Source: Parvibaculum sedimenti (lineage in GTDB: Bacteria > Pseudomonadota > Alphaproteobacteria > Parvibaculales > Parvibaculaceae). Taken from it: a stretch of DNA of 64,000 bases. Numbering within the stretch: the first letter of the stretch is position 1; each line of letters opens with the position of its first letter. The stretch is taken from NCBI RefSeq assembly GCF_009184905.1, contig NZ_WESC01000017.1, forward strand, positions 1-64,000, read 5' to 3'. Position numbers and translations under genes: made by a program. The notes under the pieces are model-generated. The model was given only the letters and a program-made list of their open reading frames with translations, was not told the origin of the DNA and searched no databases. Below, one piece after another: positions 1-64,000 of this stretch.

Positions 1-100
1 CGGACACAAGCAAAGCCAGATCAAAGATCTGCTCCCTTGGAATTATCCAGTCAAGGTGTGAACGAAACATCGCTTACCGAAAGACGAAAGCTGCCGCACA

Positions 101-141
101 AACAAAAACACCGCAGCGTTTGAGGCTGCGGTGTTTTTGTT
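101..141 (-). terminator. Rho-independent terminator of the rRNA operon
   Basis: A perfect 14-bp inverted repeat (104-117 with 125-138) has a GC-rich core and A/T-rich flanks, so it yields a hairpin followed by a T-tract on either strand. It lies just past the 3' end of tRNA-fMet, which places it at the end of the minus-strand rrn transcript. Confidence 0.9.
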
Positions 142-145
142 GAAT

Positions 146-223
<78 letters not shown>

Positions 224-337
224 TCAAATAGATTTCGAGCCGGCACGCGAGAGCCGGACACAAAGCTCGATTGATGTGTGGGCTGACCGCGGAACGGCTC
301 GTCGTAAAGAAGGGATCCGAATGTTGTGCACTTGGCA

Positions 338-455
338 GGCCTGGCAGCGACCTACTCTTCCATGCCTTAAGACATAGTACCATTGGCGCAGAGGGGTTTA
401 ACGGCCGAGTTCGAGATGGGATCGGGTGCAGGCCCCTCGCAATAACCACCAGGCC
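338..455 (-). rRNA. rrf: 5S ribosomal RNA
   Basis: The minus strand begins near CCTGGTGG and ends near CCAGGC, which pair as the terminal helix. Between them is the recognisable 5S core (CCCGATCCCATCTCGAACTCGG and GGAAGAGTAGGTC regions). The length is about 117 nt and it lies about 100 nt after the 23S 3' end. Ends are good to a few bases. Confidence 0.93.
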
Positions 456-556
456 GGCAAAATGCACATATTCAGGATACGAATGATTATCTGTCTTTGG
501 TCTTCTTCATCATCATCGCTGTCACTCCTAAGGAATAAGCAGAGATAAATGAGAGT

Positions 557-3295
<2,739 letters not shown>

Positions 3296-3658
3296 CTCTC
3301 ATTATCACTGCTCATTCCCAGATGTCCGAAGACACCCGGTCATGTTTTGATGACAACGAAAAGACCAGATAATCATTCGATTTACCCGTCCACGAGACCC
3401 TTTAGTTAGTGTGGGTTGGTCTCGCCGCAGGACCTCATGTGCATGAGGCGCTCCTGCGAACTGGCGAAGCTGATGGTTCTCCAGAGAAACCCCGTCCAGG
3501 GTGACGCCATCAAACCCATCAGCCGGCTACGCCAGCATCGGGTAAATCCCTTCTTCACGATGTAAATGAACTGGGCCCATACACTTAGTGTACGAACCAA
3601 ATCTGTTCTGGACGAGCAATCTCGCTCACGGCATCCGCCAGCACTGTCAAAAGCGCCT
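3296..3658 (-). other. tRNA-Ala to 23S internal transcribed spacer
   Basis: This stretch of about 360 nt holds no gene. It contains a hairpin at 3426-3458 (arms CGCAGG/CCTGCG around the palindromic core CCTCATGTGCATGAGG). Immediately after the tRNA-Ala 3' end, at 3645-3656, is a boxA-like CTTTTGACA, which could be a spacer antitermination element. That reading is weak, since only the 3' half matches the leader boxA. Confidence 0.6.
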
Positions 3659-3734
3659 TGGTGGAGCCGGACGGGATCGAACCGACGACCTCAAGCTTGC
3701 AAAGCTAGCGCTCTCCCAACTGAGCTACGGCCCC
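3659..3734 (-). tRNA. tRNA-Ala (TGC)
   Basis: The 76-nt cloverleaf is read from 3734 to 3659 with a GGGGCCG/CGGCTCC acceptor stem, anticodon TGC and encoded CCA. It is the second tRNA of the 16S-23S spacer, in the usual alphaproteobacterial Ile-Ala order. Confidence 0.96.
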
Positions 3735-3763
3735 GATAAGGCATTCGAGCTAGCCTGAAAGCT

Positions 3764-3840
<77 letters not shown>

Positions 3841-4047
3841 CGCTATAAGCGTGCGCTCGTCCAAAAACCCGGTCGGATCGCAGGCCATATTGCCAGCGAA
3901 CAACCAGGTTCAAAGAGAAAGAGAAACGAAGACGGCGGCATCCCGCTCTGTCTTTAGAGATACTGCGCGGAAAGGCTGACTACCTTTCTCACCAGCATCA
4001 TGTCTATTGAGGATCCGATAAGAGCAAGCTCTTGAAGGATCTTCCTT

Positions 4048-5536
<1,489 letters not shown>

Positions 5537-5980
5537 GAGTTGATCCGACTTATCAATCTCGCGAGGAAAATCGCGAGACGCGACGCAAGACACATACTCT
5601 CGTTATTGCCGACCTTGCGGCCGGGTAACGGGGTAGTGTGTTTTGAAACGTCAGACAGTCGGTATTTGGTTTGCTCGCAGATCCCAGTTTTAAGGCTGGG
5701 CGAGCTCGCCAGGACACCGCCGTCCACGTTTCTCTTTCTCTAACCACAATGTCAAAGAGCACCTAAGCTTCTCAGCACTTTCGCGCCTCGAAACCGAGGG
5801 TCGTAACCGACCCGAAGGACAGCCATGCCACCGCTTCCGGAGAAGTCGGGGCGTGCCGTCACCCATCGTTGGATCGTCTACTAGACCACAAGAGCAACTG
5901 TCAAGCAAGCTTTTCAGAAGCTCTTACCGTCGGTAGCGCGCCGCGTTTGCGTTGCGCCGTGGTCTCGTTCGGTGAGGCGG
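5537..5980 (-). other. rrn 5' leader
   Basis: This is an untranslated leader of about 440 nt between the promoter and 16S, with no credible gene. It holds a boxA (separate entry) and a hairpin at 5559-5578 (CTCGCGA/TCGCGAG) next to the 16S 5' end, likely part of the processing structure. A second -35-like TTGACA lies at 5904-5899, but the matching -10 (TAGTAG) is at a poor 15-nt spacing. Confidence 0.7.
5750..5761 (-). promoter_or_regulatory. boxA antitermination element
   Basis: The minus strand reads TGCTCTTTGACA, one base from the enterobacterial boxA TGCTCTTTAACA. It sits in the rrn leader about 215 nt upstream of 16S. NusB/NusE (S10) binding here would make rrn transcription resistant to Rho. 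Confidence 0.85.
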
Positions 5981-6009
5981 TTTATAGGGGGGTAGCCTTG
6001 CCCCGTCAA
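5981..6009 (-). promoter_or_regulatory. rrn sigma-70-type promoter
   Basis: The minus strand shows TTGACG (6009-6004), a 17-nt spacer, then TATAAA (5986-5981), which is close to the housekeeping consensus. It is followed by a GC-rich discriminator, as expected for stringently controlled rRNA promoters. An A/T-rich run upstream (about 6012-6050) could act as an UP element. Confidence 0.8.
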
Positions 6010-6419
6010 ACCCTTTTTTGCGTCAATTTCCAAAAAAATTCACGCTCTTTACGCTTGACTCTCTCGGACCAATTTGTGTTGAGCGACAAGCACTTCTCGC
6101 GACGTGATTCCGGCCCGGATCATGCTCTATCACGCTTCGGGCGACGTTCACCGACGTCCCTTAAGGGGCGTTATGGGACAGCTTTCGCGTACCCGTCATA
6201 TAGCTGAGCCAAAATGGGAAGATAACGCTGCTGAAAGACATAACGCGCGTTGACAGGGGTGGCCCGAGAACGCATCGTTTGATCACGGCAGATTACAGTT
6301 CGTTACCGGGCGCTCGCGGGGGTGCTCGGCAGCGGGGCGGAAGCGGACGCGGGGTCCGCTCTGGACGACCAGGGGATATCTACTTGTACGACACGGGGAA
6401 GAATTCCGACGAATTCGGC
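6010..6419. other. Divergent intergenic region, no gene seen
   Basis: This is the spacer between the rrn promoter and the M23 peptidase gene. A plus-strand TTGACA at 6250-6255 has no good -10 at 16-18 nt. The frame of the peptidase stays open back to a TTG at 6279, but the extra residues look unlike coding sequence. Confidence 0.5.
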
Positions 6420-8021
6420 ATGGATAAGGGCGGCTCCGAGGCGGATGCCGGCGGTGAGACGTTCGCGCCGGTGGCCCGATTCCGTCGGTCTCTCCAGCGT
6501 TCCATGAAGCTCTATTTGTCGGTTAGCCGCCTGGTTCTGGGCCAGAGCCTCGGCCAGCACCGCTGGCTTGCGGCTACCGGTCTCGCGGGCGCGCTCTCCT
6601 TTGCGCTGCTTGGCGCGGGCGTCTCGGCCCTCGTCGCCCCCTATTCAGACGTTGAAACAGCGGCCCTAACTGCCGATCAGGCGCCGCAGATCGTTGCCCT
6701 TGACGCCGACGGTCCGGTCGAGCGGGTCACTTTGGGTGCGGAGGCACCCACGGAAGAGGCCCCCGCTCAAACCGCGTCAAACGAACCCACGGCGGCCGAG
6801 ACGGCCGGGATCGCCACCTCATCGGCCCACACCGAGCTTGCTGCACCCGTCGCGCCGGCCGAGCCGAAGGAAATCCAGACCAAGGTCGCCATCAATGACG
6901 GCGAGACGCTGATGCAGGTGCTGACCGACGCGGGCGCCGATCGCGTCGACGCCTATCACGCCATAGCTGCGATGAAGCCGCACTTCAGCCCGTCGAAAAT
7001 GCGAGCGGGACAGGAAGTATCACTTACCTTCCTGACCAATCCGACCGCCGAGAAAGACGAACCCGCCAAGCTTCTCACCTCGATCTCCCTTCAGCCCGAT
7101 ATCGAACGCGCCATTCAGGTGAACCGAGCCGAGGATGGCAGCTACCGGACCCAGGAATTCCAGAAAGAACTGAAGAGCGGCTTCGCCCACGCTAAGGGCG
7201 CAATCAATTCAAGCCTCTTCCTCGACGCGCAGCAGGCCGGCATTCCGGCGCCGATCATCCTCGAAATGATCCGCATGTTCTCCTACAGCGTCGACTTCCA
7301 GCGCGAAATTCATCCCGGCGACACCTTCGAGGTCTTCTTTGACCGGAAATATGACGAAGACGGCATTCCGGTAAAGGAAGGCCAGATCGCCTATGCCTCG
7401 CTGACCGTTGACGGAAAGCCCTATCGTCTCTGGCGTTTCAAGACCGCCGATGGCGACTGGGACTATTACGACGAAAACGGCAACAGCATGAAGAAGTTCC
7501 TGATGAAGACGCCTGTCGATGGCGCCCGCATTAGCTCGGGCTTCGGCATGCGCAAGCATCCGATCCTCGGCTTCACCAAGTTCCATGAGGGCGTCGACTT
7601 CGCAGCGCCGAAAGGCACGCCGATCTATGCCGCAGGCGACGGCGTCGTAAAGATCGCCGGCTGGGTCAATGGCTACGGCAATTTCGTCGAACTCAGCCAC
7701 GCCAACAGATACGAAACGGCCTACGGCCACATGAGCGCTTTCGCCAAGGGCATCCACCCCGGCATACGTGTCCACCAGGGTCAGGTCATCGGCTATGTCG
7801 GATCGACCGGCCGCTCTACGGGCCCGCATCTCCACTATGAAATCCACATCGCCGGCAAGAAAGTGAACCCGCTCGGTGTCAAGATGGCGACGGGCGAGAA
7901 GCTCGGCGGCAAGCAGCTTGCGGCCTTCAAGGCGACGCGGGCCAATGTCGGCAGCCAGATGGCCGAGACGCCGCTGATGACAAGGGTCGCGCAGGCGTCC
8001 GAGACACCGAAGGCGAATTGA
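6420..8021 (+). CDS. M23 family metallopeptidase (MepM-like) with OapA-like domain
   Basis: This is a probable periplasmic peptidoglycan DD-endopeptidase of 533 residues. After a cytoplasmic N-terminus there is one hydrophobic segment (roughly residues 55-75). A Pro/Ala/Glu-rich linker follows, then an OapA/LysM-like region beginning NDGETLMQVLTDAG, and a C-terminal M23 (LytM) domain. Zinc and catalytic residues are visible: His389 and Asp393 in HEGVD, and His470/His472 in HLH. An intact set argues for an active enzyme and not an EnvC-like activator. It stands alone, divergent from rrn, and ends at a shared terminator with clpB. I chose ATG 6420. It lacks a clear Shine-Dalgarno site, and ATG 6504 is the alternative. 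Confidence 0.88.
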   Translation: MDKGGSEADAGGETFAPVARFRRSLQRSMKLYLSVSRLVLGQSLGQHRWLAATGLAGALSFALLGAGVSALVAPYSDVETAALTADQAPQIVALDADGPVERVTLGAEAPTEEAPAQTASNEPTAAETAGIATSSAHTELAAPVAPAEPKEIQTKVAINDGETLMQVLTDAGADRVDAYHAIAAMKPHFSPSKMRAGQEVSLTFLTNPTAEKDEPAKLLTSISLQPDIERAIQVNRAEDGSYRTQEFQKELKSGFAHAKGAINSSLFLDAQQAGIPAPIILEMIRMFSYSVDFQREIHPGDTFEVFFDRKYDEDGIPVKEGQIAYASLTVDGKPYRLWRFKTADGDWDYYDENGNSMKKFLMKTPVDGARISSGFGMRKHPILGFTKFHEGVDFAAPKGTPIYAAGDGVVKIAGWVNGYGNFVELSHANRYETAYGHMSAFAKGIHPGIRVHQGQVIGYVGSTGRSTGPHLHYEIHIAGKKVNPLGVKMATGEKLGGKQLAAFKATRANVGSQMAETPLMTRVAQASETPKAN

Positions 8022-8050
8022 CAGAGCTACAGAGTTCGGGATGGAGATCG

Positions 8051-8078
8051 AAAAAGGGGCCGGGAAACCGGCCCCTTT

Positions 8079-8079
<1 letters not shown>
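8051..8079. terminator. Bidirectional terminator between the M23 gene and clpB
   Basis: A 12-bp perfect stem (8052-8063 with 8068-8079) with a GAAA tetraloop is flanked by A4 and T4, so it works on both strands. The first base of the clpB stop codon (8079-8081) overlaps the hairpin. Confidence 0.92.
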
Positions 8080-10730
<2,651 letters not shown>

Positions 10731-10958
10731 CTCTCGTCCTTTCAAGCACGTCCCGCGAGGTCCTGCGCCTCCAAAAAAGGAGAGCGCCCCGGCACCTCTT
10801 TCGAGCGCCTTTTTCTAAATATCGCTTACTCTCCCTAAGGGGAGCATTGCGCTGGATCAGCCCTCCTGGAGGCACCGTTCCAAGGCAGATATGGTGTGAC
10901 CTCCCCGCCACACAAGAGGGGTATCCCCCGGATTTCCGCGCGTTTTGGAGCAAGAGAC

Positions 10959-11723
10959 ATGGTCGGCACGGCAAGGATCAAGGGGCTCTACCGCTACCCC
11001 GTCAAAGGGCTCTCGCCCGAGCCGATGACAGAGGCGGCGCTCACCCCCGGCGAAACCATTGCCTGGGACCGCGCTTTTGCCATCGAGAACGGGTCGACGG
11101 ATTTTGATGCCTCCGCGCCGAAGCATTTTCCCAAGATCAAATTTCTGATGCTGATGAAGAATGAGCGCCTTGCCCGGCTTCACTCCCGATTCGACGAGCG
11201 AACGACGACGCTCACGCTCTCGGAAGATGGCCGTGAGGTCGCGCAGGGCAACCTCATGACGGCGGAGGGCCGCGCGGCCATCGAAGGTTTCATGGCGAAC
11301 TACATGAAAGCGGAGCTCCGGGGGGCGCCGAGAATCGTCCACGCGCCCGGCTTTTCCATTTCGGATGTAGCGGCCAGGGTTGTCTCGATCATCAATCTGG
11401 CCAGCGTCCGCGAACTCGAAAAGCTGCTAGGACGGCCGGTCGACCCCTTACGCTTTCGTGGCAACATATATGTCGAGGGCCTGACCCCTTGGGAGGATCA
11501 CGACTGGGCCGGTAAGGAAATTCGCCTTGGAGCGGTTCGCGCGAAAGGCTTCATGCCGATCAAACGCTGCGCTGCGACCAATGTCGACCCCGTGACCGCC
11601 ACGCGCGACATGGAAATTCCGGTGACGCTGCAAAGATACCTCGGCCACATGAATCTCGGCCTTTATGCGGAAGTGCTCGATACGGGTACGATTCGGCCCG
11701 GCAACACGGTCGCACTCGTCTGA
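10959..11723 (+). CDS. MOSC domain-containing protein
   Basis: This protein of 254 residues has an N-terminal beta-barrel MOSC_N domain (IKGLYRYPVKGLSPE) and a C-terminal MOSC domain. The conserved cysteine lies in IKRCAATNVDP near residue 206. MOSC proteins carry sulfur on this cysteine and act on molybdenum cofactor or, as in YcbX and mARC, in reduction of N-hydroxylated compounds. No redox domain is fused here, so it belongs to the short cytosolic form. ATG 10959 was chosen because GGAG lies at usable spacing and the family motif begins right after it. Confidence 0.85.
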   Translation: MVGTARIKGLYRYPVKGLSPEPMTEAALTPGETIAWDRAFAIENGSTDFDASAPKHFPKIKFLMLMKNERLARLHSRFDERTTTLTLSEDGREVAQGNLMTAEGRAAIEGFMANYMKAELRGAPRIVHAPGFSISDVAARVVSIINLASVRELEKLLGRPVDPLRFRGNIYVEGLTPWEDHDWAGKEIRLGAVRAKGFMPIKRCAATNVDPVTATRDMEIPVTLQRYLGHMNLGLYAEVLDTGTIRPGNTVALV

Positions 11724-11730
11724 AATGGAA

Positions 11731-11766
11731 AAGGCGCGAGTTCCCGCCGGAACGCCCGCGCCTCTT
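11731..11766. terminator. Bidirectional terminator between MOSC and DUF4167 genes
   Basis: AGGCGCG (11732-11738) pairs with CGCGCCT (11757-11763), with a second inner stem GTTCC/GGAAC. On the minus strand the hairpin is followed by TTTT, which suits the DUF4167 transcript. Confidence 0.75.
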
Positions 11767-11783
11767 CACGAAATCACGCCCTA

Positions 11784-12485
11784 TCAGACTGCGGGCGCCT
11801 CATCCACGCTGGACGGGGCAGAGCCCTCGTCGCCTTCCGAGGCCTGACGTTCGCCACCGGCCTCATGGCGCGGACGACGACGGCGGCCCTGGCGGCGGCG
11901 CGGAGCTTCCGCGCCTGGCACGCCTCCGGGAATGCCTTGCGCATATCCGTCGCCGCGCGCTTCGCCATCGGCGATGACCGGCTGCTCGGATTCCGGCTGG
12001 ACATCCGGCTCGCCTTGAGGCTGCTGGCCGGCATTCGGATTCTGCTGACGTTCGCCGCGACCATCGCCCCTGCCCTCACTGCGGCCCTGACGCTGCCCGT
12101 GCTGCTGCGGCTGCTGGTGATAGGGCTGATTCGGGAAATGCGGCTGCGGCTGCTCGGGGGAGAAATCTTCCTCCTCCTCGTCCTGATCCTCATCGGGGCG
12201 ATAGCCCAGATTATGCTGCGGACGGGGCTGCCCCTCATTCATGACCTGCGAGGCCATCAGAAGCCGGTAGTAATGCTCAGCATGCTGATAGTAATTTTCC
12301 GCCATGACGCGGTCGCCAGCCGAGATCGCATCACGCGCAAGCTGCTGGTACTTCTCGCAAACATGAGCGGCGGTACCGCGAATCTTCACATCAGGTCCAT
12401 TGCTATCATAAGCGCGGTTGCCCGAATTCTGCGGCTTGCGTCCACGCCCACGCGAGCGCTTGGAGTTGTTCTGCCCCTGCCTCAT
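11784..12485 (-). CDS. DUF4167 domain-containing protein
   Basis: This is an alphaproteobacterial protein of unknown function, 233 residues. The N-terminus is basic and Arg/Gly/Asn-rich (RSRGRGRK). A conserved core of about 70 residues (VKIRGTAAHVCEKYQQLARDA to AEHYYRLL) predicts a helical hairpin resembling a TPR unit. The rest is Gln/Pro/Arg-rich and looks disordered, ending in an RRRQGRRRR-type basic patch. The composition suggests an RNA- or ribosome-associated protein, which is inference. ATG 12485 (MRQGQ) matches the usual family start, though its Shine-Dalgarno is weak; ATG 12512 is possible. A long structured leader precedes it. Confidence 0.85.
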   Translation of the reverse strand: MRQGQNNSKRSRGRGRKPQNSGNRAYDSNGPDVKIRGTAAHVCEKYQQLARDAISAGDRVMAENYYQHAEHYYRLLMASQVMNEGQPRPQHNLGYRPDEDQDEEEEDFSPEQPQPHFPNQPYHQQPQQHGQRQGRSEGRGDGRGERQQNPNAGQQPQGEPDVQPESEQPVIADGEARGDGYAQGIPGGVPGAEAPRRRQGRRRRPRHEAGGERQASEGDEGSAPSSVDEAPAV

Positions 12486-12639
12486 ATGGTCACTATCTCG
12501 CCTACTGTTCATCTTGAGAGTTCAAAGCATTTCCGCTGTGTCCGCACCGGGCGCAATACGCGCGGCTAATGGACGATCGCCGACCCATTATCGGCATGCG
12601 CAATCTGCGTGGCGGACTTCAGCACCAATAACGCCCTCC

Positions 12640-12850
12640 GGCCCCGCCGGTTTGGTCATGTCGGATGCTCAGAAGTTCCGGCCCCTGGCGCCTTTGCCTG
12701 CGATCCAAGCTGGGATCGCTTGCCGGCGCCCGCCCTCGGGTCACCTCAAGCTCTCTTTAAACCATCATATTCGGCGGTTTGAAGAGCGAGGTGAACTGTC
12801 CCTTGGCTCAATACCCTGCAGGCAACCTAGACCCTAAAGAGACGCTTTCC
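12640..12850 (-). ncRNA. Structured leader or small RNA upstream of DUF4167 (unassigned)
   Basis: There is no gene between 12486 and 12881. The DNA holds nested inverted repeats: TTGCCTGC/GCAGGCAA (12694-12701 with 12818-12825) could close a structure of about 130 nt. Inside is a hairpin 12742-12793 (CACCTC, CTCTT and AAACC paired with GGTTT, AAGAG and GAGGTG around small symmetric bulges). A second hairpin GCGATCC/GGATCGC (12700-12706 with 12713-12719) is flanked by two GGCGCC copies, but it shares two bases with the closing stem. A promoter-like element on the minus strand would start the transcript near 12850. A 6S RNA is one possible identity; I could not confirm it. Confidence 0.45.
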
Positions 12851-12856
12851 AAACAT

Positions 12857-12885
12857 TTTTTACAAGCCGCGAATCCTGATTTCAA
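12857..12885 (-). promoter_or_regulatory. Candidate promoter for the structured leader
   Basis: The minus strand reads TTGAAA (12885-12880), a 17-nt spacer, then TAAAAA (12862-12857). The -35 overlaps the prmC stop codon. This would give a separate start for the DUF4167 leader or a small RNA. Confidence 0.45.
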
Positions 12886-13736
12886 CGGCGTGGCAACCGC
12901 GCAACGATGACGCGCGGAACGCCGGCAAGATCGGCCACCGCGTCGCGGACCTCAAGCCCGGCCTCCGAAAAAATCTTCGCCACATCGGCTTCCTGCCCGA
13001 TGCCCAATTCGACGACGGCATGGCCTTCCGGCGCAAGAAGCCGCGGCAGTTCCACGCTGATAGCGCGATATGCGTCATAACCATCCGCGCCGCCATCGAG
13101 CGCCAGCCGCGGATCGAAGGCCTGCACTTCTTCATCCAGCGTCGCGATGATGGCCGTGGGAATGTAGGGCGGGTTGGAAATCACCAGATCGAATCGTTCA
13201 TCCATGCCTTGCGCCCAATTCGCGCGGCGAAACGCCGCACGGGCACCGCATCCCAACGCGGCGGCATTGCGGTTAGCGACATCGAGCGCCGCATCGGAAA
13301 TATCGACGCCCAACCCTTCAGCGTCGGTGCGCTCGTGCAGAAGCGCAATAAGAAGACAACCCGTCCCCGTGCCAATGTCGAGAATCCGTGGCGCCTCCAC
13401 ATCGCGCAGAAGAGCGATCGCCGTCTCGATCAGCGTTTCGCTGTCGGGGCGCGGGTCGAGCGTCTCCGGCGTCACCTCGAAAGTGAGTCCCCAGAACTCG
13501 CGCGCGCCGAGAATGCGCGAAACGGGCTCATGCGCCATGCGCCGCGCTTCGAACTTCCGCAGCTCTTCCAGTTCAGTTTCGCCAAGCCGCTTGCCTGGCT
13601 CGCGGATCATTTCGATTTCGTCGCAGCCCGCTGCCGCCTGCACCAGAAGCCGCGCATCGAGCGCGGGATTTTCGATGCCCGCCTGTTTGAAACGCCAGGC
13701 GAGCATCCGGTACTCATGATCGCGGGTGGTGATCAC
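12882..13736 (-). CDS. prmC: Peptide chain release factor N5-glutamine methyltransferase PrmC
   Basis: This SAM-dependent enzyme methylates the GGQ glutamine of release factors in the cytosol. It has 284 residues. An N-terminal helical substrate-binding domain includes the motif [16 protein letters not shown] Rossmann methyltransferase domain follows with SAM-binding DIGTGTGCL and the catalytic NPPY signature (SNPPYIP). Its ATG overlaps the prfA stop by 4 bp, so it is translationally coupled to its own substrate's gene, a widely conserved pair. Confidence 0.97.
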
Positions 13737-14800
13737 GCTTCTTCCCCGAGGGCGGCGAGCCGCTCCGCCTGATCCTCGGCAATGAGCGCCGAGATGATTT
13801 CGTCTAGCGCTTCACCTTCAAGCACCTGGTCGAGCTTGTGCAGCGTCAGATTGATACGGTGATCGGTGACCCGGCTCTGCGGAAAATTGTAGGTGCGGAT
13901 ACGCTCCGAGCGATCGCCGGAACCGACCTGTCCCTTGCGGTCCGCAGCACGCTCGCGGTGGATGCGCTCGCGCTCCGCCTCGTAGATTCGCGCGCGGAGA
14001 ATCTGCATCGCGCGCGCCTTGTTCTTGTGCTGGGACTTCTCGTCCTGCTGCGCGACGACGATACCGGTCGGCAAATGGGTGATGCGGACCGCGCTTTCGG
14101 TCTTGTTGACGTGCTGCCCGCCCGCGCCGCTCGCGCGGTAAACGTCGATGCGGAGATCCTTGTCCTCGATCTCGACGTCTACATCCTCGGGCTCGGGCAG
14201 AACGGCGACCGTCGCCGCCGAGGTATGGATGCGTCCGCCCGCTTCCGTCGCCGGAACGCGCTGCACGCGATGAACGCCCGATTCGAATTTGAGTCGCGCG
14301 AAGACGCCCTTGCCGGAAATCTCCGCGACGATTTCCTTGTAACCGCCGACTTCGCCTTCAGACGCGCTGATGAGCTCGACCTTCCAGCCCTGTTTCTGCG
14401 CGTAGCGCTCATACATGCGGAAAAGATCGCCCGCGAAAAGCGCCGCCTCGTCGCCGCCGGTGCCAGCGCGAACCTCGAGAATGACGTTACGCTCGTCGGC
14501 CGCGTCCTTGGGCAGCAGCATCAGCTGCATTTCCCTCTCGAGGGCCGGAAGCTCCGCATCGATCCGATCAAGTTCCTCGCGCGCGATCTCGGCCATCTCC
14601 TTGTCGGAGAGAAGCGCGCGCGCTTCCTCACGCGCCGCTTCAGCAGCCTGCAACTGCCTGACCGCTGCGGCGACCGGCGACAGTTCCGCAAATTCCCGCG
14701 ACAGCGCAACGAAGCGTTCGCGCGATACATTCGCGTTCATTTCGGACTGAACCGCTTCGAAGCGGTCGAGCAGCTTGTGCAATCTGTCCTGGGGAATCAT
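13733..14800 (-). CDS. prfA: Peptide chain release factor 1
   Basis: RF1 recognises UAA and UAG and triggers peptide release. It has 355 residues, the usual length. The N-terminal helical domain, the codon-recognition region, and the catalytic GGQ ([19 protein letters not shown], near residue 230) are intact. It is followed by prmC with a 4-bp overlap. The [11 protein letters not shown] start at 14800 is the family start although the ribosome site is poor. Confidence 0.97.
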
Positions 14801-14867
14801 CGTCTCGACTTCATCGGAAATTGGAACCAGCAGCTTTCATGCGCCTACGCGCCTCCTGAAAGCCCGG

Positions 14868-16100
14868 CTAATCCCCGGCGAGAACGCGCGGCTCTTTCGC
14901 AGCTTCTTCCGCCGCCCGCGCAGCCTCGATTTCCTTCGCCTTTTCTTCGACGAGGCCCACGAGGTGATCGACGATCTCCTCGTTCCTGATCTTGTGATCG
15001 GTAACGCCGGCGAGATAGACCATGCCCGAGCCAGCGCCGCCGCCAGTGAAGCCGATATCCGTCTGCTCCGCCTCGCCCGGCCCGTTGACGACGCAGCCGA
15101 TGACCGAAAGCGTCATGGGCGTCGGAATATGGGCGAGCCGTTCTTCAAGCAGTTTCACGGTACCGATGACGTCGAAGCCCTGCCGCGCGCAAGACGGGCA
15201 GGAAATGATCGTCACGCCGCGATGGCGCAGATTGAGCGACTTCAGAATATCGAAGCCAACCTTCACCTCCTCGACCGGATCAGCCGAGAGCGAAACGCGG
15301 ATCGTGTCGCCAATGCCCGCCCAGAGCATCGAGCCGAGGCCGATCGAGGATTTGATCGTGCCGGTCATGAGGCCGCCCGCCTCGGTGACGCCGAGATGGA
15401 GCGGGCAATCGATGGCCTCGGCAAGCTGCTGATAGGCCGCGACGGTCAGGAAGACGTCGGAGGCCTTCACGCTGATCTTGAATTCGTGAAAATCGTGATC
15501 CTGCAGGATGCGCGCATGATCGAGCGCACTCTCGACCATCGCTTCCGGGCAGGGCTCGCCATATTTCTCCAGCAGGTCGCGCTCCAGCGAACCGGCATTG
15601 ACGCCGATACGCATCGAAAGCCCGTGATCCTTCGCCGCCTGCACGACCTCACGCACGCGCGCCGCCGAACCGATATTGCCCGGATTGATGCGAAGGCAGG
15701 AAGCGCCCGCTTCCGCCGCCTCAATGGCGCGCTTGTAGTGAAAATGGATGTCCGCAACGATCGGGATATTTGTCGCCCGCACGATCTCCTTGAGCGCCTT
15801 CGTCGAATCCTCGTCCGGGCAGGAGACGCGCACGATATCCGCACCCGCCTCCTCGATGCGGCGGATCTGCTCGATCGTCGCCTTCGCATCCGAGGTGAGC
15901 GTGTTCGTCATCGTCTGAACAGTGATGGGCGCGTCGCCACCCACCGGCACCGATCCCACATGGATCTGCCGGCTCTTCCTGCGGGTTATGTCACGCCAGG
16001 GACGAATACTCATCTGTCGATCGAGGTTCCAGCCGGGCCTGCCCGGCAAAAATGCTGTGTCCGGCAAGCCGGTCGCTTGAGGCTTATGCGGCCCATTCAT
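14868..16100 (-). CDS. ispG: 4-hydroxy-3-methylbut-2-enyl diphosphate synthase (flavodoxin)
   Basis: This is the penultimate enzyme of the MEP isoprenoid pathway, reducing MEcPP to HMBPP with a 4Fe-4S cluster. It has 410 residues: a TIM-barrel domain ([19 protein letters not shown] onwards) and a C-terminal cluster domain with CPSC and the third cysteine in GCVVNGPGE. This is the compact bacterial form without the insert seen in plants and Chlamydia. A start at 16013 ([14 protein letters not shown]) is also plausible; neither start has a good Shine-Dalgarno. It lies 33 bp after the RodZ-like gene and is probably co-transcribed with it. Confidence 0.95.
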
Positions 16101-16133
16101 AGCAGAAATAGGGCGCGAGCCGGAAATCCCGTT

Positions 16134-17345
16134 CTATCGGGCTGCTGGCGCACCCTGCTGGGCAACGCCAGCGACCGGGGCCTCAGCTGCGCTGCGCTGC
16201 GGATTGCCGGCCAGAAGCGCCGCCGCATCGAGCGGCTTGCCCGTCAGAACCAGCGTGGGTGGGCCTGCGAGGCCGAGCGAGGCTCCATCGACCAGAATTT
16301 CGAACGCGCTGGCATCCCGCGCCACGAGGATGACGCCCGGCTTGGCCGGAACGCGGTAGCTGTCACCGAGCGAAAGCGTCCGCTCAATCAGCACATGCCC
16401 CTGCGCATCTTCGACGCGGATCCAGGCGTCGTTCTTGCGAGCGCGGACAACCACCCGCCCGTCGATATTCTCACCGCCAAAGGCCTGACCGGCCGGAACC
16501 GGAGGCAGCGCCGGAGCAAGGTCGGCCTGCGACGGCACGGGAGCGGCGCCGGGTTGCGGCTCAAGCGCGGCCATCTGCTGCGCAGGCGTCTGGACGGCTG
16601 CGGCTTCGGCGCTCGCAGCGGCAGGCGCAGCAACCGGCGCGGGCGGCGCGGCATAGACGACGGCGGCGTCCGGCTGGGGCGCGGAAACACCGAGAAGCTG
16701 TGACGAATTGTTTGCGCCCTGGGGCCGCGTCGCAGCGGACGCCGGATCGCCGCTCAGCACTGGGCGCTCGTCCGGAGCGCCAGTCGAACCGGCCCGCTCC
16801 TCGATTCGCTCAGGCACCGGCGGAACGCGCTCCGCCATCATCTTGTCGGCGGACCGCGTCAGCAGCCAGCCGCCATAAATACCCAGCGCAACAACCAGCC
16901 CGACGATCAGGAAAGTCCCGCGCGGCAGCCTCGTCTCCTCGGTCACCTTCGGAAAAGTGAAGGCGTCCATGGCATTTTCGCTCTGGTCGATCTCGAACTT
17001 GAAGCGCTCGACCACATGGCCAATGTCGAGGCCCAGATATTCTGCATAGGAACGGATAAAGCCGATGGCATAGGCACGGCCCGGCAGATCGTCGTGGCGG
17101 CCCTCTTCAAGAGCCTCGAGCTGTTCGCGGCGGATGCGGAGCGCAGCGGCAATGGTGCGGAGGTCTTCGCCGCGCCGCATGCGGGCGGCACGCAACTCGG
17201 CGCCAACCGTATCGACTGGAAGAGGAGCATCGCTGCTGATGTCGCGCAGATGTAGCCTGCGACGGACCTCCGACCTCTCGTCAGCCGGTGGCGTCGAACT
17301 ATTGATCATGGCCTTGGGATCTTCCCCGAGCTTAGCCGTCCCCAT
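16134..17345 (-). CDS. RodZ-like helix-turn-helix membrane protein (DUF4115)
   Basis: This protein of 403 residues has a cytoplasmic HTH_25 domain (about residues 45-115, LRAARMRRGEDLRTIAAALR) and one transmembrane helix near 145-165 (FLIVGLVVALGIYGGWLL). A long Ala/Pro-rich periplasmic linker leads to a C-terminal DUF4115 beta-sandwich (about 300-390). This is the RodZ architecture; RodZ links MreB to the wall-synthesis machine in rod-shaped cells. Placement just before ispG is common for this family. ATG 17309 is an alternative start. The HTH is likely protein-binding here and not DNA-binding, by analogy with RodZ. Confidence 0.82.
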   Translation of the reverse strand: MGTAKLGEDPKAMINSSTPPADERSEVRRRLHLRDISSDAPLPVDTVGAELRAARMRRGEDLRTIAAALRIRREQLEALEEGRHDDLPGRAYAIGFIRSYAEYLGLDIGHVVERFKFEIDQSENAMDAFTFPKVTEETRLPRGTFLIVGLVVALGIYGGWLLTRSADKMMAERVPPVPERIEERAGSTGAPDERPVLSGDPASAATRPQGANNSSQLLGVSAPQPDAAVVYAAPPAPVAAPAAASAEAAAVQTPAQQMAALEPQPGAAPVPSQADLAPALPPVPAGQAFGGENIDGRVVVRARKNDAWIRVEDAQGHVLIERTLSLGDSYRVPAKPGVILVARDASAFEILVDGASLGLAGPPTLVLTGKPLDAAALLAGNPQRSAAEAPVAGVAQQGAPAAR

Positions 17346-17593
17346 ATGCGCGTCACCATCTGGCGAATTGATCGACCTGCTGTGCCAGTTTTGGACATCT
17401 GCAGGCGCCCCCGCCTGAATTTGCCCTAAGTCGATGCGAGCGCCGAGTTTTTACCGGAATAGGCGCCCCCGCAGCCACCCACCGGATGCATAGAATAAAT
17501 CAAAACTGCCAAACAATCGCAACTGCCGATTGAGCCAAAGGCGTGTAAATCGCCCGAAAAGGAGACAACACAGCAACAGACGTCATCGTTCCG

Positions 17594-19864
17594 TCAAACG
17601 ACGACGCGATGATCTTTCGCGAAGGAGTTGAGTTGCTCGCGAAGCGATGAAACCGGGAGCGCGTAAAGCTCCTCCATGTAGCTTTCCAGCGAGCCGACAT
17701 CGAGCGACCGCGTCATCATCTTGACAGGGCCAATTGCCGCCGGCGACATCGAAACGCGCCGGAAACCGACACCGAGCAGCGCCATCGCCTCCAGCGGTTT
17801 TCCCGACATTTCGCCACAAAGCGTTATCGGCACCCCTTGCGCCCGGCATTTCACGACAATCGACCTCAGAAAGCCGAGGACGGCGGGGCTGAGGAGATCG
17901 TAGCGATTGGCAACGCGCGGATTGCCGCGATCCGCCGCAAAGAGGAACTGAAGCAGATCGTTGCTCCCAACGCTGACGAAATCGACGAGCGGAAGCAGAG
18001 TATCGAGTTGCCAGACGAGCGACGGGACCTCAAGCATCGTCCCGATCTCGATCTTCGCGGGCGCCGGCCTGCCGAATTTGGCGAGCCTCGCCAGCTCCTT
18101 GTCGACGAGGCTCCGCGCCCGCTTGAATTCGGCGACCTCGGCAACCATCGGGAACATGACGCGAAGCGAGCGCCCCGCCGCCGCCGTCAGCAGCGCGCGA
18201 AGCTGATGACGCAGAAGCGCCGGACGGTCGAGACCGATGCGGATCGCGCGCCAGCCCAGCGCCGGGTTCTCTTCCTTGAAGGCCGCCATATCCATATATG
18301 GCAGCATCTTGTCACCGCCGATATCGAGCGTGCGGAAAACGGCCGGCTTGTCGCCCGCAGCGTCGAGCACGGCGGAATAAAGCTCGATCTGGTCCTTGAG
18401 GCTCGGCAGCTTCGACGCGACCATGAACTGCAGCTCGGTGCGGAAAAGCCCGATGCCCTCGGCGCCCGATTCATGCAGATGCCGCAAATCGACCTGAAGG
18501 CCCGCATTGACGTAGAGATCGATCTTCTTTCCGTCGACGGTGATTGCGGGCTCATGGCGGATCGCTTCGTACTGTGCCTGCTTGCGCGCGCGAAAGCGCG
18601 CCTTTTCCGAGTAGGAATCGATGATGTCCTGCGACGGGCGCACATAGACCTCGCCCGCATCGCCATCGACGATGATCGCATCGCCCTGGTCGATATGGTC
18701 GAGAATGGCCTCTGCCCGGCCAACTGTCGCAATGCCCAGCGCCCGCGCGACGATGGTCACATGCGCGTTCTGCGCGCCTTCCTCGAAGACGAGGCCGCGC
18801 AACCGCTCTTTGTCGTAGTCGAGCAGTTCCGCCGGACCCATGTTGCGCGCAATGACGATGGCGTCGTTCGGCAGATTGCCGCTCGCCGACGAAAGCTTGA
18901 CACCGGTAAGCTGGCGCAGGAGCCGGTTCGCCAGATCGTCGAAATCATGAAGCCGTTCGCGCAGATAGGGATCGGCGGCGCGCTGCAAACGCGCCCGCGT
19001 GTCGTTCTGCACCCGCTCGACGGCGGCTTCGGCCGTGAGGCCCGTGCGCACGGCCTCGCTCATGCGTTGCAGCCAACCGCGATCATTCGCGAACATGCGA
19101 TAGGCCTGAAGCACCTCGCGATGCTCGCCTGCATGGCTGAGGTCTTCCGTCTCGAGCATGTCGTCGATCGAGCCGCGAAGCTCGTAAACCGCCTGCTCCA
19201 GCCGGTTCAATTCGACATCGACATCCTCGGCGATGAGCTTGGTGACATGGACGCGCGGCTCATGCAGCACCGCATGGCCGAGCGCGATGCCTTCAGCAAA
19301 GGAGCCGCCCTTGACGTGAAACGGGCGACGGCGCGTCGTCGTCGGCTCGTCGAGCTCCTGCAGATTGATAAGGTCGCCCGCCGCCACCACTTCGGCAAGC
19401 ACCATGGCCACCGTCTGCAGCGCCTCGACCTCTTCCTCGGTATAATTGCGCTTGGTGCGGTTCTGGACGACCAGAACGCCGACGACGCGGCCCGCCCTGA
19501 GGATCGGCACACCCATCAGCGACTTGTAGACCTCTTCGCCCGTCTCCGGACGATAGGCGAAGCCCGGATGTGATTGCGCGTCCGCGAGATTGAGCGGTCT
19601 TGCGTGAGCGGCAATGTCGCCGACAAGGCCTTCGCCGACCTTCAGGCGGGTCTTGTGAACGGCGCTCGGCTTCAGACCTTCGGTCGCGAAGAGTTCAAGC
19701 TCCCGCGTGGGCCGCATCAGGTAGACGGAGCACACCTCCGCGACCATGTTGGCCGCGATCAGCACGACGATCTTGTCAAGCCGCTTCTGTGCCGCCTGTG
19801 GCTCCGCCATGACCTCGCGCAGCCTGCGGAGCAAGACGCGGGGACCACCGACGGAGCCCGCCAT
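17594..19864 (-). CDS. ptsP: Phosphoenolpyruvate-protein phosphotransferase EI-Ntr
   Basis: This is the first enzyme of the nitrogen-related phosphotransferase relay (PtsP to NPr to EIIA-Ntr), a regulatory system and not a sugar carrier. It has 756 residues: an N-terminal GAF domain (about 20-165), an EI N-terminal HPr-binding domain, the phosphohistidine region (AHVTIVARALGIA near residue 370), and a C-terminal PEP-binding TIM barrel with GLFRTELQFM and SVGSNDLLQF signatures. The GAF domain distinguishes it from sugar-type EI and in other bacteria senses glutamine. It lies 123 bp after lysC on the same strand. Confidence 0.95.
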   Translation of the reverse strand: MAGSVGGPRVLLRRLREVMAEPQAAQKRLDKIVVLIAANMVAEVCSVYLMRPTRELELFATEGLKPSAVHKTRLKVGEGLVGDIAAHARPLNLADAQSHPGFAYRPETGEEVYKSLMGVPILRAGRVVGVLVVQNRTKRNYTEEEVEALQTVAMVLAEVVAAGDLINLQELDEPTTTRRRPFHVKGGSFAEGIALGHAVLHEPRVHVTKLIAEDVDVELNRLEQAVYELRGSIDDMLETEDLSHAGEHREVLQAYRMFANDRGWLQRMSEAVRTGLTAEAAVERVQNDTRARLQRAADPYLRERLHDFDDLANRLLRQLTGVKLSSASGNLPNDAIVIARNMGPAELLDYDKERLRGLVFEEGAQNAHVTIVARALGIATVGRAEAILDHIDQGDAIIVDGDAGEVYVRPSQDIIDSYSEKARFRARKQAQYEAIRHEPAITVDGKKIDLYVNAGLQVDLRHLHESGAEGIGLFRTELQFMVASKLPSLKDQIELYSAVLDAAGDKPAVFRTLDIGGDKMLPYMDMAAFKEENPALGWRAIRIGLDRPALLRHQLRALLTAAAGRSLRVMFPMVAEVAEFKRARSLVDKELARLAKFGRPAPAKIEIGTMLEVPSLVWQLDTLLPLVDFVSVGSNDLLQFLFAADRGNPRVANRYDLLSPAVLGFLRSIVVKCRAQGVPITLCGEMSGKPLEAMALLGVGFRRVSMSPAAIGPVKMMTRSLDVGSLESYMEELYALPVSSLREQLNSFAKDHRVVV

Positions 19865-19987
19865 CAGTTTGCGTCCCTTTGGCTGCCGCTCGCACGGCGC
19901 ACGAATCTGCGGCGGCGCCGGAGTGCCGTCTGCATCTTCGCGGCCATCCGGCCGGATATGGCGAGCTGAAGGTTCACGCGATCTCCG

Positions 19988-21241
19988 TTATTCGCCGTCG
20001 AGCCCATAGGCCGTGTGCAGGGCGCGCACGGCAAGCTCGGTATACTCCGCTTCGATCAGTACGCTGACCTTGATCTCCGACGTGGTGATCGCAAGGATGT
20101 TGATGCCCTTGGCGGCCAGCGTCTGAAACATCGTCTTGGCGACGCCCGCATGGCTGCGCATGCCGATGCCGATGATGGAAACCTTGACGACATTGGTGTC
20201 GGTCTTGATTTCCTTCGCGCCGATCTCGGCCTGCGCCTTGCGGATCACGTCCTCGGCGCGGGCAAGCTCGGCCTGCGGCACCGTGAAGGTCATGTCGGTG
20301 CTCTTGCCGTCGTCGGACACATTCTGGATGATCATGTCGACATTGATCGAATTGTCGGCAAGTGGCCCGAAGACCTTGGCGGCGACGCCAGGCCTGTCTT
20401 CGACCTTGACGAGCGTAATCTTGGCTTCGTCCTTCGAATAGGCGATGCCACTGACGACTTGCTGTTCCACGATTTCTTCCTCGTCGCAAACGAGAGTGCC
20501 GACTATGTCTCCAGCCCCGGTTCCTTGGGGAGCATCGGGCGCATCGAAGCTCGAGCGGACCTGAAGTCGCACTCGATAGACCATGGCGAGCTCTACGGAA
20601 CGGGTCTGAAGAACCTTGGCGCCGAGCGACGCCATCTCCAGCATCTCCTCATAACTGATTTTATCAAGCTTTCGGGCCTTCGCAACGATGCGCGGGTCCG
20701 TCGTATAGACGCCATCGACATCCGTATAGATGTCGCAGCGGTCGGCCTTGATCGCCGCTGCGATCGCGACCGCGCTCGTATCCGAGCCGCCGCGTCCGAG
20801 CGTCGTGATTCTATTATCGGGGCCAAGGCCCTGGAACCCGGCGATGACGGCAACCTGGCCCTCGCCGAAGCGCCGGATCAGCTCGTCCCCGTTTATGTCC
20901 TGAATACGCGCCGCTCCATGCGCATTGTCCGTGCGGATGGGTATCTGCCAGCCGAGCCAGGAACGCGCCGGAATGCCGATGCGCTGCAACTCGATCGCGA
21001 GCAACCCCACCGTCACCTGCTCGCCCGTCGCGACGATAGCGTCATATTCACGCGCGTCGTGGAGCGGCGCGGTTTCGCGCGCCCAGGCGACGAGCTGATT
21101 CGTGGTGCCGGACATGGCGGAGACGACCACCGCGACCTCATGGCCTGCGTCCACCTCGCGCTTCACATGCTGGGCGACATTGCGGATCCGCGCGATGTCG
21201 GCCACCGATGTGCCGCCGAACTTCATGACCAGTCTGGCCAT
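19988..21241 (-). CDS. lysC: Aspartate kinase
   Basis: This enzyme phosphorylates L-aspartate, the first step to lysine, threonine and methionine. It has 417 residues. The kinase domain starts MARLVMKFGGTSVADIARI and includes GRGGSDTSAVAIAAA. Two C-terminal ACT domains (about 265-417) should bind lysine and threonine for feedback control. The size matches the monofunctional alphaproteobacterial/actinobacterial class. It lies upstream of ptsP and divergent from ubiG. Confidence 0.97.
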   Translation of the reverse strand: MARLVMKFGGTSVADIARIRNVAQHVKREVDAGHEVAVVVSAMSGTTNQLVAWARETAPLHDAREYDAIVATGEQVTVGLLAIELQRIGIPARSWLGWQIPIRTDNAHGAARIQDINGDELIRRFGEGQVAVIAGFQGLGPDNRITTLGRGGSDTSAVAIAAAIKADRCDIYTDVDGVYTTDPRIVAKARKLDKISYEEMLEMASLGAKVLQTRSVELAMVYRVRLQVRSSFDAPDAPQGTGAGDIVGTLVCDEEEIVEQQVVSGIAYSKDEAKITLVKVEDRPGVAAKVFGPLADNSINVDMIIQNVSDDGKSTDMTFTVPQAELARAEDVIRKAQAEIGAKEIKTDTNVVKVSIIGIGMRSHAGVAKTMFQTLAAKGINILAITTSEIKVSVLIEAEYTELAVRALHTAYGLDGE

Positions 21242-21469
21242 TCCTGAAAATCCTGTCTTCCGGCCCGAGGACCTCTAGCTTACGCACACCCGTTCCGGCC
21301 GCCCCGCTGGACCCGAGCCATGCGGACGCCCTATATCATGTCGCGTTTGGGATGGACCTGATGCCGAACCGGGCCTGAGCCCATACATACTCGGATGGCA
21401 CTGGCCTCGCAACCGGGACCGGGCGAAGATCGACGCCGCGCAATGCCGCACCTGCGAAGGAACTTTCTG

Positions 21470-22234
21470 ATGACGAGCACCGCCAAAGCCCCTGCAGGGC
21501 CCAGCACCGTCGATCCGGACGACATTGCCCGCTTTTCGGCCATCGCCGCCGAGTGGTGGGACCCGGCGGGCAAGTTCCGTCCGCTGCACAGATTCAATCC
21601 CATTCGGCTTGGCTTCATCCGCGAACGCGTTTGTATGCATTTCGGTCGAGAGACGAAGGCGCTCCACCCCTTTGCCGGCCTTCGGCTTCTCGATATCGGC
21701 TGCGGCGGCGGGCTCCTTTCCGAGCCCATGCGACGGCTCGGCGCCACAGTTCTGGGTGCGGATGCCGGCGAAAAGAATATCGCGACGGCCTCCGTCCATG
21801 CCGGCGAGCAGGGCCTCGACATCGATTATCGCTGCACCACGGCCGAGGCGCTGGCCGAAGCCGGCGAGCGGTTCGACGTCATCCTCAACATGGAAGTCAT
21901 CGAGCATGTGGCGGACAGGGACGCCTTCCTCAAGGCCTGCGCGGCCATGCTGAAGCCCGGCGGCCTCATGATCGTGGCGACGCTCAACCGGACGATGAAG
22001 GCATTCGGCCTTGCCGTCCTCGGCGCTGAATATGTGCTGGGTTGGCTGCCGCGCGGCACGCATGAATGGTCGAAATTCGTGACGCCTGACGAGATGCGGC
22101 AGGGCCTTGTCGCGGCCGGCCTTGAGGTCCGCGAAGTGAGCGGCGTCAGCTACAACCCGATCAGCGACATCTGGAAGCTCTCGGGCGACACTGGCGTCAA
22201 TTACATGGCCGTCGCCGTGAAGCCTGCAGGCTGA
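21470..22234 (+). CDS. ubiG: Ubiquinone biosynthesis O-methyltransferase UbiG
   Basis: This SAM-dependent enzyme performs both O-methylations in ubiquinone synthesis. It has 254 residues. The family N-terminal block [23 protein letters not shown] is present, then the SAM site [15 protein letters not shown] and post-motifs [14 protein letters not shown] 21470 is preceded by GAAGGAA at proper spacing; the frame is open further upstream but without family similarity. It is divergent from lysC. Confidence 0.95.
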
Positions 22235-22327
22235 GGCAAGAATTAAAGCTAGCGATAGCTAGCATCTTGACGGAAAAACCCTGCCTCGCCATTGTGCTTC
22301 ACAGAACACGATGGGGGAACGACAGGC

Positions 22328-22687
22328 ATGCATCGCGCATGGAAAACAGCAGCCATTGCGGCATTGATGGGCCTTGCGCTCTCCGGCTGCGGCAAAAAAG
22401 AGGAAGCGGCCAAGCCCGTCAAACTCGACGAGCGGCTTGCCGGTATCTACAGCCGCACCTGCCAGACCTGCCACGAAAATGCCGAAACCGGCGCGCCATC
22501 TGCACATGACCTGGCGGCGTGGAAGCCGCGCCTTGCGCAGGGTGACGCAGTGCTGGCCGATCACATCATCAACGGCTTCAAGGGCATGCCACCGCTCGGC
22601 CAGTGTATCGAGTGCTCCGAGGAAGATCTGCTCACGCTCATGAAGTTCATGGCCTCGGCACAAGCCAAACAAGACAAAGAAAACTGA
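22328..22687 (+). CDS. Lipoprotein c-type cytochrome
   Basis: This small monohaem cytochrome has 119 residues. A lipoprotein signal ends at the lipobox LSGC (near residue 19), so it should be membrane-anchored in the periplasm. The haem site CQTCH lies around residues 44-48 and a candidate Met ligand in KGMPPLG near 84. A second cysteine pair (QCIEC) follows, reminiscent of cytochrome c5. It sits 13 bp before the flavin oxidase gene, so it is a likely electron acceptor for that enzyme. ATG 22328 has GGGGGAACG upstream. Confidence 0.88.
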   Translation: MHRAWKTAAIAALMGLALSGCGKKEEAAKPVKLDERLAGIYSRTCQTCHENAETGAPSAHDLAAWKPRLAQGDAVLADHIINGFKGMPPLGQCIECSEEDLLTLMKFMASAQAKQDKEN

Positions 22688-22700
22688 GAAAGCACGTCGC

Positions 22701-24098
22701 ATGAACGCTTCACGCCGCCAACTGCTGAAATTCGCCACCGCCGCCAGCGCCCTGGCCGCGACCGGCACGATTCCCGCCCTAGTCGAAAGCGCCTTCGCGG
22801 ATGTTGTGCCTCCCGCGCGGAAAGCCCTTCCCTGGCGAAACTGGTCGGGCGGGCAGTCTTGCGAGCCATCGGTCCGTGCTGCGCCTGCAAGCGAGGCCGA
22901 ACTTGCCGAACTCCTGAAAAGGACGGCAGCGCCCATCCGCGCCGTCGGCGCCGGCCACTCCTTTTCCGGCCTGGTCCCCACCCAAGGCACACTGCTGACG
23001 CTCGACCGCATTTCCGGCGTCGTCGATCACGATCCTGCGACGCATCAGGCGACTGTGCGCGCGGGCATGCGGCTTGCCGCCATGGCGGACGAACTTGCCC
23101 GGCGTGGCCTCGCCCTCGCCAACCTGCCCGACATCAACAAGCAGTCGCTCGCTGGCGCCATCTCGACCGGCACGCATGGAACCGGCGTCGGGATCGGCTC
23201 ACTGTCGAGCTTCGTGACGGGCCTGCGCCTCGTCACAGCCTCCGGCGAAACGATCGACTGCGACGCCCAAACACGACCCGAGATTTTCAACGCCGCTCGC
23301 GTTTCCCTAGGTGCCCTCGGCATCATCACCGAGATTCGCATCCAGGCTCAGCCGCTCTACAAGCTGAAACGCCGCACATGGATCGCGCCCGTCGACGAAA
23401 TGCTGGAGCAGGTGCCGGACCTCGAAGCGAAGAACCGCAACTTCGAATTCTATTACATCCCCTACTCCGGCATGGCGCTCGGCATCGTGAACAATGAAAC
23501 GGACGAGCCGGAGACGCCCACGCCCGTCAACGAGGACGATAACGGCCTGCGCGAATTGAAGATGTTGGAAGACTGGCTCGGCTGGGCGCCCTCGCTGCGC
23601 CGCTGGGCGATCCAGAAGGCCCTTGCAGGCCGCGCTGCGGAAGAGCGCGTCGACTACTCGCACAAGACGCTGGCGACCGAGCGCGGCGTGCGTTTCAACG
23701 AAATGGAATATCATCTGCCGCGCGAGGCGGGCCCGGCGGCGTTGCGCGAGATCATCGACACGATCGAGAAGAACAACATCAAGGTCTATTTCCCGATCGA
23801 GTTCCGCACCACCGCGCCGGACGAGATCTGGTTGAGCCCCTTTTATGAACGCAAAAGCTGCTCTATTGCCGTCCACCAGTTCCACGAGTGGGACTACCAT
23901 CCCTATTTCGCAGCCATCGAGCCAATCCACCGCAAGCATGGCGGCCGCCCACATTGGGGCAAGCTCAACACGCTGACGGCGGCGGATTTCTCGACGCTCT
24001 ATCCGAAGTGGAAGGATTTCCTCGACGTCCGGGCGAGCCTCGACCCCCAGTCGAAATTCCTCAATCCCTATTTGAAGAAGGTCTTCGGCGTCGCCTGA
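22701..24098 (+). CDS. FAD-linked aldonolactone oxidoreductase (GULO/ALO family)
   Basis: This protein of 465 residues resembles L-gulono-1,4-lactone and D-arabinono-1,4-lactone oxidases. The N-terminus MNASRRQLLKFATAASALA is a likely Tat signal, implying export of the folded flavoprotein. The FAD PCMH domain has GAGHSFSGL and STGTHGTG, and an ALO-type C-terminal domain follows (HWGKLNT near the end). There is no HWXK-to-FAD histidyl signature I can assign with certainty. Its partner cytochrome c is 13 bp upstream, so it probably works as a dehydrogenase feeding electrons to the respiratory chain. The substrate is unknown. Confidence 0.85.
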   Translation: MNASRRQLLKFATAASALAATGTIPALVESAFADVVPPARKALPWRNWSGGQSCEPSVRAAPASEAELAELLKRTAAPIRAVGAGHSFSGLVPTQGTLLTLDRISGVVDHDPATHQATVRAGMRLAAMADELARRGLALANLPDINKQSLAGAISTGTHGTGVGIGSLSSFVTGLRLVTASGETIDCDAQTRPEIFNAARVSLGALGIITEIRIQAQPLYKLKRRTWIAPVDEMLEQVPDLEAKNRNFEFYYIPYSGMALGIVNNETDEPETPTPVNEDDNGLRELKMLEDWLGWAPSLRRWAIQKALAGRAAEERVDYSHKTLATERGVRFNEMEYHLPREAGPAALREIIDTIEKNNIKVYFPIEFRTTAPDEIWLSPFYERKSCSIAVHQFHEWDYHPYFAAIEPIHRKHGGRPHWGKLNTLTAADFSTLYPKWKDFLDVRASLDPQSKFLNPYLKKVFGVA

Positions 24099-24105
24099 GG
24101 CGGCC

Positions 24106-24147
24106 CAGTTCGCCCGTCTCAGTTCGCCCGCCTCAGTTGGCCCGTCT
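24106..24147. repeat. Three-copy 14-bp tandem repeat
   Basis: The unit CAGTTCGCCCGTCT is present three times with one or two substitutions, in the gap between convergent genes. The DUF1178 stop codon falls inside it, so repeat slippage would change the last residues of that protein. Confidence 0.8.
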
Positions 24148-24555
24148 GGGCGGCACGACCGGAAGCGGCGCGACCTCGACGCCTTCCTCGATCAGCTCGC
24201 GGGCTTCGTCCGGCGTCGTCTCGCCATAGATGCCGCGCTGCTCCTCTTCGCCATAATGGATACGCCGCGCGGTTTCGGCGAACTTGTCGCCCACATAGTC
24301 GCAATTCTCTTCTACATGTTTGCGGATCGCAGTCATCGCCATGACGATTTTCTGCGCAACCTGTGTTGCGTCTATTGCGTCGCGCTTCTTCGTGCCCGCT
24401 ACATTGGGCGCCATCAGGCCTTTACGCACCTTGACGCTGCCGCAGACAGGGCACGTCACCTCGCCCGCCTTCACCTGCTCGTCGAAAACGGAGGATGAGC
24501 GGAACCAGCCGTCAAACTCGTGTTCCCTTTCGCAAAGAAGCGCGTAGCGGATCAT
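24133..24555 (-). CDS. DUF1178 family protein
   Basis: This protein of 140 residues has unknown function. It begins MIRYALLCEREHEFDGWF and has a CPVCGS knuckle near residue 36 that with the earlier cysteine may form a zinc ribbon. A basic and acidic helical region follows. Its start overlaps the nitrilase stop by 4 bp, so it is translationally coupled. The grxC-nitrilase-DUF1178 order recurs in alphaproteobacteria, but I know of no established role. Confidence 0.88.
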   Translation of the reverse strand: MIRYALLCEREHEFDGWFRSSSVFDEQVKAGEVTCPVCGSVKVRKGLMAPNVAGTKKRDAIDATQVAQKIVMAMTAIRKHVEENCDYVGDKFAETARRIHYGEEEQRGIYGETTPDEARELIEEGVEVAPLPVVPPRRAN

Positions 24556-25415
24556 GACGCCTCCTTCACCGCGCTTGTCTTCGGCAAATCGAAACTCTTG
24601 TCATGGAGAAGGCTCGGTACACGCGTCCGCGCCTCGTCCACCCTCGCCGGATCAATCTCGGCCACGACGATGCCGGGCTCGGTGCCAGCCTCCGCAATCA
24701 CTTCGCCCCACGGTGCGGCGATGAGGCTATGGCCGAAGGTCTCGCGGCCGTTTTCATGTCGCCCGCCTTGCGCGGCCGCAAAAACGAAGGAGCCCGTCTC
24801 GATGGCGCGAGCGCGCAGCAGAACATGCCAATGCGCCTCGCCGGTCTGCCGCGTGAAGGCGGCAGGCACGGTGAGGAAGCGTGCGCCCGCATGGGCAAGC
24901 GCGCGATAGAGATAGGGAAAGCGCAAATCGTAACAGATGGTGAGCCCGACCCGGCCCCAAGGCAGATCAGCGATCACGGCCTCTGTGCCCGCATCGAAAT
25001 TACGCGACTCGCGATAGGACTCGCCGCCCGCCAGATCGACATCGAACATATGGATCTTGTCGTAGCGCGCGGCGATGGAGCCATCCGGCGCAACAAGGAA
25101 TGAGCGGTTGGCGAGTTTCGCCTCCGCCACCTTGATCGGCAGCGAACCGATCGAGAGCCAGATTTTCTTTTCTCGGGCGACGGCGCGAAGCGCGGCGAGC
25201 GCCGCATCGTCGCCTTCGGCCCGTGTCTTCTCAAAGAGAAGACCGCGCTCAGCCTCCATGATCGAGGTGTTTTCCGGCGTCAGCACGAAGGCCGCGCCCT
25301 CATCCGCCGCACGGGCGACGAGCGACACAGCGGCTTCCGTATTCGCCGCGACATCGCGCCCCGCGCGCAATTGCACGCAGGCGGCGATGAAGGATGAATT
25401 GCGGGAACCGGTCAT
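24552..25415 (-). CDS. Carbon-nitrogen hydrolase (Nit1/Nit2-type amidase)
   Basis: This nitrilase-superfamily enzyme has 287 residues. The catalytic triad is in place: Glu in LTPENTS (near 47), Lys in YDKIHMFDV (near 118), and Cys in LTICYDLRFP (near 160). The similarity is to the Nit1/Nit2 branch, which deaminates damaged glutathione or omega-amido acids. The downstream glutaredoxin and 4-bp overlap with DUF1178 fit a thiol-metabolism context, which is inference. Confidence 0.9.
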   Translation of the reverse strand: MTGSRNSSFIAACVQLRAGRDVAANTEAAVSLVARAADEGAAFVLTPENTSIMEAERGLLFEKTRAEGDDAALAALRAVAREKKIWLSIGSLPIKVAEAKLANRSFLVAPDGSIAARYDKIHMFDVDLAGGESYRESRNFDAGTEAVIADLPWGRVGLTICYDLRFPYLYRALAHAGARFLTVPAAFTRQTGEAHWHVLLRARAIETGSFVFAAAQGGRHENGRETFGHSLIAAPWGEVIAEAGTEPGIVVAEIDPARVDEARTRVPSLLHDKSFDLPKTSAVKEAS

Positions 25416-25423
25416 GGCTTTCT

Positions 25424-25681
25424 TCAGGCCGCGAGCAGCGGATCGAGCTTGCCTGCGCCTTCGAGCGCATAGAGATCGTCACAACCGCCGACATGGGTTT
25501 CCCCGATGAAGATTTGCGGCACGGTATAGCGCCCACCCGCGCGCGCCGTCATTTCATCGCGCCTGGCGGCATTCCCGCTCACGTCGATCTCGTGGAACTT
25601 CACACCCTTCTTGCCAAGCAAGGCCTTGGCCCGCATGCAATAAGGACAGGTCATCGTGGTGTAGATGGTCACTTCCGCCAT
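25424..25681 (-). CDS. grxC: Glutaredoxin 3
   Basis: This dithiol glutaredoxin of 85 residues uses glutathione to reduce disulfides. The active site is CPYC at residues 12-15. The cis-Pro loop TVPQIFI and the GGCDDL glutathione-binding motif are present. ATG 25681 has AAGGAG eight bases upstream; a GTG nine bases earlier is too close to that site. It is followed 8 bp later by the nitrilase. Confidence 0.95.
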   Translation of the reverse strand: MAEVTIYTTMTCPYCMRAKALLGKKGVKFHEIDVSGNAARRDEMTARAGGRYTVPQIFIGETHVGGCDDLYALEGAGKLDPLLAA

Positions 25682-25713
25682 GGGCGGCACTCCTTAGAAA
25701 ACAGGTTTATATA

Positions 25714-26514
25714 TCATATAGTTGCCCCATCGCCGGGAACAACCCGGGCAAGGCAGAGCACCCGAACCTCCGCCGTCCCCGCGGCATTAAGCGCGCGGGC
25801 GCAGGCTTCGACAGTGGCGCCGGTCGTGATCACATCGTCCACGATCACGACAATCCGGCCCTTCACCAATTCTTTCGCACGCCCCCTGAGCCGGAAGGCG
25901 CCCGCCACATTGCGCCGCCGCGCCGAGCCCGAAAGCCCTACCTGCGGTCGCGTCGCCCGCATGCGCTCAAGGAGGTCCGGCATAAAGGACACGCCAGACA
26001 GCCCGGAAATCCGCCGTGCCAGCTCCGCCGACTGGTTGAAGCGCCGCGAGAAGAGCCGCCGCCTGTGGAGCGGCACGGGCGCGATGAAATCCGCGCCATC
26101 GAGGAGTTCTGCCCCCGCGCGCGTCATCCAGCGGGCGAAAGCAGGCGCCGCTTCCATGCGGTCGGCATATTTGAAGCGATGGACGAGCTTCGCACTCTCG
26201 TCAGAATAGCGCATCACCGCGCGGGCCTTCGCGTAGGGCGGCGGCGAGGCAAGGGCCGCGGCGCTGACGATGCCGGGGCCCGGATCGTAGGGAAACGGAA
26301 CACCGCTCACAGGGCAGAAAGGCGCGTCAATGAAGCCGACCGCGGCCCAGCAGGCGCCGCAGAGGGCGCCATGCGCCTCCACGCCCTGCCCACAGGAAAG
26401 GCAAAGCGGCGGCAGGGCCATGTCGGCAAGCCGGCCCGCAAGCCCGCGCGCAGCCCGCGCCCAGCCTACGCCTCGCTCCGCGAAGCCCAATGTTTCGTCG
26501 ATGCCCCCGTCCAT
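25714..26514 (-). CDS. comF: ComF family phosphoribosyltransferase-like protein
   Basis: This protein of 266 residues has an N-terminal four-cysteine zinc-finger region (CLSCG, CGAC, and a later FCPVSG) and a C-terminal type I PRTase fold with the PRPP loop IVVIVDDVITTGAT. ComF is needed for DNA uptake in naturally competent bacteria, but most homologues sit in non-competent species and their substrate is unknown. It is divergent from the class I methyltransferase and 32 bp from grxC. Confidence 0.93.
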   Translation of the reverse strand: MDGGIDETLGFAERGVGWARAARGLAGRLADMALPPLCLSCGQGVEAHGALCGACWAAVGFIDAPFCPVSGVPFPYDPGPGIVSAAALASPPPYAKARAVMRYSDESAKLVHRFKYADRMEAAPAFARWMTRAGAELLDGADFIAPVPLHRRRLFSRRFNQSAELARRISGLSGVSFMPDLLERMRATRPQVGLSGSARRRNVAGAFRLRGRAKELVKGRIVVIVDDVITTGATVEACARALNAAGTAEVRVLCLARVVPGDGATI

Positions 26515-26611
26515 GAGCGAAACCTAGCGCCCCGACGCTCCCGGGCAAAGCCCGCGCTTGCAGCCCGTGCCCGCGATCACCATGATGCGCGCCATGCAAA
26601 AGGCCTCCACC

Positions 26612-27493
26612 ATGCTCATTTTCGACCGCAAGCTGCACGCGCAACGCCGCGCGAGAGCAGCCGCCGGATTCGAGGCGCACGACTTCCTCCTGCGCCGCGT
26701 CGTCGAGGAATTTGCCGACCGGCTCATGGCGGTGAACAGGAACTTCCCCCTCGCCCTCGATCTCGGCAGTCATGTTGGTGCACTGACTCATGCCGAACTC
26801 CCGACTGGCAAGATTGGAACAGTGGTCGCGACTGATCTTTCACCCGCCATGGTCGCACGGGGTAAAGGCCTGCGCCTTGCCGCCGACGAGGAGCATCTGC
26901 CCTTTCACGACGGCAGCTTCGACCTCATCGCCAGCGCGCTTTCGCTTCACTGGACGAACGATCTTCCGGGCGCGCTCATCCAGATACGCCGCGCCCTCGT
27001 TCCCGACGGGCTTTTCCTCGGCGCGATCTTCGGCGGCGATACACTGACCGAACTGCGCCAGTCGCTGACCGAGGCCGAGATCGAACTCGAAGGCGGGCTG
27101 TCGCCGCGCGTCTCGCCCTTCGTCGAGTTGCGCGACATGGGCTCGCTGCTTCAGCGGGCGGGCTTCGCGCTGCCGGTGGTCGATGCCGACCGCATCAGGG
27201 TGCGCTATGCAAACGCGCTGAAGCTGATGGCGGAACTGCGCGGCATGGGCGAAACCAATGCGCTGATCGAGCGGCGGCGGACACCGCTTCGTCGAGGCAC
27301 GCTGATCCGCGCCGCTGAAATCTATCAGCAGAAATTCGGGCTGCCCGACGGGCGGGTGCAGGCGACCTTCGAGATCATATTCATGACCGGCTGGTCGCCG
27401 CATGAAAGCCAGCAAAAGCCCCTGAAGCCCGGCAGCGCGAAAATGCGCCTCGCCGAAGCCCTGCGCAGCAACGCAAAGCCCCAACGCGACTGA
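26612..27493 (+). CDS. NDUFAF5/BioC-like SAM methyltransferase-fold protein
   Basis: The protein has 293 residues. It begins MLIFDRKLHAQRRARAA, an N-terminal pattern shared with mitochondrial NDUFAF5, which hydroxylates an arginine of a complex I subunit. The Rossmann fold has LALDLGSHVGALT, DLSPAMVARG and the ALSLHWTNDLPGAL signature. The C-terminal FMTGWSPHESQQKPLKPGSAKMRLAEAL is typical of this branch. BioC is the alternative reading, but no bio genes are nearby. ATG 26612 was picked from AAAAGG upstream; ATGs at 26585 and 26594 remain possible. Confidence 0.82.
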   Translation: MLIFDRKLHAQRRARAAAGFEAHDFLLRRVVEEFADRLMAVNRNFPLALDLGSHVGALTHAELPTGKIGTVVATDLSPAMVARGKGLRLAADEEHLPFHDGSFDLIASALSLHWTNDLPGALIQIRRALVPDGLFLGAIFGGDTLTELRQSLTEAEIELEGGLSPRVSPFVELRDMGSLLQRAGFALPVVDADRIRVRYANALKLMAELRGMGETNALIERRRTPLRRGTLIRAAEIYQQKFGLPDGRVQATFEIIFMTGWSPHESQQKPLKPGSAKMRLAEALRSNAKPQRD

Positions 27494-27673
27494 CTATTGG
27501 AAATAGACGACGAGTGGCTGGAAGAGAGCGGCAAGGTCTCCGCCGAGCACGGACAGGATTCCGATGACCCCCGTCGCGATGATGGCCAGGATCAATGAAT
27601 ATTCGATAGCGGTCGCGCCGCGCTCGTCACGCTGAAAGCGCCGGAATTCAAACTGGGCCGTGGTCGCAAGCAT
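27494..27673 (-). CDS. Flp family type IVb pilin (orphan)
   Basis: This 59-residue gene is easily missed for its length. After a short basic leader (FRRFQRDERG) comes ATAIEYSLILAIIATGVIG, matching the Flp prepilin pattern with cleavage expected after the Gly and Glu at +5 of the mature protein. A hydrophobic helix and a short tail follow. GGGAG lies six bases before the ATG. The stop codon abuts the methyltransferase stop, with no spacer between the convergent genes. No tad/cpa assembly genes lie in this window, so it is either served by a locus elsewhere or vestigial. Confidence 0.88.
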   Translation of the reverse strand: MLATTAQFEFRRFQRDERGATAIEYSLILAIIATGVIGILSVLGGDLAALFQPLVVYFQ

Positions 27674-27718
27674 CGCACTCTCCCGTTCTGTCGCGGCCGC
27701 CGGGAGGAACGATGACCC

Positions 27719-28135
27719 TCAGAGCAGATCGCGAAGCGCAGCTACCAGCGGCTCATCCGCGGGCGGCATCGGATAGTCCCGCATCCTCGCGGGCTTCACC
27801 CATTCGAGCGCCTGACCTTCGACCGGCTGGACCGTTCCCTGCCACCGCCTACACACATAGAGCGGCATGAGCAGATGAAAGTCCGCATACGTATGGCTCG
27901 CGAAGGCAAGCGGCGCCAGACACGCCTTCGCGACCTCAATGCCGAGCTCCTCGCGCAATTCGCGAATGAGCGCGTCTTCCGGCGTCTCCCCCGGCTCCAT
28001 CTTGCCACCGGGAAATTCCCAGAGCCCCGCGAGCGATTTGCCCTCGGGCCTCTGGGCCATCAGCACACGCCCATCCGCATCGACGAGCGCGCAAGCCACG
28101 ACCAGCACGATCCTCTGTGCGCGACCATCAGTCAT
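27719..28135 (-). CDS. mutT: (Deoxy)nucleoside triphosphate pyrophosphohydrolase, MutT family
   Basis: This Nudix hydrolase of 138 residues is probably the 8-oxo-dGTP-cleaving MutT. The Nudix box runs GGKMEPGETPEDALIRELREELGIE (residues about 43-67) with all catalytic Glu residues. The WEFPGGK lead-in is the MutT form. It is downstream of argJ by 63 bp on the same strand, an arrangement common in alphaproteobacteria. Confidence 0.92.
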   Translation of the reverse strand: MTDGRAQRIVLVVACALVDADGRVLMAQRPEGKSLAGLWEFPGGKMEPGETPEDALIRELREELGIEVAKACLAPLAFASHTYADFHLLMPLYVCRRWQGTVQPVEGQALEWVKPARMRDYPMPPADEPLVAALRDLL

Positions 28136-28198
28136 CGTGCCACCATTTTCTTACAGATGTATGCGCCCAAGTGGGGGCGTGGTTAAAGCGAGGTTACG

Positions 28199-29644
28199 TC
28201 AGCTGCGATAATCCGCATTAATCCGGATGTACTCATAGGTGAGATCGCAGGTCCAAACCGTCGCTCGGCCTTTGCCCACACCGACATCGACCTCGATGTC
28301 GATGTCCTGGCCCTTCATGTGGCGAGCGACCGGCGTTTCGTCATAGCCGGGCACGGCGACGCCATTCTTGGCCACATCGACGCCGCCCATGCGGATCGAA
28401 AGCCTGTCGCGATCGGCCGCCTCGCCTGATTTACCGACTGCCATGACGACGCGACCCCAGTTGGCGTCCTCGCCCGCGATCGCCGTTTTCACCAGCGGCG
28501 AGTTGGCGATGGCAAGCCCGATGCGCCGTGCGGCCTTTTCGTTCTCCGCACCGCTCACGTCGATGCGGATGAACTTCGAGGCGCCCTCGCCGTCCTTCAC
28601 CACCTGATGCGCGAGATCGAGCAGCAATTCGTCGAGCGCCTTGCGGAACTCGGCCAGCGCCGGATCGCCGGCGCGCTTGACAGGACGCGCGCCCTTGGCC
28701 GTGCCCGTCGCGAAGAGAAGCACCGTGTCGCTGGTCGACGTGTCGCTATCCACCGTGATGGCGTTGAAGCTGCGATCCGAGCCCTCGGCGAGAAGGCTTT
28801 GCAATGCAGCCGGCGCGATCGCCGCATCGGTCACGATGAAGACAAGCATGGTGGCGAGATCGGGCGCGATCATGCCCGAACCCTTGCCGATGCCATTGAT
28901 CGTTACCGTCGCATCGCCGATCCGCGCCTTGCGCGTCGAGAGCTTGGGGTAGGTGTCGGTCGTCATGATGGCGCGGGCGGCCTTGTCCCACTGGTCGGGA
29001 CCTGCGGCATTGAGCGCCATGTGAATGCCGGAGAGAAGCGGCGAGGGATTGAGCGCCTGGCCGATGACGCCAGTCGAGGCGACATAGACCTCGTCCTCAT
29101 CGCAACCGACGGCGGCGGCCGCTTCCATCACCGTCGCCTCGACGGTCGCGACGCCTGCCTTGCCGGTGAAGGCGTTGGAATTGCCCGAATTGACGACGAC
29201 GACGCGGCCCTTGCCCCCTTTGGCGATGCCGGCGCGACACCACTCAACGGGCGCGGAGGCCGTCTTCGACGTCGTGAAAACGCCCGCAGCCGCCGTGCCT
29301 TCCGGCAGGCTGATGACGAGCACATCGTCGCGGCCCTTGTATTTGATCCCCGCCGCCGCCGTGCCGAGAGAAACGCCCGCGAGCGGCGGAAGCTTCGCAT
29401 AGGACTTCGGCGCGAGCGGCGAGACCTTGTGCGCCGTCTTCTTGGCGACGGCCTTCTTCGGCGCTGCCTTCTTCACGGCAACCTTCTTCACGGCAACCTT
29501 CTTCGCGGCAGGCTTACGGGCCGGCGCCTTTGTGGCCTTCGCCTTGGGCGCGGCTTTGGCCACGGCCTTTTTCGCCGGCTTCCTTACCACCTTCGCCTTC
29601 GCGGCTGGTTTCGCTTTCAGGGTCTTCTTCGGGGCCTTCGCCAT
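28199..29644 (-). CDS. argJ: Bifunctional ornithine acetyltransferase/N-acetylglutamate synthase with Lys/Ala-rich N-terminal extension
   Basis: This enzyme recycles the acetyl group in arginine synthesis. It has 481 residues, about 70 more than usual. The catalytic part starts around residue 75 (SPLAPKSYAKLPPLAGV). The autocleavage site is seen in IAPDLATMLVFIVTD, where Thr becomes the N-terminal nucleophile of the beta chain. The first 70 residues are almost only Lys, Ala, Pro and Val with repeated KKVAVKKVAVKKAAPKK, like the tail of histone H1 or AlgP-type proteins. There is no internal start with a good ribosome site at the domain border that I can see. Confidence 0.93.
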   Translation of the reverse strand: MAKAPKKTLKAKPAAKAKVVRKPAKKAVAKAAPKAKATKAPARKPAAKKVAVKKVAVKKAAPKKAVAKKTAHKVSPLAPKSYAKLPPLAGVSLGTAAAGIKYKGRDDVLVISLPEGTAAAGVFTTSKTASAPVEWCRAGIAKGGKGRVVVVNSGNSNAFTGKAGVATVEATVMEAAAAVGCDEDEVYVASTGVIGQALNPSPLLSGIHMALNAAGPDQWDKAARAIMTTDTYPKLSTRKARIGDATVTINGIGKGSGMIAPDLATMLVFIVTDAAIAPAALQSLLAEGSDRSFNAITVDSDTSTSDTVLLFATGTAKGARPVKRAGDPALAEFRKALDELLLDLAHQVVKDGEGASKFIRIDVSGAENEKAARRIGLAIANSPLVKTAIAGEDANWGRVVMAVGKSGEAADRDRLSIRMGGVDVAKNGVAVPGYDETPVARHMKGQDIDIEVDVGVGKGRATVWTCDLTYEYIRINADYRS

Positions 29645-29665
29645 CGCTCGTCTCCAGCCTGTCGG

Positions 29666-30556
29666 TTATTTCGCGCTGTCGGGCGCGGGCGCGATCTGCG
29701 GCTTGTCGGCGCCGACGATTTCGACCTTCGCCTTTTTCCGCATCTCTTCCATCGCCTTGGTGCCCTGCTCGCGGGCGAGCGTGCGCATCACATCATCATG
29801 CGCTTCCGCGAAAGTCGGCTTCTTCGCCTTGCGCGTCTCGACGAGCTGGATGACATGCCAGCCGAACTTCGTCTCCACGGGGTCGGAAATCTGGCCCGGC
29901 TTCATCTTGAACACCGCAGCGGAGAATTCCGGCACCATGTCGCCCTTCTTGAACCAGCCGAGGTCGCCGCCTTCCTGGGAGCTCGAATCCTTCGACATAG
30001 CCTTGGCGACATCCTCGAACTTCTTGCCGCCCTTGATCTCCGCGATGACCTTGAGCGCCTCGTCCTTCGAGCCGACCAGAATGTGGCGGGCATGGACCTC
30101 GGTTTCCGGTTCGGCCTTGGCGATGTGCTCGTCGTAATAGGCTTTCACGGCCTTCTCGCTGACCTTGTCGCGCATCAGCTGGACCCAGTAGACGTCGCGC
30201 AGCGCTTTCTCGTCGTAATAGGCCTCGCGGCGCTTCACCAGCGGATCGTCCTCGACATGCTTCGCCTTGGCTTCGCTTGCGACGATGCGCCGATCGATCA
30301 GCATGCCCAGAAGATACTGGAAGCGCACTTCCTCAGGCAGCTGAGCCAGCGCCTGGCCCATCTCTTCATCGGCAAGGGCGACGTCGGAAAGCTTGATGTC
30401 CGTGCCGTTCACCCTGGCGACGACCTCGTCGGCCCCGGCCTCGGCGGCGGCAGGCGCGGCATCGGCGGCAAAGGCCACCGGCGCGGAGGCCATAAGCCCC
30501 CCTGCGATCCCCAAGGCAAGCAGGCAGGCGGGGGCGAGACTTGAGGCTAGACGCAT
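29666..30556 (-). CDS. Periplasmic parvulin-type peptidyl-prolyl isomerase
   Basis: This exported folding factor has 296 residues. An Ala-rich signal peptide is likely cleaved after AFAADA. A SurA/PpiC-like N-terminal helical domain follows, then a PpiC domain (about 130-235) with HARHILVGSKDEA, GGDLGWFKKGDMV and FGWHVIQL. A Lys-rich C-terminus closes the protein. ATG 30556 has AGGA eight bases upstream. It lies 21 bp before argJ and is divergent from secA, both protein-export context. Confidence 0.93.
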   Translation of the reverse strand: MRLASSLAPACLLALGIAGGLMASAPVAFAADAAPAAAEAGADEVVARVNGTDIKLSDVALADEEMGQALAQLPEEVRFQYLLGMLIDRRIVASEAKAKHVEDDPLVKRREAYYDEKALRDVYWVQLMRDKVSEKAVKAYYDEHIAKAEPETEVHARHILVGSKDEALKVIAEIKGGKKFEDVAKAMSKDSSSQEGGDLGWFKKGDMVPEFSAAVFKMKPGQISDPVETKFGWHVIQLVETRKAKKPTFAEAHDDVMRTLAREQGTKAMEEMRKKAKVEIVGADKPQIAPAPDSAK

Positions 30557-30972
30557 GATGGCATTCCTGTGACGGGACCCCGATGGCCCCTTGCATGGAT
30601 TGGACGCCGAACCGGTTCGGACGGGTCGGCTTGAGCGGCGCCATGATGACGACGCCGGGGGCGGCGCACAAGAACGACTTGCATTAAGAGATTCATATAC
30701 TTGAACCGCCGGAAAGCTGGCCTTCCGGCCGCCCGGCGCGGTCAACATTACCCCGCCTTACATTGACAAGGTACGGCCTCCACCTTACATCTCCACAGGT
30801 CTTTTCGACTGCGGTTTCACCTCGTAAACCAGCCCGCAGAGCGGCATGTCGCCCGCCCCCGACATGCGGAAGGGGTCGGGGCGTCCCGGAAGACAGGCCC
30901 GAACGGGCGACAGGAACAGGTCCGCCGCGGGGTCCTCGGGCGTCCGCGCGGACTCGCAAGGGATTTGGACTG
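30557..30972. other. Divergent ppiC-secA intergenic region
   Basis: About 415 bp separate the two genes. The secA promoter candidate lies at 30763-30791. The remaining leader to secA (about 175 nt) is very GC-rich with short inverted repeats such as GCCCG/CGGGC near 30895-30910. I see no small gene with a ribosome site. Confidence 0.5.
30763..30791 (+). promoter_or_regulatory. Candidate secA promoter
   Basis: TTGACA (30763-30768), a 17-nt spacer, then TACATC (30786-30791). The perfect -35 with optimal spacing compensates for a moderate -10. Transcription would start near 30798, leaving an untranslated leader of about 175 nt. Confidence 0.6.
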
Positions 30973-33696
30973 ATGGTTAGCTTGGGCGTCCTCGCCAAGC
31001 GTCTCTTCGGCAGCGCCAACGACCGGAAGCTGAAGACGTACAAGGCACGGGTAGAAGCGATCAACGCCTTCGAGCCGGCGATTTCGGCATTGAGCGACGA
31101 AGCGCTCCGCGGCAAGACCGTGGAATTCCGCGCCCGCCTCGCCGAAGGCACCCCCCTCAACGATCTCCTGCCCGAAGCCTTCGCGGTCGTCCGCGAAGCG
31201 GCAAAGCGCACCCTCGGCCAACGTCATTACGACACGCAGCTCATCGGCGGCATGGTTCTCCATGACGGCATGATCGCCGAAATGAAGACCGGCGAAGGCA
31301 AAACGCTGGTAGCCACCCTCGCCACCTATCTGAATGCGCTTCCGGCCAAGGGCGTCCACGTCGTCACCGTGAACGACTATCTCGCCAAGCGCGACGCCGA
31401 ATGGATGGCCCAGGTCTATGGCTTCCTCGGCATGACGACGGGCGTGATCCTGCACGGGCTCGACGACAACGAGCGCCGCGAGGCCTATGCCGCCGACATC
31501 ACCTATGCGACGAATAACGAGCTGGGCTTCGACTATCTGCGCGACAACATGAAGTATCAGGTCGGCGCGATGGTGCAGCGCAAGCATCACTTCGCGATCG
31601 TCGACGAAGTCGACTCGATCCTGGTGGACGAAGCGCGCACACCGCTCATCATTTCGGGCCCGCTCGATGACAAGTCCGAGCTTTATATCGGCGTCGACGA
31701 TGTGATCCCGCTGATCGAGGCCGATGATTACGAACTCGACGAGAAGCAGCGCACCGTGACCCTCACCGAAGAGGGCAACGAGAAGATCGAGAACATCCTG
31801 CGCGAGCGCGGCATCCTCTCCTCCGGTTCGCTCTACGACATCGAGAACATTACCATCGTCCATCATGTGCAGAACGCGCTGAAGGCGCACAAGCTGTTCC
31901 AGAAGGACAAGGACTACATCGTCAAGGGCGACAAGGTCGTCATCATCGACGAATTCACCGGCCGCATGATGGAAGGCCGCCGCTATTCGGACGGGCTCCA
32001 TCAGGCACTCGAAGCGAAAGAGCATGTCCAGATTCAGCCTGAGAATCAGACGCTCGCTTCGATCACCTTCCAGAACTATTTCCGCATGTACGACAAGCTC
32101 GCCGGCATGACGGGCACTGCGCTGACGGAAGCCGACGAGTTCCTCGACATTTACAACCTCGAAGTGATCGAAGTGCCGACCAACCGGCCCATCGCACGCA
32201 TCGATGAGGATGATGAGGTCTACAGGTCTGCGCGCGAGAAATACGACGCCATCGTCCTTGAGGTCGAAGACTGCGTGAAGCGCGGCCAGCCCGTGCTCGT
32301 CGGCACCGTCTCGATCGAGAAATCGGAAACGCTCTCCGAGGTTCTCAAGAAGAAGAAGATCAAGCACAACGTGCTCAACGCACGCTACCACGAGCAGGAA
32401 GCGCATATCATCGCGCAGGCCGGCGTTCCCGGCGCCATCACCATCGCCACCAACATGGCCGGCCGCGGCACGGACATTCAGCTCGGCGGCAATCTCGATA
32501 TGCGTATCGCCGATGAGACGGCGGGCATCGAGGACGAAGCCGAGCGCAAGCGCAAGGTCGACGAGATCAGGGCCGATATCGCGACGAAGAAGGAAGCCGC
32601 GCTTGCTGCAGGCGGCCTCTACATCATCGGCACGGAGCGCCACGAAAGCCGCCGCATCGACAACCAGTTGCGCGGCCGTTCGGGACGTCAGGGCGATCCG
32701 GGGCGTTCGAAGTTCTTCCTTTCGCTCGATGACGACCTGATGCGCATCTTCGGCACCGACCGCATGGACGGCGTGCTGCAGAAGCTCGGCCTCAAGGAAG
32801 GCGAAGCCATCATCCATCCGTGGATCAACAGGGCGCTTGAAAAGGCGCAGGAGAAGGTCGAGGCGCGCAACTTCGACATCCGCAAGAACCTGCTGAAATA
32901 CGACGACGTGATGAACGACCAGCGCCGCGTGATCTTCGACCAGCGCGTGGAACTGATGGAAGCCGACGACGTTCGCGAGACCGTGGACGAGATGCGCCAT
33001 CAGGTGATCGACGCGCTCGTCTCGCGGCACATCCCCGAAAAGGTCTATGCCGAACAGTGGGATGCCAAGGGCCTCAAGGAAGAGGCCGCGACGATCCTCG
33101 GCCTCGATCTTCCGATCGAGGAATGGGCGGCCGAGGAAGGGATTGCCGATGAGGAAATCCGCGAACGCCTGAAGTCCGAGGCCGACCGCGCCATGGCGGC
33201 GAAGGTTGCCCAGTCCGGGCCCGAACTCATGCGTCAGGTCGAGAAGGCGATCCTTCTCCAGACACTCGACCATCACTGGCGCGAGCATCTGATGATGCTC
33301 GATTATCTGCGTCAGGCCGTGGGCCTGCGCGGATACGCCCAGCGCGACCCGCTCAATGAATATAAATCCGAAGCCTTCGAACTCTTCGAGAACCTGCTGA
33401 CGCGCCTCCGTGAGGACGTCACGCGCCAGCTCATGAACGCGCAGTTCGTGTCCGAAGCCCCCCCGGTCGAGGAAATGCCGTTGCCGCGCATGGAAGCGCA
33501 TCACGCGGATCCGCTGACGGGAGAGGACGAGTTCACGGGCGGCGATGTCGCGACGCTCAGCCGCCCGGTGCGCAACGACCCGGGCGTCGCCGTCGATCCG
33601 AAGAACCCCGCGACATGGGGTAAGACCGCGCGCAACGCTCCCTGCCCCTGTGGTTCCGGCAAGAAGTTCAAGCACTGCCATGGAACGCTGGCCTGA
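30973..33696 (+). CDS. secA: Preprotein translocase ATPase SecA
   Basis: SecA is the motor that drives unfolded precursors through SecYEG. It has 907 residues. The N-terminus is [18 protein letters not shown]. Nucleotide-binding domain 1 carries [11 protein letters not shown] (near residue 108), then the preprotein cross-linking domain, and domain 2 has the [15 protein letters not shown] motif. The helical wing/scaffold region follows. The tail ends in the SEC-C zinc motif [16 protein letters not shown], used for SecB and lipid contact. ATG 30973 is the family start; the frame is open 70 codons upstream but that stretch is the GC-rich leader. Confidence 0.98.
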
Positions 33697-33704
33697 GTGA
33701 GATC

Positions 33705-33727
33705 CGGGGACCCATCAGGGGTCCCCG
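33705..33727 (+). terminator. Probable terminator after secA
   Basis: A 9-bp stem CGGGGACCC/GGGTCCCCG lies nine bases after the secA stop. There is no clear T-tract, so it may act with Rho or only protect the 3' end. Confidence 0.55.
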
Positions 33728-33736
33728 ACCTCTTCG

Positions 33737-34519
33737 CTAGGCTGGCGTTGGCGCTATTTTCTCGGCGGCATTTTTCACCGACAAATCGAAGTCGATGACG
33801 TTCATTTCGATGTAGGTGATGTCATGGGCGGGCGCCATGGCGCGAAGCCTTTGGCTGTCCTCGATCAATTCGACCGCCCTCGCGGGAAGGTCCTTCCAGC
33901 GAGGGCTCTTGACGGTCCAGCATTTGCCGGTCTGCTGATAATTTCGCAGCGCCGTTACCTTCGCATCCACACCCGCATCCGCGTTGCCTACGACGAAGCA
34001 TTTGATTTTGTGCCGGCTGGCCAAACTGCCGCAGAAATCCAGCGATAGATTGCTCGAGTCGTTGCCGAGGTCTCGGTTGACGTAAATCAGATCGTCGCCC
34101 TCCACGATGACCCCTTCAGGAAAGCGACTGAAGAGCTCATCAAGGATGAGCTGCCGCATCTCATCACGCAAGGAAGCGTCTTCGACCTGAAGGTAGATGT
34201 CGCGAAGCTGATCGAGCGAGATAAGGGCGAAACCGTGGCTGCGCGCCAGCGCCGTCGAAATGATGGTCTTGCCAGTTCGCGCCCGGCCTGTGATGAGGCA
34301 CGACTTCCTGCCGCCATCGCCGTTTATGGGGAACTCGCGAATACAGTCGCCCAGGGCCTCCAAAATTTGTTCTCGGGCGCCCTCACTTTCCTGACGCAGA
34401 ATGTCTTTGACTCTGTATCTGGTCGCATCGATGGATGCGGTGATTATTTGCCGTTCGTCCAACAGCGACCGGAAACCCGCGCGATATACCGCGAAATATA
34501 GATTCCTTAGCCTGCCCAT
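33737..34519 (-). CDS. Orphan P-loop NTPase/kinase-like protein
   Basis: I do not recognise a named family. The protein has 260 residues. A helical N-terminus of about 75 residues precedes a P-loop, SCLITGRARTGKTIIS (GRARTGKT fits GxxxxGK[ST]), around residue 75. A DxxR-type segment SLDQLRDIYLQ and an acidic strand GVIVEGDDLIYV could be Walker-B or substrate sites, and a later strand KCFVVGNADAG is Rossmann-like. The layout resembles small-molecule or zeta-toxin-type kinases, which is inference only. It stands alone between secA and an MFS gene; its composition looks less GC-rich than its neighbours. ATG 34519 has GTGGGG upstream; the frame stays open to 34591. Confidence 0.6.
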   Translation of the reverse strand: MGRLRNLYFAVYRAGFRSLLDERQIITASIDATRYRVKDILRQESEGAREQILEALGDCIREFPINGDGGRKSCLITGRARTGKTIISTALARSHGFALISLDQLRDIYLQVEDASLRDEMRQLILDELFSRFPEGVIVEGDDLIYVNRDLGNDSSNLSLDFCGSLASRHKIKCFVVGNADAGVDAKVTALRNYQQTGKCWTVKSPRWKDLPARAVELIEDSQRLRAMAPAHDITYIEMNVIDFDLSVKNAAEKIAPTPA

Positions 34520-34692
34520 TTGCCCCACGACCCCACCAGAGTTTCGCCGTTCTCGATGCCCCTCCTTCGTTTCTTGATTTCTTGTATGCAAGAATCAGTA
34601 GCAACAACCACCCCGCCGCACATGCGGAATCTGGAAAATTTACATTTCTCGCGAGAGGTGGCGGTGCGCCGCAGTACAAACCTTTCGAAACG

Positions 34693-34722
34693 CAAAACGG
34701 CCGCCCTTTCGGGGCGGCCGTT
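34693..34722 (-). terminator. Rho-independent terminator after the MFS gene
   Basis: An 11-bp stem AACGGCCGCCC/GGGCGGCCGTT (34696-34706 with 34712-34722) is followed on the minus strand by TTTTGCG. It lies about 30 bp past the MFS stop codon. Confidence 0.88.
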
Positions 34723-34753
34723 GAGGCGATGCTGACGGGCGGCGCGCCCGGGG

Positions 34754-36076
34754 TCAGTTCGCGGTGAGCTTCTCGATATCCGCCTGATAGGTCTTGCCCG
34801 CCCAGTAGTAGTGAACGGCCGCCCAGACGCCGATGAAGGACGTTCCGAACAACGCCCAGCGCAGGCTTTCCTGACCGAAATGAGGTGCCAGCAGATCGCT
34901 GATGAGGCCCACCGTCAGCGGCCCGAAGCCCAGCGCGATGAAGTTCAGGACGAAGAGCATGACGGCAGAGGCGAGCGCCCGCATATGGAGCGGCGTCAGG
35001 CTCTGGATCATTGCGAAGCTCGGCCCCAGATAGAAGGCGCCCAGGATCGAGGAGGCGATATAGACAGGGATCATCAGCCTCAGATCGGACGAGAAGTAGA
35101 AGACGATGAAAAGCGGCATGCCGATGATCTTCGCCACAGCAATAACCCATGCGTTCCACCGCATGTCGCGCTTCGAAAGGCGATCCGCGAGATAGCCGCC
35201 GATCAGCGCGCCAAGCCCACCGACAAAGCCCGCGATGAGGCCGAAGAAGAGGCCAACCTGCTGCGGCGAGAGGCCGAGGCTGCGCTGAAAAAAAGACGGC
35301 CCGAAAATCAGCCCGCCATAGCCGACGAAGGAAACGAGCGTCAGGCCGATAGTGATGTGGCGCGCCGACTTTGTCTGCCAGAGATGGACGATGACATGAA
35401 GAAGGTTCGACTTGAGCTGCGCGTCATGCGCAATGCCGTCTGCGTGGCCGCGCGCCGGCTCCTTCACGGTGAACCGCACCAGAAACGCAATGGCGAGGCC
35501 CGGCAGGCCCATGACGTAGAATGTCATCCGCCAGCCGTAATGCTGGACGACATAACCGCCGAAAACGAGACCGATCATCGCGCCCGCATAGACGCCGACC
35601 GAATAAATGGCCATGGTTGTGGAGCGGCTTTCCTTCGGGTAGAGATCGGCAATCATGGAATGTGACGGCGGGCTCGATCCCGCCTCGCCGACGCCGACGC
35701 CGATACGCGCCATCAGCAGATGGGTGAAATTGCTGGCAAGGCCGCAGGCCGCCGTCATACCGCTCCAGACCGTGACCGCAAGCGCGATGATGTTGCGCCT
35801 GTTGCCACGATCTGCCCACATGGCGATGGGAACGCCGAGCGTCGCGTAGAAGAGCGCGAAGGCGAGGCCCGACATCAGTCCGAGCAACGTATCGTTGACG
35901 TGAAATTCGTTCTTGATCGGCTGCATCACAATATTGACGATGCCGCGATCCACATGGCTCGATGTATAAGCGAGCGTCAGGATGATCAGCGCGTAGTGGC
36001 GCTGGAACAGGTTAGCCCTCTCTATCGCTCCCGGCGCGCCATCCGGCACACGCCCCTCCGCAATCTCCTGAGCCAT
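34754..36076 (-). CDS. MFS transporter, Spinster-like
   Basis: This major facilitator carrier has 440 residues with about twelve transmembrane helices. The loop 2-3 signature GVPIAMWADRGNRRNII and the motif HVDRGIVNIVMQPIKNEF in helix 1 are typical of the Spinster-type bacterial branch. The central loop (KEPARGHADGIAHD) is short. Members move lipids or organic acids in eukaryotes, but bacterial substrates are mostly unknown. It is divergent from two tandem epoxide hydrolases, so uptake or efflux of an epoxide-yielding lipophilic compound is a reasonable guess. ATG 36076 has GGGGAG at good spacing. Confidence 0.88.
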   Translation of the reverse strand: MAQEIAEGRVPDGAPGAIERANLFQRHYALIILTLAYTSSHVDRGIVNIVMQPIKNEFHVNDTLLGLMSGLAFALFYATLGVPIAMWADRGNRRNIIALAVTVWSGMTAACGLASNFTHLLMARIGVGVGEAGSSPPSHSMIADLYPKESRSTTMAIYSVGVYAGAMIGLVFGGYVVQHYGWRMTFYVMGLPGLAIAFLVRFTVKEPARGHADGIAHDAQLKSNLLHVIVHLWQTKSARHITIGLTLVSFVGYGGLIFGPSFFQRSLGLSPQQVGLFFGLIAGFVGGLGALIGGYLADRLSKRDMRWNAWVIAVAKIIGMPLFIVFYFSSDLRLMIPVYIASSILGAFYLGPSFAMIQSLTPLHMRALASAVMLFVLNFIALGFGPLTVGLISDLLAPHFGQESLRWALFGTSFIGVWAAVHYYWAGKTYQADIEKLTAN

Positions 36077-36215
36077 GCGTCTCCCCTCTTTGATTGTCGT
36101 TTTGAGCCACCTTAAAGACGCGAGGTGGCTCGGGCAATCGCAAGCGTCATTGCGGCGCTGCTCGCGACTGCCATAATGCCCACAACAAAAACACTGGCAT
36201 GGAGGAAACTCGAAC

Positions 36216-37406
36216 ATGGGCGCGCCCGTCCCTTTCAAGATCGACATCCCGCAATCTGCGATCGACGCCATTCTGGCCAAGGTCCGCGCCTATGAATGGC
36301 ATGAGATGCCCGAGATCGCGCCGGGTGCTGACCGCTGGGCCTACGGCACCGACATGGAATACATGAAGGAGCTTTGCGCCTACTGGACGAGCGCCTTCGA
36401 CTGGCGGAAGGCAGAAGCGGCACTCAACCGCTTTCCGCAATTCAAGGCGACGGTGGACGGCCAGGAAATACACTTCATTCACGTGAAAGGTTCCGGCGCC
36501 AATCCCGAGACGGTGCTGCTGACGCATGGCTGGCCGGGCTCGGTCTTCGAATTCTGGGACGTGATCGAACCGCTCGCGCACCCGGAGAAATTTGGTGGCA
36601 AGGCGGAAGACGGCGTGAACCTCGTCGTGCCTTCCCTTCCCGGCTACGCCTTCTCCGGCAAGCCGAAAAAGCCCATCGGCCCGAAGGGCACCGCCGCTCT
36701 CTGGGACAAGCTCATGCGCGAGGTGCTGGGCTACAATGACTACATCGCGCAAGGTGGCGACTGGGGCGCGGTCGTGACCGGCTATATCGGCCTCAACCAT
36801 TCGCAGGCGAAGGGCGGCGGCTGCAAGGCGATCCATCTCAACATGTTCGGCATTCGCGGCGCCTTCGCCCCCGAAACGCCGGAAGAGAACCAGTGGGCCG
36901 CGGGCGCCGCACTCAACTTCGAACTCGAAGGCGCCTATCTGCGCCTGCAGATGACGAAGCCGCAGACGCTTTCCTACGGCATGATGGACAGCCCCGTGGG
37001 CGCCGCCGCCTGGATCATCGAGAAGTTCAACACCTGGTCGGACCGCCGCGGACCGGACGGCAGGGAGTTCATCGAGAACGCCTTCACCAAGGACCAGCTT
37101 CTCACCAATGTGATGATCTATCTCGTCACCCGCACCTTCAATACCGCGACATGGTTCTATCGCGGCATGTTCGAAGAGGGCGGCACGAACATTCCCGCAG
37201 GCGAGAAAGTTGAGGTGCCGACGGGCATCGCCAATTTCCCGAAGGAGTTCATGCCCTTTCCGCCGCGCAGCATGGTCGAGAAGAGCTTCAATGTTGCCCG
37301 CTGGGCGAGCTTCGAGCATGGCGGCCATTTCGCGGCCATGGAAACGAAGTCCGTCTTCGCCGATGAAGTTCGCGTTTTCGTCAACCAGGTGAAGGCGGGC
37401 TCATGA
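36216..37406 (+). CDS. Epoxide hydrolase with EHN domain, copy 1
   Basis: This alpha/beta-hydrolase has 396 residues. The N-terminal EHN domain (about 5-110) shows FDWRKAEAALNRFPQF. The oxyanion motif HGWPGS lies near residue 107. The nucleophile is Asp182 in GGDWGA and the catalytic His371 sits in GGHFAAME. Enzymes of this set open epoxides to diols, as microsomal and juvenile-hormone epoxide hydrolases do. Its last codon overlaps the next gene by 4 bp, so the two copies are co-translated. The substrate is unknown. Confidence 0.92.
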   Translation: MGAPVPFKIDIPQSAIDAILAKVRAYEWHEMPEIAPGADRWAYGTDMEYMKELCAYWTSAFDWRKAEAALNRFPQFKATVDGQEIHFIHVKGSGANPETVLLTHGWPGSVFEFWDVIEPLAHPEKFGGKAEDGVNLVVPSLPGYAFSGKPKKPIGPKGTAALWDKLMREVLGYNDYIAQGGDWGAVVTGYIGLNHSQAKGGGCKAIHLNMFGIRGAFAPETPEENQWAAGAALNFELEGAYLRLQMTKPQTLSYGMMDSPVGAAAWIIEKFNTWSDRRGPDGREFIENAFTKDQLLTNVMIYLVTRTFNTATWFYRGMFEEGGTNIPAGEKVEVPTGIANFPKEFMPFPPRSMVEKSFNVARWASFEHGGHFAAMETKSVFADEVRVFVNQVKAGS

Positions 37407-38605
37407 CACATCGCATCGTCCCCGCTGATCCGTTCAAGATTCACGTGCCGGAGGAGGAGCTTCAGGACCTGAGGCGACGCCTCCAGCGCACCCGCTTTCC
37501 CAACGAGCCCTTGGGCAACGAGCATTGGGCCTATGGCACGAGCCTTCCTTACATGGAGCAGCTCGTCGGGGTGTGGCGTGACGATTTCGACTGGCGGAAG
37601 CAGGAAGAAGCGCTCAATCGCTTTCCGCAATATCGCGCGACGCTGACCGACGCGGATGGAGAGGATCACGAAATTCACTTCATCTATGAATGCGGCTCGG
37701 GCGAAAATCCCGTGCCGCTTATCCTCACCCATGGCTGGCCCTCGACCTATCGGGAGTTTCTCGATGTCGTCGATCCGCTGGCGCATCCCGAGAAATACGG
37801 CCGCCAGGGCCCGGCCTTCGACATCATCGTGCCGTCGCTCATCGGTTACGGATTTTCCTCGAAGCCGCGCATTCCAATTGGCCCTGCCGCCATCGCCGAT
37901 CTCTGGCACCGGCTGATGACCGAGGTGCTGGGCTATGACAAATATGCGGCACAAGCGGGCGACTGGGGCAGCTTCGTTACGTCGCGCCTCGCGCTGCAGC
38001 ATGGCGAAAGCCTGCTCGGCATTCACCTCACCATGCTGCCTCTGCGCCCTCACCTCAAACATGCCTCGCAACCGCCGGTGAGCGAGGAAGAGGGCCGCTG
38101 GATAAAGGAAATGCAGAACTGGTGGCGGCAGGAGGAAGGCTATCGCTCGATCCAGTCCACCAAGCCGATGGCGCTCGCCTTCGCGCTGATGGACAGCCCC
38201 GCAGGCCTCGCGGGCTGGCTCGCCGACAAATATTACCGCCTCGGCGACACCGACAAGACCGACACGACGGAAGGCATGATCGCTCGCTTTCCCTTCGACA
38301 CGATCCTGACCCAGCTCTCGATCTACTGGTTCACGGGCACGATCAACTCGGCGAATACGCTCTACAAGGCGGGTCCGGCCGAAGGTTCGGCCTCGCTCAA
38401 GGCGGGCGAAAAGGTGACGGTTCCCACCGCCTATTCGGAATATCCGATCGACACGCTACCGCTCACGCCACGCTCATGGGCCGAGCGCAGCTACAATATC
38501 GTCCGCTGGCGGATCATGAAAAAGGGCGGCCATTTCGCCGCCATGGAGGAACCGGCGCTTTTCGCGGATGACGTCCGTGACGCGTTCCGCGAGATGGGTC
38601 TCTAA
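37403..38605 (+). CDS. Epoxide hydrolase with EHN domain, copy 2
   Basis: This second epoxide hydrolase has 400 residues and the same architecture as its upstream neighbour. It has an EHN domain with FDWRKQEEALNRFPQY, HGWPST in the oxyanion loop, nucleophile Asp187 in AGDWGS, and GGHFAAMEE with the catalytic His. The shared motifs point to an old tandem duplication, but the lid regions differ, which suggests different substrates and not a dosage copy. It is coupled to copy 1 by a 4-bp overlap, and its end lies 20 bp from the convergent accA stop. Confidence 0.92.
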   Translation: MTHRIVPADPFKIHVPEEELQDLRRRLQRTRFPNEPLGNEHWAYGTSLPYMEQLVGVWRDDFDWRKQEEALNRFPQYRATLTDADGEDHEIHFIYECGSGENPVPLILTHGWPSTYREFLDVVDPLAHPEKYGRQGPAFDIIVPSLIGYGFSSKPRIPIGPAAIADLWHRLMTEVLGYDKYAAQAGDWGSFVTSRLALQHGESLLGIHLTMLPLRPHLKHASQPPVSEEEGRWIKEMQNWWRQEEGYRSIQSTKPMALAFALMDSPAGLAGWLADKYYRLGDTDKTDTTEGMIARFPFDTILTQLSIYWFTGTINSANTLYKAGPAEGSASLKAGEKVTVPTAYSEYPIDTLPLTPRSWAERSYNIVRWRIMKKGGHFAAMEEPALFADDVRDAFREMGL

Positions 38606-38624
38606 GGCCCGGTCTCGTTCGGGT

Positions 38625-39584
38625 TCAAACGACGCCGACGCGGCCCATGGCGAGGAACTTCTCGCGGCGCAGACGCTTCAGCGTGGCGCCGTCGAGCTTC
38701 TCCAGGCCACGCAGCTCTTCCTCGATACCGTCGCCGGCTTCCTTGATCATCTGGTGGCGTTCGCGATGTGCGCCGCCGATGGGTTCGGGGAGTACGCGGT
38801 CGATCACGCCAAGCTGATGCAGGTTCTGCGCGGTGATCTTCATCGCGGTGGCAGCATCCTTGGCCTTGGCCGAATCGCGCCAGAGGATCGACGCCGCGCC
38901 TTCCGGCGAGATGACGCTGTAGACCGAATGCTCGAGCATGAGGATACGGTTGCCGCAAGCCAGCGCCACCGCGCCGCCCGAGCCGCCCTCGCCGATGATG
39001 ACGGAGACAAGCGGCACCTTGAGCGACAGGCAACGGTCGGTCGACCGCGCGATCGCCTCGGCAACGCCGCGTTCCTCGCTATCGGAGCCCGGATAGGCGC
39101 CCTGCGTATCGACCAGCGTGACCACGGGAATGCCAAAACGCTCGGCGAGGTCCATCAGGCGAATCGCCTTGCGGTAACCCTCGGGCCGCGCGAGGCCGAA
39201 ATTGTGCTTCATGCGGCTCTGTGTGTCCGACCCCTTCTCGTGGCCGATCACGACCACGGAACGGCCACGGAACCGGCCGAGACCACCCATGATGGCCGCG
39301 TCTTCGCCGAAAAGGCGGTCTCCGGCCAGAGGCGTGAAATCCTCGACCAGACGCTCGACATAATCGACGAAGTGCGGACGGCGCGGATGGCGCGCGACCT
39401 GCAGCTTCTGCCACGGCGTCAGGGAGGAGTACGTGTCCTGGAGAAGCTGGGCGGCCTTCTGCTCGAGCTTGGCTACCTCGTCGGTGATGCTCACCGAAGG
39501 GTCTTCATGGGCCAAAAGCCGAAGCTCCTGGACCTTGCCCTCCAGTTCCGCAATCGGCTTCTCGAAGTCGAGATATGTGTGCAT
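38625..39584 (-). CDS. accA: Acetyl-CoA carboxylase carboxyltransferase subunit alpha
   Basis: This is the alpha half of the carboxyltransferase that moves CO2 from biotin to acetyl-CoA, the first step of fatty acid synthesis; it pairs with AccD. It has 319 residues, the usual length. It starts [18 protein letters not shown] and contains the crotonase-fold core [16 protein letters not shown] and the glycine-rich [15 protein letters not shown] 39584 has GGAG six bases upstream. Confidence 0.97.
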
Positions 39585-39856
39585 CGCGCTCCGGAAGTCC
39601 CGCTTTTCCGCCCTGGAAACGCCCGGGCGGCACCCCTTAGACAACGATCCTTTTGTCAGGATTTGCGCGGCACACTGGCTTGAGAGAGGCCCATTGTCAA
39701 CCGCAAGAGCCCGCTTCGGCTTCTCCACCCGCCCCTTTGGTAAACGCCGCCGCTCTCCCTGTCACAGATCAGAGGCGCCATACGTCCTCTGGGCAAGGCG
39801 GAACCCCAACTGACGCTGGGTCAGGCAAAGACCGCCGGGAGACCTAGGGAAACCCA

Positions 39857-40237
39857 ATGTCGACCAATCAATTTGCCGCCCGCACGGGCCAGTCCAGCCG
39901 GGCCGGATTGAAGCGATTCCTGATCGCGCTTGCAGGGCTCGGCCTTTTCGCAAACGCCCTTTTCATGCTGGCCGATCCGCTCGGCTGGTATGGCGCGGTG
40001 GAGGGCGTGCCGGACACCGGCCCCTTCAACCCCCATTTCGTCCGCGACATCGGCGTGTCCTTTCTGACGGCTGCGTTGACAATGGCCGCCACCGCCCGCT
40101 GGCTGCGCCTCGCATGGCCGCTGTTGTGCACCGTAACCATCTATCTCGGCCTGCATGCGCTTCTCCACCTCTGGGACGTCGCGGCAGGCCGCCTGCCGCC
40201 AGATCGTCAGCCGTGCGCGCCGTCGCGTGTCGCATGA
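39857..40237 (+). CDS. Small membrane protein, C-terminal end altered
   Basis: This protein of 126 residues has three or four hydrophobic segments and the conserved-looking loop ADPLGWYGAVEGVPDTGPFNPHFVRDIG. I have no function for it. Up to about residue 113 (LHLWDVAAGR) it reads as a coherent membrane protein. The last 13 residues (from LPPDRQPC) come from DNA that in another frame encodes a sigma-factor fragment. So the natural C-terminus is probably lost. ATG 39857 has AGGGAAA upstream. Confidence 0.7.
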   Translation: MSTNQFAARTGQSSRAGLKRFLIALAGLGLFANALFMLADPLGWYGAVEGVPDTGPFNPHFVRDIGVSFLTAALTMAATARWLRLAWPLLCTVTIYLGLHALLHLWDVAAGRLPPDRQPCAPSRVA

Positions 40238-40649
40238 AAGGCCGCGCTTCGAAGCGAGCCCCGCCGATCATGCGCGGCTCGCCCGCGCCTTCGCCGCAGC
40301 GCTGACAAAGGAAGACCCGCAGGCCCTTCTCGCCTCGCTGCGCGAAGACGCGATCTTATATTCGGATGGCGGCGGGCGCGTTCCGGCGGCGCTCAACCCG
40401 ATTTACGGCGCAGACCGGATCATGCGCTTCTTCTTCGGCATCTCGAGAAAATTTCCCGAGCCCTACGCCATCGACTTCATCCGCATCAATGGCATGCCCG
40501 GCTGCACGCTCAGCATCGGACGCCAGATCACTTCGATGGTGAGCTTCGATATTCGCGACGGGCTTATCGCCGAAATCTACATCATGCGAAATCCGGACAA
40601 GATCGCCCGTGCGGCACAAGCCCTCGGACGGCCGCTTCTCGGCGCCTAG
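40180..40649 (+). pseudogene. 5'-truncated ECF41-type (SigJ-like) sigma factor remnant
   Basis: From about 40185 the frame encodes QAACRQIVSRARRRV, the recognition-helix end of sigma region 4.2, and then HERPRFEASP. A SnoaL/NTF2-like domain follows with YSDGGGRVPAALNPI and the closing MRNPDKIA motif. This is the C-terminal half of an ECF41 sigma factor. Region 2 and most of region 4 are missing, and the upstream sequence belongs to the membrane protein in another frame. An ATG at 40155 could give a 164-residue product, but as a sigma factor it is dead. A free SnoaL-like product is possible. Confidence 0.75.
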
Positions 40650-41053
40650 CCCGCAAGCTTCATCAGACGCGCGGTCGAAGTGCCCTTGGCAAGCACTTCG
40701 CCCGATGTGTCGAGCAAGCGCCCTTCGAGGAACACCGTCGAGCGACCGCGCCGCTCGATCCAGCCCTCGGCGACGACGAGGCCGGGCGCCGCGGGCTTGA
40801 AGAAGCTAATCTTGATTTCGAGCGACATGGGCGTGACGTCCCTGCCATAGGCCGCAATCGCCGCGAAGGCCATGGCTTGGTCGATCCACCCGGTCACGAA
40901 CCCGCCCTGTGCAATGCCGCCCGAATGGCACATATGCATTCCGACGCGATATTCGAGACGCGAGCGGCCGGCGGTTTCGTCGAGTTCGACGATCCGCTCC
41001 AGGCCCAGCGTCTTCGACAATTCATTCGCATCGCCCAATCGCACGTCGCTCAT
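40646..41053 (-). CDS. PaaI-family hotdog thioesterase
   Basis: This protein of 135 residues has the single-hotdog fold of PaaI/DUF4442-like thioesterases. The segment CHSGGIAQGGFVTGWIDQAMAFAA holds the substrate-binding helix, with Gly-Gly and an Asp positioned as the usual catalytic acid. SLEIKISFFKPAAPG is the following strand pair. It probably hydrolyses an acyl-CoA; which one cannot be told. Its stop overlaps that of the sigma remnant on the other strand by 3-4 bp. Confidence 0.85.
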   Translation of the reverse strand: MSDVRLGDANELSKTLGLERIVELDETAGRSRLEYRVGMHMCHSGGIAQGGFVTGWIDQAMAFAAIAAYGRDVTPMSLEIKISFFKPAAPGLVVAEGWIERRGRSTVFLEGRLLDTSGEVLAKGTSTARLMKLAG

Positions 41054-41133
41054 ATCCGTTCACCCTCTATGACATATTGGCGGACGATATAGGCGACGAG
41101 CGCGGCCCCGTGAAGGAAATTCCGCGCAGGGCC

Positions 41134-42105
41134 TCAGGAGCCGGTTTCCTTCTTCGCCAGCGGGTGATGTTCCTCGACCAGTTGCTTCAGCCGCCCGTCG
41201 AGCACATGCGTATAGATCTGCGTCGTGGAAATATCCGCATGGCCCAGCATCTGCTGCACCGCGCGAAGATCGGCGCCGTTGGCGAGAAGGTGGCTCGCAA
41301 AGGCATGACGCAGCGTATGCGGCGAGACGCGATTGGGATCGAGCTTCGCCGCAATGGCGAGATCCTTGAGCAATTGCGCGAAACGATGCCGCGTGAGGTG
41401 TCCCTGCCGTCCACGCGAGGGAAAGAGCCAGGGCGAGACGGAATCGCCGAGCCGAAGGACGCGCAACGGCAGATATTCGTCGATAGCGAGCCGCGCCGCT
41501 TCCGAAAGCGGCACCAGCCTTTCGCGCCCGCCCTTGCCGGAGACGCTCAGGAAACGGCTGTCGCCCTTCGCGGCCGAAAGCGGCAGGCCGACAAGCTCGG
41601 AAACGCGCAGGCCCGTCGCATAGAGAACTTCCATCAGGCAGACGAGACGCGCGCGCTTGTAGGCGCGCACCGCCTCTTCATGCGAACGCCCATCCTCGGC
41701 AAGTCGCGCAGCGCGGAGCAGCGCATCGACTTCCTCGACGGTCAGCGTTTTCGGCAAAGGCCGCGCGCGACGCGGGCCTTCGATCGCGCCGCAAGGATCG
41801 TCGGGCCTGATGCCGTCGGCGTAGAGAAAGCCGTGGAACTGGCGGATCGCAGAAAGACGGCGCGCCGCCGTGGAGGCCGAAAGGCCCTGGGCGGAAAGAC
41901 TTTCGAGATAGTCCCGTACGTCGAGGGTCCGGGCTTCAGCGACATCGCGATTTCGCGCGGCAAGGAAGGTCGCGAAATCCTTCAGGTCTCTCGCATAAGC
42001 ATCGAGCGTATTGCGCGCGGCGCCTCGCTCGGCACTCAGCATTTCAAGAAAGGCGTCGATGTGATGCCTTCCGCCTTTTTCGGTCGCTACAGGGTCGTGG
42101 GACAT
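41134..42105 (-). CDS. xerD: Site-specific tyrosine recombinase XerD
   Basis: This is one of the pair that resolves chromosome dimers at dif. It has 323 residues. There is an N-terminal SAM-like core-binding domain (about 15-105), then the catalytic domain with Arg in ATGLRVSELVGLP, Lys in SGKGGRERLVPL, HTLRHAFASHLL, GHADISTTQIYTHV with the nucleophile Tyr. All six active-site positions are present. The chromosomal, non-phage context and length support XerD over an integrase; XerC is the alternative. I saw no dif sequence nearby. It starts 5 bp after the upstream gene's stop. Confidence 0.93.
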   Translation of the reverse strand: MSHDPVATEKGGRHHIDAFLEMLSAERGAARNTLDAYARDLKDFATFLAARNRDVAEARTLDVRDYLESLSAQGLSASTAARRLSAIRQFHGFLYADGIRPDDPCGAIEGPRRARPLPKTLTVEEVDALLRAARLAEDGRSHEEAVRAYKRARLVCLMEVLYATGLRVSELVGLPLSAAKGDSRFLSVSGKGGRERLVPLSEAARLAIDEYLPLRVLRLGDSVSPWLFPSRGRQGHLTRHRFAQLLKDLAIAAKLDPNRVSPHTLRHAFASHLLANGADLRAVQQMLGHADISTTQIYTHVLDGRLKQLVEEHHPLAKKETGS

Positions 42106-42110
42106 GGAAC

Positions 42111-44036
42111 TTACCCGGGTGCGGCATGACTGCGTCCCATTAGAGCTTCGGTGGCGAGACGCCGGGCTTCGGCACCGAGATTGACTGCTCTGAGACTTGA
42201 AACGGCTTGCGCAGTCACTTGCGGAACTGCGCCATCCGGCCCCCCAGGCCCGATACTCACGAGAGAAAGCAACACTACTTCGCCGACCGCGCCCTTGCGA
42301 CCGGCATTCTGCAACTGGTTCATCAGATCGGTCGGCGCCGCAGTTGCAGCGGCGGCGACAATATCTTGCGGCACGGAATAGCCCAAAGCCTGCAACAAGA
42401 GGGCTTCCTGAGCCGCGAACATGCGCGTGGCCGACACGCCCGAACGCAGATCGGCCCGGAGATCGGCTTCGATCTGCTCTCCATTGCCACCAGGACCCTG
42501 AGGGTCGCTGATACGCATGAGCGCGCCGAGTTCGCGAGCTTCACGCCCGAGACCTTGGCCCTGCGGCGCCACCAGAGCATACCACGCGGCAGCATGAGCC
42601 CGGTCGCCGACCAGAAGGAAGGCCCGCACGGCGGATGGCGCAAGCTTGCGCAGCGTCGGCGACGGCGTCAACTGCGTAAGAGCGGGCAACAAAACCTCGA
42701 CCGTGGAAAGATAGAGCCCCGCGCTCTGGCCCGTCGAAAGCATGAGCCTGATGAGGTCTGCGCGATCGGTGGGCAGAATCTCGGCATTGATCGCCTGATA
42801 GAGCAATGCGCGGCGGAACGCGGGCTCGGGCGGGAATGTCGCGGCCTTCAACCCGTCGAAATCGACCTGCGTGAACGGTTGAAGATTGTAAAGCTTCGCC
42901 AGCTCATCCGGTTCGATGAGGCCCAGCATTGCGGCGCGTTCGCCGGCAATGATCCGCGTTTCGGGCGGCAGGCTCTCGTCCCGCGCCAATGTCTGCACCA
43001 CAGGCACCGTCGCGATCTCGCCTGCATTCTTCGGCAATTCGCGATGCGCGAGCCGGTAGAGCGCGACATCGAGAATATCAAGCTGCTTGGGATCGGCGGC
43101 CTTGAGCTTCAGCCCGTCCGTCGCTTCCGCGACGAGCGAATAGAACATCGGATCGTCGAGTCCCTCCTCGCGCGCGAGATCGAGCGTGAGATTGGCCTCG
43201 GTCTTCTTGCCCGCAAGCACCTGACAGAAGGCAGAAAGCTTGAGGCTGAAGGCTGCCGTCGCATCGTGGGCGGGATCGGAGCCCGTCGGAATATCGGCAA
43301 GCGCGGCGCAGGCTTCGTCATGCGCGCCAGCGGCGAGCGCCGCGCGGGCGCGTGCCAGCGCCACGGCAGGCGACTTGTCGGCCTGTGCGGCTTTGGCGAG
43401 TTCAATAGCAAGGTCGGCATGGCCCGACAGCGTCAACCTCTCAAGCCTGATGGCGAGAAGCGAGGCGCCACTCTGCGCGCCCTCGGGCGGCTGCGCGGTG
43501 GTCAGGAGAAGGCGGCGCGCCAGATCGTTCATCACCGGCGAACCCGTCACGACGGGCATTGCAGCGAGATAGCGCTCAACCTCGCTCCGCGTCGCGCCGC
43601 GCCACATATCGGGGCCCAAGCCGCCATCCTTCTCGTCGAGCAAGCCCGCCGCCGAAGCGTCGACACCGCCCAGCGTGGATACGGTGATACCCGATCCATT
43701 GCTGCCGGGAATGCTCTTCACGGCCTGCGGCACACCGGCGTCGGGTTCCGCGCCGCCGGGAAAGCTCGCAGGCGCCGAGGCAGGGTTCGTCGCCCCGAAG
43801 CCCGGCGGCACGATGCTCTGGGGTGCGGTGTCCTGGGGTGCTGTGTCCTGGGGTCCGGCGCCTTGGGTCGTCGCACCCTGCGGCGCAGGCGTCTCTGAAA
43901 CGGGGAGCGTACCGAGCGTGTCCGCAAGCGCCGGCGTCACCGCCAACAGCAGAGCGGCCATGCCGAGCCCCGCCAAAGGGCGCAATGCGGATGGGCGCCG
44001 GGTCACGCCCTCATCCTCAACGCGGGAACTGGCCAT
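42111..44036 (-). CDS. Large exported protein of unknown function
   Basis: This protein of 641 residues matches no family I can name. It has a signal peptide (ALRPLAGLGMAALLLAVTPALADT) and a Pro/Gln/Thr-rich stretch with repeated APQDT units. A long Ala/Leu-rich helical body follows with alternating helix pairs (LARARAALAAGAHDEACAALADIP), similar to TPR/Sel1 solenoids. It probably acts in the periplasm as a scaffold; no enzyme motif is visible. It lies between a 47-residue membrane protein, which overlaps its start by 20 bp, and xerD, 5 bp downstream. ATG 44036 has AAAAGG upstream. Confidence 0.75.
   Translation of the reverse strand: MASSRVEDEGVTRRPSALRPLAGLGMAALLLAVTPALADTLGTLPVSETPAPQGATTQGAGPQDTAPQDTAPQSIVPPGFGATNPASAPASFPGGAEPDAGVPQAVKSIPGSNGSGITVSTLGGVDASAAGLLDEKDGGLGPDMWRGATRSEVERYLAAMPVVTGSPVMNDLARRLLLTTAQPPEGAQSGASLLAIRLERLTLSGHADLAIELAKAAQADKSPAVALARARAALAAGAHDEACAALADIPTGSDPAHDATAAFSLKLSAFCQVLAGKKTEANLTLDLAREEGLDDPMFYSLVAEATDGLKLKAADPKQLDILDVALYRLAHRELPKNAGEIATVPVVQTLARDESLPPETRIIAGERAAMLGLIEPDELAKLYNLQPFTQVDFDGLKAATFPPEPAFRRALLYQAINAEILPTDRADLIRLMLSTGQSAGLYLSTVEVLLPALTQLTPSPTLRKLAPSAVRAFLLVGDRAHAAAWYALVAPQGQGLGREARELGALMRISDPQGPGGNGEQIEADLRADLRSGVSATRMFAAQEALLLQALGYSVPQDIVAAAATAAPTDLMNQLQNAGRKGAVGEVVLLSLVSIGPGGPDGAVPQVTAQAVSSLRAVNLGAEARRLATEALMGRSHAAPG
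43817..43866. repeat. 15-bp tandem repeat encoding APQDT
   Basis: About three copies of a 15-bp unit (core CCTGGGGTG) lie in the linker just after the signal peptide of the exported protein. The unit length is a multiple of three, so copy-number changes would lengthen or shorten the linker without a frameshift. Confidence 0.7.
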
Positions 44037-44160
44037 CGGGCAGAACCTTTTCGACGGGCTGGACCGACGGCTCGACGGATTGACCGAGATAGACAAGACC
44101 GCCCAGGATCGCGGCTACGATAACGGCAACGACTACGAGCAGGCGAATGGCGCTGTTCAT
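44017..44160 (-). CDS. Small single-pass membrane protein (47 residues)
   Basis: This short gene begins MNSAIRLLVVVAVIVAAILG, a transmembrane helix, continues GLVYLGQSVEPSVQ and ends VEKVLPDGQFPR. AAGG lies nine bases before the ATG. Its last 20 bp overlap the start of the large exported protein, and the downstream ribosome site lies inside this gene, so the two are translationally coupled. It may be a membrane partner of that protein. The reading is supported by start, ribosome site, hydrophobic profile and overlap; function is unknown. Confidence 0.78.
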   Translation of the reverse strand: MNSAIRLLVVVAVIVAAILGGLVYLGQSVEPSVQPVEKVLPDGQFPR

Positions 44161-44424
44161 CAATTTGACCTTCTGGCTGGCCCCAGCATAGCGCCGAACG
44201 GACCGTAAGTTTCCCTTTTATGCGCGGCTTGCGGCAAAATTTGGGCGCGAAACCGGCTCGAATGCTATATCTGCCCTATGGATGAGGGTCCAGCATCGGC
44301 TCCCTGTGGGAGAGCGCCGGATGGTCTGGCTCGTCGTCATGAGGCGCGGCGGCGGCGACAATACGCCGCGGATGGCTTTCAGGCCGTTAAAAACGAAGGC
44401 CGTGCGGGGATTTTATCCGCTGGA

Positions 44425-45078
44425 ATGAATACATTAGATCGAACGACGATGACGACCGAGACCAGACCAGAGACCCCGCCTGACACAGGCACGACAACCG
44501 ACCACGACGCCTCGCAGGCGCGGCTCGCGCCGGTGCCGGTCGCCGAGCGTTCGATCGTTCTGGTCGGCCTGATGGGCGCGGGCAAGACGACCGTCGGCCG
44601 TCGCCTCGCGCAGCGCCTTGGCCTTGCCTTCGTCGATACCGATACCGAAATCGAACGCGCCGCAGGCGAAACGATCCCCGAGATTTTCGAACGCCATGGC
44701 GAAGCAGCCTTTCGCGACGGAGAGCGCCGCGTAATCGCCCGTCTGCTGGAGCGGGGGCCGCAGGTCCTCGCCACGGGCGGCGGCGCCTTCATGGACGAGA
44801 CCACCCGCGCCAATATCGCGGCGCGTGGCATTTCCATCTGGCTGAAGGCCGATCTCGACGTGCTGATGAAGCGCGTCGGCCGCCGCTCCAACCGTCCGCT
44901 GCTCAAGACCGACAATCCACGCGCCGTCATGGAACACCTGATGACGCAACGTTATCCGGTCTATGCGCAGGCCGACCTTACGGTCGAAAGCGTCGAAGGT
45001 CCGCATGACAGCGTGGTCGAGGACGTGATCGCCCGGATCGAAACGTTCAGAGACAAAGCGAAGGAGGCAACCGGATGA
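44425..45078 (+). CDS. aroK: Shikimate kinase
   Basis: This enzyme phosphorylates shikimate at O3 in the chorismate pathway. It has 217 residues, longer than the usual 170-190 because of a disordered Thr/Pro-rich N-terminus. It has Walker A LVGLMGAGKTTVGRRLA, the shikimate-binding DTDTEIE and RDGER, GGGAF loop, and the lid RRSNRPLL. Its stop overlaps aroB by 4 bp. The start is uncertain: ATG 44425 and ATG 44449 both lack a good ribosome site. Confidence 0.95.
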   Translation: MNTLDRTTMTTETRPETPPDTGTTTDHDASQARLAPVPVAERSIVLVGLMGAGKTTVGRRLAQRLGLAFVDTDTEIERAAGETIPEIFERHGEAAFRDGERRVIARLLERGPQVLATGGGAFMDETTRANIAARGISIWLKADLDVLMKRVGRRSNRPLLKTDNPRAVMEHLMTQRYPVYAQADLTVESVEGPHDSVVEDVIARIETFRDKAKEATG

Positions 45079-46193
45079 GCGCCGACGTCAAGACAGTGCA
45101 GGTGGCGCTCGGCGAACGCTCCTATGAGATCAAGGTCGGACCGAAGCTGATCGCCAATGCGGGCCAATATCTGAAGCCCCTGCTGCGCCGCGCCCGCGTC
45201 GTCATCGTCACCGATGAAAATGTGGCTGCACTCCATTTGCCCGCGCTCGAAAAGAGCCTCGACGAAGCGGGCATCCACCATGACGCGATCGGGATGCCGC
45301 CCGGCGAAGGCACGAAGTGCTTCGCCGAACTTCAGCGATTGAGCGAATGGCTGCTCGAAACGGGAGTGGAGCGCGGCGACCTCGTGATCGCCCTTGGCGG
45401 CGGCGTCATCGGCGACCTCACCGGATTTGCGGCCTCGATCGTGCGCCGCGGCGTCGATTTCGCGCAGATCCCGACGACGCTTCTCTCGCAGGTCGACAGT
45501 TCCGTCGGCGGCAAGACGGGCATCAACACGCCACAGGGCAAGAACCTCGTCGGCGCCTTCTATCAGCCGCGCATCGTGCTTGCCGACACCAGCGCCCTCG
45601 AAACATTACCCAAGCGCGAACTCCTCGCGGGCTATGCCGAGGTCGTGAAATACGGACTTATCAACGATCGCACCTTCTTCGACTGGCTCGAAGTCAATCT
45701 CGACCGCATCGTCTCCGGCGATGTTGCAGCGCGCACCTATGCAATCGTCAAAAGCTGCGAGTCGAAAGCCGCGATCGTCGCCGCCGACGAACGCGAAAGC
45801 AATGTCCGTGCACTGCTCAATCTCGGCCACACTTTCGGTCATGCGCTGGAAGCGGCAACCGGATTTTCCAATCGTTTCGTGCATGGCGAAGGCGTGGCGG
45901 TCGGCATGGCGCTGGCGTTCGACCTTTCCGTTCGCCTCGGCCTCTGCCCCGGCCAGGACGCGGTCCGCGTCCGCCGACACCTCGAACGCGCCGGTCTGCC
46001 CTGCCGGCTCGCCGACGTGCCAGGCGAACTGCCAAACGCCAAAGGCCTCATTGAACTGATGGGCCAGGACAAGAAGGTCGTAGACGGCAAGCTCACCTTC
46101 ATTCTGGCGCGCGGCATCGGCGAGGCCTTCATCACGCGCAATGTGGACGCAGCCGCTCTGCGCGCCCTTCTCGAGGAGAGAGAGACAACCTGA
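45075..46193 (+). CDS. aroB: 3-dehydroquinate synthase
   Basis: This NAD- and metal-dependent enzyme makes 3-dehydroquinate from DAHP, step two of the shikimate pathway. It has 372 residues. Visible motifs are the NAD loop ALGGGVIGDLTGFAAS, then IPTTLLSQVDSSVGGKTGIN, and the metal ligands Glu in AGYAEVVKYG, His in LGHTFGHALE and His in HGEGVAVGM. It is coupled to aroK (4 bp) and to the CorC-like gene (TGATG overlap). Confidence 0.97.
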   Translation: MSADVKTVQVALGERSYEIKVGPKLIANAGQYLKPLLRRARVVIVTDENVAALHLPALEKSLDEAGIHHDAIGMPPGEGTKCFAELQRLSEWLLETGVERGDLVIALGGGVIGDLTGFAASIVRRGVDFAQIPTTLLSQVDSSVGGKTGINTPQGKNLVGAFYQPRIVLADTSALETLPKRELLAGYAEVVKYGLINDRTFFDWLEVNLDRIVSGDVAARTYAIVKSCESKAAIVAADERESNVRALLNLGHTFGHALEAATGFSNRFVHGEGVAVGMALAFDLSVRLGLCPGQDAVRVRRHLERAGLPCRLADVPGELPNAKGLIELMGQDKKVVDGKLTFILARGIGEAFITRNVDAAALRALLEERETT

Positions 46194-47482
46194 TGAGCTC
46201 GCTCGGCCTCGGTCTCACCATGGCTGCCATCGTCGCTCTGCTCGGCATGTCCGGCTTTTTCTCGGGCTCCGAAACCGCGCTCACTGCCGCGTCGCGCGCG
46301 CGTATGAACAGGCTGGCCGAGGAAAAGAACAAGCGCGCCAAGCTCGTTCTGAATCTGACCGAGGATCTCGAACGGCTGATCGGCGCACTCCTCCTCGGTA
46401 ATAACCTCGTCAACATTCTCGCTTCAGCGCTGGCGACTAGCGTTTTCATCACGATTTTCGGCGATGCGGGTGTGCTCTACGCCACAGCCACAATGACGGC
46501 CCTCGTCGTCATCTTCGCCGAGGTCATGCCCAAAACCTATGCGATCACCAATACCGACCGCTTCGCGCTCGCCGTCGCGCCACTGGTCCGCATCGTGCTC
46601 TGGGTCTTCGCGCCCGTCACCGTCGCCGTGCGCTTCATCGTGCGCGGAACGCTCCGCATCTTCGGCATCGATGTCAGCGAGACGGCCAATGTCCTCTCCC
46701 CACATGAGGAATTGCGCGGCGCCATCAACCTGCATCATCAGGAAGGCGGCGTGGTCAAACTCGACCGCGATATGCTGGGTGGCATTCTCGACCTCTCCGA
46801 CCTCGAAGTCGTCGACATCATGGTTCACCGCAAGAACATGACCATGATCGACGCCTCGGAACCCAACGCCATAGTCATCGCCCAGGTGCTCGGCAGCCCT
46901 CACACCCGCATCCCGCTCTGGCTCGATGACCCGGAAAACATCGTCGGCGTGCTCCATGCGAAAGACCTGCTGCGCGCGCTGGCCAGCGCCAACTGGGACC
47001 CTGAGGCCGTTCGCATTCTCGACATCGCAACCAAGCCATGGTTCGTGCCGGATACGACGCCGCTGGTGAACCAACTCAATGCGTTCCTGCGCGCCAAAGC
47101 ACATTTTGCCCTCGTTGTCGACGAATATGGCGGATTGATGGGCCTCATCACACTTGAGGACATCCTTGAGGAGATCGTCGGCGATATTTCCGACGAGCAT
47201 GACATCGAGCGCACACGCATCAGGCAGCAGGAAGACGGCTCGGTGATCGTCACCGGCACGGTGCCGATCCGCGATCTCAACCGCAAGCTCGACTGGCACC
47301 TGCCCGACGACGAGGCGACCACCATTGCAGGCCTCGTCATCCACGAAGCGCGCGCCATTCCCGAGGTAGGCCAAGCCTTCACGTTCTACGGCTTCAAGTT
47401 CGAAATTCTACGCCGCCAGCGCAATCAGCTCGCCGTGCTGCGGATCACGCCGGTCCGCACCAGCCAGAACGCCGCGTCCTAG
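46193..47482 (+). CDS. CNNM/HlyC-CorC family transport protein
   Basis: This protein of 429 residues has a DUF21 (CNNM) membrane domain of about four helices, including FFSGSETALTAASRARMNRLA, two CBS domains (about 215-340), and a CorC_HlyC C-terminal domain (VTGTVPIRDLNRKLDW). Relatives are implicated in magnesium and cobalt handling. The ATG overlaps the aroB stop, so it is co-translated with the shikimate genes, a conserved but unexplained link. Its stop overlaps the convergent bolA stop by 4 bp. Confidence 0.92.
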   Translation: MSSLGLGLTMAAIVALLGMSGFFSGSETALTAASRARMNRLAEEKNKRAKLVLNLTEDLERLIGALLLGNNLVNILASALATSVFITIFGDAGVLYATATMTALVVIFAEVMPKTYAITNTDRFALAVAPLVRIVLWVFAPVTVAVRFIVRGTLRIFGIDVSETANVLSPHEELRGAINLHHQEGGVVKLDRDMLGGILDLSDLEVVDIMVHRKNMTMIDASEPNAIVIAQVLGSPHTRIPLWLDDPENIVGVLHAKDLLRALASANWDPEAVRILDIATKPWFVPDTTPLVNQLNAFLRAKAHFALVVDEYGGLMGLITLEDILEEIVGDISDEHDIERTRIRQQEDGSVIVTGTVPIRDLNRKLDWHLPDDEATTIAGLVIHEARAIPEVGQAFTFYGFKFEILRRQRNQLAVLRITPVRTSQNAAS

Positions 47483-47751
47483 CGCGCCTCGTCCGGCGTC
47501 AGCGTCTTGAGCGCGAGCGCATGGATCGGATTGCCTATCTCTTCGCGAAGAGCGGCCGTCACAAGCCTGTGACGCTCAACACGCGTGCAGCCATTGAAAG
47601 CCGCCGAGACAATGGTCACATTGAAGTGAGTCTCGCCGCCAGACTGGTGTCCCGCATGCCCCTTGTGCCTTGCGGAATCGTCCACGATCTCCAACAGCAG
47701 GGGCTCGAAAGCCTTTTCCAGCTTCTCGCGGATCTTTTCAGCGACCGACAC
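47479..47751 (-). CDS. bolA: BolA family protein
   Basis: This protein of 90 residues begins with the BolA pattern VSVAEKIREKLEKAFEPLLLEI. HKGHAGHQSGGETHFNVTIVS includes the invariant His and Gly residues, and RHRLVTAALREEI is the DNA/partner helix. BolA proteins work with monothiol glutaredoxins in iron sensing and cluster transfer. I chose GTG 47751 because GAGG lies six bases upstream; ATG 47772 would add seven residues unlike the family. Confidence 0.9.
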   Translation of the reverse strand: MSVAEKIREKLEKAFEPLLLEIVDDSARHKGHAGHQSGGETHFNVTIVSAAFNGCTRVERHRLVTAALREEIGNPIHALALKTLTPDEAR

Positions 47752-47829
47752 GCAACACCTCGTTAAACTCATGGTTAGCGGCCGCCATGCTTCCTTGTTT
47801 TGCGCCTCGCGCCAACTCATAATTCGATT

Positions 47830-48501
47830 GTGAAACTGAACTCGACATATTTTGACAGCATCCGCATCGCCCCGCGCAAACAAAGCGGGCGTGAAGGCGG
47901 CCCTGCCGCGCGCGCCGACGTCAAGAACAAGACGGCGGTACGACGCTGTGAATGGGCCGGCTGCGGCGCCGTTGGCCTCCACCGGGCGCCCGGCAACGCG
48001 GCACGTCAAGGCGAGGACGCACGCAACCAGTACCGCTGGTTCTGCGCCGACCATATTCGCGAGTTCAACCACAACTACGATTATTTCCAGGGCATGAGCG
48101 ACGCGGAGATTGCGGCATTCCAGCGAGACGCCCTGACCGGCCACCGTCCCACCTGGGGCCTCGGCGTCAACGCCGCCCCCGGCTATGCCCGGGGCGCGGG
48201 AGCACATCTCCACCGCGGCGCGCCGTTTCACGATGCTTTCGGCTTCTTCGGCGGGGAAATCCCCGGGGCAAAGCCGGAAGAGCCGAAGCCAGGCCGCCGC
48301 AAACCCCGCACCCTCGAACGGCAGGCCCTGCAAACTCTCGGGCTCGAGGAAGCGGCAACCTTGAACGAGATCAAGTCCCGGTATAAGGAACTTGTTAAAA
48401 AGCACCATCCGGACGCAAATGGCGGCGACAGATCCGCCGAAGAGCGTCTGCGCAAGGTAATCCAGGCCTATGATTACCTCCGGAAGAGCGGCTTCTGCTG
48501 A
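47830..48501 (+). CDS. J-domain protein with N-terminal zinc-like segment
   Basis: This protein of 223 residues differs from DnaJ: the J domain is at the C-terminus (about 165-223) with the HPD tripeptide in VKKHHPDANGGD. The N-terminal part holds CEWAGCG and FCADH, a possible four-ligand zinc site. It should stimulate DnaK ATPase for some specific client. The KLNSTYFDSIRI start is typical of this alphaproteobacterial family, so GTG 47830 is preferred over ATG 47800. It is divergent from bolA and upstream of cobS. Confidence 0.88.
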   Translation: MKLNSTYFDSIRIAPRKQSGREGGPAARADVKNKTAVRRCEWAGCGAVGLHRAPGNAARQGEDARNQYRWFCADHIREFNHNYDYFQGMSDAEIAAFQRDALTGHRPTWGLGVNAAPGYARGAGAHLHRGAPFHDAFGFFGGEIPGAKPEEPKPGRRKPRTLERQALQTLGLEEAATLNEIKSRYKELVKKHHPDANGGDRSAEERLRKVIQAYDYLRKSGFC

Positions 48502-48649
48502 ATACAGAGCGGTTTTGACGGCAAGAGGGCAAGTTTGATGCCCCCGGCCTTGCGCGGGGCTGCATAATGAGCGGAGCAGGCGTTCGGCACTTCATCGATT
48601 TCGTTACCCGGCCGCGCCGACCGCATACAGGATTTGGGAAGCAGAGAAG

Positions 48650-49645
48650 ATGAGCGTAGAAGTCACAGGCAGCATGTCCCAGAACGGCCCGGACAAGACC
48701 GTTTCCGTCCGCGACGTTTTCAAGATCGACATCGATCTGCAGGTCCCTGCGTTTTCGCAGACGAATGAATATGTGCCGGACCTCGATCCGGACTACCTCT
48801 TCGACCGCGACACCACGCTCGCTATCCTCGCGGGCTTTGCCTACAACCGCCGCGTGATGGTTCAGGGCTATCACGGCACGGGCAAGTCGACCCATATCGA
48901 GCAGGTCGCGGCCCGCCTCAACTGGCCCTGCATCCGCATCAACCTCGACAGCCATATCAGCCGCATCGACCTCGTCGGCAAGGACGCGATCGTCCTGCGC
49001 GATGGCAAGCAGGTGACGGAATTCCGCGAAGGCATTCTTCCTTGGGCGCTGCAGCACCCGGTTGCGCTTGTGTTCGACGAATATGACGCGGGCCGCCCGG
49101 ACGTGATGTTCGTCATCCAGCGCGTCCTCGAAGTCGCCGGCAAGCTGACGCTGCTCGACCAGAACCGCGTCATCCGCCCGCATCCGGCGTTCCGCCTCTT
49201 CTCGACGGCAAACACGGTCGGCCTCGGGGATACGTCGGGCCTCTATCATGGCACGCAGCAGATCAACCAGGGTCAGATGGACCGCTGGAACATCGTGACG
49301 ACGCTGAACTATCTGCCGCACGACGCCGAAGTCGCCATCATGGTGGCGAAGTCGAAGGCCTATCAGACGGAAGAGGGCAAGAAGAAGCTCTCGGCCATGG
49401 TCCGCGTTGCCGATCTCACGCGCTCGGCCTTCATCAATGGCGACATCTCGACCGTGATGAGCCCGCGCACCGTGCTTACCTGGGCCGAGAACGCGCAGAT
49501 CTTCGGCGGCGATATCGGCTTTGCTTTCCGCGTCACTTTCCTCAACAAGTGCGATGAGTTGGAGCGGGCGACCGTTGCCGAGTTCTATCAGCGCTGCTTC
49601 GGCGAGGACCTGCCTGACTCGGCCGCCAAGGTCATGGTCGCCTGA
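48650..49645 (+). CDS. cobS: Cobaltochelatase subunit CobS
   Basis: This AAA+ subunit of the aerobic ATP-dependent cobaltochelatase (CobNST) inserts cobalt into hydrogenobyrinate diamide during B12 synthesis. It has 331 residues: Walker [12 protein letters not shown] near residues 72-82, Walker [15 protein letters not shown] near 140, and sensor region [11 protein letters not shown]. It has a GAGAAG ribosome site and cobT follows 47 bp later. CobN is not in this window. I saw no cobalamin riboswitch upstream. Confidence 0.96.
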
Positions 49646-49692
49646 ACTGAACGCCTGACCTGCACACCAGTCCGGCAAAGAGCATAGGGACA

Positions 49693-51609
49693 ATGAAAAG
49701 CAAAGAAGGCCCAGTCGAACCCTTCAAGCGCGCGCTGACGACAACCATGCGCACGATTGCGGAGAACGCTGAGCTCGCAGTCACCTTCGGCACCGAGCCG
49801 CCGGGACTGCGCGGCCTTCGCGCGCGCCTGCCCCTGCCCAGCCGCACACTGCCGCCGGAAGAAGTCGCGCAGGTGCGCGGCGTTTCCGATTCCTATGCAC
49901 TCCGCCTCGCCCATCACGATGACAAGATCAACGCCCGCCTCCAGCCGGAAGGTGGCAATGCGCTTGCCGTCTTCGAAGCTGTGGAGCAGGCACGCTGCGA
50001 GGCGATCGGCGCGAACCAGATGGCCGGCATGGCGCAGAACCTGACCGCCGCGCTCGAACAGCGCTGCCAGTCGCGTGGCTATGGCCGCATCAAGACGCGC
50101 GAGGAAGCGCCGCTTTCCGAAGCTGTCGCCATGATCGTGCGCGAGCAGCTGACCGGCGAGGCGCCGCCGCCCTCGGCCCGGACGCTCGTCGATCTCTGGC
50201 GTCCCTGGATCGAGGAAAAGGCCGGCAAGGACCTGAAGCGCCTCAACGAGATCATCGAGGATCAGACGGCATTTGCCCGTGCGACGCGCGACATTCTCAC
50301 CGATCTCGATATGGCCGACGAGCTTGGCCAGGCGCAGGACCAGCAGTCCGAGGACAATGACGATCAGGAAGGCGATTCCGATCAGTCGTCCGAGGAGAGC
50401 CAGTCCGGCGAAGCCGAGCAACCCGAAGGCGCTTCCGCCGACAAGGTGGAATATAGCGAGGGCGAAGGCGAGGAAGGCGAAGAGCAGACCGTAGAGGTCG
50501 AGTCCGACGAAGTTCCGAGCGACGGCGAGACCGACGAGACGAGCGAAGGTAATCAGCCCTGGCGTCCCAATGGACAGGGCGACGACCGCAACCGCGAGCC
50601 GAGCTACAAGATTTTTACCTCGCAATATGACGAGGTGATCTCGGCTGAAGATCTTTGCGACACCGAAGAGCTTGGCCGCCTGCGCCAATATCTCGACACG
50701 CAGCTCCAACAGATGCAGGGCGTCGTCTCGCGCCTTGCAAACCGGCTTCAGCGTCGTCTGCTCGCCAAGCAGAACCGCACCTGGGAATTCGATCTCGAGG
50801 AAGGCCTTCTCGATGCCGCGCGCCTCACCCGTGTCGTCATCGACCCGCTCCACGCGCTCTCCTTCAAGGTGGAGCACGACACAAATTTCCGCGACACGGT
50901 GGTGACGCTGCTTCTCGACAATTCAGGCTCGATGCGCGGTCGCCCGATCACGGTCGCGGCCATGTGCGCCGACATTCTCGCGCGCACACTCGAGCGTTGC
51001 GGCGTCAAGGTCGAGATCCTCGGCTTCACGACGCGCGCCTGGAAGGGCGGACAAGCGCGTGAGCGGTGGCTCGCCGACGGCAAGCCCGCCATGCCCGGAC
51101 GCCTCAACGACCTCCGGCACATCATCTATAAGGCGGCGGACACGCCCTGGCGCCGCGCAAGGCGCAATCTCGGCCTGATGATGCGCGAGGGACTCCTCAA
51201 GGAGAATATCGACGGCGAAGCCCTGATCTGGGCCTATAACCGCCTTCTCGCCCGGCCCGAACAGCGCCGCATCCTGATGGTGATTTCGGACGGCGCGCCA
51301 GTCGACGACTCCACGCTTTCCGTCAATGCGGGCAACTATCTCGAACGCCATCTCCGCAGCGTCATCGAGCAGATCGAGCTGCGCTCGCCCGTCGAACTCA
51401 TCGCCATCGGCATCGGGCATGACGTGACGCGCTATTACCGCCGCGCCGTGACCATCGTCGATGCGGAGCAGCTTGGCGGCGTGATGACCGAAAAGCTCGC
51501 CGAGCTCTTCGACGACGAATCCGCGACGAAGCGCGGCGGCAGGTCAGTCTCCAAGATTCAAGCCCAGGGCGGCCCCATTGCCGCGCGCGGCGCCCGCGCC
51601 ATCCGCTGA
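49693..51609 (+). CDS. cobT: Cobaltochelatase subunit CobT
   Basis: This is the VWA-domain partner of CobS; the two form a chaperone-like ring that drives CobN. It has 638 residues. The N-terminal half is followed by a long, very acidic stretch (about 210-295, rich in Glu, Asp and Ser) that links to a C-terminal von Willebrand A domain. The MIDAS motif is DNSGSMRG starting near residue 409. The acidic linker is a known family feature. AGGGACA precedes the ATG. Confidence 0.95.
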
Positions 51610-51769
51610 CGCCGGACGCGGCGCTGCGCCGCGTCTCCATCTTTGCTCCTGTCGATTGCTTTTATGCCACGGCCCGGCGCTTGTGCATCGCACGGGCCCC
51701 GATATGATGCGCGGCGCGTTTGGCCAACCGTGGGGGCCGAGGCGTGGTGGATGTGAGGGATGTGGGACT

Positions 51770-52912
51770 ATGCAGTGGCCTAAGCGTATTTTGCGGGATG
51801 GCGCCGCGCGGCGTTCATTTGCCGCTCTGCTTGTAACGGCGGCATTCTTTTCCCCGCAGGTGCTTTCGCCGGCCTGGGCCCAGCCGACGCCGATCGACCT
51901 CTCCACCCACCCTGTCCATTGGAACCCCGAGAGCCGCAGCGATACCGAGGCTGGCGAACTCGAATGGGCAGGCGAGATCGAACTCAGCTCGACGCACAAG
52001 CGCTTCGGCGGCTGGTCGGGTCTCGCCATCAGCGCCGACGGCTCGACGCTCCTCGCCATCTCGGACGAGGCCACATGGCTTACTGGCCAGCTTCTCTATG
52101 ACGAGAAAGGACGCCTCTCCGGCATGGGCGACGCGAAGATCGCACCGCTCCTCGGCAGCGATGGCAAGCCACTCACCGGCAAATATCTCGCCGATGCCGA
52201 AGGTCTCACCGTCGACGGCCCCGACCCGTTGAAGGCGAACGCCTATGTGAGCTTCGAGCGTCAGCATCGCGTCTTGCGCTACAACCTCGGCAAGGACGGT
52301 TTCGAGGCAAAGGCCGAGCAAATCATCTCCGAGCGCCAGCTCGGCAAGCTCAATACCAATGCCGGTCTCGAGGCGCTAACGATCCTGAAGCAGAAGCCCG
52401 GCATCAAGGAAACCCGGCTTCTCCTCGTCTCCGAGAATTCGCGTGACCCGCGCGGCAATGTGCGCGCCTTCATCGCCGAGGGAAACAAACTTAAGCGTCT
52501 CTCCTTCCGCCTGCACGACCCCTATCACCCGACCGATGTCGCGCGCCTCCCCAATGGCGATTTTCTGCTGCTCGAACGCCGCTTCTCACTGCTCGCGGGG
52601 GCTGGCATGCAGCTGCGCCTGATCCGCGAAGACGCCGTGCGCCCCGGTGCGGTCGCAGATGGCAATGTGCTGCTCGATGTCGGCCAGCGTCGCTCGATCG
52701 ACAACATGGAAGGTCTCGCGGTCCGTCAGGACGAAAAGGGCAATGTCTGGATTTATGCGATCTCGGACGACAACTTCAATCCGCTGCAGCGGACGCTTCT
52801 GGTGATGTTCCGGCTGAAGCCGGAAACGCTCACGCCCCCCCATAGCCTGGGCAAGGACGGATCGCTCGGCGCAAAAACTTTGTCGGCACCAACTGAAAGC
52901 AAGCCCAAATAA
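51770..52912 (+). CDS. Esterase-like activity of phytase family protein
   Basis: This exported protein has 380 residues. A signal peptide (SFAALLVTAAFFSPQVLSPAWA) precedes a six-bladed propeller-like domain of the PF13449 type, with GGWSGLAISADGSTLLAISDE and DAEGLTVDG repeats. Members were first noted beside phytases; the actual substrate is unknown. ATG 51770 has a purine-rich upstream run. Its last 83 bp overlap the 3' end of the convergent membrane protein gene. Confidence 0.85.
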   Translation: MQWPKRILRDGAARRSFAALLVTAAFFSPQVLSPAWAQPTPIDLSTHPVHWNPESRSDTEAGELEWAGEIELSSTHKRFGGWSGLAISADGSTLLAISDEATWLTGQLLYDEKGRLSGMGDAKIAPLLGSDGKPLTGKYLADAEGLTVDGPDPLKANAYVSFERQHRVLRYNLGKDGFEAKAEQIISERQLGKLNTNAGLEALTILKQKPGIKETRLLLVSENSRDPRGNVRAFIAEGNKLKRLSFRLHDPYHPTDVARLPNGDFLLLERRFSLLAGAGMQLRLIREDAVRPGAVADGNVLLDVGQRRSIDNMEGLAVRQDEKGNVWIYAISDDNFNPLQRTLLVMFRLKPETLTPPHSLGKDGSLGAKTLSAPTESKPK

Positions 52913-53519
52913 GCTGAAGACCGCCAAGCGCGGCAAGGCGCGGCAGAGCCACCTCGTCGAAGCCACTGCCCATTGCCAAATGGAAGGCCAGCGTGAAGGT
53001 GAGCCCGCCGAGCAAAGCCGCCACGAAGGGCGCCTTCCACCAGGGAATGCCCCTGAACCAGTCGAAGAAGCTGACATTCACGATCTGGCCGAGCAGCATG
53101 GCGCCGACAAAGGCGCCCATGATCCGCACAGGCGCGATCTCGCTCAACTCGTGAACGAACCCCTCGCGCAGCGCCCAGACGAGACCGCCTGCAATAAAGA
53201 CCCATGTGAGCAGCGCGGCACCCAACGCCAGCGCGGAGCCGTAGCGGCGGTTGATCAGGTTGAGCACAAAGAAGGTGGCAGGCAGCAGCAGCGCGCCCCA
53301 TGTCAGCCAGCTGTCAGTCGTCGGATCCAGCGATGGGTGCATATCCCTCAGGAAGCGGAAGTCCGTCGCAACCTCTGCGCGACACGTCCATGCCAGCGCC
53401 AGCGTAGCGGCGAGCGAAAGCACAGGCAGAACGAGCTGCCCGATCACCGTGATTATTCGCGAGACAACCCCTGCCCGCGCAGGCGGCGGCCGCCGCTCGA
53501 CCCCACTGTCCAGCATCAT
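52830..53519 (-). CDS. VUT/YhhQ-like integral membrane protein with altered signature
   Basis: This protein of 229 residues has about six hydrophobic helices. The segments LPATFFVLNLINRRYG and RIMGAFVGAMLLGQIVNVSFFDWFR resemble the two hallmark regions of the VUT (DUF165) family of queuosine-precursor transporters. In that family these read roughly TDLxNExYG and SQxxDxxxF. Here the acidic residues are Asn/Arg and Asn. It is thus a divergent member or a look-alike; the canonical substrate is doubtful. GGGGGGAAG precedes the ATG. Its 3' end overlaps the esterase gene by 83 bp. Confidence 0.6.
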   Translation of the reverse strand: MMLDSGVERRPPPARAGVVSRIITVIGQLVLPVLSLAATLALAWTCRAEVATDFRFLRDMHPSLDPTTDSWLTWGALLLPATFFVLNLINRRYGSALALGAALLTWVFIAGGLVWALREGFVHELSEIAPVRIMGAFVGAMLLGQIVNVSFFDWFRGIPWWKAPFVAALLGGLTFTLAFHLAMGSGFDEVALPRLAALGGLQLIWACFQLVPTKFLRRAIRPCPGYGGA

Positions 53520-53571
53520 CCAACTTCCCCCCGGAAGTGCGGCCAGCTTAGCGGTTACGACGGGGCGCTGA

Positions 53572-53602
53572 AAAGCAAAACGGGCAGCCTTGGCTGCCCG
53601 TT
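53572..53602 (-). terminator. Rho-independent terminator after rpmB
   Basis: An inverted repeat AACGGGCAGC/GCTGCCCGTT (53579-53588 with 53593-53602) is followed on the minus strand by TTTTGCTTTT. It lies 24 bp past the rpmB stop. Confidence 0.88.
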
Positions 53603-53626
53603 AACTCTCTTATCGAGAAATTTCTA

Positions 53627-53923
53627 TCAGGCCTGCGCGGCGGCGGCCTTCGCCTTCTCGATGTCGCGCTTCAGCTTCAGGGCGCGGGTCGAGAGGTCGG
53701 TCGGACGGGCCTTCAGCAGGAACGTGTCGAGACCGCCATTGTGCTCCACCGAGCGCAGCGCATGCGCCGAGATGCGCAGCGAGTACTGACGGCCCAGCGT
53801 GTCGCTGATGAGCGAAACATTGCAGAGATTCGGGAGGAACCGGCGCCGCGTCTTGCGGTTCGCGTGGCTCACATTGTTGCCAGACATCACGGCCTTGCCG
53901 GTGAGTTCGCAAACGCGCGACAT
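53627..53923 (-). CDS. rpmB: 50S ribosomal protein L28
   Basis: This protein has 98 residues with the L28 pattern [33 protein letters not shown]. It is a basic protein close to the exit side of the large subunit. No CxxC zinc pair beyond Cys5 is visible, so it is the zinc-free form. AAGGAA precedes the ATG. It is the only ribosomal protein gene here, as usual for rpmB in alphaproteobacteria, where it lies near DUF3108 genes. Confidence 0.97.
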
Positions 53924-54142
53924 TGGACCATTCCTTGCGGTTCAGAGAGAGAACGGCCCGTAGCGAGTTTCGCCGGCCAGACCCGATCCCTCAGGGTTTA
54001 ACGAATTTCGTGCGATGCCGCGAAGAACGCGCAACCGCAGGCGGGCACGTATAAAAGGCCCGCCCGGACCCGTCAAGGGGTGGCCTGCCCGAAAGCCCCC
54101 AAAGGTCCTGAAAAGGCCCCTGAAAGCTCAAGAATCTGCCAT

Positions 54143-55141
54143 TCAGGCCGATTCGGGGCCGAGAACCAGCCTCAGCAGCCGCCTCGCCGCCGTCGTCGGC
54201 GTGGTCAGGCCCGATTCCACCTCGGCCTCGAGCAGCGGGATGAGATGGGCGGCTTCCTCATTGGCCTTGAGAGCCGCAAAGAGCCCCTCGCGGATCTCCG
54301 TCCACATCCAAGCCCGCGCCTGGAGAGCCCGGACCCGCTCGATCTCGCCGCCAGCCTCCAGCGCCGCCTTGTGCGCCTCGACGGCCGCCCAGACCTCCTC
54401 CAGCCCTTCGCCCTTGAGCGCGGAGGCGAGCTTCACATCCGGCGTCCAATAGGGGTTCTTCGGACGCATGAGATGCAGGGCGCCCCTGTATTCCATCGCC
54501 GCGCGCTTGGCCGCCGGAATGAGGTCGCCATCGGCCTTGTTGACCACGATGAGGTCGGCAAGCTCCATGATGCCGCGCTTGATGCCCTGCAGCTCGTCGC
54601 CACCGCCGGGCGAGAGCAGCAGCACAAACATGTCCACCATATCGGCGACCGACGTTTCCGACTGGCCGACGCCCACCGTCTCGATCAGCACCACATCGAA
54701 GCCTGCCGCCTCGACGAGCAGCATGGCTTCGCGCGTGCGCCGCGCCACGCCGCCCAGTGTGCGGCCGGCCGGCGAAGGACGGATAAAGGCATTAGGGTCG
54801 CGGGCGAGCTGTTCCATCCGCGTCTTGTCGCCAAGAATAGAGCCCCCGCTGCGGGCCGAGGACGGGTCGATGGCAAGCACGGCAACCTTATGGCCGCGCG
54901 CAGTGAGGAAGGTTCCGAAAGCCTCGGTGAAAGTCGACTTGCCGACGCCCGGCGCGCCCGACAGGCCGACGCGGATCGCCTTGCCGGTATCGGGCAGAAG
55001 CTCGGCCAACAGGGCCTGGGCTTGCGCCTGATGATCGGCGCGAGAGGATTCGACCAGCGTGATGCCACGGGCAAGCGCCGTTCGCTCACCCTTGCGGATG
55101 CGATCGGCAAGCTCAACCGGATCGGCTTCTTTTCTCTTCAT
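54143..55141 (-). CDS. meaB: Methylmalonyl-CoA mutase-associated GTPase MeaB
   Basis: This G3E-family GTPase protects and reloads B12 in methylmalonyl-CoA mutase. It has 332 residues: P-loop [14 protein letters not shown] (near 62), the switch motif [34 protein letters not shown] and the NKADGD base-recognition motif. The mutase gene lies 1.2 kb away on the same strand, separated by the oppositely oriented DUF3108 gene. ATG 55141 matches the family start; the frame is open to 55231. Confidence 0.95.
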
Positions 55142-55299
55142 CGGCAGCGTTCTTCCCGTCTCCGCGATCAGCGGCCCTCCCAAGCTGCATACTCGGCCCG
55201 ACGCCCCTTTGGGAAGACACCTGAGCCTCAATCCTGCCGAAAAATGCCTATATTGTCGAAAACACCCCGCTTTTTAGGGACTGGCCCCGGGATGCTGAG

Positions 55300-56175
55300 A
55301 TGAAAAAATTCGGCAGATGGACCGCAATCGCCGCCTTGGCGCTCCCATTGGGGCTCGCAGGCTTCGCCGGCAATCTGGCAGCTTCGCCCTCCATGGATGA
55401 GCCCGGGCCCGCCAGCGACATCGAGGCTCAGTTCACGATCTATCTGGGCGGCTTTCTCTTCGCGACAGGAAACGTCGAGGCGCGGCTCGACGGCGATCAG
55501 TACCGGCTGAATGCGCTCCTTTCGACGGCTGGGCTTCCCCGAGCCTTTTACGAGGCCGAATTCAAGCTCGCCAGCGAAGGAGAGCTGGCCGCCCCCGAGG
55601 TGCGCCCACATAGCTACCGGTCCGACAGCTGGGATACGCACAGCGCGCGCAAGGTGATGCTCGCCTATGACGGCGACCGTATGCCCCATCTGACGGCAAC
55701 GCCGCCCTATGAGCCGGGCGACCTCGCCGACGTGATGCCCTATCAGCAGCGCGCCACACAGGACCCGGTAAGCGCCCTCCTCGTGCCGGTCGTTGCGAAC
55801 GCCAATCCCTGCGAGCGTTCCATTCCCGTCTTCGATGGCCGCAGGCGCTACGACCTCAAGCTCACTTACGCCAAAGAGGTCACGATGACGCCGCGCGGCC
55901 TCGGCAAGCCGTTAAAGGCGATCGCCTGCAATATCCGTTATGTGCCGGTGGCACCGATCGAGCGGCGGAAATTCACCGAAATGCTGAGCAAGAATGACGG
56001 CATGACGGTGTGGCTCGCGCCTTTCGACGGCGGCCGCGTCTATATGCCGGTCAGGCTACAGCTCCGCACGCCCCTTGGCGGCGCGGTTATGGAACTTGCA
56101 AATGTCAGCGAACGGATCGCCGCGCGACCTGCCGAGGAAGTGTCTTCATACAGACTCCCCCTGCCCCGGCCGTAA
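55300..56175 (+). CDS. DUF3108 exported protein
   Basis: This protein of 291 residues has a signal peptide (ALPLGLAGFAGNLAASP) and a mature part with alternating beta-strands (AQFTIYLGGFLFATGNVEARL). DUF3108 proteins are periplasmic with an LptA/VioE-like beta sheet; their function is not established. Cys in NANPCER and ACNIRYV could form a disulfide. It lies between meaB and the mutase gene in opposite orientation. Confidence 0.87.
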   Translation: MKKFGRWTAIAALALPLGLAGFAGNLAASPSMDEPGPASDIEAQFTIYLGGFLFATGNVEARLDGDQYRLNALLSTAGLPRAFYEAEFKLASEGELAAPEVRPHSYRSDSWDTHSARKVMLAYDGDRMPHLTATPPYEPGDLADVMPYQQRATQDPVSALLVPVVANANPCERSIPVFDGRRRYDLKLTYAKEVTMTPRGLGKPLKAIACNIRYVPVAPIERRKFTEMLSKNDGMTVWLAPFDGGRVYMPVRLQLRTPLGGAVMELANVSERIAARPAEEVSSYRLPLPRP

Positions 56176-56250
56176 CTCTGCACCCGTGCTTCGTCGAGAA
56201 GCGACCTGAGGCGCGCACAACCGGCGAAGCGACTGGCGGGCTCTTATGAT

Positions 56251-56283
56251 GTATGGCCCGCCTGATTTTCAGACGGGCCATAC
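56251..56283. terminator. Inverted repeat between DUF3108 and mutase genes
   Basis: A 15-bp arm pair GTATGGCCCGCCTGA/TCAGACGGGCCATAC has one mismatch and a short loop between two convergent genes. No strong T-tract follows on either strand, so termination is inferred from position and stem strength. Confidence 0.65.
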
Positions 56284-56313
56284 ATCGATCTCTTTTCGAC
56301 CAATGCCAGAGCG

Positions 56314-58470
56314 TCAGGCCGACTGCTTCGCCTGTTCGCGGATCAGTGCGAGAATCTCGGAGGCGGCCGCGGGAATATTCGTACCCGGACCGAAAATTGC
56401 GGAAGCGCCCGCCTTCTTCAGGAACTCATAGTCCTGCTGCGGAATCACACCGCCGACGACGACGAGAATATGGCCTGCGCCTTCCTTGCGCAGCGCGTCG
56501 ACGAGTGCGGGCACCAGCGTCTTGTGGCCCGCCGCCTGACTCGAAATGCCGACGACATGAACGTCGTTCTCGATGGCGTCGCGCGCGGCTTCCTCCGGCG
56601 TCTGGAAGAGCGGCCCGACATCGACATCGAAGCCCAGGTCAGCAAACGCCGTCGCGATCACCTTGGCGCCGCGGTCATGGCCGTCCTGACCCATCTTCAC
56701 GACCAGCATGCGGGGACGACGGCCTTCTTCTTCCGCAAAGGCTTCGATTTCCTTCGTGATGCGCATGAAGCCCTCGTCTCCCTCATAAGCCTGACCATAG
56801 ACGCCCGAGATCGACTTGATCTCGGCGCGGTGCCGGCCGAAGACCTTTTCCATTGCGTCGGAGATTTCACCGACCGTCGCGCGGGCGCGGGCCGCATCGA
56901 CGGCAAGTGCGAGGAGATTGGCGTTGCCCCTGGCGCCTTCGGTCAGCGCGTCGAGCGCGGCCTGGCACTTCGCCTCGTCGCGGGACGCACGGATATTCTT
57001 CAGACGCGCGATCTGCGCATCGCGAACTTCCGCATTGTCGATATCGCGGATTTCAATCGGGTCTTCCTTCGCCGGCTTGTACTTGTTGACGCCGACAATG
57101 ACTTCCTCGGCGCGGTCGATGCGCGCCTGCTTGCGGGCCGCCGCTTCCTCGATCTTGAGCTTCGGCATGCCTGTGCCGACCGCCTTGGTCATGCCGCCGA
57201 GTTCTTCGACTTCCTCGATGAGCTTCCAGGCTTCGCTCGCCAGCGCATGGGTCAGGCTCTCGATGTAGTAGGAGCCGCCCAGCGGGTCGATGACATTGGT
57301 GATACCCGTCTCATGCTGAATGACGAGCTGCGTGTTGCGCGCGATGCGGGCCGAAAAATCTGTCGGCAGCGCAATCGCCTCGTCGAGCGCATTGGTGTGC
57401 AGCGACTGCGTGCCGCCGAGCACCGCGGCCAGCGCCTCGATGGTCGTGCGGATGACGTTGTTGTAGGGGTCCTGCTCGGTGAGCGAGACACCAGACGTCT
57501 GGCAATGCGTGCGCAGCATCAGCGACTTCGGGTCCTTCGCGCCGAACTCCGACATGATGCGCGACCAGAGCAAGCGCGCGGCACGGAGCTTCGCCACTTC
57601 CATGAAGAAGTTCATGCCGATGGCAAAGAAGAAGGACAGACGAGGCGCGAACTCGTCGACGTCGAGACCGGCCTTCAGTGCGGCGCGCACATATTCGCGG
57701 CCGTCGGCCAGCGTGAAGGCAAGTTCCTGAAGCTGCGTCGCGCCGGCTTCCTGCATGTGATAGCCGGAAATCGAGATCGTGTTGAACTTCGGCATGTGCT
57801 TCGAGCAATAGCCGATAATGTCCGCGATGATCCGCATCGAAGGCTCGGGCGGATAGATATAGGTGTTGCGGACCATGAACTCCTTGAGAATGTCGTTCTG
57901 GATCGTGCCCGCGAGCTTGTCCTGGGAAACGCCCTGCTCCTCGGCAGCAACGATGTAATTGGCGAGGATCGGGATCACCGCGCCGTTCATCGTCATCGAG
58001 ACAGACATTTCGTCGAGCGGAATCTGGTCGAAAAGGATCTTCATGTCCTCGATCGAGTCGATCGCGACGCCCGCCTTGCCGACATCGCCGACGACGCGCG
58101 GATGGTCGCTGTCATAACCGCGATGGGTCGCGAGGTCGAAAGCGACCGAAAGGCCCTTCTGACCGGCGGCGAGGTTGCGGCGATAAAAGGCGTTGGACTC
58201 TTCCGCCGTCGAAAAGCCTGCATACTGGCGGATGGTCCAGGGACGGCCCGCATACATGGTCGACTGCGGCCCGCGCGTGAAGGGCGCGAAGCCCGGCAGC
58301 GTATTCGCGTCATAGCCCTCTGCGGCGAGGCGCTCGAGGTCCTCGGCTGTATAGAGCGGCTTCACGTCGATGCCTTCCGGCGTGTGCCAGGTCAGCGAGG
58401 CAAGCCCCGCGCCCTTCAGCTGCTTTTCGACCGATGCTTCCCAATCCTTGACGGTCTTCTTGCCGGACAT
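56314..58470 (-). CDS. scpA: Methylmalonyl-CoA mutase (single-chain)
   Basis: This B12 enzyme interconverts methylmalonyl-CoA and succinyl-CoA. It has 718 residues, the length of the catalytic large subunit. The N-terminal TIM barrel has [20 protein letters not shown] and [18 protein letters not shown]. The C-terminal B12 domain has the DxHxxG cobalt motif in [13 protein letters not shown]. The MTMNGA and RQYAGF signatures mark a methylmalonyl-CoA and not an isobutyryl- or ethylmalonyl-CoA mutase, as far as I can judge. No small subunit is nearby, so it is probably a homodimer. ATG 58470 is used; a GTG lies three codons upstream. Confidence 0.94.
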
Positions 58471-58769
58471 CGTCTTCACTCTCTTCAGAATTTCGCTGTT
58501 GCCACTCTAACATGGGGGTCCTGCCCCCTAAAGGCGGGCGGAGTATCGGAGAAGCGGTGGCGGGGGTCAAACCCGGAACGGGTGGCGGGCCCAAAGCCCA
58601 GACACCGCTACGTCAGCCTTGCCCGAACTTCACTTGCGGCTTGGCCCCTTTCGCGGGCACCATGGCGCTGCCCCTGCGGCCATCGACGGAGACGAGGGGC
58701 CAACCCCGTTGGTGCAAACATCAGAAAATCAGGCCCGGCGCGCATTTGCCGCCACCGGAAGGGAAGCCC

Positions 58770-59477
58770 ATGAAGTTCGTTCGACCCGCGTTCAGGACCC
58801 TAACCCTGGCATCCATCTGCCTCGGCGCTCTGGCGCTCGCCGCCTGCAGCAACGCCACGGGAGGGGCGCTCCGGCGGGATACCAATGGCAATCTGGTCCC
58901 GACGCTCGAGGAGCGCGACCCGGCGGGCACGCTTTACGCCAACACCCTCGCGAAGGCCGATGGCGGCGACTGTTCGTCCGAAACGCTGAACACGCTCACC
59001 TGCTTCGCCTATCGCGGCCATGGCTATGAGGGCGCACAGACCTCGCTCGGCCAATGCCTCCTGCGCGAAAAGAAAGACGAGGTGGGCCTCCTGTGGCTGA
59101 AGCGCGCGGCCGATGCCGGCTGGCCCGACGCGCAGAAGGCGCTCGCCCATATCTATCTTGAGGGCAAGATCGCCAAACAGGACAATGTTGAAGCTGCGGC
59201 CTGGAACACGCTCTATGTCCGCAACCCCTCGCTTCTCTCGCTCGGCGTTCGCCCCGAAGGCAACATCACAGAGGAGCTGCGCGCCCTGCTGACCGCAGAT
59301 GAGCGCTCCGCTGCCGACCGGCGCGTCAGCGCGTGGGCCCCGAGCTACTGGCAGCCCAGCGACAAGCTCTCCGCGGAAACGGCCGCCACCTGCCGCGTAC
59401 GGATGAAGTCGAAGGGCCCGGACATGGACGCCGTCAACTCACTGCTCAAGTCCAATAACGCGGGCGACGGCTACTAA
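58770..59477 (+). CDS. Sel1-like repeat lipoprotein
   Basis: This protein of 235 residues has a lipoprotein signal ending at the lipobox LAAC (near residue 21). A cysteine-containing segment (DCSSETLNTLTCFAYRGHGYEG) and one or two Sel1-type helical repeats follow (GLLWLKRAADAGWPDAQKALAHIYLEG). Such repeats mediate protein contacts; the partner is unknown. GGAAGGGAAG precedes ATG 58770; the frame is open to 58512 but without sensible sequence. Confidence 0.82.
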   Translation: MKFVRPAFRTLTLASICLGALALAACSNATGGALRRDTNGNLVPTLEERDPAGTLYANTLAKADGGDCSSETLNTLTCFAYRGHGYEGAQTSLGQCLLREKKDEVGLLWLKRAADAGWPDAQKALAHIYLEGKIAKQDNVEAAAWNTLYVRNPSLLSLGVRPEGNITEELRALLTADERSAADRRVSAWAPSYWQPSDKLSAETAATCRVRMKSKGPDMDAVNSLLKSNNAGDGY

Positions 59478-59494
59478 ACTTCCCCGAAAGAAAA

Positions 59495-59522
59495 AGAGCG
59501 GCGGTCATCTCACCGCCGCTCT
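59495..59522. terminator. Bidirectional terminator
   Basis: An 11-bp perfect stem AGAGCGGCGGT/ACCGCCGCTCT (59495-59505 with 59512-59522) is preceded by A5 and followed by CATTTTG, so it can serve both the lipoprotein gene and the convergent acyl-CoA dehydrogenase gene. Confidence 0.9.
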
Positions 59523-59546
59523 CATTTTGTCCAAAGGGCTCGAGCC

Positions 59547-60842
59547 TTATTCGGCAGCCTTCTTCTGCGCGCCCTTGCCGCCGATCATGCCGAAAAGATG
59601 ACCGCCCACCTTGCGCATCTGGATCTGCTCGGAGCCTTCCGTGATGCGGTAGCGGCGATGGTGGCGGTAGATGTGCTCGAAAGGCATATGGCGCGAATAG
59701 CCCATGCCGCCGTGAACCTGCATGGCGAAGTCCGCCGCCTCGCAGACGAGACGGTTCGCGCGGTAATTGCACATCGAAACCTTGTCGGAGAGATATTTCG
59801 CGACGTCGGGCTTCGGCATCTGATCCATCTGCCAGGCAGTCTTGAGGATCAGGGTGCGGATCATTTCGGCTTCGGTGTGGAATTCGACCAGCGGGAACTG
59901 GATTGCCTGATTGACCGAGAGAGGCTTGCCGAAAGGCTTGCGCTGTCTGGCATATTTCACGCTCTCGTTGATGCAGAACTGCGCCGCGCCGACGGAGGAC
60001 GCCGCCTGGCGAATGCGGTTCTCATGCACGAAATGCTGCGCAAGTTCGAGCCCGCGCTCAATATCGCCGAGGTAGTCGCCATCCGGCACCCAGACATTCT
60101 TGAATGCAACGCGCGGGTGGTCGGTCGGCATGTTGAAGGTCCAGAGATATTCCTCGATCTCCACACCCGGCGCATCCATCGGCACAATGAAGCAGGTGAT
60201 GCCCAGCGCATCGCCATCCTTGCCGCTGGTACGCGCGAACACAAAGTCATGCGTGGCGACATGAACGCCCGTGTTCCACATCTTGCGGCCATTGATGAGC
60301 CAGCCATCCTTGCCGTCACGCTTTTCCGGACGCGCAACCGTCTCCATCCATGTCGCATCCGATCCATGATCGGGTTCGGTCAGGCCGAAGGCAACGCGGA
60401 TCGACCCATCGAGCGAGCCGGGAATGAACGTCTTCTTCTGCACTTCGGTGCCGAAATCGCGGAACATCAGCACTGTCGGGAAGTTGCCAACGATCGAGCT
60501 CTCATTCTGCAGATCGTTGTGAAGGCCGAGGCCTTTGGCCGCAAGATGTTCGCGGATCACAGCCATGCCGAGATTGGTGCCATCCTGGCCGCCATATTCC
60601 TTCGGCAGCGCATAGCGCAGATGGCCCGCCTTGTCGGCGAGTTTACGCATCCTGCCGAGCAGTTCCTCCCACTCATGGCGCGGAAGGCCCTGATTGTCCC
60701 AGTCGGTCCGGGCATGCTCGCGGCGGTGGTCGAAAAACCGCTCATTGTCGTCCCGCGCCTGAAGCGGTTTGATTTCCTTTTCGATGAAATCGTCGAGTAC
60801 CGCGAGATAGTCGGTAATCTCCCTGGGGATCGTGAAATCCAT
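59547..60842 (-). CDS. Acyl-CoA dehydrogenase family protein
   Basis: This FAD enzyme has 431 residues and oxidises an acyl-CoA at the alpha-beta bond. It has the N-terminal helical domain, the FAD/substrate motif VAFGLTEPDHGSDATWMET, and the C-terminal RITEGSEQIQMRKV signature with HGGMGYSR. It is longer than short-chain members by an N-terminal stretch (FFDHRREHARTDWDNQGLP) seen in ACAD10/11-like and other distinct branches. The exact chain length or branched substrate is not predictable. GGGAGG precedes the ATG. Confidence 0.92.
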   Translation of the reverse strand: MDFTIPREITDYLAVLDDFIEKEIKPLQARDDNERFFDHRREHARTDWDNQGLPRHEWEELLGRMRKLADKAGHLRYALPKEYGGQDGTNLGMAVIREHLAAKGLGLHNDLQNESSIVGNFPTVLMFRDFGTEVQKKTFIPGSLDGSIRVAFGLTEPDHGSDATWMETVARPEKRDGKDGWLINGRKMWNTGVHVATHDFVFARTSGKDGDALGITCFIVPMDAPGVEIEEYLWTFNMPTDHPRVAFKNVWVPDGDYLGDIERGLELAQHFVHENRIRQAASSVGAAQFCINESVKYARQRKPFGKPLSVNQAIQFPLVEFHTEAEMIRTLILKTAWQMDQMPKPDVAKYLSDKVSMCNYRANRLVCEAADFAMQVHGGMGYSRHMPFEHIYRHHRRYRITEGSEQIQMRKVGGHLFGMIGGKGAQKKAAE

Positions 60843-61148
60843 GCTTGGTCCTCCCGTTATTGGTTCTTTTCTGGAATAGGAATGGCCCCACTATAGACTG
60901 CGGCTTTGCGGACGAAAGTCCGCCGACACTTGCCCCTACGTTAACGCTTCGTCCGCTTAACCTCTTGTCCGACCACAAGATTTAGCCGTGAACGAAGCCG
61001 GAAAACGAAGCGGTCATCGATTCGGACATGCTTCGTTCGCGCAATATTCCGGAACATCGGGTAATAAGTCTTAACGCCCCTGCCTGACGCGGAAGGCTTG
61101 CGCGAGGAGGCCCTTGCGTCGATTGTTCCGGCGGAGCATGTAGCTGAA
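60843..61148. other. Divergent intergenic region, no gene seen
   Basis: About 305 bp lie between divergent genes. The helicase frame is open back to 61068 without an ATG. I could not fix a promoter with confidence on either strand. Confidence 0.5.

Positions 61149-64000
<2,852 letters not shown>

Follow-up and report, generated by a model that had tools for sequence, protein, structure and literature searches.

Sigma factors of the ECF41 group, the SigJ type represented by the family models TIGR02957 and NF007214, combine sigma regions 2 and 4 with a C-terminal SnoaL-like domain that carries the motifs SDGGG and NPDK. According to the accessible part of the work of Wecke and others (PMC3426412), these factors belong to COE operons, the promoter sequence TGTCACA-N16-CGTC is the ECF41 signature, and the COE genes are the sole targets detected. 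The SnoaL part is reported to contact YVGPWLPEP, a motif of the linker that joins region 2 to region 4 (PMC7730460, accessible part). The locus considered here lies in a window of 64,000 nucleotides, the whole stretch of DNA analysed, from Parvibaculum sedimenti; the window genome is a 3.70-Mb assembly of 41 contigs, rated 100% complete with 0.4% contamination, and the locus is on contig C9. With the COE operons it shares the promoter, and with the ECF41 factors the C-terminal domain with SDGGG and NPDK; the CMD-like gene with a CxxC motif, retained by intact relatives, is gone, and with it the COE neighbour (CMD, oxidoreductase or epimerase) of such operons. Unlike ECF41 factors, the window has no sigma region 2, no linker and hardly any of region 4. 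SigJ of Mycobacterium tuberculosis (PDB 5xe7) aligns with what is left and is whole, whereas the remnant is not. A further difference from the COE operons is an extra small membrane-protein gene that leads the operon in most congeners. This arrangement is very probably the scar of one deletion that removed about 1.19 kb from a self-regulated ECF41 operon of three genes.

Two overlapping open frames on the forward strand hold the remains (Table 1). The first, of 126 residues in the list of open reading frames, is matched by congener membrane proteins up to residue 114-117 and is 74% identical to the protein of the congener G015, with which the window is grouped in the tree (support 100). By hydropathy, the truncated product lacks the hydrophobic segment that comes last in the G015 protein. 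An earlier note on this DNA had let the membrane protein read well until about position 40185; the frame was correctly chosen, while the break itself has to be placed slightly further on, within 40188-40200. The second frame, in another reading frame, extends from 40155 to 40649 (164 residues), and from residue 9-11 onward it corresponds to the C-terminal part of an ECF41 sigma factor. It matches NF007214 at 7e-42 (profile positions 144-289 of 293) and TIGR02957 at 4.5e-40 (137-279 of 281), in both cases under the whole-protein cut-off, as expected because only half a protein is present. Identity to the G015 sigma factor is 67% (E 1.0e-62), and the SigJ chain is matched over residues 145-298 (E 1.5e-11). 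Pfam SnoaL_2 stays below its cut-off of 27 bits on the remnant (21.8 bits, 3e-4), and likewise on the intact G015 protein (16.6 bits). In the latter, Sigma70_r4_2 covers residues 129-179 while the remnant starts at the equivalent of residue 165-166, so that of region 4 only about the last 14 residues are left; region 2, the bulk of region 4 and the linker motif have been deleted. The C-terminal SnoaL-like domain retains SDGGG as well as NPDK, the latter found in 101 of 103 compared sequences, the window included. The search of the remnant against ECF41 proteins, which the earlier note had recommended, thus bears out its reading of this part as the end of region 4 followed by a SnoaL domain with both motifs.

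Table 1. Features of the broken ECF41 operon (positions in the window)
Feature	Position	Strand	Basis
ECF41-type promoter of the former operon, TGTCACA-N16-CGTC	39760..39786	+	Exact match in window genome
Truncated small membrane protein gene (126 aa, ATG 39857 to TGA 40237); native sequence ends within 40187-40200, and the tail beyond it is out of frame and stops at TGA 40235-40237	39857..40237	+	Open reading frame, alignment with 21 congener proteins, hydropathy
Deletion junction GCCGCCTGCCGCC; fits either ancestral arm (microhomology possible)	40188..40200	+	Column counts, 20 congeners
Remnant of the ECF41 sigma gene: last part of region 4 and SnoaL-like domain, original start missing	40188..40649	+	NF007214, TIGR02957, G015 identity, 5xe7
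GTG in the remnant frame, just 5' of the membrane-frame stop; the most plausible candidate for a coupled start (no Shine-Dalgarno by eye)	40227..40229	+	Read from the sequence

The ancestral state can be seen in the relatives. In a protein search of 27 Parvibaculum genomes, the window genome included, the remnant was matched in 24, namely the window genome and 23 congeners with one match each, and all 23 congener matches lie inside open frames of 306-641 residues. The three genomes without a match are incomplete (71, 84 and 57%); in the 84% one, G022, the contig stops inside the operon. This locus, interrupted by the contig end, was added to the 23 for comparison, which gives 24 congener loci. 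In 20 of the 24 a membrane gene, a CMD-like gene and a full ECF41 sigma gene follow each other in this order, flanked by accA and xerD (for G007, accA falls outside the stretch taken). Over all loci, accA was matched in 23 of 24, the exception being G007, where the stretch taken begins close to the operon, and xerD also in 23 of 24, all except G022. The middle gene of G015 encodes an AhpD/CMD-like protein of 184 residues with a C-G-P-C motif, which scores 19.9 bits against CMD (PF02627) with a gathering cut-off of 23. The G015 sigma protein exceeds the cut-offs of both family models (342.8 over 323.25 for TIGR02957, 344.2 over 271 for NF007214). One internal deletion joining two adjacent same-strand genes was what the earlier note had proposed. 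Its suggested comparison with relatives, carried out here in congeners, upholds the deletion, with the uncut order in 20 of 24 loci and no trace of the missing pieces found in the rest of the assembly; the word adjacent has to be given up, since a CMD-like gene lay between the two. Lost in the deletion would be the last part of the membrane gene, the CMD-like gene in full, and the sigma gene up to and including the greater part of region 4.

As one observation that would refute its reading, the same note had named a short SnoaL protein of this kind, conserved in relatives. This candidate is ruled out: the 23 congener matches are all full sigma genes in frames of at least 306 residues, and in a wider genome scan (80 loci kept of the 144 relatives found, locus L021 among them being the G003 record) sigma and SnoaL parts lie in one single frame at all 80 loci.

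For the position of the break, 20 congeners having both arms were compared with the window in register by column counts. The base at 40187 is that of the membrane arm in 20 of 20 congeners and of the sigma arm in 1 of 20; at 40201 the membrane arm agrees in none of the 20 and the sigma arm in all. Across the 13 intervening columns, GCCGCCTGCCGCC, 6-20 membrane arms and 12-20 sigma arms share the base of the window. The length equivalent to the deletion ranges from 1112 to 1188 bp over the 20 congeners and is 1188 bp by G015. Presumably, the deletion joined short direct repeats, one in each of the two outer genes. Counting against this, the identical run between the arms of any one intact congener amounts to only 2-9 bases in register, and because of this a 13-nt microhomology is something that we infer for the direct ancestor. 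Deletions between short direct repeats occur in bacterial genomes, and the break in the window likewise lies inside a short stretch that fits both arms; there is nothing unusual in this. The locus is a genuine, clear-cut example of an operon that one deletion has broken, a new instance of an ordinary kind of gene decay. It is not described in the titles or abstract openings of the papers found on ECF41 and SnoaL, TGTCACA, ECF41 pseudogenes or Parvibaculum sigma factors.

The promoter of the operon has been left untouched upstream of the scar. The exact motif is present at 22 of the 24 congener loci and at 45 of the 80 genome-scan loci, and at none of either set with the control motif (reversed, 0/24; 0/80); G013 and G010 lack it, a point to be set against the favoured explanation. 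With a spacer of 15-17 bases, the pattern has three matches in the whole window genome and its backwards control one. Thus the operon's own promoter survives while its ECF41 sigma factor is gone, and none was found in the genome to read it. The operon is probably dead by now, because the sigma factor that would read this promoter has lost region 2 together with all but the end of region 4.

Of the two further matches, one is exact (C23:118098, L140), lies over the end of an open reading frame on the opposite strand with no obvious gene downstream by eye, and is probably due to chance; the third, at C1:131887, has a 15-base spacer.

Whether the leftovers are decaying was approached from several sides. 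No stop interrupts the 154 codons of the SnoaL frame, 30 of which are one step from a stop. Among columns conserved at 95% the window is altered in 1 of 15, and 25 of the 102 other sequences have as many alterations or more; at 90% conservation it is altered in 1 of 20, and 41 of the 102 have as many. In this wider sequence set no decay of the SnoaL frame is seen at conserved columns. In the comparison restricted to the genus, the window differs from the conserved residue at 2 of 39 columns of the SnoaL part, the junction residue accounting for one, and at 2 of 33 of the membrane part; up to three such differences occur in other congeners in either part. Compared with the G015 branch, the branch leading to the window is longer for the SnoaL part (0.82 versus 0.52) and for the membrane part (0.90 versus 0.49), and not clearly longer for the neighbouring genes (accA 0.33 versus 0.28, xerD 0.26 versus 0.43), which is a hint of loosened constraint on both remnants. 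Selection was assessed under a branch model, in which the tree was kept fixed and the lengths of its branches were scaled from those just given. On the window branch, which spans time before as well as after the deletion and has a great length (t between 0.9 and 2.3 in the four genes, close to saturation at synonymous sites), omega of the SnoaL part is 0.29 against a background of 0.16 (p=0.12; against 1, p=0.016), with 0.155-0.180 on four control branches, and omega of the membrane part is 0.14 against 0.12 (p=0.67; against 1, p=7e-6). The open, conserved frame and these omega values fit a recent deletion, and they also fit continued use. As the SnoaL frame is without clear decay, the simplest reading is therefore that the deletion is recent; a SnoaL domain still in use is less likely. 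The shortened membrane protein and the SnoaL tail would then be non-functional remains of a recent event.

It could be imagined, as the earlier note did, that the liberated SnoaL domain still acts in trans. The remnant would be translated from the ATG at 40155 or by coupling at the GTG at 40227, and would act on another sigma factor or serve as a stand-alone NTF2-like ligand binder. Its open and conserved frame, the omega below 1 over the whole window branch and the intact ECF41-type promoter upstream all speak for this. Yet no cognate partner was found. A search of the window genome with the full sigma protein returned, apart from the remnant, two generic ECF genes with 35% and 33% identity; Sigma70_r4_2 has seven matches in this genome, two of which resemble ECF41 weakly, and a second ECF41 factor was not found. 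The DNA pattern for GPWLPEP, the core of the linker that the SnoaL part would contact, is present at 21 of 23 congener loci having the sigma gene and has no exact match in the window genome (16 matches with two mismatches, against 19 for the control). Furthermore, no Shine-Dalgarno sequence precedes either start by eye, and a free-standing SnoaL form was seen in none of the 23 congener matches and 80 other loci. Within the accessible part of PMC3426412, the words 'in trans' occur solely in the reference list. Action in trans is thus unsupported, and we consider it very unlikely. Slightly less likely still is a fuller version, in which the deletion gave birth to a one-domain protein: of the sigma factor only a free SnoaL domain that binds a ligand would be left, with a different sigma factor transcribing it from the ECF41-type promoter that remains, and with its translation coupled to that of the shortened membrane protein.

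The recent deletion that we favour would not be real if the assembler had collapsed 1.2 kb and the operon were intact in the organism. The junction, a short GC-rich stretch that fits both arms, is the kind of place that lends itself to this idea, but with at most about 13 nt the shared stretch is short for a collapse. Misassembly would be expected to leave the lost pieces somewhere, and they were found nowhere else: the N-terminal part of the sigma factor did not appear elsewhere in the genome in the search with the full protein, the CMD-like gene is absent by protein search (best match E 0.137), and on no other contig of this complete and hardly contaminated assembly were the missing genes found. 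An artefact is accordingly very improbable indeed. That both frames are chance open frames in GC-rich DNA is ruled out by the E-values of 1e-62 to an intact sigma factor and about 1e-40 to the family models, even though many spurious long open reading frames surround the locus.

If the deletion is accepted, the window locus is a natural knock-out of a regulator that is present in 23 of the 26 other Parvibaculum genomes searched. In the lineage of the window, at least, ECF41 control would accordingly seem to be dispensable. For annotation, it should be noted that both labels that the tail might receive, SnoaL-like protein or sigma factor, are misleading. Together with congeners that keep the sigma gene and lack the membrane and CMD-like genes, the window forms a small natural series for probing the role of the operon.

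Other losses have been encountered in the genus. In G014 (L113) and G019 (L114), which are grouped in the tree, the ECF41 promoter and the sigma gene are present and the membrane and CMD-like genes are absent; the content of the operon seems, with these loci, to have changed more than once within the genus. At the G041 locus (L136, on the reverse strand, about 2250-2500 after turning), the loss differs from that in the window: there is no membrane gene, and of the CMD-like gene only the end remains, approximately two thirds being missing from its start; the promoter and the sigma gene have been kept.

The small membrane protein is of some interest in itself. Within the genus it has the invariant motifs HFVRDIG and LHxxLHxWD. 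A comparison of 22 members with Pfam gave no clear family, the best E-value being 0.013 to DUF6790, which was matched by seven members at E up to 0.1, and with the same limit NCBIfam gave no match for the window and G015 proteins. Hypothetical proteins in ECF41 operons, of which this membrane family may be one, are mentioned in a figure legend in the accessible part of PMC3426412. The protein recurs beside ECF41 genes at 15 of the 80 genome-scan loci, 13 of which have the CMD-like gene too. Apart from L021, the loci with the membrane protein next to the sigma gene are L030, L032, L036-L040, L046, L051, L071, L083, L084, L097 and L099. They belong to several Alphaproteobacteria and, weakly, to one Arenicella genome bin, and at two Sphingomonas loci the membrane protein gene is situated 3' of the sigma gene. 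Elsewhere in the window, at 36216-38605, there are two tandem epoxide-hydrolase-like genes, the second assigned by Pfam EHN (9e-34) and the first by eye.
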